Shown in pieces: positions 1 through 64,000 of a DNA stretch of 64,000 bases; position 1 is the first letter of the stretch; each line of letters begins with the position of its first letter. Under the pieces are notes generated by a model. It was not told the origin of the DNA, made no database searches, and saw only the letters and a list, made by a program, of their open reading frames with translations. The DNA is from Lactobacillus sp. CBA3605 (GTDB lineage: Bacteria > Bacillota > Bacilli > Lactobacillales > Lactobacillaceae): the NCBI RefSeq assembly GCF_002970915.1, contig NZ_CP027190.1, positions 1,302,001 to 1,366,000 on the forward strand, written 5' to 3'. The translations under genes and the position numbers were made by a program.

Positions 1-506
1 ATACTTCAATGGATGATATTGTTACTAAGAGTGGTGTCAAAAAGCAAAGCCTCTATAATGCTTTTGGTGATAAGCACACCCTTTATCTCAAATCCTTGCA
101 GCGCTACCACCAATTAACTTTAAAGGCTTGCGCACAAGCGATGCAACCGCTAGAACAAGCTGGCGAATCCCCTTTAACTATTCTCATGATGCTATTTAGC
201 CGTGAGTTAGTCACGTCGACTCAACCGACTGGTGACTTAATGGCCAATGCCATCGCAGAATTTGCCACAACAGACGCCGCCGTTACTCAAGCCGCTGAAC
301 ACTTCTATACGGACTATTTAACGTTAATGGCTGCTGTTATTTTGAAGGGGCAAGCCAGTCAAACCATTAGCAATGCCCAATCCAGCATGGTTTGGGCGCA
401 AAGCTTATTGGAAGCTCGAATTGGCTTGCAAACCCGAATACGACAGGGACAAAAACCCGATATTACGCAACGTCAGCAAGCGTGGACCGCATTACTTCAG
501 GTCTAA
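1..506 (+). CDS. TetR/AcrR-family transcriptional regulator, 5' partial
   Basis: The gene is open at the left edge: the frame runs in from base 3 and the first Met visible (base 9) lies inside the helix-turn-helix, so the true start is outside the window. What remains, about 167 residues, begins in the recognition helix region (IVTKSGVKKQSLYNAFGDK, the classical TetR SxxxxYxxFxxK pattern) and continues into the all-helical ligand-binding domain. Proteins of this type are homodimeric repressors of a neighbouring gene, but the likely target lies outside the window, so no ligand or target can be proposed. It converges on sbcC and is separated from it by a strong bidirectional hairpin. Confidence 0.85.
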   Translation, partial: TSMDDIVTKSGVKKQSLYNAFGDKHTLYLKSLQRYHQLTLKACAQAMQPLEQAGESPLTILMMLFSRELVTSTQPTGDLMANAIAEFATTDAAVTQAAEHFYTDYLTLMAAVILKGQASQTISNAQSSMVWAQSLLEARIGLQTRIRQGQKPDITQRQQAWTALLQV

Positions 507-619
507 TCAAATAGGGCCTTTGTTATCCGTATGACCTAGTAACAAGTACTAGTCACAGCGTTTGGTCTCACGTTTCAACCTGTAACTTGCAGTCGTTCAA
601 AAGAGAATCCGGCAAAAGA

Positions 620-663
620 AAATGGTTGCTTCAAGAATTTGTGAATTCTTGAAGCAACCATTT
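620..663. terminator. Bidirectional rho-independent terminator between TetR gene and sbcC
   Basis: A perfect 20-bp stem (620-639 paired with 644-663) with a 4-nt loop lies between two convergent genes. It carries the core GCTTCAAGAATT, shared with hairpins at 7920 and 34310. The flanking T-tracts are short on both strands. Confidence 0.85.
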
Positions 664-743
664 AGTCTCTACCATCAAAAGTGCTGAAATCTACACAACA
701 AAAGTCAGTTTAGACCCGTTCTCTTTTGTTTCACGTGAAACAA

Positions 744-3700
744 TTAATCAAAGGCCAGTTGATAGTGAACCTTGCTTTCACCATTACCATTTGGAATAAC
801 TTGTAATTGCGCCGGTAATTGACTTTCAAGCTCACTAACATGACTAATAATCCCAATCATGCGTGATTGGCCTTCCACTTGCTGCAACGTTTCCATGGCC
901 ATTTCTAAAGCTTCTTCATCTAAAGAACCGAAGCCTTCATCAATAAACAACGCTTCAATTTTGATGCCACCGGCCTGCGCTTGAATAACCTCAGCCAACG
1001 CTAATGCTAAGGACAGCGCAGCCACAAAGCTTTCACCACCTGATAAAGTATGCACACTTCGAACTTTGCCGGCATTATCATCATAAATATTGATTTCAAG
1101 ACCACTACCATTCCGGAAGGTCCCCAACGCCGTCTCTAGTTGGAATTGATAGCGTCCACGCGTTAATTGTTGTAACCGATGATTAGCTTGCCGCAGAACT
1201 TTTTGCAGATAAGTCCGTAATACAAAGCGTTCTAAGCTTAACTTTTGTGCGCCGCTACCGTTAGTGACATCAGCTAACTTAGCCAGTTGGGCCAACTCAG
1301 CTTGTTGATCACGAGCCTGAGCTAACGCCGCTTGCATTTTAGCGACTAAGGTTTGATTGGCTTGCAATTCACGATCCAAATCATAATATTGATGTTCAAT
1401 TTGTTGTTCGGCCGCCGTCGCCGTTGTGACAGCTAATGCCAAAGCAGCCAAATCTGGCTGTGGCTGCTTACCAATCGCTTGTTGCACAGTCGCAAGCCGA
1501 CCTTGTAATGTTGAAAGTTGTTGTTCAAACTGATTAATCTGCGCCCGCAAAGTAGCCAACGTGGTGACTGCCTGTAATTGCTGATTTAGCCGTTCAAAAT
1601 CAACGTGCGACCAGGCTGCCTGCATAGCTGCCGTTAAGGTTTCAGTCGCAGTTTTAACTTGGTGTTGACTAGCGGTTAAATGGCTAGCCGTCGTTACTAA
1701 TTGTGCCTGGACGGCCGCTAATTGTTCATTGATAGTCGTCACGGCTTGATTAGCTTGCTGCATCGCCGTTTCATAATCAGTTTGCGCCTGTGATAACTGC
1801 TCTAAATACTGATTTAGGGCCGTCAAGGTTGGATAATCCGGTGCTAATTGCTGTTGTTGATCAGCTAACTGCGTCTGTAATTGTAGCCCTTGTTTTTCAG
1901 CAGCAGTTAGGACCTGTGTCACTTCAGCTTGTTGTTGCGTTAATTGATCGATTGTTGGTACCAACTGAGTCAATTGGGTCTGGGCCTGTTGCGCAGCGGT
2001 CACTTGCAGCTGATTGTCAGCTTGTTGCGTGGTCAGTTCGGCCTGCATGGTAGTTAGTGCAGCGGCTAACTGTGCGACCACCGTCGTCAAAGTTGGTTGC
2101 TTCGCTTGAATCAATTCGGTCAAAACAGCGGTTAACTCATCCAGTTGTGATTGCGCCGCCTTAACTTGTTGTTGGTCATTTATTAATTGCGTTTGTGCGG
2201 TCGTCAACGTTTTCGTGGCCTGCATACTTTGTTTTTGAGCTGTTTTCACATCAACCTCAGTTATGGTCAACGTATCGCTTGGGGCCGGCTTGGGATGCGT
2301 CGTCGAACCACACACCGGACACGGTTCATTTGGCAATAAGCGCTGACTCAACAAAGCAATTTGTCCGCGAGCCCAATCACTATCTAATTTCCGATAGATT
2401 GTCTCGGCCTGAGTCGCCTCGGCCGTTTGCTGCGTCACCACATTTTTCTGTTGCTCACAAACTACCTTTGCTTGGGTTAGCTTAACTTGTTGACTTGTGA
2501 CCGCCGTCAATTGTTGCGTAATCTCAGTTAAATCGCGTTGTTGATTACCCAAAGTGGCTTGCCTCGTTAATCGACTAGGTAATTGGTCACTCAGAGCCGT
2601 TAATTCAGTCTGTTGCTGCTGCAATTGTTGTTGCCGCTTGGCCAACTCAGTTGCTTGTTCTTGAAGGTGTGCCACTTGTTGGTGTGCCTTATTTACCGCT
2701 ATCGTCGTCTGCTCAACTTGTTCATATAGCCCCTTTTTAGCGGTTAATGTCGTCAAACGTTGCTGTCGGTCATCGGCAATAGGCTGTTGGTCTGCTAGCT
2801 GCTGTTGCGTTGTTTGTGCTGCTTTTTGTTGGACTTTCAAGCTGGCTTGCTGATCAATTAACTGTGTTTGCGCCGTCCGTTCAGCTTGTACTCGGCCCTG
2901 TGCAGCCGTCAATTGTTGCTGAACTGGTGCTAATTGCTGCGCCCATTCTAAGTGCTTCACCTGTTGCCGTTGTGCTTCAATCTGTGGCATTTGTTGCTTT
3001 AATTGGGTCTGTTCCATCGTTAATTGTTGCTGCGTCGCGTACTTTTCAGCCAGTGCCTGCCCGGTCGCTTCAGCTTGCTGGACCTGCTTTAAGGTCTGTT
3101 TAGCAGTGGTTAGTGCTGTATTTAAGGCTGTTCGTTTAGTCACTTGCTCGGTTTGCCATGTTAACTGGGCTGTTACCGCTGCCTGTGGTGCCAAATCAGC
3201 ACCGGTCATTTCAGGAGGCCATGTTAATTGTTGTTGATACGTGGCCAACGTTTGCGTGGTTGTCGCATTAGCCTGCTGTTGTTGCTTTAGCTGTTGCTTC
3301 AGTTGCGCCGCCCATCGGCCATATAGACTCGTCCCAAAAATTCCGCGTAAGACTTTTTCTTTTTCATCACTATTAGCCATTAAAAATTGGCGAAATTGGC
3401 CTTGTGGCAAGAGCACGATTTGTGAAAATTGAGCTCGCGTCAATTGTAACAAGTCCCTAATATGCGTCTGGACCGCATTAACTTTCGTATATTCCGCAAC
3501 CGCCTGACCGCTGGCATCAAAAACCGTTAAGGTCACGGTAGCCGGCTGATTATGTGTCCCAGTGCCCCGTTTTTTTGCAACTGTTTGCTCAGGTGACCGG
3601 ACGAGCCGATAGGTCTGTCCCTGGTGTTCAAAATCAAACCTAACTTGGGTCAATTCATCAAACGTCGCAAAGTCGGACCGCATTTGTTTGACTTGCCGGT

Positions 3701-3875
3701 CGCCCCCCGACGTACCGCCAAATAACGCAAAACACATGGCATCAAAAATCGTCGTTTTACCAGCACCCGTTTTACCACTAATTAGAAAGACTGGAAAATC
3801 ATTAAATTTCGTGAAATTAATCTTTTGATGGCGAAACGGACCAAAAAAATCAAGTTGTAAGGTTAAAGGTCGCAT
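744..3875 (-). CDS. sbcC: Exonuclease subunit SbcC (Rad50-like ATPase)
   Basis: Large 1043-residue SMC/Rad50-type ATPase subunit of the SbcCD nuclease, which opens DNA hairpins and processes palindromes and blocked ends at replication forks. N-terminal Walker A is at residues 34-41 (GKTGAGKT). A very Gln/Thr/Ala-rich coiled coil follows, broken by the zinc-hook CPVC at Cys519/Cys522. Near the C-terminus come the ABC signature LSGGES and Walker B LFIDEGFGSLDEE. The length is normal for the family. The gene follows sbcD with a 3-nt gap, and its GGAGG ribosome site lies within the last sbcD codons, so the two are translationally coupled. The low-complexity coiled coil gives rise to several spurious antisense reading frames. 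Confidence 0.96.
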   Translation of the reverse strand: MRPLTLQLDFFGPFRHQKINFTKFNDFPVFLISGKTGAGKTTIFDAMCFALFGGTSGGDRQVKQMRSDFATFDELTQVRFDFEHQGQTYRLVRSPEQTVAKKRGTGTHNQPATVTLTVFDASGQAVAEYTKVNAVQTHIRDLLQLTRAQFSQIVLLPQGQFRQFLMANSDEKEKVLRGIFGTSLYGRWAAQLKQQLKQQQQANATTTQTLATYQQQLTWPPEMTGADLAPQAAVTAQLTWQTEQVTKRTALNTALTTAKQTLKQVQQAEATGQALAEKYATQQQLTMEQTQLKQQMPQIEAQRQQVKHLEWAQQLAPVQQQLTAAQGRVQAERTAQTQLIDQQASLKVQQKAAQTTQQQLADQQPIADDRQQRLTTLTAKKGLYEQVEQTTIAVNKAHQQVAHLQEQATELAKRQQQLQQQQTELTALSDQLPSRLTRQATLGNQQRDLTEITQQLTAVTSQQVKLTQAKVVCEQQKNVVTQQTAEATQAETIYRKLDSDWARGQIALLSQRLLPNEPCPVCGSTTHPKPAPSDTLTITEVDVKTAQKQSMQATKTLTTAQTQLINDQQQVKAAQSQLDELTAVLTELIQAKQPTLTTVVAQLAAALTTMQAELTTQQADNQLQVTAAQQAQTQLTQLVPTIDQLTQQQAEVTQVLTAAEKQGLQLQTQLADQQQQLAPDYPTLTALNQYLEQLSQAQTDYETAMQQANQAVTTINEQLAAVQAQLVTTASHLTASQHQVKTATETLTAAMQAAWSHVDFERLNQQLQAVTTLATLRAQINQFEQQLSTLQGRLATVQQAIGKQPQPDLAALALAVTTATAAEQQIEHQYYDLDRELQANQTLVAKMQAALAQARDQQAELAQLAKLADVTNGSGAQKLSLERFVLRTYLQKVLRQANHRLQQLTRGRYQFQLETALGTFRNGSGLEINIYDDNAGKVRSVHTLSGGESFVAALSLALALAEVIQAQAGGIKIEALFIDEGFGSLDEEALEMAMETLQQVEGQSRMIGIISHVSELESQLPAQLQVIPNGNGESKVHYQLAFD

Positions 3876-3878
3876 CGG

Positions 3879-4997
3879 TTATTCCTCCTGATTGGCTGCC
3901 GTTAATGCTTGGGCGGCCCACTTTTTTTGTTGCGCACTAAGGGGACTAGTCGTCGTTTGTTCAAAGAATTGCGTTAACAATGCCATTGGATCCAAGTTTG
4001 GGTCCAGTTCAGTTATCTGATTATCGGTATTGATTGGACCATCAGCACGCTCTAATTCAATAATATTAGGATAGATTTCCCGTAATGCAGCCATGACGTT
4101 AGGAATAACGGCCTGGTCAGTTAACCGAACAGCTAAATAATCAGCCTGTTCTTGTTGTTGATAAAATGCGGGATCAGTTAGTGTCGCAAAGGCTCCAGTT
4201 AACACCCGGACATCGTGGATTGGTGTTACCGGCTTAAATGTGACTTTAAAAGGTGCAGTATCAACAACCCAGACCCCTTTTTGTTGCTGGGCTTCTGAGA
4301 CGGAGAACTTTACTGGCGAACCGCTATATCGCACACGCTCAGCATGTAAAGCATCTTTACCATGCAAATGGCCTAACGCCACATAATCAAATGGCGCGAG
4401 CAAATCAACTGGAATTGCATTCAATCCCCCAACTGTTATCTTAGTTTCTGAATCGACATGTTCACTACCAGCCGCAAAAAAATGCGCCACCAAAACATGT
4501 TTTTTTGTTGAATCGAAGCGCGCCACCATAGCTGCCACTAATCGTTCCATTCCTGCTAACGCCGTTGTTAAATGCTGGTCATCGAAGTACTGTCGCGCTG
4601 CGAACGGTTCAAAATACGGCAATAAGAAAAATTGGGTATCCTCGAATTCCACTGGTGTGACTGCCTGACTTAACGTCGTATTGAGGTAATAATTGGTCGC
4701 TTGAAACCAAGGACTCCCAGTTCGCAACCGGGTTGCGCTATCATGATTACCACTAATTGCCAACACCGGTAATTTAGCTTTTAAATTTAAATCAATCAAC
4801 ATATTGTCTAGTTGGGTCACTGCCCGCTCACTCGGAATCGACTGATCATACAAGTCCCCAGCAATAACGACTGCGTCCACTTGTTCATCAATCGCAATTT
4901 GTTTAATCTGCTGATAAGCCGCCTGCTGTTCCGCAGCTAGATCAAACCCATGTAGTTTCTTGCCAATATGCCAATCAGCTGTATGTAAAAAACGCAT
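3879..4997 (-). CDS. sbcD: Exonuclease subunit SbcD (Mre11-like nuclease)
   Basis: Metal-dependent nuclease partner of SbcC, 372 residues. The calcineurin-like phosphoesterase motifs appear in order: HTADWHIGKK at the N-terminus (Asp8, His10), GDLYDQ, SGNHDS, and GHLHGK. The chosen start is the ATG at 4997, preceded at 9 nt by AGGAGG. An upstream in-frame start 11 codons earlier would place that ribosome site inside the gene and is less likely. It is the first gene of a two-gene sbcDC operon; upstream is an AT-rich gap shared with the divergent aquaporin gene. Confidence 0.95.
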   Translation of the reverse strand: MRFLHTADWHIGKKLHGFDLAAEQQAAYQQIKQIAIDEQVDAVVIAGDLYDQSIPSERAVTQLDNMLIDLNLKAKLPVLAISGNHDSATRLRTGSPWFQATNYYLNTTLSQAVTPVEFEDTQFFLLPYFEPFAARQYFDDQHLTTALAGMERLVAAMVARFDSTKKHVLVAHFFAAGSEHVDSETKITVGGLNAIPVDLLAPFDYVALGHLHGKDALHAERVRYSGSPVKFSVSEAQQQKGVWVVDTAPFKVTFKPVTPIHDVRVLTGAFATLTDPAFYQQQEQADYLAVRLTDQAVIPNVMAALREIYPNIIELERADGPINTDNQITELDPNLDPMALLTQFFEQTTTSPLSAQQKKWAAQALTAANQEE

Positions 4998-5344
4998 GTT
5001 TATCGTCCTCCTAAAAATAGTTAGTTCCATTATAAAGCAGCTAGCACATTAATTAACTCAGTTAGGATCATTTACATATTAAGTTCGTTAAAATGACAAA
5101 CTAGCTATGCTTAGAATTACCTCACTAAGTAAAATCAAAAAAATTATTATTGAATTAAACGTTTAGAACTTTTAATTATAAAAACGCTTATTTATCAGCA
5201 AAGAAATCGTTTCCATTAACATCATATTTATTGTGTTTAATTTATCGAACTCATCGATATAATACGTATATTACGAGCAGTCCATTTTAAAGTATTGTAG
5301 AATAGTCAATAGGTTGTCATATTATAAAAAGGAGCGTGAATTTC
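4998..5344 (+). promoter_or_regulatory. AT-rich divergent intergenic region with aquaporin promoter
   Basis: About 350 bases without a gene between sbcD and the channel gene. A consensus -10 box TATAAT is at 5258-5263, with only a weak -35 (TTTAAT, 5236-5241, 16-nt spacing). The ribosome site AAAGGAG ends at 5334. No operator or cre match was recognised. Confidence 0.4.
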
Positions 5345-5995
5345 ATGCGCAAATATCTAGCCGAGTTTCTCGGTACATTCATGCTGGTCTTTCTTGGGAC
5401 TGGCGCCGTTGTAGTTGGTAAGGGTGGCGTCTTAACCATTGGTTTAGCCTTCGGGTTAGCGATTACGGTTTCAGCTTATGCTTTCGGTGGCATTTCCGGT
5501 GGACACTTTAACCCAGCTGTCACTACTGCAATGTTGATCAATCGTCGCATAGCCGCTCGCGATGCCTTGGGATACATCGTCAGTCAAATCTTAGGGGCAA
5601 TTGTTGCTTCGGCCGCAATCCGTAGTTTTGTTAGCGCCTTGGGCCTTGCAACCAACTCACTTGGTCAAACAGACTTTTCAAAGATCAACAGTGGCATGGC
5701 CTTCTTCGTTGAAGCCTTAGTGACCTTCTTATTCTTAATGGTCATCTTAAATGTCACCAGTGCCAGCCACGGTAACAGTGACTTTGCCGGCTTAATAATC
5801 GGGGTTACGTTAGGTTTCTTAATTATCGTTGCCTTGAACTTGACCGGTGGTTCATTAAATCCCGCTCGTTCAATCGGCCCAGCACTCTTCGCCGGTGGCA
5901 CTGCGCTCTCACACTTATGGGTCTACATCTTAGCCCCTGAAGTTGGCGCAATTCTAGCCGCTTACTGCTCACGTGCTTTGGGTAGTGAAGACTAG
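5345..5995 (+). CDS. MIP-family channel, aquaporin type
   Basis: Integral membrane channel of the major intrinsic protein family, 216 residues with six hydrophobic segments and both NPA half-helix motifs (HFNPAVT and LNPARSIGP). The residues after the second NPA are Arg-Ser, as in aquaporins, whereas glycerol facilitators usually have Arg-Asp, so water (and perhaps small neutral solutes) is the more likely cargo than glycerol. A GTG at 5336 sits directly on the ribosome site; the ATG at 5345, 10 nt downstream of AAGGAG, is the better start. Lactiplantibacillus genomes carry several such genes, and which numbered paralogue this is cannot be told. It is monocistronic and ends at a strong terminator. 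Confidence 0.88.
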   Translation: MRKYLAEFLGTFMLVFLGTGAVVVGKGGVLTIGLAFGLAITVSAYAFGGISGGHFNPAVTTAMLINRRIAARDALGYIVSQILGAIVASAAIRSFVSALGLATNSLGQTDFSKINSGMAFFVEALVTFLFLMVILNVTSASHGNSDFAGLIIGVTLGFLIIVALNLTGGSLNPARSIGPALFAGGTALSHLWVYILAPEVGAILAAYCSRALGSED

Positions 5996-6024
5996 CACTT
6001 AAGTTAACATCAAAATTAGTTCAA

Positions 6025-6070
6025 AAATAATACCGCTAATCGGCCCTCGTGCCTGTTAGCGGTATTATTT
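6025..6070. terminator. Bidirectional terminator between aquaporin and aarF genes
   Basis: Perfect 15-bp stem, AAATAATACCGCTAA (6025-6039) paired with 6056-6070. T/A-rich ends serve both strands. The last bases overlap the aarF-like stop codon. Confidence 0.88.
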
Positions 6071-7805
6071 ATTTTCGGCGCCAGTGTCGGTACCATTCGT
6101 GTAGCGTCCCAATTACCAGACCGACAATGACAATGACGGCCGTGACGTAACCAAAAATCCCAATATTAGTAATCCAACTATTATCCGAGTGACTTTGAAC
6201 CAATAAAGAAGAGCCCACAATCAAAGCCGCTAAAATCACCGCTAAAACAACCTTATTGACCATTGAATCAATCCGATCGATAAACATTTTACGGTGTGAA
6301 AAGACAATATTCACCCGTGTCTGTCCATTTTCAAAAGTATCTAAAGCCGCTAACAATCGTGACGGTAACTTCGGCGTATCTCGTAAGCCCTGTGCTGTCG
6401 CTAGCAGCCCATCTTCCAACTCATGTTGTAAATTAAAATTCTCGCGAATATATTGGCGGGCAAAGGGACGGGCAACATCCATCATCGACAACTTGGGGTC
6501 CAACGTTTCGACAATGCCTTCAATCGTGCCAAATGCCTTACCAAGTAACGTCACTTCAGAGTTAACCTGAATATTATTACTCCGACAAACTTTGACCATT
6601 TCAAAAATTAGTCCTTGAAAATCAATATCGCCTAATCCAGAATTATAATACTGCCCTAAAAATGGTGCTAATTCACTAAAGAAAGCTTCTTCATCCACTT
6701 CGCCGGTGCGATTAGAAATCGCTAGAATGGCTTTGCCAACTTGGCGCGTATTTTCGGTCGTGACTGCAACCACCACGTTCGCAATCCCCGTCATCAAGGC
6801 TGGACTAATCGCTCCCATCATACCAAAATCCAAGTAGACTAACCGGTATGGTGGTACTGAACGTTGCCCTAAGCGCCCTTTTTTCCGGAGAACCGTTTCG
6901 TGATAGCCAATATCAGTTGGCGCTAATTCACGTAATAAAATATTACCAGGATGCGGATCAGCATGAAAAAAGCCATCCTCAAAAACTTGTTTTAAAAAAT
7001 TGGTAACTAATACTTGTGCCAGATATTGTCGTTCTTCATCATATTGATGATCATCAGCCGCATCCGCTGCAATGACTTGCGCCATAAAATGCTGAATACT
7101 GGTCCCAGCCATATATTGATTGACTAAAACTTTTTGAGTACTATATTTCGCATAGACCCGGGGCACACGAATAATATCATCTTGGTTATTCAGTCGATAA
7201 AAGCGTGTCCCATTTTTCACTTCAATACTCGTATCTAATTCGTTAAACAATGACCGCTTAATTTCAGCTACCATTTCTCGTAAATCAACCACCGATGAAT
7301 CTGGAATATACCGTAAAAGCGGCAAAGCCCGTTCAAATAATGAAATATCCAATGTCACTTCGGCATCAATACCGGGATGTTGCACCTTCACGACCACTTT
7401 TTGACCGTTAAGTAAGGTTGCATGATGGGTTTGCCCCATCGAAGCAGAAGCAAACGGCTGCTCATCAAAAGCCGCAAACATCTGATCCATTGACTGATTG
7501 GTCTGAGTTTCAATGGTTTGCTTGACCACTTGGTAATCATCCGCACGAACATTATCCTGTAATTTTTTGAATTCATTGGCAAATTCTGGTTTAACAATAT
7601 CAGTTCGCGACGATAAAATCTGACCAATTTTAATAAAAGTTGGCCCGAGCTCTTCAAAGGCTGCCCGTACCTGGCTTGGATGCTTCTGCCGAGCTAAATT
7701 ACTGAGGACATTATATTTTCGTAACACGCTCACAATCGTGCGAAAACGCGTATGTCGATTTTGGTTAACTCGCCATTGTGGTTCTTCAGTCGTGGTTTTA
7801 GCCAT
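6069..7805 (-). CDS. ABC1/AarF/UbiB-family kinase-like protein
   Basis: 578-residue member of the atypical kinase/ATPase family whose best-known members support ubiquinone synthesis. Visible features are the family KxGQ motif (KIGQ, residues 59-62), the Ala-loop SASMGQ that replaces the P-loop, the VVKVQHPG lysine, the HADPHPGN catalytic loop and DFG, followed by two C-terminal transmembrane segments. The start is the ATG with GGAGG 7 nt upstream. The organism group does not make ubiquinone, so a role in lipid or quinone handling at the membrane is only inference. It lies downstream of the Nox-like gene in the same direction but is separated from it by a terminator, so it probably has its own promoter. 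Confidence 0.88.
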   Translation of the reverse strand: MAKTTTEEPQWRVNQNRHTRFRTIVSVLRKYNVLSNLARQKHPSQVRAAFEELGPTFIKIGQILSSRTDIVKPEFANEFKKLQDNVRADDYQVVKQTIETQTNQSMDQMFAAFDEQPFASASMGQTHHATLLNGQKVVVKVQHPGIDAEVTLDISLFERALPLLRYIPDSSVVDLREMVAEIKRSLFNELDTSIEVKNGTRFYRLNNQDDIIRVPRVYAKYSTQKVLVNQYMAGTSIQHFMAQVIAADAADDHQYDEERQYLAQVLVTNFLKQVFEDGFFHADPHPGNILLRELAPTDIGYHETVLRKKGRLGQRSVPPYRLVYLDFGMMGAISPALMTGIANVVVAVTTENTRQVGKAILAISNRTGEVDEEAFFSELAPFLGQYYNSGLGDIDFQGLIFEMVKVCRSNNIQVNSEVTLLGKAFGTIEGIVETLDPKLSMMDVARPFARQYIRENFNLQHELEDGLLATAQGLRDTPKLPSRLLAALDTFENGQTRVNIVFSHRKMFIDRIDSMVNKVVLAVILAALIVGSSLLVQSHSDNSWITNIGIFGYVTAVIVIVGLVIGTLHEWYRHWRRK

Positions 7806-7919
7806 TTGAAGGCCTCCGATTCAGAAATTGAATTAAGTCTATTATCCATCTTTCCATCACAATACGCACGACTTAAACTGTCTTTCCCCAAAAAAGAAAC
7901 CGTCTCGACGCCAGCTACT

Positions 7920-7962
7920 AAATAATCGCTGCAAGAATTGGACATTCTTACAGCGATTATTT
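7920..7962. terminator. Terminator hairpin downstream of the Nox-like gene
   Basis: A 19-bp stem with one mismatch (7920-7938 with 7944-7962). The left arm follows the same AAA-N5-GCT-N-CAAGAATT pattern as the hairpins at 620 and 34310. It separates the Nox-like gene from aarF. Confidence 0.8.
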
Positions 7963-7985
7963 GGTCTTTATTCAAGTTTAATTTT

Positions 7986-9386
7986 TCAATTCTGATCGAT
8001 TTGCCAATTCCCACGTGCAGTCACTCGTGGTTCAACACGACCTAAGTCTAACTCCTGTTCAACCGCCTGTTGGCCGACCAAATTCAAATAATTAAATGGT
8101 TCGTCAAAATTTGGTTGGAACAACATGTCGATATAAGCCAAATCATCAATCGTATTCTGATTTTGAATCATCACCGAAATCGTGTTCGCTGATTGAGAAA
8201 CATCGTGCTTACTCCAAAATTGCGCACCTAAGATTTGGCGCGTTTTATAATTATAAACGAGATCAATCAATAGGCGTTCTGCCGTTGGCATATAGGTTGG
8301 CCGCCAAGTCCCCTCAAAGATCACATGCCGAACTGGTAACTGATCACGTTGTGCCGCCACGTAGGTCAAACCAGACGTTGCCAGGGTAGTGTCAAATAAC
8401 TGCATCGCTGAAGTGGCCTGCGTGCCCACATACGGCTGAATATCACCAAAGACGTTGATTCCCGCTAGCGCACCTTGCCGTAGCGCATTCGTGGCTAATG
8501 GCGTATAGGCGGGCTTGCCAGTCGGATTATAGTTCACCACACAGGCATCGCCAGCCGCGTAAATATCTGGATCTGACGTTTGAACGTAGTCATTAATAAT
8601 GAGCGCACCATGCCGATCCATCTTCACTTGGCCCCGTAATAGTTCGGTATTCGGCACAAAGCCGGTACAAACAATGGCTAAATCAGCCGTATAGTCACCT
8701 GACGAACTCTCAATAACCAGTTGCCCGGCGTCATTATCACTAAAACCAGTTACCCGTTCATTTAAGTAGACTTTAACTTGATAATCCCGTAATAACTGAA
8801 CCGCTTTGGTCGATAGCTCAGGGCCAATATAATTATTCAAAATTTGATCATGCGACTGAAACAAGGACACATCATGATCGGTTGACGCATAACTTTCAGC
8901 TAATTCAGTTCCCATGTACCCAGCACCGATAATTGCGATATGCTGGTTATCTTTAGCGGTGGCATAGATAGCCTGGGCTTGCTCATAATTCTTACAGAGC
9001 AGGACCTTTGATTGGTCAATCCCCATGATGGGCGGCACTACCACTGAGGAACCGGTCGTCATGATTAACTTGTCATACTGGTCATCAAAAACTTGACCAG
9101 TTTGCATATCAGCCACCTGCATCGTCTTATTTTTCGTATCAATCCGTAAGACATTATGCTGTGTTCTCACCGTGGCCCCAATCTTTTCCAAGGCTTCGGG
9201 TGATGAATAAAACATGTCTTCTAAGTGCTTAATTTTCCCAGTTAAATATAAATAAATCCCACTAGAAACAAATGAAATATTATCGTGCCGTTCATATACC
9301 GTCACCTGAGTATCCGGATGGCGTCTTAAAATTTGCTTTGCCGCTGCGGTACCAGCGTGCGTACTACCTACAATAATAACCTTCAT
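7986..9386 (-). CDS. NADH oxidase/peroxidase-family flavoprotein lacking the redox cysteine
   Basis: 466-residue pyridine nucleotide-disulfide oxidoreductase of the NADH oxidase / NADH peroxidase / CoA-disulfide reductase group. An N-terminal FAD site (KVIIVGSTHAG), an NAD site (IAIIGAGYMGTELAE) and the ATG-type FAD motif (YAAGDACVV) are present, followed by the dimerisation domain. The start is the ATG at 9386, with GGAAGG 6 nt upstream; an upstream in-frame ATG is poorly placed. At residue 42, where the family has the sulfenic-acid cysteine (FxSCGI), this protein has Ser (FVSSGI, codon AGT at 9261-9263). It may therefore make hydrogen peroxide rather than water, or have another role. No symbol is given because several nox paralogues exist in the group. 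Confidence 0.87.
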   Translation of the reverse strand: MKVIIVGSTHAGTAAAKQILRRHPDTQVTVYERHDNISFVSSGIYLYLTGKIKHLEDMFYSSPEALEKIGATVRTQHNVLRIDTKNKTMQVADMQTGQVFDDQYDKLIMTTGSSVVVPPIMGIDQSKVLLCKNYEQAQAIYATAKDNQHIAIIGAGYMGTELAESYASTDHDVSLFQSHDQILNNYIGPELSTKAVQLLRDYQVKVYLNERVTGFSDNDAGQLVIESSSGDYTADLAIVCTGFVPNTELLRGQVKMDRHGALIINDYVQTSDPDIYAAGDACVVNYNPTGKPAYTPLATNALRQGALAGINVFGDIQPYVGTQATSAMQLFDTTLATSGLTYVAAQRDQLPVRHVIFEGTWRPTYMPTAERLLIDLVYNYKTRQILGAQFWSKHDVSQSANTISVMIQNQNTIDDLAYIDMLFQPNFDEPFNYLNLVGQQAVEQELDLGRVEPRVTARGNWQIDQN

Positions 9387-9602
9387 GTGATACCTTCCAT
9401 TCATAAAAATAAACTTAACTAATTAACATAAAATTAATGACCCAAATGATAAAATTACAACCTCATCTCGATTTTTTAATACTAATGCTAATTAATTGAT
9501 TAGTAAACCACAAGGCGTTATTAAAAGATATAAAATTTTAAGTTTATTTTTATATCGTTACCATTTAATCGCTAGCTAGTACCGTTAAGCGGCTAGTTTA
9601 AA

Positions 9603-9643
9603 GCAGCTAGCCTAGGTTAATCCCTTGGGCTGGCCGCTTCTTT
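9603..9643 (-). terminator. Terminator of the alloside operon
   Basis: Imperfect long hairpin, read on the minus strand as AAGCGGCCAGCC...GGCTAGCTGCTT, just past the stop of the PTS gene. There is only a short T-rich tail. Confidence 0.55.
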
Positions 9644-9650
9644 AACTAAG

Positions 9651-11531
<1,881 letters not shown>

Positions 11532-11544
11532 CTAATAACTACCG

Positions 11545-12045
11545 CTACTGATCAGCGTATCGGTCCGAAGTAGCCGTCCGAATAGCTTCAAATTGTTGCT
11601 CATCATTATTTTCAATTGCCGCTAATTCATCAACTCGTCGTAAATGACGCCCCCCAATAAAGCTAGCATCTAACCAGGCCTTAACAATCATCTTGGCTAA
11701 TTCAGGACCGACAACCCGGGATCCAAAAGCTAAAACATTGGTATTATTGTGTTGTCGTGATAATTGGGCCGAATAAGGTTCGCTACAAACAACCGCCCGA
11801 ATCCCTTTAACTTTGTTGGCAGCTAAGGAGATGCCAACACCGGTACCACAAATCACAATTCCTAGGTCAAATTTTCCACTAGCAACGGCCTCACCAACCC
11901 GCTTACCATAAATCGGATAATCCGTTCTCGTCGTTGTATTCGTACCAAAATCAGTTACGTCATAACCGAGTGTTTTTAAATAAGCGCTAATCGTTGGTTT
12001 TAATTCAATTCCCACATGATCTGATCCAATTGCAATTTTTGTCAT
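11545..12045 (-). CDS. rpiB: Allose-6-phosphate isomerase / ribose-5-phosphate isomerase B
   Basis: 166-residue RpiB/LacAB-family isomerase. It has the N-terminal SDHVG motif, the catalytic Cys in ICGTGVGIS, and the phosphate/ring-opening region SRQHNNTNVLAFGSR. From memory, the stretch from the Cys loop through SRVVG is nearly the same as in E. coli RpiB (AlsB), which also acts as allose-6-P isomerase. The likely reaction here is allose-6-P to allulose-6-P. The start is at a double ATG; I take the second (12045), 7 nt after GGAG, though 12048 is possible. The gene starts 16 nt after the epimerase gene. A galactose-6-P isomerase role (LacAB) is unlikely because that needs two different subunits. 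Confidence 0.88.
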   Translation of the reverse strand: MTKIAIGSDHVGIELKPTISAYLKTLGYDVTDFGTNTTTRTDYPIYGKRVGEAVASGKFDLGIVICGTGVGISLAANKVKGIRAVVCSEPYSAQLSRQHNNTNVLAFGSRVVGPELAKMIVKAWLDASFIGGRHLRRVDELAAIENNDEQQFEAIRTATSDRYADQ

Positions 12046-12061
12046 CATTATTCTCCTTAAT

Positions 12062-12727
12062 TTAAATCGTAACGGTATTTTCTTGTCGAACTTCATGAAT
12101 AATTTGTTGATAGGTTTGAGGCTTGTTAAATAGCGCCGATGTGCCCAGAATAAAGTTTTCCACGCCTAAAGCATGTAATTGCTGAATTCGTGGCCGTGAA
12201 ATGGCCCCATCGACACTGATGGTGTACCCAAATTCAACTTGTTTGGCAGCCAAGGCCTCAATCTTCGGTAAAACGTAGTCTAAAAATGGTTGTCCAGCAA
12301 ATCCGGGATTAACCGTCATCACCATCACATTGTCGACAATTGGGAGTAGTGCTTCGATGGTTGCCACCGCAGTCCCAGGATTAATCGCAATGCCAGCTTG
12401 CTTACCCAGTGCATGGATATCATCGATTGTTCGAGCCGCTTGTGTTTCCGCTTCAGGGTGAAAATAAATCACTTGCGCACCGAGGTCACTAAATAACTTG
12501 ACGTAACGCCGGGGATGCTCAATCATCAAATGCACGTCCAATGGCTTTTGTGCCACCTGACTGATGTAGGCATAATCTTGTAACCCCATACCAAAATTAG
12601 GAACAAATTGACCATCCATAATATCCATATGAAAGTAATCAATCCCAGCCTGATTTAAAGTTGAAACTTCATGCTTTAACTCGGCGAAGTTAGCACACAT
12701 CATTGACGGACTTAGTCGTAATTTCAT
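12062..12727 (-). CDS. alsE: Probable D-allulose-6-phosphate 3-epimerase (AlsE-like)
   Basis: 221-residue TIM-barrel epimerase of the ribulose-phosphate 3-epimerase family. Metal and catalytic motifs are visible: LSPSMMCANF, the HMDIMDGQFVPN metal/acid pair, DVHLMI, FHPEA, and SVDGAI. The phosphate loop reads NPGFAGQPF and the end of the barrel ILGTSALFN. These two stretches match AlsE (GFAGQPF, GTSxLFN) better than pentose-phosphate Rpe (usually GFGGQ). The likely reaction is allulose-6-P to fructose-6-P, completing allose catabolism. It follows the GH1 gene after a 62-nt gap that contains a second copy of the LacI-type operator. A housekeeping Rpe role is the alternative, but its place in an inducible glycoside operon argues against it. 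Confidence 0.83.
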   Translation of the reverse strand: MKLRLSPSMMCANFAELKHEVSTLNQAGIDYFHMDIMDGQFVPNFGMGLQDYAYISQVAQKPLDVHLMIEHPRRYVKLFSDLGAQVIYFHPEAETQAARTIDDIHALGKQAGIAINPGTAVATIEALLPIVDNVMVMTVNPGFAGQPFLDYVLPKIEALAAKQVEFGYTISVDGAISRPRIQQLHALGVENFILGTSALFNKPQTYQQIIHEVRQENTVTI

Positions 12728-12750
12728 TAATTAATCCTCATTTCTTTTAA

Positions 12751-12775
12751 ATTACTCATGAGTAATCGTTTACTC
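12751..12775. promoter_or_regulatory. Composite LacI-type operator inside the alloside operon
   Basis: Two overlapping palindromes lie in the GH1-alsE gap: ATTACTCATGAGTAAT (12751-12766, perfect) and GAGTAATCGTTTACTC (12760-12775). The second is an exact copy of the site upstream of the GH1 gene. Together they present three GAGTAA-type half sites. It is probably bound by the LacI regulator at 14327. Confidence 0.65.
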
Positions 12776-12789
12776 AACCAGCAAAAAAA

Positions 12790-14190
12790 TTAATCCAATG
12801 TTAATTTTAAATTAGCCCCATTGGTGGCAATAACCCGTTGATACCAATAAAAGCTTTGCTTCTTAATCCGTTTTAACTGCTGGGTTTTATCAACATACAC
12901 GAAACCGTAACGCTTTTCAAAACCTTCACGGGTTGAGTACAAATCCGTTGCCGACCAGGTTAGATAACCGACCATTTCGACCCCATCTTCAACTGCCTCA
13001 CGCATTTTCTCAATATGATCGGCTAAATACTTGATTCGGTAGTTATCAACCACAGTGCCATCGGCTTCCAACGTATCACGAGCACCTAAGCCATTTTCCA
13101 AAATCAAGATTGGCAATTGGTAACGACTATAAAAATCTTCTAAATAATGTTTAAACCCATAAGGATCAATGGTCCAGCCCCATTCACTAGTTGCGACGTA
13201 CGGATTAGGCGCTTTAATCCCATTCATTTCATGACTGAGATCCGTTTGTTGTGCTGAAATCGCTGACGACATGTAATAAGTTAATGACATAAAGTCTGGT
13301 TCAGCCTTAGCAATTATCGCTAAATCCCCTGGTTCAATGACCTGATCAAAATCAGCACCTGGAAAAGCTTTCAGATAAAATGGGGCATATTTACCACGAA
13401 AATAAACATCCGCTGGCCCGTAACCAACACGCTTTAATAAGCCATCCGTTGCTTCGACATCCTTTGGATCTGCGGTCATTGGATAAGCACAAATATTACC
13501 AATATTACCACCCACCTGCGCTTGCGGATCAACTTCATGCACGAGTACCGTTGCTTGGGCATAGCTTAAATTAAAGTAATGTTGCATCTTAAAAATTTCA
13601 GTCTTATTTTTTCCATGGTAACCAGTCATATATTGCGAATCCATGGGTAAAAAATTTTGCTCATTAAAGGGAACCCAATACTTCACGCGCCCTTTAAAAT
13701 AAGTCACGACCGTCTTAACATAATGCAAATAGTCTGTGATAATTTGACGATCCATCCAGCCGTTATAGGCTTGCAACAAATGCAGCGGTAAATCATAAGC
13801 ATAAAGCGTCACGACTGGTTCAATATGGTATTTTTCCAGCTCGGCTAACATCGCATCATAGTAGTCTAAACCAGCTTGATTAGGTGTAGCCTCATCACCA
13901 TTCGGGAAAATCCGCGTCCAGGCCATCGTAAACCGATAAATCTGAAATCCCATTTCACCATATAAAGCAATATCTTCTTTAAACCGATGATAATGATCCG
14001 AAGCCGTTTTAAAATCGGCAAAGTCAGCACTCGATGCCGCCGTATTAGTTTGAGAACTAGCCGTTTGACGGACATCCGCTATCGAAACGCCTTTATTCCC
14101 GGCGTTGGAACCGCCTTCAAATTGTTGCGCATTCGTTGAGGATCCCCACTTAAAAGTCTTTGGAAACCCAACAGGTAGTAATTCTGTCAT
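12790..14190 (-). CDS. GH1 6-phospho-beta-glycosidase, proposed 6-phospho-beta-allosidase
   Basis: 466-residue retaining GH1 enzyme. The acid/base is Glu177 (PFNEQN) and the nucleophile Glu365 (ILENGLGA). The C-terminal phosphate-binding signature (STREGFEKRYGFVYVD, with Ser, Lys and Tyr) marks it as a 6-phospho-glycosidase. The subsite -1 Gln near the N-terminus is kept (NAQQFEGG), but the almost invariant His that contacts O3 of the sugar is Ala131 (TLYAYDLP, codon GCT at 13798-13800). The two other GH1 enzymes in this window have His there (SHYE). Allose is the C3 epimer of glucose and the operon encodes allose-6-P catabolism, so a 6-phospho-beta-allosidase is proposed. The first gene of its operon, with GGAGG 8 nt before the ATG. 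Confidence 0.85.
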   Translation of the reverse strand: MTELLPVGFPKTFKWGSSTNAQQFEGGSNAGNKGVSIADVRQTASSQTNTAASSADFADFKTASDHYHRFKEDIALYGEMGFQIYRFTMAWTRIFPNGDEATPNQAGLDYYDAMLAELEKYHIEPVVTLYAYDLPLHLLQAYNGWMDRQIITDYLHYVKTVVTYFKGRVKYWVPFNEQNFLPMDSQYMTGYHGKNKTEIFKMQHYFNLSYAQATVLVHEVDPQAQVGGNIGNICAYPMTADPKDVEATDGLLKRVGYGPADVYFRGKYAPFYLKAFPGADFDQVIEPGDLAIIAKAEPDFMSLTYYMSSAISAQQTDLSHEMNGIKAPNPYVATSEWGWTIDPYGFKHYLEDFYSRYQLPILILENGLGARDTLEADGTVVDNYRIKYLADHIEKMREAVEDGVEMVGYLTWSATDLYSTREGFEKRYGFVYVDKTQQLKRIKKQSFYWYQRVIATNGANLKLTLD

Positions 14191-14225
14191 TGTAAAACCT
14201 CCGTTTAAACTATATAATAGCCTTT

Positions 14226-14241
14226 GAGTAATCGTTTACTC
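14226..14241. promoter_or_regulatory. LacI-type operator upstream of GH1 gene
   Basis: GAGTAATCGTTTACTC, an interrupted palindrome with central CG, lies 36 bases upstream of the GH1 start. It abuts a minus-strand -10-like TATTAT. It is identical over 16 bases to 12760-12775. Confidence 0.7.
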
Positions 14242-14256
14242 TTTACGGTTACTATC

Positions 14257-14304
14257 GTAATACCTTAAAATGTAATTGTCAACGCTTACTTAACTAGTTT
14301 TATT
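14257..14304. promoter_or_regulatory. Overlapping divergent promoters and cre-like site
   Basis: On the minus strand, TTGACA (14277-14282) is followed after 17 nt by TACGAT, facing the GH1 operon. On the plus strand, TTGTCA (14276-14281) and TTTATT (14299-14304), 17 nt apart, face the lacI gene. A cre-like AGTAAGCGTTGACA (minus strand, 14277-14290) has one mismatch to TGWAANCGNTNWCA and overlaps both -35 boxes, so CcpA could block both promoters. Confidence 0.55.
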
Positions 14305-14326
14305 TAAAAACATCGAGGTGACTCAA

Positions 14327-15316
14327 ATGCAGCACTATTCAATTAAAGATATTGCCCGGCTCAGCGGGGTTTCCGTGGCGACCGTTTCACGCGTCATTAA
14401 TAATAACGGTCGTTTTTCTGAAGAAACTCGTAAAAAGGTATCAACTGTTATTCAAAAAACTGGCTATGAAACCAACTATAGCGCTAAAAATTTACGCATG
14501 AATCGTTCTGATACCATTGGCATCTTGATTCCTGACATCAGTAACTTTTTCTTTGCTGAAATCACTAAATTGTTAGAAGAAAAATTGTTTGCCCATGGCT
14601 ACTCTGTTATTATCTGCAATACGGCACATGATGATCAACGTGAACAAAGCTATCTTCGAACCTTAGAGAGTAAAGGAATTGACGGCCTGATTGTCATCTC
14701 TGGTAGTGCCACCTTTGAATTTACGCAAGGAAACAGTCAAAAAAAGATTCCTTATGTCTGCGTTGATCGTAAACCGGCCGATAAGTCCAAGACTATTTTT
14801 ATTTCTTCAGATCATCAGCAAGGTGCTTATGACGCTACCAAAGCACTTTATCACGCTGGTTGCCAAAATCCAGTAATTGCAATTGGTACCTTTGACACCC
14901 CTTCAATGCAGGGCCGACTTGCTGGCTTTAACGCCGCCTTAACCAATCGTACCGCCCAATGGGGCCACATCTTTAAATTATCAACACCAGCGGCTGGTAC
15001 TGATGACCTAACCGCCTACTTACAACGACATCCCCAAACGGATGGCATCTTTGCGGTTAATGATTCCGTCGCTTTAAAATTACATCAGATTCTACGGAAA
15101 TTGGCTATTTCAGTCCCAGCAAAGATGAAACTGATTGGTTTTGATGACTCACCAACCGACGAATACGTGACGCCTACCCTTTCATCAGTCGCTCAAAATA
15201 ATACTGAGTTAGCTGAGCAGACCGTCGCACAATTGCTTGGGCTCATTGACAAGACGACACAACCAGGACACGAAGTAATTATTCCAGCCAAGCTACGATT
15301 ACGGGAAACCAGTTGA
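14327..15316 (+). CDS. LacI-family regulator of the alloside operon
   Basis: 329-residue LacI/GalR-type repressor. The N-terminal helix-turn-helix reads IKDIARLSGVSVATVSRVIN, followed by the hinge helix and a periplasmic-binding-protein-like effector domain (IGILIPDISNFFFAEI, DGIFAVND, IGFDD). The ATG at 14327 is preferred, 7 nt after GAGG. A GTG three codons upstream would overlap the ribosome site. It is divergent from the GH1-alsE-rpiB-PTS operon, and the 16-bp palindrome found twice in that operon is the natural operator candidate. The effector is probably a phosphorylated allose derivative, which is inference. The gene ends before two consecutive terminators. Confidence 0.9.
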   Translation: MQHYSIKDIARLSGVSVATVSRVINNNGRFSEETRKKVSTVIQKTGYETNYSAKNLRMNRSDTIGILIPDISNFFFAEITKLLEEKLFAHGYSVIICNTAHDDQREQSYLRTLESKGIDGLIVISGSATFEFTQGNSQKKIPYVCVDRKPADKSKTIFISSDHQQGAYDATKALYHAGCQNPVIAIGTFDTPSMQGRLAGFNAALTNRTAQWGHIFKLSTPAAGTDDLTAYLQRHPQTDGIFAVNDSVALKLHQILRKLAISVPAKMKLIGFDDSPTDEYVTPTLSSVAQNNTELAEQTVAQLLGLIDKTTQPGHEVIIPAKLRLRETS

Positions 15317-15366
15317 TTCTTGCCTTGCTTCAATAGCGCCACTGCTGACACTTGAAAGGCACTAGT

Positions 15367-15402
15367 AAATAGACATTAAGCCTGACGCTTATGTCTATTT
15401 TT
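15367..15402 (+). terminator. Terminator of the lacI-type gene
   Basis: The stem AAATAGACATTAAG (15367-15380) pairs with CTTATGTCTATTT (15388-15400) with one bulge, followed by T residues. Confidence 0.8.
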
Positions 15403-15422
15403 AGGTTGCATTTTATTAAAAA

Positions 15423-15468
15423 TCTGCTGGTGGTAATCTGAGTTTTCACTTTGATTACCACCAACAGA
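15423..15468. terminator. Second hairpin in the lacI-galR convergent gap
   Basis: A 16-bp stem, TCTGCTGGTGGTAATC (15423-15438) with 15453-15468 (one mismatch), lies between the convergent lacI-type gene and galR. It probably ends transcription from both sides. The rest of the 260-base gap shows nothing else. Confidence 0.65.
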
Positions 15469-15577
15469 AATTATTGCACGCAAAAATCGCTATTTCATAC
15501 TTGTTTATAATGATTTTAAAAAAAGGCGACCTAACAGAAAGTTGGCGTGGCTATCATGACTATCGCCTGACACTAAC

Positions 15578-16666
<1,089 letters not shown>

Positions 16667-16672
16667 TTACAT

Positions 16673-18142
16673 TTAATTACTGGCTCTAACTGCCGTGACA
16701 AACCGATCAAAGGCCGCTTTTCCGGCATCATCCCATTTAAAGACCCCCGCGTTAGCAAGGACTTCTGCAAAGACTTGACCCACTTCACGATCCAAAATTG
16801 TCGTCACATTAGCGGCCGTAAACGTATACTTGGCTTTCAATGCATCGGCCCAAGGCTGATGCATTGGTACCATTTGATTATGACGGTCTAAGAGGTATTT
16901 TGCAACTTCTTGAAGTTCGGTTTTTAGCCGAGCAGGTAAAATGGCACGACCCATGACTTCGATTAAACCAATATTTTCTTTTTTAATATGTTGCACGGTT
17001 TGATGTGGATGGAAAATCCCGTCTGGATAAGCCGCTGATGTTTGGTTATCCCGTAGTACCAGGTCTAAAATATATTGATCGCCCACTTTACGTGCAATCG
17101 GCGTCGTTGTGTGGTGGCGCGTTGTCCCTGTATAAGCCCGCACATCAACCGTTTCATCCGAATAATTTTTCCAGACTTCATGAATCTTAGTCGCCGCATC
17201 TAGTAATGCGGTCTGATCTGAACTGGTCAAACGAATGGTCGACATCGGCCACTTCACGATTCCAGCCTCAACGTTAGCAAGCCCCAAATCAATCGGCCGA
17301 TCAATGGGGGCCTTCATCATTGGAAAGTCGTGGCGGCCACCTTGATAATGCTCATGTGACAACATCGACCCGCCCACAATTGGCAAATCAGCATTACTAC
17401 CGACAAAGTAGTGTGGGAATTGGGTCACAATCGCTAACAAGTTACTGAATGTTTGTCGATTAATCACCATTGGTCGATGCACCCGATCTAAGAAGATTGA
17501 ATGTTCATTAAAGTAGGCATAGGGCGAATACTGAAAGCCCCAAGTGTCACCTGCTAAAGTGAAACGAATCACCCGATGATTACTGCGAGCTGGGTAACCT
17601 AAACGGCCCAAGTAGCCTTCATTTTCTAGACATAGTTGGCACAACGGATAACCATTTTCCGGTTGATTACGTGCAGCTGCAATGGCTTTAGGATCTTTTT
17701 CTGGTTTTGACAAATTAATCGTAATTTCAAGTTCACCAAAATCAGTCTGCGCTGGAAAAACAACATTTTTCGCAATGGCACTCGTTTTAATGTAGTCATT
17801 TGCTTGACTTAACTGATAAAAATAATCAGTTGCCGCTTTAGGACTCGTTTGATACTTATCCCAAAAATTTTGATTAACCACGGATGGCAATGGCGTGACT
17901 AAATCCATCAATTGATCCGCTAAAATATCACGTGCCGATTGATCAGCCGCAATCAACTTATTTTGGACTGCAGTTTGAACAAGGGCAGCAGTAAGACTCG
18001 TCAGCTGATCATCAGTCGCAGTCAAGACGGGGCCTTCACCGACTAAGGCGAGGACTCGATTGGTGACATAAATCCGGTCTAAGGCTGTGTATTGTGATGG
18101 CGACGCAATGACTGCCGTCACAAATTGATCAATGGTTGTCAT
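16673..18142 (-). CDS. galT: UTP/UDP-glucose--hexose-1-phosphate uridylyltransferase (class II GalT)
   Basis: 489-residue galactose-1-P uridylyltransferase of the Firmicute class II type, which is longer than and unrelated in layout to the E. coli HxHxQ enzyme. It interconverts galactose-1-P + UDP-glucose and glucose-1-P + UDP-galactose in the cytosolic Leloir pathway. Family stretches seen are LCLENEGYLGR, PYAYFNEHSIFL and the SHEHYQGGRH histidine motif. The start codon overlaps the galE stop by one base (TAATG), with a GGGAGGG ribosome site inside galE, so translation is coupled. Confidence 0.94.
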   Translation of the reverse strand: MTTIDQFVTAVIASPSQYTALDRIYVTNRVLALVGEGPVLTATDDQLTSLTAALVQTAVQNKLIAADQSARDILADQLMDLVTPLPSVVNQNFWDKYQTSPKAATDYFYQLSQANDYIKTSAIAKNVVFPAQTDFGELEITINLSKPEKDPKAIAAARNQPENGYPLCQLCLENEGYLGRLGYPARSNHRVIRFTLAGDTWGFQYSPYAYFNEHSIFLDRVHRPMVINRQTFSNLLAIVTQFPHYFVGSNADLPIVGGSMLSHEHYQGGRHDFPMMKAPIDRPIDLGLANVEAGIVKWPMSTIRLTSSDQTALLDAATKIHEVWKNYSDETVDVRAYTGTTRHHTTTPIARKVGDQYILDLVLRDNQTSAAYPDGIFHPHQTVQHIKKENIGLIEVMGRAILPARLKTELQEVAKYLLDRHNQMVPMHQPWADALKAKYTFTAANVTTILDREVGQVFAEVLANAGVFKWDDAGKAAFDRFVTAVRASN

Positions 18143-19146
18143 TAGGCTTGCCCTCCCCGATCGTCATAGCCAGCGGGATGGCGCTGTTTCCAGTTCCAGG
18201 CAGTTCGAATGATTTCTTTGACATCATCATACTGTGGTTGCCAGCCCAAAGTAGCGCGGGCTTTATCACTCGCAGCAATTAAGGTACTTGGATCGCCGGC
18301 TCGACGTGGCGCCATCACGGCTGGAATCGGTTGTCCAGTCACTTCACGAGCTGCATCTAACATTTCTTGATTAGAAAAACCCGTTGAAGAACCTAAGTTA
18401 AAGGCTGCACTGGCATGACCTTGTTGTAAATAAGTTAATGCCAGAATATGTGCATCCGCTAAATCAACCACGTGGACATAGTCACGCACGTTGGTGCCAT
18501 CTGGAGTTGGATAATCATCACCAAAAATCTGCAATTGATCCCGTTCACCCGCAGCAACCTGCAAAATAATCGGCACGAGATGCGTTTCTGGGTGATGATC
18601 TTCACCGATACTGCCGTCTGGTTTCGCACCAGCCACGTTGAAATAGCGCAATGCGACAAACTTAATCCCATAAGCAACATCTGACCAATGCATGATTTTT
18701 TCCATAGCTAACTTGCTTTCCCCATAAGGATTCGTCGGCACTTGGGAGTCAGTTTCTTTGATGGGAACTTGCTTGGGTTCGCCATAAGTTGCGGCAGTTG
18801 ATGAAAAGACAATTCGTTTCACATCATGTTTTGCCATAACTTCTAGTAATTTCACCATACCGGCCGTATTATTATCAAAATATTTCAACGGATCTTGCAT
18901 TGATTCTGGTACGACAGAAAAGGCTGCAAAGTGCATAACCCCTTCAATATCTTCCTGATCAAAAACCGAATTCATAAACGTGGTATCACGGACATCACCT
19001 TCATAAAAACGGGCTTGCGGATTGATAGCGGCCTGATGTCCTGTCACTAAATTATCCACCACCGCAACATCATAACCTTGTGCAACTAACCGATCGACTG
19101 CATGTGACCCAATATAACCGGCTCCACCTAAAACTAACACTGCCAT
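18142..19146 (-). CDS. galE: UDP-glucose 4-epimerase
   Basis: 334-residue extended short-chain dehydrogenase. The NAD-binding GGAGYIGSH is at the N-terminus, the catalytic Ser lies in [11 protein letters not shown], and the YxxxK pair is in [10 protein letters not shown]. It regenerates UDP-glucose from UDP-galactose for the Leloir pathway and can supply UDP-galactose for cell-surface glycans. It is the second gene of galKETR, 43 nt after galK, and overlaps galT by one base. Confidence 0.95.
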
Positions 19147-19189
19147 GTGATTTCCTCCTATTCAATTCAGCTACTTATGCCCAAGCTTA

Positions 19190-20356
19190 TTAAGCTAATT
19201 CTAAAGGTCCATCCGCAATTTCAGCAATATAGAAATCAGCATCATAACCCACTGTATCCCGATAAATTTTACCCACGTTTGCCTTAAAGGCTTCGACTTG
19301 ATCCTTTTCAACGATTGCAATTGCACAGCCGCCAAAACCAGCCCCAGTCATCCGAGCGCCTAAAACGCCAGGTTGCTGCCAAGCAGTTTCTGCCAAGGTA
19401 TCCAATTCTTCACCCGTAACTTCATAATCAAAATGCAGTGACACGTGTGAAGCTGTCACTAAGCTGCCGAAAGTTTTTAAGTCAGCGTTAGCCAAGGCTT
19501 CTGTTGCGCGAATCGTTCGCTGATTTTCAAAAACAGCATGCCGGGCGCGCTTAATTAATGTCGCATCATTAATCAAATAAGCCGCTTCATCAAAGCTAGC
19601 TTCATCTAAATCACCTAATGATTTAATAGCTAACTTAGTTTGAAGACGTGCCAAGGCTTCTTCACATTCTGCCCGGCGTTCATTGTATTTCGAATCTTGA
19701 AGTTCACGACGTTTATTCGTATTCATAATCACAATAACATGATTGCCCAATTTAACGGGTGCATATGAGTAATCCATTGTATTAGTATCTAATAGAATAG
19801 CTTGGTCTTTTTTACCCATACCAACTGCAAATTGATCCATAATTCCAGAATTAACGCCAATGTAATTGTTTTCAACTTTTTGACCTAATTTAACGAGGTC
19901 TAATTGGCTAACCGTTAAGTTAAAGCCAGTTTTTAAGACGATGCCCATCAGCAATTCGATGGAAGCTGATGATGATAATCCAGCCCCATCTGGTAAATTC
20001 CCATGCACATATAAATCAAAGCCGTGGTCAAATGTAACCCCAGTCTTCGCTAATTCATCCATCATACCTTTAGGATAATTTGTCCAACCAGCGGCCTTGT
20101 CATAATTTAAGTCATGGACATCGAAGGTGACGATGCCCTGATTCGGAATATTAGCAGAATACATCCGCACCGTGTTGTCAGTTCGAGCAGCATAGACCCC
20201 GTATGTCCCAATACTAATTGCACACGGGAAGACATGCCCACCATTGTAATCCGTATGTTCGCCGATTAAGTTAATTCGACCAGGTGAGAAAAAGACCCGT
20301 TCTGGTTCACTGTCAAAAGTCGTTTTAAATTCTTGTCGTAAGTCGCTGGTTTTCAT
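19190..20356 (-). CDS. galK: Galactokinase
   Basis: 388-residue GHMP-family kinase phosphorylating galactose at C1. The galactokinase signature GRINLIGEHTDYNGG lies near the N-terminus, the ATP loop GAGLSSSAS in the middle and the third motif GAGFGGCAI near the C-terminus. The ATG has a GGAGG 7 nt upstream. It is the first gene of the gal operon and divergent from lacLM. The shared gap contains several candidate operators. Its substrate is galactose freed in the cell by LacLM. Confidence 0.96.
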   Translation of the reverse strand: MKTSDLRQEFKTTFDSEPERVFFSPGRINLIGEHTDYNGGHVFPCAISIGTYGVYAARTDNTVRMYSANIPNQGIVTFDVHDLNYDKAAGWTNYPKGMMDELAKTGVTFDHGFDLYVHGNLPDGAGLSSSASIELLMGIVLKTGFNLTVSQLDLVKLGQKVENNYIGVNSGIMDQFAVGMGKKDQAILLDTNTMDYSYAPVKLGNHVIVIMNTNKRRELQDSKYNERRAECEEALARLQTKLAIKSLGDLDEASFDEAAYLINDATLIKRARHAVFENQRTIRATEALANADLKTFGSLVTASHVSLHFDYEVTGEELDTLAETAWQQPGVLGARMTGAGFGGCAIAIVEKDQVEAFKANVGKIYRDTVGYDADFYIAEIADGPLELA

Positions 20357-20375
20357 AATTGTAGCCTCCGGTATG

Positions 20376-20395
20376 TTTTAGTAAAACTTTATTAA
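20376..20395. promoter_or_regulatory. Candidate GalR operator upstream of galK
   Basis: TTTTAGTAAAACTTTATTAA, about 20 bases from the galK start. Close relatives occur upstream of lacS (23621-23642, opposite strand) and galM (26978-27000), and a shorter palindrome precedes lacL (20551). Confidence 0.5.
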
Positions 20396-20456
20396 TCTGA
20401 ATATAAAACAATTACCGATGTTTGTCAAATGCTAATTATCCCCGTCTTAACAAAAA

Positions 20457-20472
20457 TGGTAACGCTTTATCA
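20457..20472. promoter_or_regulatory. LacI-type/cre-like palindrome in galK-lacL gap
   Basis: TGGTAACGCTTTATCA, an imperfect palindrome with central CG, roughly 100 bases upstream of galK. It matches the cre consensus poorly in spacing, so a CcpA or GalR role is uncertain. Confidence 0.35.
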
Positions 20473-20550
20473 AATAGCTATTTTTTAATTCACTCGCCTA
20501 GTTAATAACCAAATCCAGGCTTATTTTCATCTAATTGGTAAAATTATTTC

Positions 20551-20621
20551 AGTTAATTTTAACTAAATATTCTATACAAATGCCTAGTTTTGCTTTATAT
20601 TGTTTGTGTAAGCGTTTTACA
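20551..20621 (+). promoter_or_regulatory. lacLM promoter with operator palindromes
   Basis: AGTTAATTTTAACTAA (20551-20566) resembles the GalR candidate half sites. TATACA (20573-20578) and TATATT (20596-20601), 17 nt apart, form a plausible promoter. TGTAAGCGTTTTACA (20607-20621) is a cre/LacI-type palindrome with one extra base relative to canonical cre, placed at the transcription start. Confidence 0.5.
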
Positions 20622-20655
20622 AAATGCCGTTATTTTTGAAAGGAGCACCATTTAT

Positions 20656-22548
20656 ATGCAAGCTGACCTTGAGTGGTTGGATGACCCCGAAGTGTTTCGC
20701 GTGAATCAACTTCCGGCTCATAGCGACCATTCCTTCTATCAAACCAATGCTGAAATGACCCAAACTAGCAGTTACGTGCAATCCTTAAATGGCTCTTGGC
20801 AATTTAACTTTGCCAAGACCCCTGCGGAACGGCCCTTAAATTTTTACGACCTAGATTTCGACGCCAGTGCTTTTAAACCAATTACAGTTCCTGGTCATAT
20901 TGAATTAGCTGGCTACGGCCAGATTCAGTACATTAATACGTTATATCCTTGGGATGGCCAAGTCTTTCGCCGGCCACCCTACACTTTAAATGCCGATCAG
21001 TTAGTATCTGGGCTCTTCAGTGATGCTGCTGACAATACCGTCGGCTCATATCTCAAAACGTTTGAATTAACCCCTGAATTCCACGATAAACGGACAATTA
21101 TTCAATTTCAAGGGGTCGAAGAAGCCCTATACGTCTGGTTAAATGGACATTTTGTTGGCTATGCAGAAGATAGCTTCACCCCATCCGAATTCGACTTAAC
21201 GCCATTCATCACAACCGGGGAAAATACGTTGGCAGTACGCGTTTACAAGCGTAGTACCGCCGCTTTCATCGAAGATCAAGATATGTTTCGATTCTCAGGG
21301 ATTTTTCGCGATGTTAATTTATTAGCACTCCCGGCCGTCCATATTGCGGACCTCGATTTACGACCAACCGTAGCTGCCGACTGGCACACTGGTAGATTAG
21401 CAGTTACGACCAAGTTATCATGTGTGGACACCGCCCCAACGGCCACCTTACAACTCACGGTTACTGATCCAGCCGGTAAAGTCATTGCCAAACAAACCCA
21501 ACCAAGTGCTACGACGGTCAAATTTGACCCGATTACTGTCACGGATGTGCAACTTTGGGGACCCGCTACGCCGAGTCTGTACCAAGTCACGTTAGCAGTT
21601 TTGACAGCTAACCAACACTTAATGGAAGTCGTGCCTTATCAATTTGGATTCCGGAAAGTTGAACTACGAGCTGATAAAGTAATTTACGTCAATAATCAGC
21701 GCCTGATAATCAACGGTGTGAACCGGCATGAATGGAACGCAAAAACCGGCCGCGTCCTATCAATCGCCGACATGCAAGCGGATATTCAAACCATGTTAGC
21801 TAATCATATCAACGCCGATCGAACTTGCCACTATCCTGATCAACTCCCTTGGTATACCTTATGTGACCAAGCAGGCATTTATTTGATGGCCGAAAACAAC
21901 TTAGAATCCCATGGTTCTTGGCAAAAACAAGGGGCCATCGAACCGTCTTATAACGTGCCCGGCGACAACCCCCACTGGCTAGCCGCCGTAGTGGACCGTG
22001 CGCGCACCAACTATGAACTCTTCAAGAATCATCCCGCCGTCATTTTCTGGTCCTTGGGTAACGAATCTTATGCCGGGAGCGATATCGCTGCCATGAATCG
22101 TTTCTACAAAACCCACGATACTTCTCGCTTGGTTCATTACGAAGGCGTCGTCCATACGCCCGAATTGAAAGACCAAATTTCAGACGTTGAAAGTCGGATG
22201 TATGAAAGTCCTAAAAACATTGCCGCTTACTTGGATAATAATCCACAAAAACCCTTTATCGATTGTGAGTACATGCATGATATGGGTAATTCACTAGGCG
22301 GCATGCAGGCTTACAATGCCCTAATTGATCGCTATCCAATGTACCAAGGTGGTTTTATTTGGGACTTTATTGACCAAGCCTTATTAGTTCACGATCCAAT
22401 TTCTGGACAGGATGTTTTACGCTATGGTGGCGATTTTGATGACCGTCATTCAGACTACGAATTTTCGGGCGACGGCTTATTATTCGCTGACCGGACCCCG
22501 AAACCAGCTATGCAGGAGGTGAAATATTACTATGGTTTACACAACTAA
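20656..22548 (+). CDS. lacL: Beta-galactosidase large subunit
   Basis: 630-residue GH2 large subunit of the heterodimeric LacLM beta-galactosidase, which cleaves lactose to glucose and galactose in the cytosol. The order is sugar-binding domain, immunoglobulin-like domain, then the catalytic barrel with acid/base Glu in FWSLGNESY and nucleophile Glu in [11 protein letters not shown]. The chain ends where the LacZ small domain would begin; that part is lacM. The ATG at 20656 has AAAGGAG 11 nt upstream, and 22 upstream codons in frame are not used. The 3' end overlaps lacM by 17 bases. Confidence 0.95.
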
Positions 22549-23497
22549 TCAGCTTCATGTCATTTACGGTGATGGGTCACTCGGTTTGAACGGTGCTGAT
22601 TTTCATTATCTTTTTAGCTATGAACGCGGTGGGTTAGAGTCCTTACAAATCCACGGTAAAGAATGGCTTTATCGCACACCAAAGCCAACCTTCTGGCGGG
22701 CCACGACCGATAACGATCACGGTAATCATTTTTCAGAAAAATCTGCACAATGGTTAGCAGCCGACCTGTTAACGCCTTGTACCCAAGTTAAGTTAAGTAT
22801 TGACGGCCGGCTGTTACCAGAGTTGCCGATTGCGCCGTTGAATAATCGTTATAGCAACAACGAAACTGCGACTGAGGTTGCCTTAACTTTTACCTTTAGT
22901 ACCAATACCGTGCCTAGCACACCGGTCACCGTCACCTATACGGTCACCGGTACGGGTCAATTACACGTCCAAGTCCACTATACGGGAAATGCCGCCTTAC
23001 CTGACTTACCCGCTTTGGGACTACGCTTGATCATGCCAACTACTGCAACTGGTTTCGACTACACTGGTCTCGCCGGCGAAACCTACCCTGATCGTCAAGC
23101 TGGCGCGGCCCACGGGACTTACCACATCGACGGCTTGCCAGTCACCCCTTATCTCGTACCGCAAGATTGTGGGATGCATATGGCGACCCAGCAAGTCACC
23201 GTAACCCGTAATCAAACGCAAAATAACGCCGATCAAACCAGGACGCCATTTGCCCTAACCTTTGAACAAGCAACACGCCCCTTCGCTTTTAGTTGCTTGC
23301 CTTATACGGCTGAAGAACTCGAAAACGCGACTCACATGGAAGAGTTACCCTTACCACGACGAACCGTATTAACGATTTACGGCGCTGTCCGCGGGGTTGG
23401 CGGCATTGATAGTTGGGGTGCCGACGTCGATACCCAGTATCAAATTCCTGCTAGTCAAGCCATTGATTTTGACTTTACCATTAGTCCTAAACATTGA
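22532..23497 (+). CDS. lacM: Beta-galactosidase small subunit
   Basis: 321-residue small subunit of LacLM, equivalent to the C-terminal domain 5 of LacZ. The family stretch [12 protein letters not shown] is present near the start. It is needed for an active heterodimer. Its ATG lies in the last codons of lacL with GGAGG 9 nt upstream, so the pair is translationally coupled, as known for lactobacillus lacLM. The gene ends shortly before a terminator. Confidence 0.95.
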
Positions 23498-23514
23498 CAT
23501 CTATTTAAAATTTT

Positions 23515-23544
23515 GAGCTTGGGTTAATCCCAAGCTCTTTTTTT
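23515..23544 (+). terminator. lacLM terminator
   Basis: GAGCTTGGG (23515-23523) pairs with CCCAAGCTC (23529-23537), followed by a run of eight T. Confidence 0.9.
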
Positions 23545-23620
23545 AAACACCAAAATTCGAGTGCTCAATCATGAGTCCCCACACCGCTTCAACAGCTGAA
23601 TTAACATCAGTGGTAAAAGG

Positions 23621-23677
23621 TTTGTTAAACTTTTTAGTAAAATAATCATTGACATCTTTACTGAAAACGATTACATT
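23621..23677 (+). promoter_or_regulatory. lacS promoter with cre and candidate GalR operator
   Basis: TTGACA (23649-23654) and TACATT (23672-23677) are 17 nt apart. TGAAAACGATTACA (23662-23675) is a full match to the cre consensus TGWAANCGNTNWCA and overlaps the -10. The AT-rich element at 23621-23642 reads, on the minus strand, TTTTACTAAAAAGTTTAACA, like the sites near galK and galM. Confidence 0.7.
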
Positions 23678-23718
23678 AAGACTTGTAATTTATAACGAGA
23701 AAGATGTGAGGCGATACT

Positions 23719-25668
23719 ATGACTGATCCTGTAACGACTAAAAGTAAATCGCGACGCGTAACTTCGCAATTAGCTTATTCCTTTGGAGCTTTCGGGCATG
23801 ATGCGTTCTATGCAACGCTATCCACGTATTTTATTATGTTCGTCACTTCCCATTTATTTGATAAGAGTAGCGGTGCTCAAGGCTCCAAGATGATTGCGTA
23901 CATTACGTTAATTATCGCTGCCTTACGATTCGTCGAATTGGCGATTGACCCCTTAATCGGGAACGCCATCGACAACACCAGCTCACGCTGGGGACATTTC
24001 AAACCTTGGATTGTCATTGGTGGAACGATTGGTTCAATTGTCTTAGCTATTTTATTCACTGACATGGGTGGGCTAAATGCTTCTAACCCCATCCTATATT
24101 TAATTATTTTTGCTATTTTATACATCACGATGGATATCTTTTATTCCTTTAAAGATGTTGGTTTTTGGTCCATGATTCCGGCAATTTCATTTGACTCGGC
24201 AGAACGTGAAAAGACGGCCACCTTCGCTCGAGTGGGCTCAAATATCGGTGCCAATTTAGTTGGAATCGTCGTTATGCCAATCGTCTTATACTTCTCAGTT
24301 AACGCCAACAGTGGTCAAGGTGATAACCGTGGTTGGTTAGCCTTTGGCTTAATCATCGCTTTAGTTTCTTGGATTTCTGCGATGGCAGTCGCTGCCGGCA
24401 CCAAAGAAAATGATTCCGAATTACGTCAAAACACTGAGAAAACGACTTTCAAAGACGTCTTCAAAGTTTTGGGTCGTAACGATCAATTAATGTGGTTAGC
24501 TCTCACCTATGGGATTTATACGGCTGGGATTGCCATCACCAACTCTTTGGAACTGTATTACTTCACCTATATTTTAGGGAACGCTTCTGAATACACTTTG
24601 CTAGCTAGCTTGAACGCCATCATCGGCATCTTCTCTGTCTTGGCTTTCCCATCACTAGCCAAGAAATTCAGTCGCCGTAAAGTCTTCTTCTTAGCAATTG
24701 CCATCATGATGGTTGCCTTAGCCTTATTCACATTCTCCGGTCAATCTTTAGCCTTAGTTTTGACGGCTGCTGTCTTATTCTACATTCCACAACCATTAAT
24801 TTTCTTAGTTGTCCTGATGGTCTTAAGTGATTCCGTAGAATATGGTCAATTAAAGTTTGGTCACCGTGACGAATCGTTGACCTTATCAGTTCGCCCATTG
24901 TTAGATAAACTTGGTGGGGCCGTTTCCAACGGAATCGTTGGTTTAACTGCCGTTTGGGCCGGGATGACTGCAGGCGCAACTGCGGGTGATATTAGCACCC
25001 ATGGTCAAATGATCTTTAAATTTATGATGTTCGGCGTCCCTGCACTGATGATTCTAATCGGAACGTTTATCTTCTTTAAAAAAGTTACTCTAGACGAAAC
25101 GATGCATGCTAGCATCGTTGACGAACTCGAAAAGACTTGGCACAAGCATCTCGATACCGACGAAACCCCAGCAGAGGTTGAAGCTGAAACAACTGCAACA
25201 ACCAGTTACCAACTACCTGTCAGTGGAACTTTACAAAAGTTAAGTGCCGTTAGTGATCAGACATTTGCCAGTGGCGATATGGGCCGTGGTTTTGCAGTTA
25301 AACCGACGGATGGTGGTGTCTATGCACCTTTCAACGGGATAGTTGAAGCAACCTTCCCAACACGTCATGCTATCGGTCTTCGCTCAGACTCCGGAATCCT
25401 AACCTTAATTCATATCGGAATTGGGACCGTTAACTTACGTGGCACTGGTTTCGTACAATATGTTCAAAAAGGCGACCGGGTCACTCAAGGTCAAGAATTG
25501 ATTGAATTTTGGGCACCGGCAATTACCAAAGCTGGTTTAGACGACACCGTTATGGTCGTCATCACCAACCATCAAGCCATTCAAAGCTTTGATTACTTGA
25601 AACATACCGGAACTGCTACACACGGCGAGGTAATTTTAAAACTTTCGAGTCCCGCTGCTAAAAAATAA
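23719..25668 (+). CDS. lacS: Lactose/galactoside permease with C-terminal IIA domain (LacS type)
   Basis: 649-residue GPH-family (TC 2.A.2) symporter or exchanger. About 12 membrane segments fill residues 20-470. A soluble domain homologous to IIA-Glc (about 495-649) follows, with the HPr-phosphorylatable His in LIHIGIGTV. In other LacS proteins this domain tunes transport to the energy state. Uptake of lactose, possibly with galactose exchange, fits its place between lacLM and galM; raffinose-family galactosides are also possible. GAGG lies 8 nt upstream of the ATG. The promoter carries a perfect cre. Confidence 0.92.
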   Translation: MTDPVTTKSKSRRVTSQLAYSFGAFGHDAFYATLSTYFIMFVTSHLFDKSSGAQGSKMIAYITLIIAALRFVELAIDPLIGNAIDNTSSRWGHFKPWIVIGGTIGSIVLAILFTDMGGLNASNPILYLIIFAILYITMDIFYSFKDVGFWSMIPAISFDSAEREKTATFARVGSNIGANLVGIVVMPIVLYFSVNANSGQGDNRGWLAFGLIIALVSWISAMAVAAGTKENDSELRQNTEKTTFKDVFKVLGRNDQLMWLALTYGIYTAGIAITNSLELYYFTYILGNASEYTLLASLNAIIGIFSVLAFPSLAKKFSRRKVFFLAIAIMMVALALFTFSGQSLALVLTAAVLFYIPQPLIFLVVLMVLSDSVEYGQLKFGHRDESLTLSVRPLLDKLGGAVSNGIVGLTAVWAGMTAGATAGDISTHGQMIFKFMMFGVPALMILIGTFIFFKKVTLDETMHASIVDELEKTWHKHLDTDETPAEVEAETTATTSYQLPVSGTLQKLSAVSDQTFASGDMGRGFAVKPTDGGVYAPFNGIVEATFPTRHAIGLRSDSGILTLIHIGIGTVNLRGTGFVQYVQKGDRVTQGQELIEFWAPAITKAGLDDTVMVVITNHQAIQSFDYLKHTGTATHGEVILKLSSPAAKK

Positions 25669-25682
25669 TAAAGTCATTGAAG

Positions 25683-25725
25683 AAGCAATCCAAACCAGCT
25701 ATTGGCCGGTGCGGATTGCTTTTTT
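25683..25725 (+). terminator. lacS terminator
   Basis: AAGCAATCC (25683-25691) pairs with GGATTGCTT (25713-25721), then a T-run. Confidence 0.85.
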
Positions 25726-25837
25726 GTCCACAATTGCCCTAGGTGCCAGCCGGACCATTGATTTCACTGTTAAAATTCGTTATTCAAAGTATAAATGTAA
25801 ACTTTATGTTATGATAATAATATAATTATTAGGTACA

Positions 25838-25870
25838 GTTAGGGCCCCATCAAATTGATGGGGCCCTAAC
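25838..25870. terminator. Strong hairpin in the lacS-galM convergent gap
   Basis: GTTAGGGCCCCATCAA with its exact complement gives a 16-bp GC-rich stem with a minimal loop, followed by TTTT on the plus strand. It lies just past the galM stop and probably ends transcription from both sides. Confidence 0.8.
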
Positions 25871-25880
25871 TTTTAGCCGT

Positions 25881-26909
25881 TTAGTTTAATGCTTCATATT
25901 GATAACTAATGGTATGCGTTACAGGATACCCTGGCCGCAATACGATGTCACCAAAATCAGGATGATTAATCGCATCTGGTAAGGTTTGAGCTTCCGTCGC
26001 TAACGCCGTATATTGATGAGTGGCTTCCTTAGCCGTATCAAAAGGATTCGCCGTATAAATAATCAAGCTATTCCGATCAGAATAGAGCTTCACTTGCCGT
26101 TGCTGCTCGGTATCACCAATAACCGCAATAGGCGTCGTCGCACTAGGGGTCACTTCGTACGCATCATCAAATTCAATCCCTTTGCTAGTCGCTTTTAATT
26201 GATCCAAAGCAGCTTGAACTGGTTGTGGTTCATTGAAATCATACGCAGTCTTAACAACTGGCAATCGTTGGCCAGTCGGCACCTTTTCAGCATCAAATTC
26301 TAAGCGCTTAGCACTATGAATTTGGAGCCATTGATGAGCCAACGTAGTCCGATCATCCGCCACATTCCAATAAACGTGGTTTGTTGGATTAAAGAGCGTT
26401 GCTGCATCCGTATCACCCGTAAAAGCAATCGAAACACGATTTTGGTTATCCAAGGTAAACTTAATTTGAACGTCTAAATTACCAGGATACTGATCGGTCG
26501 TCGTGGTAATCTGACGTCGTAAAGTCACGCTAGCACTGTCACGTGTCTGGCTTAATTCACCGGTAAAATTCAAGGTGTTAAAGCCATGTCGACCGCCATG
26601 TAAGGAATGCGTCTGTTCATTCATATCAACGTCATAATGCTGATCGTCAATTTTAAAGCTAGCGCCACCGATACGACCTGCGACACGACCAATTGATTGG
26701 CATAAACAGTATCCGACGCGTTGATAGTCCGCCATATTGTCTAAGCCCCAAATTAAAGGCCGCTCGACACCATTTTCCACAACTACGAACTCCTGCCACG
26801 TTCCCCCATAACTCAAAACTGAAATACGGGTTTGGTGATCATTAATTAACGTATATCGCATAATATCTTGACCGTCTAACTGGTCAAAAACTGTTGTTTT
26901 CGTTTCCAA
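25881..26909 (-). CDS. galM: Aldose 1-epimerase (galactose mutarotase)
   Basis: 342-residue GalM-family mutarotase converting beta- to alpha-galactose (or glucose) ahead of galactokinase. Family stretches are SLHGGRHGFN (near residue 100), NPTNHVYWNV with the catalytic His, and the late Glu in YTALATEAQTLPDA. The start is an unusual TTG at 26909, with GGAGGG 6 nt upstream and no better ATG near. It is transcribed alone on the minus strand, convergent with lacS. A cre-like site (26926-26939) lies just upstream and a candidate GalR site (26978-27000) about 70 bases upstream. Confidence 0.92.
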   Translation of the reverse strand: METKTTVFDQLDGQDIMRYTLINDHQTRISVLSYGGTWQEFVVVENGVERPLIWGLDNMADYQRVGYCLCQSIGRVAGRIGGASFKIDDQHYDVDMNEQTHSLHGGRHGFNTLNFTGELSQTRDSASVTLRRQITTTTDQYPGNLDVQIKFTLDNQNRVSIAFTGDTDAATLFNPTNHVYWNVADDRTTLAHQWLQIHSAKRLEFDAEKVPTGQRLPVVKTAYDFNEPQPVQAALDQLKATSKGIEFDDAYEVTPSATTPIAVIGDTEQQRQVKLYSDRNSLIIYTANPFDTAKEATHQYTALATEAQTLPDAINHPDFGDIVLRPGYPVTHTISYQYEALN

Positions 26910-26925
26910 GGCAATCCCTCCATAT

Positions 26926-26939
26926 TTAAAACGCTTTCA
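26926..26939 (-). promoter_or_regulatory. cre-like site upstream of galM
   Basis: On the minus strand TGAAAGCGTTTTAA matches the cre consensus at 13 of 14 positions and sits between the galM promoter region and its start codon. Confidence 0.55.
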
Positions 26940-26977
26940 TTATCAATTATAGCCTATTTAAACTGGAATTGATATTA

Positions 26978-27000
26978 TTTTAGTAAAAGTTTAACTAAAA
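26978..27000. promoter_or_regulatory. Candidate GalR operator upstream of galM
   Basis: TTTTAGTAAAAGTTTAACTA (first 20 bases) closely resembles the elements upstream of galK and lacS. Confidence 0.5.
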
Positions 27001-27038
27001 AGCGTTAGTCCTTCGATTTCGAAAGACTAACGCTTTTT
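26997..27038. terminator. Terminator of the quinate/shikimate operon
   Basis: AAAAAGCGTTAGTC (26997-27010) pairs with GACTAACGCTTTTT (27025-27038). It lies 3 bases past the stop of the flavoprotein gene, with A/T runs on both sides. Confidence 0.9.
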
Positions 27039-27041
27039 CAA

Positions 27042-29345
27042 TTAGGCCTGTACGGTCGTTTTAGCTTCTACTGCGGTAATGTAATCTAAGAAATTCCCGA
27101 AACATTGCTTCAAGAAATGCTCACTACCATCGTCATCTAAATGGTCATTTTCATCAAATTTGCTACCCGCTTGCGGTAACATGAATTCATTACCCGGCAT
27201 TACTTTAGCATCCACCCCAGGTGAATCCAGAATCTGCCGTAAGTTCATTTGAGCGCGAACGGTTCCTTGAATCCCTAAGGATGTCCCCACAATCATAACT
27301 GGCTTATCCTTAAACGGATGTTCCGCACACGATAACCATTCAATCGCACTCTTCAAAGCGGCTGGAATGGAATGATCATACTCCGGTACCGCAATGACGA
27401 CGCCATCAGCGGCGTCAATTTTAGCCGCTAGCGCTTTGACAGTCTCAGGTTCATTATCCAGATCATCTTCGTTAAACAACGGCAGGTCCTTAATCTCACA
27501 AATATCTAAGCTAGCTTGTGCATCGATTAAGTCCTTCATCGCATACAAAAGTTTTCGATTATATGATTTTGAGGCGTTGGTGCCGACAATTGCGACAATA
27601 TTAGCCTCATCGTCACCGGCTTTTTGTTGCGCTTTAGCATTCTCACTCGCCGCAGCACCCGCAACGTAACCGGAGGCAATTCCCCAAGTGTTCATCATGC
27701 TTGGCATTGAATCGTGACCATTGGCACCCCCGATAACTTCACCAGCACCAAAGTAATTCGCCACTAAAGCATTCTTACTCGTCAATAATTGTAAGCTCTT
27801 AGAATCCGTGGTGTAACCACCTAGCGTGGTCGCAAACCGGTCACGCTGTTCGATGAGATAATAAGTATCGCCTTCATATTGATGTAAATATTTCGGATCA
27901 CGACCAAATTCACGATCATGGCCAGCTTTAACGTAACCCTGATAGTCAGTAACGGTCTGTGCGAGCCGATCGGCATTTACCCCAGCCGCTTTAGCAACCG
28001 TCTTTAAGTCACCCTTGACGAAAACTGGTCGCTTAGTTGAATCCGCAAAGAACCCTTTGATTTCTTGGGGCGTGAAGTCATGTAAAATCAAGAGATCATA
28101 AACTTGTTTCCAAGTTCGTTCATCCATTAATAAGTAAGCTGTTTTGTCCGCTTGCTTTAAAATGGCATTCCGAAAGGCAGTGTATACGTTAGATTCATTA
28201 ACAATTCGTTCACCCTTAGTATTCACATAGATGGCACCCATGTCCGTAGCTTGTTTTGAGGCATAGGTTGTTAACTTAGCAACCCCTGGTTCTACTTCAA
28301 CCCCATGTGGATAGATCTTGTACCAATCTAAATCATGAGTTTGTAAATCTAAGTCTGCATTAAATTCATAGGCATCACCTGTGGACGTCATCGGGCCGTA
28401 ATAATCAATTCCTTGGCTTTCGGCGCCACGCATTTTTTGATTAGCCCCGTGACCACCAGTAGCTAAGACAACTGAGCGCGCTTTAATCTTAATCAATTGA
28501 CCATGTCGTTTGCCTACTAAGCCATTCAATTGGCCTTGGCGGTTAAAGGTTAACGATTGAACGGGGGTATCTAATAAGATTTCGCCACCCGCTGCCGTAA
28601 AGGCCTGTGATACTTTTTGAATCAATTCATAACTGCTAGCTGAAGGTAGTTCGATTTGCCGATTGATAGAATGTTCAGGCGTTTGCGTTTGGGCTTTTTG
28701 GTAATGTAAGTCCGCAAAATCACTGATAAAATCAATCGCTGGTCCAATATGATCAACCATTAACTTGGTTAAGGCGGGATAGTTGGTCTCTAAACTTTCA
28801 CGGGCAACATCTTGCGCTAACATCTCAGGAGTATCGTGATTGTTATCGAAAATTTGAGCGGATACCTTAGATCCCGTCCCAACGACATTGGAACCATTTA
28901 GAATCGTTGCACCACCAAGATAACCATTCTTTTCAACTAAAATGACTTTTTGACCCAGGGTTAAGGCCCGACAACCCGCAACCAAACCAGCTTCACCGCC
29001 ACCAATGATGACAACATCCGTACGACGATGTTGCGTCGTCATGGCCTTTTTTGATTTGGGTACTGGCGTTAACGTAATCCCTTCATCAGCGACCGCTTTT
29101 TTGGCAGACGTTAATAACGCTTGCGTCATTACAGTGGCACCACTAATCGTATCGACATTGAATGACTGTTCATCAATAATATTTTGTTTTAATTTATCAA
29201 TGACTTGATTAAAAATTCCGGACGTTTCAGAATGTTTCAAGATTTTCAAATCTTCTACTTTATCATCTTGAACGTCAACCTCATAACTAATAATGCCATT
29301 ATGGCCCATGGCTTGGCCTTTAATTTGTTGTTCTGCTTTACTCAA
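27042..29345 (-). CDS. Flavinylated FAD-dependent enoate reductase with fused NAD(P)H:FMN reductase domain
   Basis: 767-residue three-domain flavoprotein with no signal peptide. Residues 5-90 are an FMN_bind domain with the ApbE target motif DTISGAT, Thr71 being the expected FMN-phosphoester site. About 108-590 is a fumarate reductase-like FAD domain (VVIIGGGEAGLVAG). About 605-767 is a flavodoxin-like NADPH-FMN reductase domain (VPEYDHSIPAALKSAIEWLS). NAD(P)H would reduce the C-terminal flavin, then covalent FMN, then FAD. The fumarate-reductase Arg is replaced (Tyr388) and the HxANRLGG Arg region reads NGHDSMPS, so fumarate is unlikely. The operon suggests shikimate, a cyclic enoate, as acceptor; this is inference. 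The start is TTG at 29345, overlapping apbE by 8 bases. Confidence 0.85.
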   Translation of the reverse strand: MSKAEQQIKGQAMGHNGIISYEVDVQDDKVEDLKILKHSETSGIFNQVIDKLKQNIIDEQSFNVDTISGATVMTQALLTSAKKAVADEGITLTPVPKSKKAMTTQHRRTDVVIIGGGEAGLVAGCRALTLGQKVILVEKNGYLGGATILNGSNVVGTGSKVSAQIFDNNHDTPEMLAQDVARESLETNYPALTKLMVDHIGPAIDFISDFADLHYQKAQTQTPEHSINRQIELPSASSYELIQKVSQAFTAAGGEILLDTPVQSLTFNRQGQLNGLVGKRHGQLIKIKARSVVLATGGHGANQKMRGAESQGIDYYGPMTSTGDAYEFNADLDLQTHDLDWYKIYPHGVEVEPGVAKLTTYASKQATDMGAIYVNTKGERIVNESNVYTAFRNAILKQADKTAYLLMDERTWKQVYDLLILHDFTPQEIKGFFADSTKRPVFVKGDLKTVAKAAGVNADRLAQTVTDYQGYVKAGHDREFGRDPKYLHQYEGDTYYLIEQRDRFATTLGGYTTDSKSLQLLTSKNALVANYFGAGEVIGGANGHDSMPSMMNTWGIASGYVAGAAASENAKAQQKAGDDEANIVAIVGTNASKSYNRKLLYAMKDLIDAQASLDICEIKDLPLFNEDDLDNEPETVKALAAKIDAADGVVIAVPEYDHSIPAALKSAIEWLSCAEHPFKDKPVMIVGTSLGIQGTVRAQMNLRQILDSPGVDAKVMPGNEFMLPQAGSKFDENDHLDDDGSEHFLKQCFGNFLDYITAVEAKTTVQA

Positions 29346-30303
29346 TTGAATACACTCCCTTACGTCGCGGCTTCAAGCCACTCGTGACGCTAACTTGTTG
29401 TTGACGATCGATAAAAATTGCTTCGACTCCTGGTAATTGCTCGATGGTCGCCATACCAACTTGACTACCTTGAAAATAACAAACAGTTGCTAAAACTTCA
29501 GCTAACTCTGACTGTGCGGTAATAATACTGACTTGAGCCAGTTTATTTTCAACTGGGTAGCCCGTCTGTGGATCTAAAATATGATGGTACACATGCTGAC
29601 CAACTTTAAAATACCGTTCAAAAATTCCAGATGTGACTACCGTTCTAGCCGGCATTTGAACTTGTAGTAATGGTTGTCCGCGTGACGCCGTTGGGTTCTG
29701 AATACCAATCTCCCAGCGCTGGTCCGCAGTAAACGGCTGCGAACCCAATAACTTCACGTTACCACCTAAGTTAACGATTGCCTGCGTGACCCCCGCTTGC
29801 TGTAATTGCAACACAATTTGATCCGCAAAGTAGCCTTTAGCAATGGCGCCTAAGTCTAACACCATGCCTGGTTGTTGCAAATAAACAGTCTGTCGAACAG
29901 AATCTAACTTAACTTGATTAGGATCCATCAAGGCTAGGCACGCCTGAATACGCGTTGAACTAGGCACTTGCTGCCCGCCAAATCCAATCCGCCATAACTT
30001 GACTAACGGTCCAATCAACACGTTAAAACTAGCCGGATATTGGCGTGTATAGGCTAGTGCCGCCTCAATTAATTGAAACCCCGGAGCACTGATTGCAACC
30101 GGCTGCTGACCGGCTTGTCGATTAATTGCACTTAATTCCGAATCTGGCCGATTCATCGAAAAGACTTGGTCCATCCGTTGCAAATAGTCATAAACAGCTT
30201 CAACAACCGGTTGATTCCGTTCAAATAACGTAATTGAGATAACCGTGCCCATTAACGTAAACTGGGAAACGTATTTTTTATGTGCCTGATGCGATTCCGT
30301 CAA
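29338..30303 (-). CDS. apbE: FAD:protein FMN transferase (ApbE family)
   Basis: 321-residue ApbE that attaches FMN to a Thr of a partner flavoprotein using FAD. Motifs are FTLMGTVISI at the N-terminus, LDLGAIAKGYFAD, NLGGNVKLLG, and the late HHILDPQTGYP metal/FAD site. It lacks the lipoprotein signal of exported ApbEs, so it should act in the cytosol. It precedes and overlaps by 8 bases the gene for a flavoprotein carrying the target motif DxxSGAT, which is the obvious substrate. The start is a TTG at 30303, 9 nt after GGAG; a nearby GTG is out of frame. It follows aroD by 21 nt. Confidence 0.9.
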   Translation of the reverse strand: MTESHQAHKKYVSQFTLMGTVISITLFERNQPVVEAVYDYLQRMDQVFSMNRPDSELSAINRQAGQQPVAISAPGFQLIEAALAYTRQYPASFNVLIGPLVKLWRIGFGGQQVPSSTRIQACLALMDPNQVKLDSVRQTVYLQQPGMVLDLGAIAKGYFADQIVLQLQQAGVTQAIVNLGGNVKLLGSQPFTADQRWEIGIQNPTASRGQPLLQVQMPARTVVTSGIFERYFKVGQHVYHHILDPQTGYPVENKLAQVSIITAQSELAEVLATVCYFQGSQVGMATIEQLPGVEAIFIDRQQQVSVTSGLKPRRKGVYSIE

Positions 30304-30324
30304 TGGTCACAGCTCCTTTTTTAT

Positions 30325-31083
30325 TTAGCTTAACTTCAAATCTGTTAACGTTGGCCGTAACCGGTCCAAGGCAATCTGCCCAGGAGCTGAGGCGGCACCA
30401 ACTGTCGCAAAGGATAAACAAGAACCAAAGACTTCTCCCGCTAGGCGTGATACTTTACCAAGATCACCCATGGACATGGTAATCACTGGTTGAGTCAGAC
30501 TTTGATGCGCTTCGTTAGTCGCTGCTAGTAAGGTTAACACATCATTTGATGTTTGTGGCATGACCGCCATCTTCGCAATGTCTGCGCCAAAAGCCACCAT
30601 ACTGGTCAGCCGTTCCACAATATCAGCTTGCGCTGGCGTCTTGTCAAAATCGTGATTACTCATAATAACGACAACCTTTTGCGCATGTGCTTGGTCAACT
30701 AATTGTTTCACATCAGCTTCATCATGATACCGTTCAATATCTAGCGCATCCGTAAAATGACCCGCTAATACCGTCGCATTAACTTTGAAGTAAGCGACAT
30801 CGCTTAACGCCAATTCGCCACCTTCGCCTTGCGTTCTAAACGTGGTTAACAGGGCTAAATCGCCTAACGCCTGACGTAACTGTTGACCCATTTGTGTTAA
30901 TTGGTCTGGTTGCGTAACACCTTCATAAAAATCAATGCGCCATTCAACTAAATCTGGCTGGGCCGCTTTAATCGCTGGCACGGCCGCAAGAATTTCAGCC
31001 GTGGTTTTACCCGTAATTGGGACCGCAATTTTAGGCCGGCCAGCACCTAAGGTTAAGTGCCGTAATTTAACGATTTTTTGCAT
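30325..31083 (-). CDS. aroD: Type I 3-dehydroquinate dehydratase
   Basis: 252-residue class I dehydroquinase. It interconverts 3-dehydroquinate and 3-dehydroshikimate through a Schiff base. Family features are the early EWRIDFYEG, the catalytic His in MSNHDFDKTP and the Schiff-base Lys in IAKMAVMPQTSND. The ATG at 31083 lies 17 bases inside the end of the upstream MFS gene, with AAAGGAG 12 nt before it, a slightly long spacing. No other shikimate-synthesis gene such as aroA, aroB or aroC is near, and the neighbours are a transporter, a YdiB-like dehydrogenase and a reductase. The role is therefore likely catabolic or respiratory use of quinate rather than aromatic amino acid synthesis. Confidence 0.93.
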   Translation of the reverse strand: MQKIVKLRHLTLGAGRPKIAVPITGKTTAEILAAVPAIKAAQPDLVEWRIDFYEGVTQPDQLTQMGQQLRQALGDLALLTTFRTQGEGGELALSDVAYFKVNATVLAGHFTDALDIERYHDEADVKQLVDQAHAQKVVVIMSNHDFDKTPAQADIVERLTSMVAFGADIAKMAVMPQTSNDVLTLLAATNEAHQSLTQPVITMSMGDLGKVSRLAGEVFGSCLSFATVGAASAPGQIALDRLRPTLTDLKLS

Positions 31084-32299
31084 GATTGAGACTGGCTCCT
31101 TTCTGAGTGGGTTTGCCAAATAAATGATAATAACGAATCGTTATTAAGACCGCTAAGATAAAACCAATCAGCGCAATAATAACATCAAACAAAAAGATAT
31201 TAGCTAAACTATCAGCCATCATTCCAGTAACTAGCGGAATTGTAAAGGAAGCAATTGAACCAGCCGTATAAAAGGCTCCGGTAATTGTTCCCTTACCTTG
31301 TGGGAAGAAGGTCGACATAACCGTTAATCCTAATTGCATGACCCCACCGGCAGCTGAGAAACCAATGACAAATGACATAATTGAACACATCATCGCCGTT
31401 GGGAATAAGTACATCAATAAAAGGGATAAAAATGACATTAACGTATAAATACCTAAAAATTGAATTTCTTTCACGGCGCGTTTGGCCAAAGCCGCGGTTA
31501 CTAAGACACACACAATTGAGCCGATACTATAGTAACTAATTAATGCCCGTGACCCAGTGTCACCCATGCCAGCAACATGCGTCCCATACTGACTTAACCA
31601 TTGGCTAACAAGATAAAAAGTGGCTTGTGAGACATAACCATAGAGGATAAACAAGGTGCCATCAAACCATAAACTACCTTTAGGTTTAGCAGCTGTTTCA
31701 GCTTTAGTGGCAGTAGTCGTCGCGGTACTAGCCTGATTGGCAACTGGAAATTTTCCAGAAACTAATAAGAAAATCAAGTTAATGACTAAGACAACGATAC
31801 ACAGAATAAATGACCAACCATACCAATACTTACCAGCAACTAAAAAGCTAACCAATAAGGGTAATCCAAATTGTCCAACTGAGATGAATGCTTTAATAAT
31901 GACATTTGCGGTTCCTTTAGCATTCGGAAACATCTCCATTAAAGCGGGATAAGTCCCAGAATCTAAGAACGAGTTAGCGATCCCTGCTAGAATCCCAAAA
32001 ATATATGCGATTGAGATTGACGGACTCATTAAGATCCCCACAAAGAACAGCAAATAGGTAATGACCCCTAAAACAACGAATGGCTTACGACCAAATTTAT
32101 CTGATAAAAATCCTGAAACCAATAAGACAATTAAGCGACCAATTCCTAATGAAGAAATGACGACCGCGACACCGCCCGTATTGGTATGCCACTGTCCAGC
32201 CAATGAATCCATGTTTTGGGCTAAAATAATGACCCCAATCCCATGAATAAAGTAGTTTAGGTATAGGCTAATTGCGGTTGGCATATACTTATTTTTCAT
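31067..32299 (-). CDS. MFS transporter, probable quinate/shikimate permease
   Basis: 410-residue major facilitator protein with 12 predicted membrane segments. The loop 2-3 motif DKFGRKPF is visible near residue 65, and a hydrophilic loop rich in Ala/Thr lies mid-protein. It sits between the YdiB-like dehydrogenase gene and aroD; I recall that E. coli has the similar neighbourhood ydiM-ydiN (MFS)-ydiB-aroD. Import of quinate or shikimate is the natural role by context. The ATG at 32299 follows AGGAGG. The 3' end overlaps aroD by 17 bases. A close paralogue lies at 34329. Confidence 0.87.
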   Translation of the reverse strand: MKNKYMPTAISLYLNYFIHGIGVIILAQNMDSLAGQWHTNTGGVAVVISSLGIGRLIVLLVSGFLSDKFGRKPFVVLGVITYLLFFVGILMSPSISIAYIFGILAGIANSFLDSGTYPALMEMFPNAKGTANVIIKAFISVGQFGLPLLVSFLVAGKYWYGWSFILCIVVLVINLIFLLVSGKFPVANQASTATTTATKAETAAKPKGSLWFDGTLFILYGYVSQATFYLVSQWLSQYGTHVAGMGDTGSRALISYYSIGSIVCVLVTAALAKRAVKEIQFLGIYTLMSFLSLLLMYLFPTAMMCSIMSFVIGFSAAGGVMQLGLTVMSTFFPQGKGTITGAFYTAGSIASFTIPLVTGMMADSLANIFLFDVIIALIGFILAVLITIRYYHLFGKPTQKGASLNHAKNR

Positions 32300-32321
32300 A
32301 ATATCCTCCTAAGCGCAACTT

Positions 32322-33212
32322 TTACTTATGGTCAACAGCATCTTCATCAAATAAAATATGGCGAATATAATCAACTGGCATTTCTTTACCCGTCCATAAT
32401 TTAAAGGCTGCGGCGCCTTGTTCAAGCATCATACCTAAACCGTTAAAGACATGTTCAACCCCAGCTGCTTGGGCAACTTTCATGAGTTTAGTTGTCCGTG
32501 GCGCATAAACTGTATCAAAGACAATCAAGTCCTTACGCAACCAACTTGGATCATCAATTAGTGTCTTATCTTCCAAAGGCTTCATCCCAACCCCAGTTGA
32601 ATCGGTATAAATATCAGAACTTTGAATTTCTTGTTTGAAATCAGCCCGATTTTCAAGTTCATGTAAGGTTGCTTTGCAATCGGTCCGTTCATTAATTAAC
32701 TTAACATTACGTTCTGCATTTTCCCAAGAAGCATCATGCATATTAAAGATCGACATTTCTTTAACACCATCTAAAGCTGCTTGAACAGCAATTGCGGTAC
32801 CAGCACCACCGGCCCCAGCTAAAGTCATCTTTTGACCACGAATATCAATACCTTCATCTGCCAAAGACTTCATAAAACCAATGCCATCAGTTGTATATCC
32901 AGTTAACACGCCATTATCATTGACAACTGTATTAACTGCCCCAACCATTTCAGCGGCAGGATCTAATTTATCTAACAATGGAATAACTTTTTGTTTATTA
33001 GGCATTGAAATATTAGACCCACGCATATCTAAAGTTCTAATTGATTGAATCGCACTTGGTAACGTCTCATTTGTCACTTCAAATGCTAAGTAAGCATAAT
33101 TCAAGCCTAGTTTAGCAAAAGCATTGTTATGCATCGTTGGTGACATTGAATGTCTAATTGGATAAGCCATCAAGCCGATTAATAATGTATGTCCGTCAAT
33201 TCGTTCTGTCAT
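32322..33212 (-). CDS. Quinate/shikimate dehydrogenase (YdiB/AroE family)
   Basis: 296-residue NAD(P)-dependent dehydrogenase. Substrate residues are Ser22/Ser24 (RHSMSP), catalytic Lys73 (SMPNKQ) and Asp109 (YTTDG). The dinucleotide loop is GAGGAGTAI. The protein ends with GMMLEQGAAAFKLWTGKEMP. The phrases LIGLMAYPIRHS, SMPNKQ and GVGMKPLE match, from memory, E. coli YdiB, which acts on both quinate and shikimate, better than biosynthetic AroE. The expected reactions are quinate to 3-dehydroquinate and 3-dehydroshikimate to shikimate. It is the first gene of a five-gene operon divergent from a LysR regulator, and has AGGAG 8 nt before the ATG. Confidence 0.92.
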   Translation of the reverse strand: MTERIDGHTLLIGLMAYPIRHSMSPTMHNNAFAKLGLNYAYLAFEVTNETLPSAIQSIRTLDMRGSNISMPNKQKVIPLLDKLDPAAEMVGAVNTVVNDNGVLTGYTTDGIGFMKSLADEGIDIRGQKMTLAGAGGAGTAIAVQAALDGVKEMSIFNMHDASWENAERNVKLINERTDCKATLHELENRADFKQEIQSSDIYTDSTGVGMKPLEDKTLIDDPSWLRKDLIVFDTVYAPRTTKLMKVAQAAGVEHVFNGLGMMLEQGAAAFKLWTGKEMPVDYIRHILFDEDAVDHK

Positions 33213-33353
33213 AATAATTCACTCCTAAATATAATTTATAATATTTTGTTACTCAATTCACTTGTCATCTTAGCAGATTGATCTATTATATTAAATAGGG
33301 CTACATTAATAAATCAATAGAAATAATCTATGATTGAAAGGGGTACCATTTTC
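33213..33353. promoter_or_regulatory. Divergent LysR-controlled promoter region
   Basis: A 141-base AT-rich gap between the quinate operon and the LysR gene. It contains the dyad CTATTATATTAAATAG (33283-33298) and several ATTGAT/ATCAAT half sites in opposite orientation (about 33277 to 33345). These are typical of LysR binding regions, though no single T-N11-A box stands out. Confidence 0.45.
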
Positions 33354-34283
33354 ATGAATTTACGTCACTTAATTTTTTTCAAAGAATTAGCACGAACACA
33401 ACATATGTCGCAAGCGGCTGACAGCCTTGGTATCTCGCAACCCTCGCTAAGCTATGCCATTAAAAAGTTAGAAAAAGAATTAGGCGTGCCACTTTTTGAA
33501 CCTGATGGTCGTAATATTAAGCTAACTCCGATTGGCGAGGTCTATCTAAAATACATCACTGCCAGCTTAAATGATTTATCACAAGGCAATGAATTGGTTC
33601 ACCAATTGATGAATCCAGACACTGGTCATGTTAATTTGGGCTTTACTTACACCCTAGGTCAACAACTCGTCCCAGAGCTACTCACTAACTTTCAAGCCGA
33701 TTCTCAAAATAAAGCCATTAACTTTGAACTTGGTCAAAATAACTCCAACGAATTATTACAAGACCTAGCCACTGAAAAATACGATTTAATTTTGGCTTCT
33801 AATATCGAAAAATTTGGTGAACAAGTCGCTGATAACCTATTTGATTTTATACCACTAGTGCAACAAGAAATTGTGGCTGCCATTCCTAGTCAGCATCCTT
33901 TAGCAATAAAAGAGACCTTACAGGTCGCCGATTTAGCTCCTTATCCAATGATTCTTTTCTCTAAGAATAGTGGGCTCCGACCCTTAATCGATCAAATCTT
34001 AGCACAGGCTAAAGTAACCCCTAAGGTTGCTTATGAAGTCGAAGAAGACCATACGATGGCTGGCTTTGTTCAACACAATTTAGGTGTCGCCTTGATGCCT
34101 TATTTACCATTGCTCAATCAAACCAATGTTCATTTAAAGCACCTTAAGGATCAGCCTTTACAACACCAAATATATTTAATTGTAAAACAAAATCACTTTA
34201 TCACGCCCTCTGTTCATCGTTTTCAAGAATTTATTCGTAGCTATTGCTGGCAACATTATACGAATCAAGATCGCTTAATTTAG
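33354..34283 (+). CDS. LysR-family regulator of the quinate/shikimate operon
   Basis: 309-residue LysR-type activator. The winged helix-turn-helix occupies the first 60 residues (MNLRHLIFFKELARTQHMSQ, then AADSLGISQPSLSYAIKKLE). A two-lobed effector domain follows (VNLGFTYTLGQQLVPELL and DLILAS are recognisable). The ATG at 33354 is preferred, preceded by GAAAGGGG; an ATG eight codons upstream lies before that ribosome site. It is divergent from the YdiB-like dehydrogenase gene, the usual layout for a LysR regulator and its target. The likely inducer is a pathway compound such as shikimate or quinate. Confidence 0.9.
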   Translation: MNLRHLIFFKELARTQHMSQAADSLGISQPSLSYAIKKLEKELGVPLFEPDGRNIKLTPIGEVYLKYITASLNDLSQGNELVHQLMNPDTGHVNLGFTYTLGQQLVPELLTNFQADSQNKAINFELGQNNSNELLQDLATEKYDLILASNIEKFGEQVADNLFDFIPLVQQEIVAAIPSQHPLAIKETLQVADLAPYPMILFSKNSGLRPLIDQILAQAKVTPKVAYEVEEDHTMAGFVQHNLGVALMPYLPLLNQTNVHLKHLKDQPLQHQIYLIVKQNHFITPSVHRFQEFIRSYCWQHYTNQDRLI

Positions 34284-34309
34284 GACCTAACGTAGAGAAT
34301 TGGTCAAAA

Positions 34310-34351
34310 AAACAGCTGCTACAAGAATTCAAATTCTTGTAGCGGCTGTTT
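34310..34351. terminator. Bidirectional terminator overlapping the MFS gene 3' end
   Basis: A 20-bp stem with one G-T pair (34310-34329 with 34332-34351) and a 2-nt loop. On the minus strand a T7 run follows. The last six MFS sense codons form one arm and its TGA stop spans the arm-loop junction. It carries the GCTNCAAGAATT core seen at 620 and 7920. Confidence 0.85.
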
Positions 34352-35531
34352 GGGGACGATATAAACTTAAAACGATGAGACTGCAGATAACCCCAACAAT
34401 CGCAATCCCAACATCAAACCACATAATATTTCGAATACTGACGCGCGAAATCCAAGCAGTAAACACTGGAATCGTAAATGAAGCTAACCCACTAGCCGTA
34501 TAGTAAATACCGGTAATGCGGCCCTTAGCCCGTGGGAAGACATCACTCATAATAGTTAGTCCCAATTGCATCACGCCACCAGCTGCTGAACAACCAATGA
34601 TAAACGAACAAATCAGGGCAACACTCATCGTTGGTACCAAAGTTAAAACAACTAGCGCCAATAGCGAGATTAAAGTATTAACTAGCATTAGCCACACAGC
34701 CTTAATTACTCGTTCAACTAAAATAGCAGTCACAATTACGCCAAGGATCGAGCCAATACTATAGATACTAACCAACATCCGCGCATGCACCAGATTAAGC
34801 TTAACCACTTCGCTACCATATTTAGTTAACCATTGACTCACCAAGTAAAAAGTCGCCATCGAGACATAGCCAAAAACAGTTAAAACAATCCCTAATATTA
34901 ACTGTCGTGGCTTTAGCCTGTTTGATTTTGGCACCACTTTTGTCACAGCCGTTTTAGTCGCAACTGTGGATAGTTCTGGGAATTGACGAGGACGTAAAAA
35001 AATAAAATTAACCACTAGCAAGCCAACGCATAGTAAAAATGACCATCCATACCATAAAGTTAAATGATCCAGCCCTGCCACAATGATTGGTAATAATAAC
35101 TCACCAATCGATGCAAACGCCTTGATCATTATATTGGCAGTCGCTTGTCGCTTCGGATATAGTTCCATTAATGCCGGATAAGTGCCCGAATCTAAAAAGG
35201 AATTTGCCATCCCCGCTAAAATGCCAAAACCATACGCCACTAGAATATTCTTCGATAGGATAATGCCAATAAAAAACAGCGTATACGTTAAAACACCAAT
35301 TTGCACAAAGAACTTGCGCCCAATGCGATCTGAAAAAGTGCCGGCAATATACAACACTAGCAAGCGGCCAATACCTAACGATGAAATAACCAATGAAACG
35401 CCGGCATCATCAACGTGCCACTGCTGCCCTAGAACAGTCATGTTCTGAGCTAAAATAACAATGGCCATCCCATGGACAAGATAGTTGAGGTATAAGCAAA
35501 TCGTCGTTCGAGTCCGTTCTATCTGAGTCAT
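34329..35531 (-). CDS. MFS transporter, paralogue of the quinate-operon permease
   Basis: 400-residue major facilitator protein with 12 membrane segments, closely similar along its whole length to the protein at 31067. Both share LYLNYxxHG, VVISSLGIGRL and GILAGMANSFLDSGTYPALME-type stretches. The loop 2-3 motif here is DRIGRKFF. It converges with the LysR gene and is separated from the operon by it, so it may move a related compound such as shikimate, dihydroshikimate or another cyclic acid, or act as exporter or antiporter. The ribosome site (AGGTGA) is weak. Its final codons lie within a terminator stem. Confidence 0.83.
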   Translation of the reverse strand: MTQIERTRTTICLYLNYLVHGMAIVILAQNMTVLGQQWHVDDAGVSLVISSLGIGRLLVLYIAGTFSDRIGRKFFVQIGVLTYTLFFIGIILSKNILVAYGFGILAGMANSFLDSGTYPALMELYPKRQATANIMIKAFASIGELLLPIIVAGLDHLTLWYGWSFLLCVGLLVVNFIFLRPRQFPELSTVATKTAVTKVVPKSNRLKPRQLILGIVLTVFGYVSMATFYLVSQWLTKYGSEVVKLNLVHARMLVSIYSIGSILGVIVTAILVERVIKAVWLMLVNTLISLLALVVLTLVPTMSVALICSFIIGCSAAGGVMQLGLTIMSDVFPRAKGRITGIYYTASGLASFTIPVFTAWISRVSIRNIMWFDVGIAIVGVICSLIVLSLYRPQTAATRI

Positions 35532-35654
35532 CCGTCTTCACCTGTGCTTTGCTTAAATTTGAATTGAGTAACAAAGCACTTTGCTCACCTGTTAACACAA
35601 TCATTAAAAGGTAAAAACCTGGGTTTGTCAAGGCAACCTGCTGCCAAAATAAAA

Positions 35655-35718
35655 TAGTACTAGCTTTCAACGACCCCCAGCCGTCTTCACAACTGGCTGA
35701 GCCCGGTAACTAGTACTA
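35655..35718 (-). terminator. Branched hairpin downstream of the beta-glucoside operon
   Basis: The outer stem TAGTACTAG (35655-35663) pairs with CTAGTACTA (35710-35718) and encloses an inner CAGCC/GGCTG hairpin. On the minus strand TTTTATTTT follows. It probably terminates the upstream GH1 operon and lies before the MFS start. Confidence 0.5.
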
Positions 35719-35733
35719 CTTCAATCGCTATAA

Positions 35734-37239
<1,506 letters not shown>

Positions 37240-37319
37240 TTATGCTTTAGAACTAAATGTTAGCCCTTACATTCAGTATACGAACTTTGTAGTTGAATTT
37301 CAAACGATTTTGAAAGCGA

Positions 37320-38804
<1,485 letters not shown>

Positions 38805-38814
38805 TCATTAACGA

Positions 38815-40947
<2,133 letters not shown>

Positions 40948-40962
40948 CTACTTAATCTTCGG

Positions 40963-41811
40963 TTATTCAGTTTTCTGTCGATGCGTTACCCGCCAGATAT
41001 GTAACGTTAAATAGACTTGGTCATCTGGTGATAACGTCCAATTTGTCTTACTCTGTAAAAAATCATCAATCCGCTCGACTGTTTGATACGCCTTGGGATA
41101 TTTAACCATCATTAGCTGGAGCAATGATTGATCTAAATCACTGCCCGTTGAAAGTGTGTGACTAGCACGTTGAACCATTAATGATCGTAAATGCGCCACA
41201 AACCGATTATAATTGAATGACTCAGAATCAAGTGTAATACCATATTGATACTGAACAATGTCGATAATCCCACTAATGAGTTTCGTAATTTTAATGGTTT
41301 CCTGTAACTTAGAACCATCCGAAGCCGCATTGACAAAGTGATACGTCATAAATACGACTTCACTCTTAGGTAATGCCACCTGCGCACAATCTTTAATTAG
41401 TGCGACCGCTTGTTGTGCCGCTTGATACTCCTTATTAAAGAGCCGCTGGACCTCCCACCGAACAGTACCATTATCAACATCAATACCATCATTAGCACGT
41501 TTAATCGCAAAATCAATGTGATCTGCTAAAACGAAATACTGGTAATCGCTAAAACTCAATCCTAAAATTGGTTCAACCAAATGAATCACCTTAGCTGTAA
41601 TCGATAGTGCTTGCGGCCGCAAGTCCTTAAAACTATCCACATCTAAGTTGCCCGTCATGGTAGCAATAAATCGTCGATCAATTTTAGTTTCATCAATCAG
41701 GTCATCATGATGTTTACCAAAACCCACGCCATTACCAATGACTACCCATTCAACACCATCTGCATCCTCGACCAGGGCCGCATTATTATTAAAGTTTCTG
41801 ATGAATTTCAT
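40963..41811 (-). CDS. BglG/LicT-family transcriptional antiterminator
   Basis: 282-residue antiterminator. Residues 1-55 form the RNA-binding CAT domain (MKFIRNFNNNAALVEDADG and WVVIGNGVGFGK). Two PTS regulation domains follow with conserved His residues (LADHIDFAIKR in PRD1 and VAHLRSLMVQRA in PRD2). When the sugar is present the dephosphorylated PRD1 lets the dimer bind RAT RNA and prevents termination. RAT/terminator pairs lie both before this gene (41833-41925) and before bglP, so it controls itself and the operon. It is the first gene of the beta-glucoside operon. Confidence 0.92.
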   Translation of the reverse strand: MKFIRNFNNNAALVEDADGVEWVVIGNGVGFGKHHDDLIDETKIDRRFIATMTGNLDVDSFKDLRPQALSITAKVIHLVEPILGLSFSDYQYFVLADHIDFAIKRANDGIDVDNGTVRWEVQRLFNKEYQAAQQAVALIKDCAQVALPKSEVVFMTYHFVNAASDGSKLQETIKITKLISGIIDIVQYQYGITLDSESFNYNRFVAHLRSLMVQRASHTLSTGSDLDQSLLQLMMVKYPKAYQTVERIDDFLQSKTNWTLSPDDQVYLTLHIWRVTHRQKTE

Positions 41812-41832
41812 ATCTGCGCCTCCCGGATTAAA

Positions 41833-41925
41833 TAAAAAGCCTACTTTAAAAGTAGTCCAATTCCCGCTAATGAAGAATTGATATACTAATATAGTAGGCT
41901 CATGCCTGATCGAGTCAGTAACACG
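41833..41925 (-). promoter_or_regulatory. RAT antiterminator site and terminator before bglG-type gene
   Basis: On the minus strand, GTGTTACTGACTCGATCAGG and CATGAGCC form a RAT-like element (41897-41925). It overlaps a hairpin AGCCTACT...AGTAGGCTTTTTATTT with inner arms CAATTC/GAATTG. It is parallel to the element before bglP. Confidence 0.83.
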
Positions 41926-41941
41926 CTTTATTTATGGATTA

Positions 41942-41970
41942 ATAGTAGCAAGGATTGTAAGCGTTGTCAA
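41942..41970 (-). promoter_or_regulatory. Beta-glucoside operon promoter with cre
   Basis: Minus-strand TTGACA (41970-41965) and TACTAT (41947-41942), 17 nt apart. The plus strand reads TGTAAGCGTTGTCA (41956-41969), a full match to the cre consensus, sitting on the -35 and spacer. CcpA repression is therefore likely. Confidence 0.7.
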
Positions 41971-42006
41971 TGGCGTTTGTTAATTTAATTAAAATTGTTT
42001 TTTTAC

Positions 42007-42077
42007 AGGTATACCAATTCATTAAATGTGTAGACAGATCAACGATGAAAATTTATTTATCAATTTATCATTATAAT
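42007..42077 (+). promoter_or_regulatory. HAD gene upstream region with palindrome half site
   Basis: GGTATACCAATT (42008-42019) resembles GntR-type sites and the palindrome at 48592. TATAAT (42072-42077) is a likely -10 for the HAD gene; no good -35 is seen. Confidence 0.35.
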
Positions 42078-42129
42078 CGTGATAAACTATAAAGAAGATA
42101 CTTACAATTTGAAAGGAACCAACTTTTTA

Positions 42130-42747
42130 ATGACATATAAAACTATTCTATTCGATGTTGATAATACCTTAATTGATTCAGCTTCCATTGCTGCAACTGT
42201 CTTCCATGATGTTATTGCGACCTATGGTATCAATATTCCTGTACAACAGCTCCGAGATTTGGTCGGTTTACCCACTGATAAAATTCTGAAACAATTACAA
42301 ATCGAACCAGTCGCTGAAATTGCAGCCAACTATGTTAAAGCAATTAGTGCTTACAAAGATGATTTACAATTCTTTGATGGTATTCGAGATACTTGGGAAC
42401 ACCTGAATAACAATGGTATTAACACTGGAATCGTGACCTCAAGAACCATGCCCGAAGTTAAGAGTGACCTAGCTAATTTTCCAGAAATCACTAATTCTAA
42501 AATCATCGTAACTGCTGATAAAACTAGTGAACATAAGCCAAGTGGGGCACCACTGGAATTTGCTATAAAACAAAACAACTTAGTTAAAAATGAAACTATT
42601 TATGTTGGCGATACTATCTATGACATGCAGGCAGCTTTTGACGCTAAAATCGACTTTGCTAGCGCTTCTTGGGGAGCCCTACCTAGTGTTGATTTTTCTG
42701 AAGCAACTTATCAGTTGAAACAACCCTATGAACTGTTGAGCTTGTAA
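42130..42747 (+). CDS. HAD-superfamily hydrolase, phosphoglycolate phosphatase-like
   Basis: 205-residue HAD phosphatase. Motif I is DVDNTL near the N-terminus, a helical cap follows, motif II is VTSRT, the Lys of motif III is in EHKPSG, and motif IV is VGDTIYD. It is a cytosolic sugar-phosphate or phosphoglycolate-type phosphatase; the substrate cannot be told. It is divergent from the beta-glucoside operon, which might hint at removing toxic phospho-sugars, but this is weak. The ATG at 42130 lies after GAAAGGA; 17 upstream in-frame codons are not used. It ends before a long hairpin. Confidence 0.85.
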   Translation: MTYKTILFDVDNTLIDSASIAATVFHDVIATYGINIPVQQLRDLVGLPTDKILKQLQIEPVAEIAANYVKAISAYKDDLQFFDGIRDTWEHLNNNGINTGIVTSRTMPEVKSDLANFPEITNSKIIVTADKTSEHKPSGAPLEFAIKQNNLVKNETIYVGDTIYDMQAAFDAKIDFASASWGALPSVDFSEATYQLKQPYELLSL

Positions 42748-42814
42748 TGATGGTTCTTTTCGATGGGTGTTGATAAGTTTTTTAAGCGTTAGGGTTATAA
42801 CCCTGATTTAAAAG

Positions 42815-42863
42815 AAAAGTTGATAAAAAATTCTCGTTTTTTGAGAATTTTTTATCAACTTTT
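42815..42863. terminator. Terminator after HAD gene
   Basis: A perfect 21-bp A/T-rich stem (42815-42835 with 42843-42863), with T-runs both ways. Confidence 0.75.
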
Positions 42864-43287
42864 CACTTTCTTCTTAGTAATACCTTGATCAATTTTGAAA
42901 TATTATTGGTCATCAATGCTATTCCAACTTCATGCTAAGGCGTTGTTGCCGGTTCTTAATGAACTGGATCTTCAAAATACTCAGTAACCCGATAGACCTT
43001 GTCTAGTTCAAGTATAGTTGCATAGAAGTGCAATTATCGTCTGCATATCCGTAGAAATGACTTCAGCTAAACCGTTAATTATTCAAACGATATATTTTAG
43101 GAGTAGATCAGTCAAGTTCTAGTTTTAAAGTTGTTTAATTACCGGTATAATGCATTTGCAAGGAAAGTATCTTTATTTCTTTTTGTTTTATCGAAATAAG
43201 AATACCAGAGAACCTTCTCTGCTCTTTTTATAGAATAATTAAAATTCTTATCCCAAACCCTAGTTTAATTTCCTGTAATTTATCACC
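42864..43287 (-). other. Non-coding gap with possible decayed ORF remnant
   Basis: Over 400 bases hold no intact gene between the HAD gene terminator and srlB. On the minus strand, between about 43080 and 42868, scattered short peptides in two frames (LAEVISTDMQ, ILELDKVYRVTEYFEDPV, EVGIALMTNNISKLIKVLL) are broken by stops. The last vaguely resembles a transposase C-terminus. Identification is not secure. Nothing else was recognised. Confidence 0.25.
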
Positions 43288-43668
43288 TTAGCTAGTAGCA
43301 CCCAAAATTTCAATTCTACTTCCAACTTTAAAATTCGGATACTCACCTTTAGTAACATATAACGTACCTGGAAGCTTAGCCCTCGTAGCACCCGTAAAAC
43401 TGATGGCCATATGACCAAGCCGTCCCAAATTAGCTTGTACTTCAGTCCCGACTGAAGTAATTATATACTTCTGTTCGTCAATCTTCAGCATCATTCCAGA
43501 AATAATTTGTTCTTTAATGGGTTCTATCTTAATAATGAAACATGACGGTCGTAATGCCGCTGGTGCTTCATCACCAAATAATATTGCCATGTCGATCATC
43601 TTAAAATCCACCGTTTCAGCACCAATCTCTACTACTTTTGTTGAGAAAAATTTTTTTTGCTTTTTCAT
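43288..43668 (-). CDS. srlB: PTS glucitol/sorbitol-specific IIA component
   Basis: 126-residue IIA of the glucitol family (GutB/SrlB), carrying phosphate from HPr to the IIB domain of SrlE. Family stretches include LFGDEAPAALRPSCF with the usual ordering and a C-terminal half beginning GTEVQANLGRLGHMAI; the length is normal. It is the last gene of the sorbitol operon, 25 nt after srlE. No strong terminator was seen right after it; the next hairpin is at 42815. Confidence 0.9.
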   Translation of the reverse strand: MKKQKKFFSTKVVEIGAETVDFKMIDMAILFGDEAPAALRPSCFIIKIEPIKEQIISGMMLKIDEQKYIITSVGTEVQANLGRLGHMAISFTGATRAKLPGTLYVTKGEYPNFKVGSRIEILGATS

Positions 43669-43693
43669 CGTTTAAACCACCTTCACAAACAAC

Positions 43694-44710
43694 TTATTTT
43701 GCATACAATCCAAAACTGGCAATCCATGCTACAAAAACACGTGGAACCCCATTAATAAATCGACTGTACAGCACGGATGGCACCCCAACCTCAACTGTTT
43801 TTGAGTCCGCTTCAGCTAATCCAAGACCTACTGGGATAAAATCACATCCATTTTGCGTATTAATGGCAAACAATGCCGGCAGTGCATATTGAGGAGGAAT
43901 GTTTCCCTTACCAATTTCAACCCCAATTAATGTTCCAATAACCTGACCAATTACCGCCCCTGGACCAAGTAGAGGTGATAGAAATGGTAAAGAACAAATA
44001 AAGCCTAAAATCATAAGTCCCCATACATTTCCTGCCAACGGTTCCATAACACTAGCAAAAGCTTTACCAATACCAGATCCATTAATAATACCAATTAATA
44101 GTGCGACAAAGGCCATGAAGGGAATAATTGTATTAATAACCGTTTGTACCGCGTCCTTAGCAGCTTGATTAAAAGTCGAAACTACCCGACCGGCTCCAAT
44201 TCCAATCTTAGTCAGAATACCCGGATTTTTTGTTTGCGCAGTTAAAGTTTTGGTATTATCAAATTTATCATCGTCTATAAGATCGTCACTGTTAGCGCTT
44301 TCATTTCCGTGTTCAGCTCCTGAATCTGCATTCGTATCAACTAATTCAATCTGTTCAACATCTACATTAGAAACATAATTACTCTCGTTCATAAACTGTG
44401 ACAAAGGTCCACTTTTTCCTGTTGGTAAAACATTAATTGTTTTAATACCTTTTTTGGGATAGATACCACAACGTAAAGTTCCACCACAATCAACGACTGC
44501 CAGAGCCGTCTCTTCATCCGGAATTGAAGTTTTAAATCCATCAATTGCTTTCATACCAGTTAGTCTAGCAATCTTATCAACTATCGCTGGCTTATTACCT
44601 CCTGTTACATACACAAACTTATGTTTTTGCGCCGTTGGCGTAATAATTAGCGGACCGCCCCAACCACCGGATCCCTTAACAACTTTAATACTACGAAATT
44701 CTTTTGCCAT
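43694..44710 (-). CDS. srlE: PTS glucitol/sorbitol-specific IIBC component
   Basis: 338-residue SrlE/GutE. The cytosolic N-terminal IIB domain (about residues 1-140) carries the phosphocysteine in [18 protein letters not shown] linker rich in Asp/Asn/Ser is followed by a membrane domain of about 4-5 segments. It works with SrlA and SrlB to import sorbitol as sorbitol-6-P. The ATG at 44710 is preferred to a GTG five codons upstream, which has no ribosome site. It follows srlA by 23 nt. Confidence 0.92.
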
Positions 44711-44733
44711 TATTCTAATTCTCACTTTCTTAG

Positions 44734-45285
44734 TTACACACTCAATTCAACTTTTTTAGACAAAGTAATCCCTTGTTGTCGACAAACATAAGCAGTTGTA
44801 AAATCAGTAATCCATCCACCAATAAAGTTCATAAATAATCCAACTAGCATATATCGAATTGCTAAATCCATCGTATTTAGTCCTAATTTTTGAATCCCTT
44901 GAGCAATACCCAGCCAAATAAAATATTCAGATGGATTAATATGAGGAAAAACACCATTACTAGTATGACAAAATTGTGCAATTGACGCATACCAACTAGG
45001 TTTATAATATTCTGGTAAGAATCTTCCCATTGAGTGGGCCATAGGATTACCTAACATAAAAGCTGAAACAAATGGTAAAATCAAGTATCGTGTAAAAGGA
45101 TTTTTAGAAGAGGCCTTAGCGAGTTTAGCCATCTTCTTATCACCAACGAACGCAATAATCGCATTCATTAATACTAACAATAATAAAACCACAGGTATAA
45201 TGGATGTCATCCATCCAATTAGAGTTTTTCCTCCACTTTGAAATAGTCCCATAAACCCAGTGGCCAGATCAGTAACTACTTTCAT
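44734..45285 (-). CDS. srlA: PTS glucitol/sorbitol-specific IIC component
   Basis: 183-residue membrane component SrlA/GutA of the glucitol PTS. Several hydrophobic segments and the family stretches [21 protein letters not shown] and [18 protein letters not shown] (shown in part) are visible. It forms the sugar channel with SrlE. AAAGGAG lies about 11 nt upstream of the ATG. It sits between srlM and srlE. Confidence 0.92.
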
Positions 45286-45312
45286 AATAACTATGCTCCT
45301 TTAATTCATCTA

Positions 45313-45795
45313 TTAATCATTTGGTTTACTAAGCACTTTATAATAAAATGCTTTGATTTTTTCAACCATTGGTAAACTCCAAATTTTTACAGTACTGTCA
45401 AAATCTTCAGGTATGAGCTTCTTAGAACGATAGTCACTATAACTCTTATATGCGTCTAATAAACATATTCGAGTCAGCCTATCAAACTGTCTTAGTTGTT
45501 GATAGGAAGCCGCAACCTCAGCCAAATTCTTTTGTCGTAATATTTTTATCTCTGTAAATTTAGCAAATATTGTAACGCCTTTCATCATTTGCGCTTCAAT
45601 AATGTTCCCATCTGCATTCACCGCAACCAGAATCAATGTTCCTGAACGTACTTTTTTAGGATTTTTACCAATTGCTACTGGTGCCATTAATCGGAGTCGA
45701 TGAAATGTAGTTGAAAAATTTTCAATCTGCTTTAATCCTAGTAACCCTTGTAATATAAAAGCACCAACTAAAATCATACCAAAATAGATTAACAT
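45313..45795 (-). CDS. srlM: Glucitol operon activator protein SrlM/GutM
   Basis: 160-residue GutM-family protein. An N-terminal hydrophobic anchor (MLIYFGMILVGAFILQGLLG) is followed by a cytosolic domain. In enterobacteria GutM is an auxiliary activator of the sorbitol operon. The start overlaps the stop of the PRD regulator gene by one base (TAATG), so the two are coupled; with srlA next, the regulator pair and transporter are cotranscribed. Confidence 0.86.
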   Translation of the reverse strand: MLIYFGMILVGAFILQGLLGLKQIENFSTTFHRLRLMAPVAIGKNPKKVRSGTLILVAVNADGNIIEAQMMKGVTIFAKFTEIKILRQKNLAEVAASYQQLRQFDRLTRICLLDAYKSYSDYRSKKLIPEDFDSTVKIWSLPMVEKIKAFYYKVLSKPND

Positions 45796-47663
45796 TAAAT
45801 CGCCTCCATTAATTGATTTAATCCACGATTTTCGTCATAATTTTTCAAATTATTATAAATATTACTATTAGCCATAATGCTCCTGATTAGATCATAAACT
45901 TGTGACAAAATTCGACTTAAATTAGCATCTAATTGATATGGTATCGCCACCAAAAAAACAACATTGACAGTTTGATTGTCAAAAATAACTGGTTTATGAA
46001 ATAAGCCAACTGTCACTAAAATCCGCCGCAATCCTGACTTATCAATAACATGAGGTAACGCTACTCCATTTCCAAAAATACTACTGGAAAGCTGTTCTCG
46101 TTTATGCCAATCATTAATAAATCCAGATGTTAATTGTCCATCCAAAATTTCCTGATTAATTAGCTGGCTAACTCCAGTTAAATATGTTTGTCCCCCATTA
46201 AATCTTGTAACTCTAAAGTTACATAATCCACGACCAATCGCTTCATCAACTACTGATATTTGCAATCTTTCTCGAAGCGTCCCTTGATTGAAAACTGCAT
46301 TTAATCTGATGGTTGGCGTATGATCAATTAAGATATTATTAGTTAAAAATCCATTTGAAAATATTAACAAATACTTTTCTGAGCTATTCTCCAAATCGCT
46401 TTCTGAATTAAAAATATCAACCTGAAGACTATCATCCAGTAATTCCTTTAACTTTTCAGTAATAAACTTTTTCATACCAACACTAATAGGTCCAACTAAT
46501 CCCACTCGATGTATTAGTGGTGCAGCCATATATTCTTCTAGTTCCATCTGAAAGTAAACTGTTAGATAACCTAATTCTTGATTTCGAATTCCTATATGTA
46601 GCTTTTTAGCAATTGCTACAAGTGTTAATTGCGCTAATTCGGTTGAAACTGGATATTTATTCAGCACATCTTCTGAAATGAATCCTTCTGCTTTGACATC
46701 AAAAATAGCCCGATTAATTAAAAATAGCAAATGATACTGCAACTCTACTAGTAGTCGTTTAAAATCTAAATTAATATCCAACTTCTGTTTTAAGCTGGGG
46801 AAAATTGTTTTCATTAATCTATTAACATCCATTAAAGCTGCTCTAATTAATGTGGCATTATCTGTCGTTATCTTTTTTATATTAAACGGATAAGAGATAA
46901 AATCCCATTCCCCAATACTCAACGAATCCCCAACAATATCAGTAATAAAGTTACGTAATTTCTTAGTAGTTGCGGATGTTAGTAACTGATAATATTGAGG
47001 TATTGGTTGATTAATTCGAATATTATATTTATGCAACCATTTAATAACTGAGATATTTCGCTTAATCATCATAACTGTATCATCACTGCTATCAATCTGT
47101 TTAACTAATTCGGTCAACTTAATATCAGCGGGCACATCCCAAGTACTCCCCAATTCATAGTACTTTCCAACCAGCATTCGCGTAATAACAGCATACATAT
47201 AATCATTTTTAACTACTAAATGTATACCACGATTTGTTTTAGTCTCAATTTTGACATTATAAAAATCTAGTTTATTTCTTAACACTTTTAAATCATTATT
47301 CACTGTCCCACGGCTAATCGTCAATGATTCTGCTAGATCATCTAAAATTATATATTCTCCGGTCCGCTTTAAAAGTGTCTTTAAAATTGTAGCTTGTCTT
47401 TTAGCTGGGTCATTGAAATCTAAATCTTTTTTCAAAAAATCAGTTTGTACTTTTGCAATTACCGTGTAATTGTTAATTATTAAATAAAATTTTGATTGAT
47501 TAGTATTAATACTGGCACTACCATCTAAATACTCATTAATTTCACGAATATTTTTTTTGATCGTTACTCTAGAAACAGAAAAATGCGTTTGAAGCTCCCT
47601 CAAAGTCAGTGCATCATTATTAATAAAAAAGATTAAAATCTCAAAGTTTAGTCTATTCATCAT
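45795..47663 (-). CDS. srlR: PRD-containing transcriptional regulator of sorbitol genes
   Basis: 622-residue multi-domain PTS-controlled activator (MtlR/GutR type). Two N-terminal helix-turn-helix domains lie at about 1-60 (TLRELQTHFSVSRVTIKKNI) and 90-150 (DLAESLTISRGTVNND). Two PRDs follow (about 190-400), then a IIB-like segment, and a C-terminal fructose-type IIA domain (FGNGVALPHVIDKSG). Phosphorylation by HPr and the sorbitol PTS would set its activity. It lies directly after srlD and before srlM, an arrangement common in lactobacilli. Its operator is unknown; a palindrome at 48592 upstream of srlD is one candidate. Confidence 0.88.
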   Translation of the reverse strand: MMNRLNFEILIFFINNDALTLRELQTHFSVSRVTIKKNIREINEYLDGSASINTNQSKFYLIINNYTVIAKVQTDFLKKDLDFNDPAKRQATILKTLLKRTGEYIILDDLAESLTISRGTVNNDLKVLRNKLDFYNVKIETKTNRGIHLVVKNDYMYAVITRMLVGKYYELGSTWDVPADIKLTELVKQIDSSDDTVMMIKRNISVIKWLHKYNIRINQPIPQYYQLLTSATTKKLRNFITDIVGDSLSIGEWDFISYPFNIKKITTDNATLIRAALMDVNRLMKTIFPSLKQKLDINLDFKRLLVELQYHLLFLINRAIFDVKAEGFISEDVLNKYPVSTELAQLTLVAIAKKLHIGIRNQELGYLTVYFQMELEEYMAAPLIHRVGLVGPISVGMKKFITEKLKELLDDSLQVDIFNSESDLENSSEKYLLIFSNGFLTNNILIDHTPTIRLNAVFNQGTLRERLQISVVDEAIGRGLCNFRVTRFNGGQTYLTGVSQLINQEILDGQLTSGFINDWHKREQLSSSIFGNGVALPHVIDKSGLRRILVTVGLFHKPVIFDNQTVNVVFLVAIPYQLDANLSRILSQVYDLIRSIMANSNIYNNLKNYDENRGLNQLMEAI

Positions 47664-47692
47664 TACACCACATCCTAACCCAGACCCGAAGG

Positions 47693-48496
47693 CTAGCCGC
47701 GACTCTTACCACCCGCAACATTAATCGTTACACCCGTAATATAACTTGCCCGATCTGAAAGTAAGTAATTGACGGCATCTGCAACTTCCGAAAGTTTACC
47801 GCTCCGGCCAAGCGGTGTAGTAGAAGTACTTTCGTACCCAACACGAATATCTTTAACCGTCTTATGCCGTGTATATGCTAATGCTTCTTCATATGTGCGA
47901 GTTCGTAAGCCAGTTGCTTCCATGATACCCGGAGCAACACCTACAACTCGAATATTATGTTCCCCTAGCTCCTTAGCCCAAGAACGCGTAAAACCATTAA
48001 TGGCACCTTTAGTTGCCGAATAAACACTCTGGCCTTGTGATCCTTCCAGTCCAGCTTCGGAAGACATATTAACAATCACACCATACCTTTGTTTTTCAAA
48101 TTGATGCGTTACTGCTTGAGATACTTGAAAGACACTCTTAACATTTACGGCAAACATTTTCTCGAAATCATGCTCGGTAAACTCATATTGACTATGCGGT
48201 TCTGCTGCATCTGCCAATAGTCGTGGCAAATTAATCCCAGCATTATTAACTAACCCATCAATTTTCTGTTGTTCCTTTACGACTTGTTTAACTAAACCAT
48301 TAACTTCCTCATTATTAGTAACATCTGTTTTAACAAAGTATAGATTCTTATTTTGAATTTCTCCTTTATTTAAATCTGCATTATACACAATTGCACCATT
48401 ACCCAACAATTCTGTCACAATTGCCTTGCCTATGCCTGACGAACCACCAGTAACAACATATACCTTACCTGCAATATTAATCCACGATTTATCCAT
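47693..48496 (-). CDS. srlD: Sorbitol-6-phosphate 2-dehydrogenase
   Basis: 267-residue short-chain dehydrogenase oxidising sorbitol-6-P to fructose-6-P with NAD. The cofactor loop is TGGSSGIGKA, then NNAG, and the catalytic Ser with YSATK (Tyr-Lys). It is the first gene of srlD-srlR-srlM-srlA-srlE-srlB, which gives the function. The ribosome site AAAGGAG is about 9 nt before the ATG. Sorbose reductase-type relatives share the fold, but the glucitol PTS genes downstream support sorbitol. Confidence 0.92.
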   Translation of the reverse strand: MDKSWINIAGKVYVVTGGSSGIGKAIVTELLGNGAIVYNADLNKGEIQNKNLYFVKTDVTNNEEVNGLVKQVVKEQQKIDGLVNNAGINLPRLLADAAEPHSQYEFTEHDFEKMFAVNVKSVFQVSQAVTHQFEKQRYGVIVNMSSEAGLEGSQGQSVYSATKGAINGFTRSWAKELGEHNIRVVGVAPGIMEATGLRTRTYEEALAYTRHKTVKDIRVGYESTSTTPLGRSGKLSEVADAVNYLLSDRASYITGVTINVAGGKSRG

Positions 48497-48765
48497 TACG
48501 TTTTTCTCCTTTTATAGTTTCCTATTTTCACTAACAAGCATACAAGAAAACGCATACATTATTAATACAGTCTTTTTTCACCTTCTTTTTAAATTGGTAT
48601 ACTAATTCAAATAAACCTAAAAATCTAATTTAAACAAACAATATTTTTATGACTTCTAATTTATTAAAAAAGCATCTAGACCTGGTGTATACCCAAAAAT
48701 TCACCTATCAACACCGGTTAACAAGTTTCTGAATTCTAATTATAGAATATAGATTGAATTCAAAA
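48497..48765 (-). promoter_or_regulatory. Sorbitol operon upstream region
   Basis: Holds the near-perfect palindrome AATTGGTATACTAATT (48592-48607) and a weak cre-like TGTATGCGTTTTCT (minus strand, near 48545-48560, two mismatches). No clear -35/-10 pair was assigned. A related half site GGTATACCAATT is at 42008. Confidence 0.4.
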
Positions 48766-48799
48766 TAAAAAAGGCTCAATTCGTAAATGAATTGAACCC
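48766..48799 (-). terminator. Terminator of the rhamnose operon
   Basis: On the minus strand GGGTTCAATTC pairs with GAATTGAGCC, then TTTTTT. It lies about 110 bases past the rhaD stop; the bases between show nothing convincing. Confidence 0.75.
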
Positions 48800-48910
48800 A
48801 AACTTCCCTCATCAACACTGCTTGACAAAGAGTTTAAAAATATTTAGTTTTGTATTGTTCTTCATTTTCATGACAAGAAGTCGACACTTAAAACTTACTA
48901 TTTCATTTGA

Positions 48911-49756
48911 TTATTTAACTAATTCAGTTGCAGCATCAGGTGTTAAGAAATCTTCGTTAGCCTTTAAATCAAAACGCTTGATTAAATTGCGGAAATCTTT
49001 ATCAGTGATTGATTGTAAGATTTCACCGCCTTGTTGACGAATCGTCGTGTAAATCAAGGCTGACTTTTCAACGGTTTCAACCAAACCATAGGTTTCATCC
49101 AATGAGTCACCAGCAGCAAAGACACCATGATGTGGCCAAACAACGACACGGAAATCACGCATCTTTTCCGCAGTCTTTTCACCAATTTCGTTAGTCCCTG
49201 GACACATGTAAGGAATCACACCAATACCTTCTGGGAAGACAACAATAGATTCTGGATGCATCTTCCAAAGAGTCCGGCTGAAACGCTTAGATGATAGTGG
49301 AATAGTAAAAGTCATCGCTACCAAGTTAGTTGGGTGGCAATGCATGATAACCCGTTGATTAGGATTTTGTTTAAGACGTTCGATATGACTCATCAAATGA
49401 GCTGGAAATTCACTGGTTGGTTCACCACCATCATTGAAGCCCCACATCAAGTCAACACGGTTGCCAGCCTTGCTAATCCGAATTAATCCCATATCACGTT
49501 CTGAGTAATCGATCATGTTCTTGAAGTAGCGCCCAGTCCCTGTAACTAAGTAATATTTACCAGCTAGTTCACTAGCATCAAACTTAATGGGAATCTCGCG
49601 TAGAATTTTATCAGTCCCAGTAAAAGCTTCAACTTCATCTTTGGTGAGGCGTAAGCTGACGTTACCACCATTACGTTCATCCCAACCATGGCGATACAAA
49701 TTGTTAGTTGTTTTAGCCATATCACGAACATATGGTGATTCAATAAAGTCTTTCAT
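48911..49756 (-). CDS. rhaD: Rhamnulose-1-phosphate aldolase
   Basis: 281-residue class II aldolase cleaving L-rhamnulose-1-P to dihydroxyacetone phosphate and L-lactaldehyde. Zinc ligands are visible as HCHPT and PHHG, with the catalytic Glu in SEFPAH. N-terminal GGNVSLR binds phosphate. It is the last gene of rhaB-rhaM-rhaA-rhaD, 49 bases after rhaA. The ribosome site is AGAGG. Confidence 0.94.
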
Positions 49757-49805
49757 TTTTACAACCTCTTCTTAATTTATTATTTTGGCAATCTACAAAA
49801 TCTAA

Positions 49806-51077
49806 TTATTGATTGTCACGTGGAAATTGAACTTTTTTTTCATAACTGTGAATATCATTCAACCAATCGGTTCCAACTGGGGTATCATTTTGCAAACAGA
49901 ATTCATCCCAGATTGCGCCAAACGGAAATGACTTCAATTCTTCGGTGACTGCTAAACGCTTGGTGAAATCAAAATTCAATTCAGCTTCCTTCAAATCATC
50001 AATTGGTGCTAACATCGCTTGCAACAATGCCTTTTGAGTAGCACGGGCACCAATAACCCAAGCCGCAACTCGGTTGATTGTCGCATCAAAGAAATCTAAG
50101 CCGATATTAGTCCGACCTAATTCATTATCGCGAACTAAGGAACGCGTAATACGAGTTAAAGCATCGTCAAAGATGACAACGTGATCACTATCCCAACGAA
50201 CTGGACGTGAAACGTGTAACATCAAACCTTTACCAAACGGTAAGAAGGCTGAAAACTTGTCAGAAACATCTTCTGTTGGGTGCCAATGACCAGCGTCAAT
50301 TGTCCAAAGCTTGCCACGACTAATTGCATAGTTGTTATAGAACAAATGTGAACCAACAGTGTACGATTCAATTCCAGTTCCGAATAACTTACCTTCAACG
50401 GCTTCAATCGTATTCTTTTCGTCATACTTCTTAGCAAAGACTTCATCCAAAGATTCAATCAAGCGTTCACGAGGTGCTTGTTTATCAATCGGGTTATCCT
50501 TAAAGCCATCTGGAATCCAGAAGTTATTGACCGATTGTTGATTAAGTTCTTCACCAAAGTAATTTGCAATGGCCCGAGACTTCTTACCAACTTCTATCCA
50601 GTAATCACGAACTGCTTTTTCTGGACTAGCTAAAGTAAAATTATGCTTAACCATCGGGTTTGAGAAAAATGAAGGATTCATATCCAACCCAACGCCTTCT
50701 TGCTTAGCCCAATCAACCCAATACTTAAAGTCTGATGGTTCAACTTCATTGAAGTCTTTCTTCTTATTAGTCACACCATAAATGGTATGTAATTGCACTT
50801 TGTGACTACCTGGAATCAAACTCAAAGCTTCATGTAAATCGCCAGTCAATTCATCAGGGGTGCGGGCGCGGCCAGGATAATTACCGGAAATACCAATCCC
50901 ACCAGTTAATTCTTGATCAGGATTCAAGAATCCATGCAAATCATCGCCTTGCCAACAATGAATTGATAATTTAACTTGTGTCAATTGTGCCATGACTTTA
51001 TCAGTATCAACGCCTAATTCAGCGTAACGCGCTTTAGCAACTTGATAAGCTCTTTCTACTTCATCTGTTTTGACCAT
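49806..51077 (-). CDS. rhaA: L-rhamnose isomerase
   Basis: 423-residue TIM-barrel isomerase converting L-rhamnose to L-rhamnulose. Family stretches include SIHCWQGDD, GISGNYPGRARTPDEL and LWTIDAGHWHPTEDVSDK with metal-binding residues. The length and order match known RhaA proteins. The ATG has GGAGG 7 nt upstream and lies 12 bases after rhaM. It acts in the cytosol. Confidence 0.95.
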   Translation of the reverse strand: MVKTDEVERAYQVAKARYAELGVDTDKVMAQLTQVKLSIHCWQGDDLHGFLNPDQELTGGIGISGNYPGRARTPDELTGDLHEALSLIPGSHKVQLHTIYGVTNKKKDFNEVEPSDFKYWVDWAKQEGVGLDMNPSFFSNPMVKHNFTLASPEKAVRDYWIEVGKKSRAIANYFGEELNQQSVNNFWIPDGFKDNPIDKQAPRERLIESLDEVFAKKYDEKNTIEAVEGKLFGTGIESYTVGSHLFYNNYAISRGKLWTIDAGHWHPTEDVSDKFSAFLPFGKGLMLHVSRPVRWDSDHVVIFDDALTRITRSLVRDNELGRTNIGLDFFDATINRVAAWVIGARATQKALLQAMLAPIDDLKEAELNFDFTKRLAVTEELKSFPFGAIWDEFCLQNDTPVGTDWLNDIHSYEKKVQFPRDNQ

Positions 51078-51089
51078 TACAATTCCTCC

Positions 51090-51404
51090 TCAATCTAAAT
51101 GAAACATTTCCTTCAGATCTGTTGTGACGGGACTATTATCAGGATTTGTATCCATTAGTGGCTCCATATAACGCCACCATTCTTTACAAACCGCTGTATC
51201 GGCAATCATGTTATAGGTTGTTTCATCTGGTACTTCTAAATAAGCAAAAGTTTGACCAGTCGCTTCATTTAGAAAAATCGAATAATTCGAAGCACCATAT
51301 TCCTTCAATGTTACACGCATTTCTGGCCACAATTCCGAATGACGTTTTTTATATTCTGCATAAGCATCCTTATGTAGATACATGACTTGACCTATTCTAA
51401 CCAT
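51090..51404 (-). CDS. rhaM: L-rhamnose mutarotase
   Basis: 104-residue small ferredoxin-like-fold protein (RhaM/YiiL) interconverting rhamnose anomers. Stretches such as KKRHSELWPEM, YSIFLN and WWRYMEPLMDTNPDNSP are diagnostic, including the catalytic His. Its ATG directly follows the rhaB stop (TAG ATG), with AAGGAG inside rhaB, so translation is coupled. Confidence 0.94.
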   Translation of the reverse strand: MVRIGQVMYLHKDAYAEYKKRHSELWPEMRVTLKEYGASNYSIFLNEATGQTFAYLEVPDETTYNMIADTAVCKEWWRYMEPLMDTNPDNSPVTTDLKEMFHLD

Positions 51405-52877
51405 CTATGCCAACTCCTTACTATGGCTCTTCAAAAAGTCTTGATAGCTATTTAGAACACCTGAATACTTATCAGTTTCAGGAATAAAGTGATTTAATTC
51501 AAATGATTGACCAATCATTTCACGCCCAGCTTTTAAGTCGGCCACATCACCAGTGCTAATCATTTGAACTAACACATTACCAATTGCTGTCGCTTCGTTG
51601 GGACCAGCAACTACTTCAACCTTGGCTAACGTACTAGTCATCTGATTTAATAATGCAATATTACTACCACCACCCACAATATTTAAGGTGGTCACTTGAC
51701 AACCTAAAATTTGATCAAGCTTTTGAACCTCATTTGCATAGAACAGGGCCAAATTTGAATAAACCGCTATCATAATTTCGCTAGGCGTTCGTGGAACCGT
51801 TTGGTGGGTCTCCCGACAATACATCTGGATTTCATTAACCATATTAAATGGCTTAATGAACTGTGGATCATTAATATCAATAAATTGTTGGAAAGGTTTT
51901 TCCTGAGCAGCCATATTTGCTAACTCACTAAAACTGTAACAATCGCCAAGATCCCGCTTAATGCACTGGGCAATCCAAAGTCCCATAATATTCTTTAAAA
52001 ACCGGTAAGTCCCATAAGCACCCCATTCGTTAGTGTAGTTGTTTTCAAAGGCTTTTTGTCCACTCTCAGGAGTGTTTAATTCTTTTCCGAGTAACGACCA
52101 AGTTCCAGAGCTTAAGAAGGCCCAATCATCACCAACACTAGGAGTCCCAACAACGGCAGAAGCCGTATCATGAGTCGCAACTGTAATCACTTTAGTCACT
52201 GGTAAATCGAAACACTTCATCCAATGATCAGTAAGGGGTCCCAGATAAGTTCCAGCTTCAACTAGTTTTGCAAATTGACTATCGTGAACATTAATTTTCT
52301 TCAATAAATCTTCATCGAATAATCCGGCTCGTAAATTTAACATCTGTGTCGTTGAGGCATTCGTGACTTCTGTCACAGAGTGGCCCGTCAATACGTAACC
52401 GATATAATCCGGGATCATCATAATTTTGTCAGTCTTACCTAATAAATCTTGATTTTCTTCATATAATTGATATAACGTATTAAAATCTAAAAACTGAATA
52501 CCAGTTTTTTTATACAAATAATTTTTAGGTAAATCACTGGTTAAATCTGAAATGGCATGCAACGTCCGATTATCACGATAGCTGATTGGATCGGCAAGCT
52601 TGCGCCCATCTTCACCAACAAGGACATAATCAACTGCCCAAGTATCAATACCTAGATAGACTTGTTGGTATCCGGCCGTCTTCACTTTAGTCAGCCCAGT
52701 CATAATTTCATGAATCAAATAATCAATATTCCAACGGTCATGACCATCATTCTTTTTAAATCCATTTTTAAAACGATGAATTTCTTTTAATTTGATGTGT
52801 TTGTTTTCATCACATTCCGCTAACATCAGGCGTCCACTAGACGCACCAATATCGACTGCAACATAGACATTTTTCAC
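51405..52877 (-). CDS. rhaB: Rhamnulokinase
   Basis: 490-residue FGGY-family kinase phosphorylating L-rhamnulose. The N-terminal phosphate loop is DIGASSGR, a second motif ATHDTASAV lies mid-protein, and the adenosine motif LNIVGGGSN near the C-terminus. The start is a GTG at 52877, 7 nt after GAGGTGA, with no better ATG. It is the first gene of the rhaBMAD operon; the promoter upstream contains a cre palindrome. Confidence 0.94.
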   Translation of the reverse strand: MKNVYVAVDIGASSGRLMLAECDENKHIKLKEIHRFKNGFKKNDGHDRWNIDYLIHEIMTGLTKVKTAGYQQVYLGIDTWAVDYVLVGEDGRKLADPISYRDNRTLHAISDLTSDLPKNYLYKKTGIQFLDFNTLYQLYEENQDLLGKTDKIMMIPDYIGYVLTGHSVTEVTNASTTQMLNLRAGLFDEDLLKKINVHDSQFAKLVEAGTYLGPLTDHWMKCFDLPVTKVITVATHDTASAVVGTPSVGDDWAFLSSGTWSLLGKELNTPESGQKAFENNYTNEWGAYGTYRFLKNIMGLWIAQCIKRDLGDCYSFSELANMAAQEKPFQQFIDINDPQFIKPFNMVNEIQMYCRETHQTVPRTPSEIMIAVYSNLALFYANEVQKLDQILGCQVTTLNIVGGGSNIALLNQMTSTLAKVEVVAGPNEATAIGNVLVQMISTGDVADLKAGREMIGQSFELNHFIPETDKYSGVLNSYQDFLKSHSKELA

Positions 52878-52977
52878 TGATCATTCACCTCGTCCTGCTT
52901 CACAGCAACTTATATTATTCATTAATATCATTTCTATCAAGATAGTCTTTTATGTCCCCTGTCTTGATTACACTATA

Positions 52978-53006
52978 ATTGTATGCGCTAACAACGGTCG
53001 TCACAA
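52978..53006 (-). promoter_or_regulatory. rhaBMAD promoter with cre palindrome
   Basis: Minus-strand TTGTGA (53006-53001) and TACAAT (52983-52978) are 17 nt apart. The palindrome TGTATGCGCTAACA (52980-52993) is cre-like with two mismatches and lies over the spacer and -10. It is therefore probably subject to CcpA control and activation by the AraC protein encoded upstream. Confidence 0.6.
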
Positions 53007-53076
53007 TGTCACAAAATGCGAGGAAAAGTATCATATTTGCAGATATTATTTTCCTGATTGGAAACTGTAAAAACTT

Positions 53077-53103
53077 AAAAAACCCGATAAGTTAATATCA
53101 GGC
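53077..53103 (-). terminator. Terminator of the AraC-type gene
   Basis: On the minus strand CCTGATA pairs with TATCGGG, followed by TTTTTT. Confidence 0.75.
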
Positions 53104-53120
53104 TCCGTTTAACACTATTT

Positions 53121-54107
53121 TTAGGCATTATGATTTCTTGTTTCTGTTGGCAAATGTCCATATTTTTGTTGGTACTTATTATAGAAATAGTTTTTATTGG
53201 AAAAACCAACTTGCCGAATAATTTGTGAAATCGGCAACTTAGTTGAAGTGATCAATAGTTGCGCTTGTAACAGCTTCTGCTGATTTAAAAGCTCTGTGAA
53301 GGTCTGACCGGTCTTTTTCTTGATCAAATTGCTTAAATAATAGCGATTATAGTTTAGTTCTTTGGATACTGACTGCAGAGAAACCGTAGCGTAGCCCTTT
53401 TCAATATCCTTGAGGACCGTTAGCATCACTGGATCGTTCAATCGTTGCTTGGATTTATTCATAATTTCGCTCTGATAATCACGAACTAACGTAATTAACA
53501 AGATTGGCAAATAACTGCTAATAATTTGATTTGAGAAATTTCTAGAAAAATAGTACTCCGACAGAATAGTATCAATTATATGGATAACATCAGAATCACC
53601 ATGTTTGTGAAAATAAATAAACAACGGTTCTGTTTGATCCTTAGTCGTTGTATTCATTAAAAAATTAAAAAGAATACTATCTGAATCATATAATTTATCA
53701 AGCAAATCAAGGTGAATATCTTTATTTCTAAACAAAACATTAATCAGAATATCGTCATCACCAAGAGCCTCTAAACTATGTGAACTCCCAATATTAAGCA
53801 GAACAACATCCCCTGCTTTCAATTCAACACGCTTACCATCAATATATTCCACACCATGACCAGAGTACATATAATTTAACTCTAAAAACTGATGAGTATG
53901 AAGTGGGTACTTGGCATATCGATTATGTTTACTGACATAGATATCCTTATTCTTAAAAAAATGACGGTTATTCAAAGAGATAAAATCATCATTACTGGCA
54001 TCAATTGTATCATCCGGTAAATCCTGCACGTATTTATGCGTCTGCTTTTGAACTTCTTCAACAGCAGTTAGTTGGTGTAAAAGCGCATCTAATTGCTTAT
54101 CCATCAT
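53121..54107 (-). CDS. AraC-family regulator, probable rhamnose regulator
   Basis: 328-residue AraC/XylS protein. An N-terminal cupin sensor lies at about residues 50-130 (KYPLHTHQFLELNYMYSGHG is the hallmark). A C-terminal pair of helix-turn-helices follows (SKELNYNRYYLSNLIKKKTG and IIRQVGFSNKNYFYNKYQQK). The position between rhaB and the divergent isomerase gene suggests it activates the rhamnose genes in response to rhamnose. It is analogous to, but not clearly orthologous with, E. coli RhaS/RhaR. A double ATG start follows AGGGG. Confidence 0.86.
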   Translation of the reverse strand: MMDKQLDALLHQLTAVEEVQKQTHKYVQDLPDDTIDASNDDFISLNNRHFFKNKDIYVSKHNRYAKYPLHTHQFLELNYMYSGHGVEYIDGKRVELKAGDVVLLNIGSSHSLEALGDDDILINVLFRNKDIHLDLLDKLYDSDSILFNFLMNTTTKDQTEPLFIYFHKHGDSDVIHIIDTILSEYYFSRNFSNQIISSYLPILLITLVRDYQSEIMNKSKQRLNDPVMLTVLKDIEKGYATVSLQSVSKELNYNRYYLSNLIKKKTGQTFTELLNQQKLLQAQLLITSTKLPISQIIRQVGFSNKNYFYNKYQQKYGHLPTETRNHNA

Positions 54108-54297
54108 ATTTATTCATCCCCTGTAAATCCAATACACATCTAGTAAAAATATCATATTGCAATACTCATTGTATCATTGTTTAATGTTATTGGAAGCGGT
54201 GTCATATTTTTTTTGTGCGGACCTTTATTTAATTTGTTCAATTTGCTAACCATAAATAAATTCATTTAATAAAATATTTTCAGAAGGGTGATTAGTC

Positions 54298-55137
54298 ATG
54301 AAAATCGGTATTCGTGCTCATGATATTCATATTTTCGATAATCCTGAGAAGCTAGCTATTAGCTTGAAGGAACATCAATTTCAATACATTCAGTTTGCAC
54401 CACGTGTTTCTTTAGCTGGTTTAACTCAGAATGGTGCTCACATTAATTTCGGCTTAGGCAACCGTGTTAAACAAGCCTTTGATCAAAACGGCGTTAAAAT
54501 TGCCGTGCTCGGGTGTTACTGCAATATTATTGACCCGGATATGGTCAAACGCCAACGAGTCTTACATCAATTCAAGAAGTATTTAACTACGGCTCATTCA
54601 TTCGGTGCTGATTTAGTAGCTACTGAAACTGGAAGTGTCGATCCAACTTTTCATAAGACACCTAATAATTTCACAGCCGTCAAGATTGACGAAACAATCG
54701 AAATCATCCGCAATTTAGTTAAAACTGCCGAAAAAGTGGGCTGTTTAATTGGTATTGAACCCGGCGTTAACCATCCAATTTATTCTTTAGCCGTCACAAA
54801 ACAATTACTCGCAGCAATTCCTTCACCAAGCTTACAAATCGTATTGGACCCTGGCTCATTAGTCATGAACGCCGACGATGACCCCGTTAAGATTCTTAAG
54901 CAAGGCATTCACGACTTTGGTGACCGGATTTATGCTTATCATATCAAGGATTTTGTCTACAAAACTGATCATATTGAAATTACACCAATCGGTGAAGGCC
55001 AAGTAGACATTGAAGCACTATTCAAAACGATCAATGCCGCTCAACCCGGAGCCTATGCTATTGCCGATGAATTATCTACAACTTCGATTGAGCAATCATT
55101 AACTCGCCTACAAGCAATTGCGCAAAAAATTAATTAA
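54298..55137 (+). CDS. Sugar phosphate isomerase/epimerase-type TIM barrel protein
   Basis: 279-residue AP endonuclease 2 / xylose isomerase-like TIM barrel. Features are the KIGIRAHDI start, the metal-binding Glu in GIEPGVNHP, the strand LQIVLDPGSL, the HIKD motif (YAYHIKDFVYK) and a late Glu in IADELS. Proteins of this family isomerise or epimerise free or phosphorylated sugars or inositol-like compounds; the substrate is unknown here. It is divergent from the AraC gene and is followed after 19 bases by an SGNH hydrolase gene. The pair therefore probably belongs to the rhamnose regulon. AGAAGGG precedes the ATG. Confidence 0.8.
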   Translation: MKIGIRAHDIHIFDNPEKLAISLKEHQFQYIQFAPRVSLAGLTQNGAHINFGLGNRVKQAFDQNGVKIAVLGCYCNIIDPDMVKRQRVLHQFKKYLTTAHSFGADLVATETGSVDPTFHKTPNNFTAVKIDETIEIIRNLVKTAEKVGCLIGIEPGVNHPIYSLAVTKQLLAAIPSPSLQIVLDPGSLVMNADDDPVKILKQGIHDFGDRIYAYHIKDFVYKTDHIEITPIGEGQVDIEALFKTINAAQPGAYAIADELSTTSIEQSLTRLQAIAQKIN

Positions 55138-55156
55138 AGTAAAGGATCAACTTAAA

Positions 55157-55843
55157 ATGTCAATTCAATCAACTAACCCTTTAGCAGGTAAAATGCTCTA
55201 TGCTTTTGGTTCGAGTATCGTTAATGGTCACTTAGCCAATACAAGCTTTGTCGAAGACGTTGCCAGAGACAACCACTTGCAATATCGTAAATTCGCCATC
55301 AATGGTGCCACCACCCGGACTAGCGATTCCAATAATATTTTAAAACAAATTGTCTCTGCACCAAGTATTATTCCTGACTTCATCATCTTTGATTCTTGGG
55401 CTAATGATGCTTATCCTGAAGTTGCCAATGATCCAAAACGATTTGGTGAAATCACTGACGACTTCGATACCCGGTTGGACTCTAAAACCTATTGTGGTGG
55501 GCTTGAATCCATCTGTAAAACACTAACCACAAAATACTCTGGTGCCAAGTTTATTCTTTTAGCAACTCACAAGACTCCTGCACGTGAATTTGCAATTCAA
55601 GAGAAGATGTATCAAACAGCCATGACTATTTGTCACAAGTGGTCATTTGATGTGGTAGATCTGTTTAACGCTGGTAGTTTTAACACGTTTGTCAAAAACT
55701 ATCAATATAACTATTCTTATGACCAACCGGACGAAAATGGCGGCAACTATGCCTATGGTGGTTCTGGAACCCATCCAAACGCCGATGGCTATCGTCGTTT
55801 TTACGACACATCGGTAACTAACAAGTTATTATCATTCGTTTAG
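55157..55843 (+). CDS. Cytosolic SGNH/GDSL-type hydrolase
   Basis: 228-residue SGNH-fold hydrolase without signal peptide. Block I is AFGSSIVNG (Ser nucleophile in GSS instead of GDS), block II has Gly in NGATTRT, block III Asn in WANDAYPE, and block V is SGTHPNADGYRRF with the catalytic Thr/Asp-xx-His arrangement (the Asp is replaced by Thr in GTHP). Such enzymes remove acetyl or other acyl groups. The ATG at 55157 is preceded by AAAGGA. Coupled to the TIM-barrel gene, it may de-esterify an imported acyl-sugar; this is inference. Confidence 0.75.
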   Translation: MSIQSTNPLAGKMLYAFGSSIVNGHLANTSFVEDVARDNHLQYRKFAINGATTRTSDSNNILKQIVSAPSIIPDFIIFDSWANDAYPEVANDPKRFGEITDDFDTRLDSKTYCGGLESICKTLTTKYSGAKFILLATHKTPAREFAIQEKMYQTAMTICHKWSFDVVDLFNAGSFNTFVKNYQYNYSYDQPDENGGNYAYGGSGTHPNADGYRRFYDTSVTNKLLSFV

Positions 55844-55860
55844 AACTGTTCATTTCATCA

Positions 55861-55911
55861 AAAAAGCGACCCACCTCACCAGTAGTTTTACTAGTGAGGT
55901 GGGTCGCTTTT
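55861..55911. terminator. Terminator after SGNH hydrolase gene
   Basis: A long stem, AAAAGCGACCCACCTCAC with GTGAGGTGGGTCGCTTTT, serves both strands. Confidence 0.92.
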
Positions 55912-55936
55912 AGTCATGCTTTCCTAAGACTTAATT

Positions 55937-56167
55937 TTAACGCAAAGTGATTGCATCAATACCTGATGCGAGTAAGCTAAAATCCATTCCTTGATCGAAT
56001 TGACGATCTTCCAGCGTATTAAATCGTTCAGCCATGTAATAAGCCGTCAAATACCGCTTCAAAATTGCCTTTGATGCCTTCAAATCATCGGCTTCCTCTG
56101 GATGAAAATTCTGAACAACTGCATAAGCAAATTTTTCTTCATCTAATTTCATTTTATTTTTTGCCAT
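55937..56167 (-). CDS. Small hypothetical protein
   Basis: 76-residue acidic, helical protein that I do not recognise. It contains two Tyr/Leu-rich amphipathic stretches (KFAYAVVQNFHPEEADD and ILKRYLTAYYMAERFN), no cysteine and no membrane segment. The ATG at 56167 has GGAGAG 8 nt upstream, and it starts 23 bases after the GRP-family transporter gene on the same strand, so it is likely cotranscribed. The good ribosome site and clean termination before the hairpin at 55861 support it being real. Confidence 0.65.
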   Translation of the reverse strand: MAKNKMKLDEEKFAYAVVQNFHPEEADDLKASKAILKRYLTAYYMAERFNTLEDRQFDQGMDFSLLASGIDAITLR

Positions 56168-56190
56168 AATTAACACTCTCCATTTCTCAT

Positions 56191-57036
56191 TTATAACATG
56201 ACTAGTCCCGTGGCGCCCACTAATAAGATAAGCAAACCCAAAACGATTTTCTTAACTTGCCTGTGAACCAATTCATGCAAAACTATACCACCAATTAGCG
56301 TTGACACAATCACGTTTAACTGTGACAAGATAAATGCGTTGACCATGCCATTCAAAGAAAGCGAAACCAAGTAGGTCGCTGCCGCCGCTGAGAAAATGAT
56401 GCCCGAAGAAATACTTTTCAACGTTGCGAATTGCCAAACTTCATGTGGCTTAGGCATGCCAATCACTAATGCAGCTGTCACCATGCCTAAAGCTTGCGGT
56501 AAAAAGCCGTTTAAATTCGAGCTAACTTGGGCATAATGTGGTAAAGCTGAATAACCCCAATAACCGATAGTTGTAAAAATCAAAATAAAATATTGTTTTG
56601 ACAGAACAGTTGTAATTTTCAACTTACCATTTGTCAGATAAACTCCCAGTAAAATCACTATCAACATCACGAGACTGAACATAATATCCTGCGCCCCATG
56701 CCACTCATGAAATAATAAGCCACCAATGATACTGTTACCAATAATTTGTAACGCCGTCGACAGCGGCATCGTCGTGCTAACCCCTAACTTCTCGTAACCG
56801 TTATATTGACCACTCTGACCAAAGCTCCAGCAAAAACCAGAACCAAAGAAAATCAAACCAGCTTGCCAAGTCACGGTTAAATGTAAAAGCCAGGTTAATA
56901 TTGCTGCAACTAACGTAATCCCAATGGTCGTCCCAATCATCTGTTGACGAAACGACCCACCAGCGATCTTACGAATCCAAATTGGTAAAATACCCCAACA
57001 GATTGCAGGGACTAACCCAATTAATATTGCCCACAT
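56191..57036 (-). CDS. GRP-family sugar transporter (GlcU/RhaT-like)
   Basis: 281-residue membrane protein with ten predicted helices in the glucose/ribose porter (GRP, drug/metabolite transporter) superfamily. The N-terminus MWAILIGLVPAICWGILP is typical for GlcU/RbsU-type sugar uptake proteins. The ATG at 57036 (AGGT 8 nt upstream) is chosen because an ORF extension to 57093 would run into a terminator hairpin. Given the rhamnose catabolic genes around it, rhamnose uptake by proton symport is the leading idea; glucose or another monosaccharide is possible. A small protein gene follows. Confidence 0.83.
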   Translation of the reverse strand: MWAILIGLVPAICWGILPIWIRKIAGGSFRQQMIGTTIGITLVAAILTWLLHLTVTWQAGLIFFGSGFCWSFGQSGQYNGYEKLGVSTTMPLSTALQIIGNSIIGGLLFHEWHGAQDIMFSLVMLIVILLGVYLTNGKLKITTVLSKQYFILIFTTIGYWGYSALPHYAQVSSNLNGFLPQALGMVTAALVIGMPKPHEVWQFATLKSISSGIIFSAAAATYLVSLSLNGMVNAFILSQLNVIVSTLIGGIVLHELVHRQVKKIVLGLLILLVGATGLVML

Positions 57037-57060
57037 AAGATTACCTGATTTCATCTGCTT

Positions 57061-57103
57061 AAAAAATAAACGGCACCACCATTTGGTGAACACCGTCTAT
57101 TTT
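57061..57103 (-). terminator. Terminator after GPH symporter gene
   Basis: On the minus strand AAATAGACGG pairs with CCGTTTATTT around an inner TTCACC/GGTG stem, then T residues. It separates the GPH gene from the GRP transporter gene. Confidence 0.7.
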
Positions 57104-57119
57104 CTAAATCTTAACTGAA

Positions 57120-58583
57120 CTAATCTTCAGTTGTAGCTTCTTTAGCACGACGAGCTGCTAATTCAGCATCAACTGCATCAATCTTCTTCTTACTCAATGG
57201 ATACCAGAAAATTAGGATCAAACAACCAATTGCTAAACAAGCTGCAGGAATTAAGTTGGCAATCGTATAAATTCGGTTAGTAACGGCAGCTGTTTGCGTT
57301 GCCCCACCAGTAGTAGAAGAAACATAACCAATTGCAGTTAACATGAAACCACCGATGAAACCACCAACAGCTTGAGCAACCTTTCGAGCAAAGGAATTAA
57401 CACCATAAACAGTACCGTCTTCACGGAAACCGGTCAAATATTGATGGTAATCGATAACATCAGTAATGAAGGCCCATACCATTAAGTTGAACATCCCTGA
57501 ACCTAAGGTTGCTAAGAATAGGAGACCCAAGTATAACCATGGATTAGTAATGTGCATAAAGTACATCAACAAATACATAGCAGTCCCAAAAGCTAAACAA
57601 ACGATAGAAGCCTCACGTTTACCAAAATTTTTGATTAGCTTAGTCGCAAATGGTGCTAAAACAACAACAGTCCCATAGGTGAACAGTAAAGCGATTGACA
57701 GTGCTTGTTTATTCTTAAAGTAATCAGTAAATAGATAAGTTGCTAAAGTACCCGATAAGTTTTGGTTGATAACAATGAATAAATCACAAACAACCAATGA
57801 CATTAAAGCCCGGTTAGTAAATAAACCCTTAATTAATTTACCGGCACTGACTTTTTCAGTCTTTTCAACTTGAACCCGTTCAGTCGTCATACGATAAGTA
57901 ATGTTGTAAGCGATGAACGCAATAATGGCACATAACATTGAAACCATAAAGAACCGGTTAGTTGAAACGACTTGTTGCCCATTTGCTAAAGTCTTGTATA
58001 CCAATAATGGAATCATGAACCCAGTTGTGGCACCACCAATGGCAGAACCAACACTCCGAAAAGTAGAAAGTGAAGCCCGATCATCAGGATTATCACTAAT
58101 CGCACTAGCCATTGAACCATAAGGAATATTAATACATGAGTTCAAGACACCATAAACTAAATAAGTGATAAAGATGTAAACAATTTTAGCGTTCATACCC
58201 CAGTTGTTAACGAAAGGCAAGAATAAAATAACGGTGATTGCAGTGAATGGGTATTTCATCTTGCGGATCCATGGACGGAACCGACCAGCTTTAGTCAATT
58301 TCGCTATATCGGCCATCCGACCGACTGTAACATCTGCAAAGGCATCAATAATCCGAGCTGTTAAGAATAAAATCCCAACGACAGCCCCAGAAATCCCCAA
58401 GGCGTTCGTATAATAAATAGTCAAAAAACTGTTAACTAAACCTAAAATGAAACAGTTTCCTAAGTCACCAAACATGTAACCAATCTTGTCGCGCATCCCA
58501 AATGGTTTAGCTTTCGTTTTAATCATTTGATTTCCGCTGGCCGTTGGTGCAGCATCTGATACAGTATCAGTAGTTGCTTTCAT
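57120..58583 (-). CDS. GPH-family oligosaccharide:cation symporter
   Basis: 487-residue glycoside-pentoside-hexuronide symporter. After a 25-residue hydrophilic N-tail come about 12 membrane segments with family landmarks (RDKIGYMFGDLGN, RIIDAFADVTVGRMAD, NIPYGSMASAIS and a loop with DDRASLSTFR). No IIA domain is fused, unlike LacS at 23719. It follows the GH105 gene in the same direction (99 bases) and probably imports the GH105 substrate, an unsaturated uronyl-rhamnose disaccharide. Rutinose or other rhamnosides are alternatives. AAGGAAG precedes the ATG. Confidence 0.87.
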   Translation of the reverse strand: MKATTDTVSDAAPTASGNQMIKTKAKPFGMRDKIGYMFGDLGNCFILGLVNSFLTIYYTNALGISGAVVGILFLTARIIDAFADVTVGRMADIAKLTKAGRFRPWIRKMKYPFTAITVILFLPFVNNWGMNAKIVYIFITYLVYGVLNSCINIPYGSMASAISDNPDDRASLSTFRSVGSAIGGATTGFMIPLLVYKTLANGQQVVSTNRFFMVSMLCAIIAFIAYNITYRMTTERVQVEKTEKVSAGKLIKGLFTNRALMSLVVCDLFIVINQNLSGTLATYLFTDYFKNKQALSIALLFTYGTVVVLAPFATKLIKNFGKREASIVCLAFGTAMYLLMYFMHITNPWLYLGLLFLATLGSGMFNLMVWAFITDVIDYHQYLTGFREDGTVYGVNSFARKVAQAVGGFIGGFMLTAIGYVSSTTGGATQTAAVTNRIYTIANLIPAACLAIGCLILIFWYPLSKKKIDAVDAELAARRAKEATTED

Positions 58584-58682
58584 TTAAAACACTTCCTTAT
58601 ATTTTTCACATGGCCTACTGGATTGCCTAAACTAACGATGGCAAGAGAATAACTAACCAGCAAGCGCTTTCATCATATGTGT

Positions 58683-59780
58683 TTAGAAAAATTCCTTCAA
58701 ATATTCTGTTAAAGCTAATGCAGCCATTGATTGACCATAAGGCATGTTAGAAGTTTTAATACCGTTATAGAAATCTTTAGTTTCACCCATTGGTGTCCCC
58801 GCAGAGGTCTTAGCCAACGCTCCAGTTTCATCAATGTTGTTGAATAAGGCATGAATCCCTTTCATGGCAACATCACGATAACTATCGTCAATATAATGTT
58901 CATGTATCGCTTTTAAGATACCGTAAGTGAATCCAGCAGTCGCTGAGCCTTCCAAATAAGTTTTAGGGTCATCAACTAAGGTATGCCATAAACCAGTCTT
59001 TTCATCTTGATACTTAGCAAGTGCTTCAATTTGATATTTCAAGTTCATAATCATGAATTCACGGAAAGCATCGCCTTTTGGCAAATCTAATAAGCAAAGT
59101 AATTCTGGAAAAGCAATTGTGATCCATGAATTACCGCGACCCCAGAAAGCGCCAGCAAAGTTATCACGACGTTTAAAACTCCAACCATGGAACCAAAGGC
59201 CGGTCTTCTTATCTTGTAAGAACTGAATATGTAGTAAGACTTGCTTCTTCGCTTCTTCAACATATTCAGGCTTGTTCAAGGTCTTGCCTAACTTAGCTAA
59301 CGTTAAGATACTCATCATTAACGTATCGGCCCACATTTCGTCAGGGTTCAAGTCACCATAAGTAACGTGTTGGAAACCGCCTTTTTCAGTCCGTGGCAAA
59401 CGGTAATATAGCCAATCGCCCCAAGCTTCAAGGTGTGGCAAGTATTTCTTATCCCCAGTTTCTTCATAAAGATAAGCTAAAGTTAACATTTGAACCATGG
59501 TGTTAATGTTCTTCTCAACAGGTTCTTCATCGAAGTGATCATCGTACCACTTGATAATCCGATCAAGGACTGCTTGTTTCCGGGTTAATTTGTAATACTT
59601 CATCATTCCGTATAAACCAACACCAGAAGTCCATTCCCAGAAGTCAAAACTTTTGTTATCAATAATAGAACCATCGGCAACCTTAATGGAGAATTCTCCA
59701 GTGGGGTCACTCAAATTAATTTCGTTGTCAATCAGTAAATCAACTTTACTTTCGACATCCTTCTCTTTATATTGTGCCAT
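58683..59780 (-). CDS. GH105 unsaturated rhamnogalacturonyl hydrolase
   Basis: 365-residue alpha/alpha-barrel enzyme of GH105 (YteR/RhiN type). It hydrates and cleaves the unsaturated galacturonyl residue from rhamnogalacturonan-derived oligosaccharides. Landmarks are FWEWTSGVGLYGMMKYY, DEMWADTLMMS (catalytic Asp), FWGRGNSWITIAFPE and LEGSATAGFTYGILKA. It lacks a signal peptide, so it works on imported disaccharides. The ATG at 59780 has GAAAGGTG 8 nt upstream. A perfect cre lies 50 bases upstream. It is first in an operon with the GPH symporter gene. Confidence 0.92.
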   Translation of the reverse strand: MAQYKEKDVESKVDLLIDNEINLSDPTGEFSIKVADGSIIDNKSFDFWEWTSGVGLYGMMKYYKLTRKQAVLDRIIKWYDDHFDEEPVEKNINTMVQMLTLAYLYEETGDKKYLPHLEAWGDWLYYRLPRTEKGGFQHVTYGDLNPDEMWADTLMMSILTLAKLGKTLNKPEYVEEAKKQVLLHIQFLQDKKTGLWFHGWSFKRRDNFAGAFWGRGNSWITIAFPELLCLLDLPKGDAFREFMIMNLKYQIEALAKYQDEKTGLWHTLVDDPKTYLEGSATAGFTYGILKAIHEHYIDDSYRDVAMKGIHALFNNIDETGALAKTSAGTPMGETKDFYNGIKTSNMPYGQSMAALALTEYLKEFF

Positions 59781-59829
59781 TCTACACACACCTTTCGCTT
59801 TCTATATGAAAGACTAATTTTTCCTTTAT

Positions 59830-59843
59830 TGTAATCGCTTACA
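59830..59843 (-). promoter_or_regulatory. cre upstream of GH105 operon
   Basis: TGTAATCGCTTACA, a full consensus match and perfect palindrome apart from the centre, within an extended ATTGTAATCGCTTACAAT. Confidence 0.75.
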
Positions 59844-59912
59844 ATTACTATTTAATAACTTATCTACTTTCACCGCAATACCAATATTCCAGACAAAAGT
59901 ACCACATTTAAA

Positions 59913-59926
59913 GGAAACCGTTTTCC
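59913..59926. promoter_or_regulatory. Palindrome in GH105-yhcH divergent region
   Basis: GGAAACCGTTTTCC, a LacI-type dyad with central CG, roughly midway between the two divergent genes. No LacI gene lies near, so the binder is unknown. Confidence 0.4.
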
Positions 59927-60106
59927 AAAACAATAAATACTGCTATATCAACATTATTGCAACATATATTTTTGACAATCAATTAACGATTTCTAAACCA
60001 ATTACAATAATTTTTCACCATATGTGAATTCAACCACATTTGATTTTCAACAGATTAATCGTTTTACGGAAAAATTCAATTATCTAAAAATTCAATACCA
60101 AATATA

Positions 60107-60136
60107 CGAAAACGGTTACAATTAATTTGCTATACT
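60107..60136 (+). promoter_or_regulatory. yhcH-type gene promoter with cre-like site
   Basis: CGAAAACGGTTACA (60107-60120) differs from cre at one position. An extended -10 TGCTATACT ends at 60136; the -35 is poor. Confidence 0.5.
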
Positions 60137-60160
60137 TAATTCAACAAGGAGGAAATAATT

Positions 60161-60631
60161 ATGTTTCTAACAAATAAGAATGATAGTACCGCCAAGTTTT
60201 TGGCGACTATTCCGGCCTTTAAACCTGTTTTTGATTTATTAAACCGCGATGATTTGGATAACTTCCCATTAGGTAGGTTTGACTTAACTAATCAAATTTT
60301 TGGTGTCGCACAAGAATTCGATAGCTTACCTGATGATAACGGTCGCTGGGAAAGCCATCAAAAGAACATTGATATTCAGTTTGTCGTTTCAGGGACTGAA
60401 TTAATCAAGAGTACTCACCTGGACCAATTAATTGTCGCTGAAGATGCCCTGAAAAAGAACGATGCCCTCTATTATGGTGACTTTAAAGGTAACTATTCTC
60501 GTATCATCTTACGTCCCGGTGACTTCGCTATCTTCTTGCCAGAAGATGCTCACAAACCATGTCTTCAAGTTGCAGACTCCGTTAAGGTTAAAAAGATTGT
60601 TGTGAAGGTTCCTTATTCACTCGTTTTTTAA
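60161..60631 (+). CDS. YhcH/YjgK/YiaL-family protein
   Basis: 156-residue cupin-like protein of the YhcH/EbgC group (formerly DUF386). Typical features are WESHQKNIDIQFVVSGTE near the middle and DFAIFLPEDAHKP near the end, holding the likely metal ligands. Family members are thought to act as sugar anomerases or accessory proteins in sialic acid, gulonate and pectin-fragment catabolism. It is divergent from the GH105-GPH operon, which fits processing of the uronic sugar. AGGAGG lies 8 nt upstream. Confidence 0.88.
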   Translation: MFLTNKNDSTAKFLATIPAFKPVFDLLNRDDLDNFPLGRFDLTNQIFGVAQEFDSLPDDNGRWESHQKNIDIQFVVSGTELIKSTHLDQLIVAEDALKKNDALYYGDFKGNYSRIILRPGDFAIFLPEDAHKPCLQVADSVKVKKIVVKVPYSLVF

Positions 60632-60670
60632 CAATTGCAGTTATTCCTAGTTGATTGCTAAGCTCAAAAG

Positions 60671-60716
60671 GTGTCGCTCAGAGAATCGTCAAGGTTTTCT
60701 GAGCGGCACTTTTTTA
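60671..60716 (+). terminator. Terminator after yhcH-type gene
   Basis: GTGTCGCTCAGA pairs with TCTGAGCGGCAC (one G-T), then a T6 run. Confidence 0.88.
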
Positions 60717-60727
60717 AGTTCTATGAT

Positions 60728-61091
60728 ATTTAGTGTTGATGGAGAAATCCGTCGACACCAGACAGGTTGCTACCGTTTCAGGCCAAAGATTCGTTACTCA
60801 TTTTCATCCGCCAATACTTGCTACAAATAAATCACTTTCAATTGAATGCGATCATGCGGGCATCATGTCAAGGAATTATACATTAACGAGTTCTGCTGGA
60901 CCGTTTGCTTAACAAAAATCATCGACCTCTGAACGGTATTAAGAGCCCCTATATCAGTTAATTATCGAATCGCTTTTTGAATAGTATCCCGTGAGATGGC
61001 ATAGATATTTGATAGTTCACGCTGATTAGATAACTTATTGGCTGAAAATATTTCTGATAAATCTTGGGTAACAAAATCGACTTTTCTATTT
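60728..61091 (-). pseudogene. Decayed GntR/UTRA-family regulator
   Basis: On the minus strand a single frame reads NRKVDFVTQDLSEIFSANK, then LSNQRELSNIYAISRDTIQ-KAIR (a GntR helix-turn-helix), then LTDIGALNTVQRSMIFVKQ, LMYNSLT, and VLADENE, RIFGLKR, QPVWCRR. These follow the order of a GntR regulator entering its UTRA effector domain. At least five in-frame stops (TAA, TGA, TAG, TAA, TAG) interrupt it without any frameshift. The C-terminal half is missing. It sits between terminators downstream of GH43 and probably once controlled GH43/GH88 or the pectin genes. Confidence 0.75.
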
Positions 61092-61128
61092 TAATTCACC
61101 ACATTTCTTAGTTTTGCCATACCACGAA

Positions 61129-61167
61129 CAAAACCCAGATGACCAACTTCCTTGATCATCCGGGTTG
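61129..61167 (-). terminator. Terminator of the GH43 operon
   Basis: On the minus strand AACCCGGATGATC pairs with GGTCATCTGGGTT, then TTTGTT. Confidence 0.75.
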
Positions 61168-61191
61168 ACATTATTAATACCATAATAAAAG

Positions 61192-62790
61192 CTAATCCGC
61201 TTGTTCTTGATAATTGAAATATTTAAAATCAGCAAAGCTCAAATGTTGATCTAAATCCTGTGCACAAATACCGACCATCGCACCAGTAAAAGCTAATTTA
61301 CCATGATCTTTAATATAATCATCCGACAGCCGTTCAGCTGGTAACCTAATCCCAATCAACTGCCAACCTTGCCCTTCATCATAATAAAACTGGCTTTGTG
61401 TTTTTTGAACTAACACAGCCAGTTTAACCGTCTTAGCCGCTAAATAGTGACGATTAGAAACATAATGGTGTTCCCCTAATTCTGCTACTTCAAGCTGTAA
61501 ATAGGCTTGCTGGCAAGTTTCATCATAAGACCACTGTAAATATTCATAATTATCCGTATCATAAAACAGAGTTAGACCTGCCAATTGTTGAAAATTATGC
61601 GGACTGAAGGTAACCTGCGTTTCAACATGAAAATTAAATGATTGCCACCGCCGAGCCAGTAGCGTTTGCGTATGCAAACTAGTAATGCTTTGGGCACCAT
61701 ATAAGCGTAAATATCCTGGGTGATCGATTAATGACGCTCGTTGTTCTAACGGACCTCGTAACGTTTTTAAAGTCATCGGTAATCGTTTGAATTGACTAAA
61801 GTCGATTTGTTGCGAATAATCAGTGCGTTGAAAAACATTTTGAGCAATCGTCGGGGCCTCAAAGTATAAATCTGGGTGATTAGTATGATTGGCTAGTCGT
61901 GGCCAACCATTAGTCCAGACTAAGCGTTGTAACCCAGTCTCACGACCAAGTGGACAGTTGCCTCGTTGAATATTGATTGGTCGTAAAGGGCGGGCCATGA
62001 TGTGTACTAAATACCATTCATCTGGCTGAATTTCAATAAAACTAGCATGACCTGCTTTTTGAAGTGGGTTGCACGGGTCATCCTTAGTGGTCAACAACGG
62101 CTGATACGGTGAGACCGCATATGGCCCCATAACCTGGCGACTACGGCAAACCGTTGCGGCATGACTGTATCCAGTACCACCGGCTGCTGATAATAAGTAA
62201 TACCAACCATCTTTTTTTAGCAATTGCGGTCCTTCGCATACTCCCAAATCTGTTCCAGTAAAGAAATGGACACGCCTACCAACCAACCGCCGCTGTGTTA
62301 AATCTAATTCCTGAATCACTAGCCCGGAAAATCCTGGCCGATCCAAACGATGATCATATAACATATTAATAACGTAACTATGTCCATCATCATGAAAAAT
62401 TGACGGATCAAAGCCGCTAGCCATCAAGAAAGTTGGGGCACTCCACGTTCCACCCATTCGATCTGTTGAAACAATATAATTCAATGTATCCTTATAAGCA
62501 CCCGTTGTCTTAACATCCGTATAAATCAACCAAAATTTGTGTTTGGCATAACTAAGATGTGGTGCCCAGATACTCCCTGAATTATAATTGCCACGCAAAT
62601 CTACCTGATCAACACGGGTTAACGGATTATCGACCAATTGCCAATTAATTAAATCTCGTGAATGATAGATTTCAATTCCCGGCCACCATTCAAATGTCGA
62701 CGTGGTCAAATAATAATCTGTTCCAACTTTTAAAATACTTGCATCAGGATTGAATCCCGGTAAAATTGGATTTTTAAATTGTTTTGGCAT
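61192..62790 (-). CDS. GH43 beta-xylosidase / arabinofuranosidase
   Basis: 532-residue GH43 enzyme of the XynB (two-domain) type. A five-bladed propeller opens with the catalytic-base Asp in NPILPGFNPDAS, the pKa-modulating Asp is in SGFDPSIF, and the acid Glu in VCEGPQLLKKDGWYYLL. A C-terminal beta-sandwich (about residues 330-530) completes the xylosidase architecture. No signal peptide is seen, so it cuts imported xylo- or arabino-oligosaccharides. GGAGG lies 8 nt before the ATG. It follows the broken HAD gene by 18 bases and the GH88 gene before it, as one operon. Confidence 0.9.
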   Translation of the reverse strand: MPKQFKNPILPGFNPDASILKVGTDYYLTTSTFEWWPGIEIYHSRDLINWQLVDNPLTRVDQVDLRGNYNSGSIWAPHLSYAKHKFWLIYTDVKTTGAYKDTLNYIVSTDRMGGTWSAPTFLMASGFDPSIFHDDGHSYVINMLYDHRLDRPGFSGLVIQELDLTQRRLVGRRVHFFTGTDLGVCEGPQLLKKDGWYYLLSAAGGTGYSHAATVCRSRQVMGPYAVSPYQPLLTTKDDPCNPLQKAGHASFIEIQPDEWYLVHIMARPLRPINIQRGNCPLGRETGLQRLVWTNGWPRLANHTNHPDLYFEAPTIAQNVFQRTDYSQQIDFSQFKRLPMTLKTLRGPLEQRASLIDHPGYLRLYGAQSITSLHTQTLLARRWQSFNFHVETQVTFSPHNFQQLAGLTLFYDTDNYEYLQWSYDETCQQAYLQLEVAELGEHHYVSNRHYLAAKTVKLAVLVQKTQSQFYYDEGQGWQLIGIRLPAERLSDDYIKDHGKLAFTGAMVGICAQDLDQHLSFADFKYFNYQEQAD

Positions 62791-62808
62791 CCTGAAATTC
62801 CTCCACTC

Positions 62809-63588
62809 CTAATTTAACAATTCATCAATGATTGCCTGTAACGGCTGATGATTATGGTCTACGGTTACACATGTTGCACCTTTCTGTACTTCCGGCAACG
62901 CATTAGCCACCGCATAACTTCTACCAACCCCTTTTATGATTGCTAGGTCATTTAAGTAATCACCAACTGCCACAACGTTATCTAAAGTTTTAGGGTCATT
63001 TAAAGCAATCTTGAGACCACTAAGCTTCGTTACACCCTGTCGCGTCACCTCAACATAACAAACATCTGAAATAGTGACCTCGACAGTCAAATCTGACAAC
63101 AGTAATTTGAAATATTCATCATCATTAGCCTTCAAAGTCTTAATAGAAACTTTATCAATTAACTGGCCTGTTGCTAGTTTAGTGAACAATGCCGAAAAAG
63201 TAAGCTCATGATGTTGCCGAGAAACTGAAACAACACGCCAAGAATCACCGCTAATTGTCGCGGTCAAAAAATCATAATGTTGTTCCTGTAAACGCAATAA
63301 AATCTCATAACTAACTGCTGCTGGAAGTTCTTGTTGCACGATTTGATGATCAATCGTCTGAATGTAGGCCCCATTTAAGGCCACAATAAAATCCGGTGGT
63401 GACTGTAGCATTGCCGTCACATTCGCTAACCCTGACAGTGCACGACCGGAAGTAATCCCAAATAACTTTCCTTGTGCCCGTCAGCGCTGAATAGCGACTT
63501 GATCCATCGAGGATACCCGCTTATTCTGATTTAACAAAGTCCCATCCAAGTCTGAACAGAGCACCTGATAAGCTTGCCGAACTACCAC
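62809..63588 (-). pseudogene. Cof-type HAD phosphatase interrupted by one TGA codon
   Basis: Reading from GTG at 63588, the frame gives DLDGTLLN (motif I), one TGA at 63481-63483 within AIQR-stop-RAQGKLFGITSGR (motif II), then runs open to 62809 with VAVGDYLNDLAII (motif IV). Everything else matches an intact 259-codon Cof/YidA-type sugar phosphatase, and the expected residue at the stop is probably Trp (TGG to TGA). A downstream restart would lack the nucleophile Asp, so the gene is presumably dead, unless the base is a sequencing error. It overlaps the GH88 stop region by a few bases. Confidence 0.8.
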
Positions 63589-64000
63589 AATAAAAGGTCT
63601 TTCCCTAACAAACGCAGTAACCCCTCTACTAAATAATAATCACCATAATTCAAATTAACATTTTGACCAGTTTTATCATGATAAGCGGTAGTAGCTCCGG
63701 TTAAAACACCGTCATGTGCTGGGTTTAAATCGCCATATTGGGTAACAAGTTGTTTCAATATTTTCTGAGCAGCGTTTTGATATAAGGCTTGCTCAGCTAT
63801 TGGGACATGCTGCGCAATTTCTAACAAGCCACAAGCAGCAATCGCCCCTGCAGACGTATCCACCATCAATGGTATCTTCGGGGCCCGAAAATCCACAGCA
63901 GGAATGGTGTTGTTTTCAGCAATATTAGCTAGAAAATAATGAGCGACTCGTTTCGCAGTTTCTAAATAGGCCAGATTATGGGTATGCCGATATGCTAAAG
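63582..64000 (-). CDS. GH88 unsaturated glucuronyl hydrolase, 5' end outside window
   Basis: C-terminal about 138 residues of a GH88-family alpha/alpha-barrel hydrolase, open through the right edge. Landmarks are LAYRHTHNLAYLETAKRVAH, IPAVDFRAP, DTSAGAIAACGLLEIA, and the ending GVLTGATTAYH with NLNYGDYYLVEGLLRL. Such enzymes remove unsaturated uronic acid from lyase products of uronic acid-containing glycans. The first Met-like codon inside the window (GTG at 63896) is internal, not the start. It is upstream of the HAD and GH43 genes in the same operon. Confidence 0.87.
   Translation of the reverse strand, partial: LAYRHTHNLAYLETAKRVAHYFLANIAENNTIPAVDFRAPKIPLMVDTSAGAIAACGLLEIAQHVPIAEQALYQNAAQKILKQLVTQYGDLNPAHDGVLTGATTAYHDKTGQNVNLNYGDYYLVEGLLRLLGKDLLLW

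Follow-up and report, generated by a model that had tools for sequence, protein, structure and literature searches.

Which genes do lactobacilli use to reduce quinate and shikimate? Reduction of these compounds by lactic acid bacteria has been on record since the 1950s. An excerpt of PMC13204703 restates the phenotype for lactic acid bacteria and an excerpt of PMC7427622 also carries it, in line with the initial annotation, which had pointed to old reports of quinate and shikimate reduction by lactobacilli of this group. No gene assignment for the reaction was found in the literature searched, PMC12052999 contained none of the six terms sought in it, and PMC8238504 mentions neither shikimate, quinate nor any term in dehydroquin-. 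We analyzed a 64,000-nucleotide stretch of the Lactobacillus sp. CBA3605 genome (hereafter the window), in which a six-gene locus raises two questions: does it serve this reaction, and on which ring compound would its reductase (RED) act? The features of the locus are as follows.

27042..29345, minus strand: RED, flavinylated reductase of 767 aa, putative reductase of a ring C=C bond (FMN_bind, FAD_binding_2 and FMN_red)
29338..30303, minus strand: ApbE flavin transferase, which would load RED with FMN (PF02424, 267 bits)
30325..31119, minus strand: AroD, type I 3-dehydroquinate dehydratase, start probably near 31083 (PF01487; TIGR01093, 229 bits, cut-off 139)
31067..32299, minus strand: MFS transporter, proposed quinate/shikimate importer (PF07690; substrate assigned from context only)
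32322..33212, minus strand: SDH, shikimate (possibly quinate) dehydrogenase (Shikimate_dh_N, PF08501; NF001313)
33317..33331, plus strand: operator-like palindrome ATAGA-N5-TCTAT (exact match in the window)
33330..34283, plus strand: LysR regulator of the QuiR type, start probably 33354 (best solved relative 5TED/Lmo0488)
34329..35531, minus strand: second MFS paralogue beside the regulator, outside the range of the initial annotation (ORF and Pfam)

An ORF check and Pfam searches confirmed that all six genes within 27042..34283 are open and belong to these families, and thus the layout proposed initially, a LysR gene divergent from genes for SDH, MFS, AroD, ApbE and RED. The minus-strand genes overlap or lie 21–22 bp apart, a spacing that fits one operon. 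The AroD ORF opens at a TTG (31119) that overlaps the MFS gene; an internal ATG near 31083, read by eye, is the likelier start.

We consider it probable (roughly 0.7) that this QuiR-type gene set imports quinate and shikimate to serve as electron sinks, with RED reducing the ring. Gene content and linkage, one gene fusion, an unrelated ene-reductase at the corresponding place elsewhere, three absent enzymes and the kinship of the regulator are what we observed; the reactions, the transport, the electron donor, the cytosolic location and the role are inferred. The MFS transporter would take up quinate and shikimate; SDH would oxidize quinate to 3-dehydroquinate and interconvert shikimate and 3-dehydroshikimate; and AroD would dehydrate 3-dehydroquinate to 3-dehydroshikimate. 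RED, flavinylated by ApbE, would accept electrons from NAD(P)H by way of its FMN_red domain and reduce the C1=C2 bond of the ring. If 3-dehydroshikimate is its substrate, SDH would then reduce the ketone; either order would lead to dihydroshikimate, with a net one NAD(P)H used per quinate or shikimate.

The regulator is closest among solved structures to 5TED, the Listeria QuiR Lmo0488 (143 bits; the next relative scores 66 bits), for which an excerpt of PMC11205737 tabulates shikimate. In our proposal, the gene set is of the QuiR type and would respond to shikimate. Translation of the regulator probably begins at 33354: alignments with solved full-length relatives start at its residue 9, and the 33330 start overlaps the palindrome at 33317–33331. 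Across 28 divergent intergenic regions of relatives, ATAGA-N5-TCTAT was present exactly in nine and with one mismatch in eight (controls, 0.1% and 1.7%). Over the whole window, a search allowing one mismatch gave 3 matches against 2.0 expected, a number reached in 31 of 100 shuffles and not significant.

SDH, the only PF08501 protein in its genome, passes the NCBIfam shikimate dehydrogenase model (NF001313, 526.4 bits, cut-off 431), and its nearest solved structure is 3TNL (371 bits). For quinate/shikimate dehydrogenase (model NF009390) it falls short of the cut-off (328.1 bits against 349), which counts against our main reading and makes the original label 'YdiB-like' too loose. The genome holds a second type I dehydroquinate dehydratase at C1:871493. 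Neither MFS protein reached the cut-off of an NCBIfam transporter model; matches to both occur in 18 of the 52 RED loci described below, one at ≥74% identity and the other at 47–53%.

RED combines FMN_bind (residues 14–85; PF04205, 47.9 bits), FAD_binding_2 (110–546; PF00890, 108.9 bits) and FMN_red (582–726; 126.6 bits), the first two above their cut-offs. Its TTG start is backed by residues ahead of MGHNG that are common to relatives. No signal peptide was seen by eye, in keeping with the proposed cytosolic location. The [S/T]GA[S/T] flavinylation motif reads SGAT in the window's RED; across all 52 RED proteins Gly69 and Ala70 are invariant, and residue 71 is Thr in 42 of them and Ser in the other 10. 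FMN_red is fused to 29 of these proteins, 22 consist of the core only, and one is fused to AroD.

The initial annotation had linked RED to fumarate reductase-like flavoproteins. The link stands for the FAD-domain superfamily, shared with urocanate reductase and flavocytochrome c3 (6T85, 1QO8 and 1D4C; profile A1 gave 178, 170 and 163 bits), but not for the active site. The catalytic trio of those enzymes (Arg402, His504 and Arg544 in flavocytochrome c3 numbering) is absent from RED, where Tyr388, Thr506 and Ser546 align instead, the first two in 52/52 RED proteins and Ser546 in 50/52. RED also differs from these enzymes in electron input, and no urocanate or fumarate genes lie near it. PDB 2LFC covers 160 residues of a protein closely related to RED (264 bits, aligned to RED 351–501); its name, 'fumarate reductase flavoprotein subunit', is the depositors' own. 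Three distant reductases (L186, L188 and L190) adjoin the same genes. We considered Tyr388 as a catalytic acid, a candidacy weakened by Asn at this position in those three proteins and Phe in L085, L086, L087, L089 and L092. Residues common to RED and these proteins are Glu224, Arg229, Tyr316, Lys343, Tyr345, Glu499, Gln500, Arg503, Phe504 and Thr506.

RED occurs in 52 of 397 Lactobacillaceae genomes. Named carriers include L. plantarum, L. salivarius, in which the reductase sits on plasmids, and Lactobacillus species associated with bees. Its neighborhood includes SDH in 49/52 cases, AroD in 48/52 and both in 47/52, a linkage greater than chance. An ApbE relative is present in 30 of the 52 loci. 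In one genome AroD and RED are fused into a single protein (1/52; also as P0066). In some lactobacilli the set is joined by a TIM barrel protein and an SDR.

Where RED is missing, an unrelated fold may take its place. Of 20 loci sampled beyond the family, 14 have an old yellow enzyme (OYE)-type, BaiCD-like protein together with LysR, SDH and AroD; RED-type proteins appear in 4 of the 20, and two loci of this order-level sample (L187 and L189) have neither. Among NCBIfam models the OYE-type protein matches BaiCD, an enone-reducing family, best, with a score of 477 bits that stays below the cut-off of 825. Within Lactobacillaceae, 18 further sampled SDH loci yielded the OYE-type protein in 4 and, within the stretch around SDH, neither reductase in 13. 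The latter count speaks against our main reading, as do L187 and L189; some of the 13 are SDH–AroD pairs with no QuiR-like neighbor, but L153 and L155 (genomes G361 and G301) have LysR, SDH and AroD and lack both reductases genome-wide at E≤1e-150. At the same threshold the OYE-type protein was not found in the CBA3605 genome. The 679-aa ORFs close to SDH in L164–L166 were considered as possible OYE proteins and rejected as UvrB-like by eye. The pattern suggests that different members of the order use two unrelated enzymes for the same step.

These observations bear on the substrate of RED, which the initial annotation had taken to be shikimate. Because AroD, the maker of 3-dehydroshikimate, is the fused partner, and because the replacing enzyme is nearest to an enone-reducing model (if under its cut-off), 3-dehydroshikimate appears at least as likely, and we lean slightly towards it, at about an even chance. 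That RED reduces shikimate itself, a cyclic enoate, as fumarate-type reductases reduce acrylates, falls somewhat short of even odds: the closest characterized folds act on enoates, shikimate is the QuiR ligand in 5TED (excerpt of PMC11205737), and SDH adjoins RED in many loci, but the trio on which fumarate reductases rely is replaced. The initial interpretation is supported in part: the locus is a quinate/shikimate gene set under a LysR of the QuiR type, and it is tied to a flavinylated reductase whose FMN_red domain is of the NAD(P)H kind. Shikimate as direct substrate and a fumarate reductase-like mode of action are called into question.

The Listeria qui genes, whose published role is protocatechuate formation, suggest another reading, an ordinary qui pathway to that product with RED unrelated or regulatory. 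The two systems share a QuiR-type regulator, an SDH near 3TNL (Listeria 3TNL/3TOZ) and a type I AroD, and the LysR–SDH–AroD core with OYE occurs in genomes of the order that may include Listeria. A TIM barrel near Lmo2234 lies in 10 of 52 RED loci. The window differs from the Listeria system in having a flavinylated, fumarate reductase-like protein and ApbE instead of an OYE-type protein, and the L136 TIM barrel, used as the query for a dehydroshikimate dehydratase (QuiC), had no match in the CBA3605 genome (a weak negative, from one query without a positive control). With RED a constant partner, replaced elsewhere by an unrelated ene-reductase, we regard the protocatechuate pathway as improbable here.

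Slightly less probable still is that RED only shares the operon and has a different plant acid as its substrate, for instance a hydroxycinnamate freed together with quinate from chlorogenate. RED does fall within the same superfamily as hydroxycinnamate reductases and vinylphenol reductases, and it resembles the flavinylated NAD(P)H reductases HcrB, Ard and Crd in its FMN_bind domain with an SGAT-type motif, FAD_binding_2, its own NAD(P)H input domain (FMN_red) and an ApbE partner in the operon. The same genome, however, encodes separate proteins that we take to be HcrB-like (L149, 805 aa) and VprA-like (L152), which keep the aligned Arg that RED lacks; the HcrB-like protein retains the whole Arg/His/Arg trio. 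RED's partners are instead SDH and AroD, to the point of fusion with the latter, and the operon showed neither a decarboxylase nor an esterase. That the locus is a misplaced operon for aromatic biosynthesis is very improbable: SDH and AroD are homologous to biosynthetic enzymes and some family SDH genes are no more than about 5 kb away from chorismate synthase (e.g., in G009 and G262), but genome-wide searches found no chorismate synthase, dehydroquinate synthase or shikimate kinase in CBA3605, which leaves the set without a biosynthetic role there, and 19 of the 52 RED-positive genomes lack chorismate synthase. For those three enzymes the initial statement that no biosynthetic aro gene is present thus extends from the locus to the genome.

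The known substrates of RED's relatives are mostly open-chain acids, which we count against ring reduction by RED, our main reading. More broadly, and only tentatively, Lactobacillales may share an anaerobic hydroaromatic electron sink centered on 3-dehydroshikimate, in which RED or the BaiCD-like OYE performs the ring C=C step and which the L. plantarum group and Ligilactobacillus extend by a QuiC2-like TIM barrel and an SDR, plausibly to dihydroxycyclohexanecarboxylate or catechol. Both compounds were recorded as products long ago. The locus offers genes, a regulator, a candidate operator and a sharp substrate question, and RED would extend the flavinylated reductases by a clade whose active site is altered. 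If the main reading is true, these are the genes for a decades-old food-fermentation reaction, through which lactobacilli would dispose of surplus electrons on two common plant acids, a process that matters for fermented fruit and vegetables.

The six genes described in the initial annotation, a LysR gene divergent from an operon encoding a shikimate and possibly quinate dehydrogenase (SDH), an MFS transporter, a type I 3-dehydroquinate (DHQ) dehydratase (AroD), ApbE and a flavinylated reductase (RED), were confirmed by an ORF and domain check of the window (G000:C1:1302001-1366000; genome, 2.55 Mb). All six frames are open, their families are as stated, and the operon genes are spaced by 21–22 bp or overlap. 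The LysR gene is present, but its given start at 33330 overlaps a palindrome and 33354 is likelier. The dehydrogenase, called YdiB-like, passes the NCBIfam shikimate dehydrogenase model but narrowly misses the quinate/shikimate dehydrogenase cut-off.

27042-29345, minus strand: RED, 767 aa, with FMN_bind (14-85), FAD_binding_2 (110-546) and FMN_red (582-726) domains and the motif SGAT
33317-33331: operator-like palindrome ATAGAAATAATCTAT, overlapping the given LysR start at 33330
33330-34283, plus strand: LysR gene as given
34329-35531: second MFS gene, outside the six genes

The absence of biosynthetic aro genes held genome-wide for three enzymes: in this genome (estimated completeness, 100%), we found no chorismate synthase, DHQ synthase or shikimate kinase in searches that detected 14/14, 11/14 and 12/14 controls, respectively, and the set is thus not biosynthetic here. 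The SDH of the window is the sole PF08501 protein of this genome. Away from the set, the genome encodes another type I DHQ dehydratase, which is diverged (C1:871493-872155; L148:8473-9213) and adjoins a flavodoxin-like and a transporter-like ORF. Chorismate synthase occurs in 203/397 Lactobacillaceae genomes, and 19 of the 52 genomes with RED fall outside those 203.

A protein search scored 7999 candidates, of which 756 counted as relatives at E ≤ 0.001 (best 120 listed), and a scan of named genomes kept 80/86 loci. Lactic acid bacteria account for 72 of these (L013-L084). The other 8, from other Firmicutes (L085-L092), are 29–35% identical to RED, and neither SDH nor AroD was found next to them; these distant reductases have the EQxxRF-T residues (five aligned) in common with RED but carry Phe at 388. 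From the family we then drew 397 genomes evenly, called RED in 52 of them at E ≤ 1e-150 (query P0065), and searched all 52 neighbourhoods (~9 kb each side where the contig allows) with the window proteins at a minimum identity of 40% (SDH, AroD, LysR) or 30% (MFS, ApbE). SDH was present in 49 neighbourhoods, AroD in 48 and both in 47; LysR followed with 42, MFS with 41 and ApbE with 30. Among the exceptions, L106 has SDH and AroD on a different contig (L168), L111 is a short contig with neither, L112 has SDH only, although the longer L051 shows an AroD fragment at its edge, L115 has AroD without SDH, and L131 lacks AroD and carries two SDH, both of a second type (46–47%). Plasmids of Ligilactobacillus salivarius carry a core reductase (e.g., NC_007930.1:78754-80436); all 28 plasmid records matching RED at E ≤ 1e-50 are from Ligilactobacillus, and none covers 80% of the query because FMN_red is missing. 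Quinate reduction has reportedly been described in Lactobacillus pastorianus, a name that resolves to Secundilactobacillus paracollinoides. In strain DSM 15502 of this species (L032), RED is open (770 aa), but the record has LysR, one MFS and AroD fragmented, through draft errors or decay.

At some loci, an unrelated BaiCD-like ene-reductase (OYE) stands in place of RED. SDH, called at E ≤ 1e-85, is present in 114/397 family genomes. Of 18 such loci picked by hand, four (L156-L159) encode an OYE protein of 671–678 aa (Oxidored_FMN + Pyr_redox_2) adjoining LysR and SDH, and in 3/4 also AroD; among NCBIfam models, the L156 protein scores highest against BaiCD (477 bits, below the cut-off of 825). 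One locus (L154) has RED in two pieces, and the stretches at the remaining 13 contain neither reductase. Three of the 13 (L168, L169, L170) have RED on another contig, and at least six resemble SDH-AroD pairs that lack a QuiR-like neighbour. At L153 and L155, LysR, SDH and AroD are present, yet the genomes contain neither reductase at E ≤ 1e-150, which counts against a strict pairing rule. OYE occurs in 7/397 family genomes, directly beside RED in two (G122, L106; G271, L112), so the two reductases are not strictly exclusive. Across the order, SDH is present in 90/395 genomes, 72 of them outside the family. Among 20 loci chosen from those 72, LysR, OYE, SDH and AroD occur together in 14 (L172-L185), RED-type proteins in four (L171, close; L186, L188 and L190, at 28–30% identity) and neither in two (L187, L189). 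A 969-aa protein at L188:2448-5357 is apparently a fusion of both kinds, matching the RED core at 253 bits and OYE at 166 bits. The pairing of the set with one or other of two unrelated ene-reductases speaks for C=C reduction as its point.

We aligned RED to UrdA, flavocytochrome c3 and paralogues. RED Tyr388, Thr506 and Ser546 align with the Arg, His, Arg trio of flavocytochrome c3, which we take to be Arg402, His504 and Arg544, respectively. Tyr345 likewise aligns with His365 of flavocytochrome c3, and Tyr361 and Lys364 with Glu378 and Arg381, the latter two places lying in a gapped part of the alignment. Tyr388, Thr506, Tyr345, Tyr361 and Lys364 occur in 52/52 REDs and Ser546 in 50/52; more distant reductases have Asn or Phe at the Tyr388 place. 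In contrast, an HcrB-like protein of the CBA3605 genome keeps the trio. RED would therefore work like flavinylated NAD(P)H reductases, but is not to be filed as fumarate-type by mechanism. The PDB 2LFC fragment, deposited as a fumarate reductase, falls in the RED clade, and its name is probably wrong.

The C-terminus of RED carries FMN_red in 29/52 proteins, nothing in 22/52 and AroD in one (L096), an 825-aa protein identical to the relative P0066 at 823/825 positions. This fusion, from one species, would link RED with the 3-dehydroshikimate node. Among solved structures, 5TED (Lmo0488) is closest to the LysR protein (143 bits; next, 66 bits); a table lists it as QuiR with shikimate (PMC11205737, excerpt). 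Of 36 divergent LysR-SDH intergenic records, 8 were set aside, namely the window, its L147 copy and short records; ATAGA-N5-TCTAT is exact in 9 of the 28 used, and a further 8, 7 and 4 carry it with one, two and three mismatches, respectively, against 0.1% exact and 1.7% one-mismatch in order-1 resampled controls, the 28 sequences being related, not independent. Within the window alone, one-mismatch copies are no commoner than chance.

Two compounds would fit as the direct substrate of RED: 3-dehydroshikimate, at once an enone and an enoate, and shikimate, an enoate. The initial annotation had YdiB and AroD convert quinate to shikimate, which the flavoprotein then reduced to dihydroshikimate, and the enoate-reducing relatives of RED and the shikimate ligand of QuiR favour shikimate itself. 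However, 3-dehydroshikimate gains support from the fusion of AroD to RED, the BaiCD-like protein in the place of RED and the loss of the trio. We give 3-dehydroshikimate a probability of about 50%, with shikimate only slightly less likely. The earlier interpretation is supported in outline, its mechanism refined.

The conversion of quinic to shikimic to dihydroshikimic acid has been described with a hydrogen acceptor role (PMC13204703, excerpt), and several bee gut members use quinate (PMC5726620, excerpt); among Lactobacillus rhamnosus products, shikimic acid itself is unchanged (PMC7427622, excerpt). HcrA/HcrB are treated in PMC13101492, and related literature in PMC12248444 and PMC11325843 (all excerpts). 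We found no gene assigned to quinate/shikimate ring reduction in lactobacilli in the accessible portions of the open-licence literature.

An extended form of the set includes a TIM barrel protein (PF01261; 10/52 RED neighbourhoods) and an SDR (15/52). Four loci among these (L135, L136, L138, L141) each have two additional SDH of a second, well-supported clade (12 rows). Neither protein had a match in the CBA3605 genome (SDR at 1e-40), in searches run without a positive control. The TIM barrel matches NCBIfam QuiC weakly (28 bits), and the solved structure closest to it is that of Lmo2234 (301 bits), which we take to be QuiC2. By a title in a reference list, Listeria QuiC2 is of the dehydroshikimate dehydratase class (PMC9324987, excerpt).

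By eye, two beta-glucosidase-like ORFs and a beta-glucoside PTS-like ORF adjoin the second MFS gene of the window (35734-40947), and related substrates may come from plant glycosides. 3,4-Dihydroxycyclohexanecarboxylate is a reported end product, as is catechol, and the extended form might explain both (for catechol, PMC7464816, excerpt).
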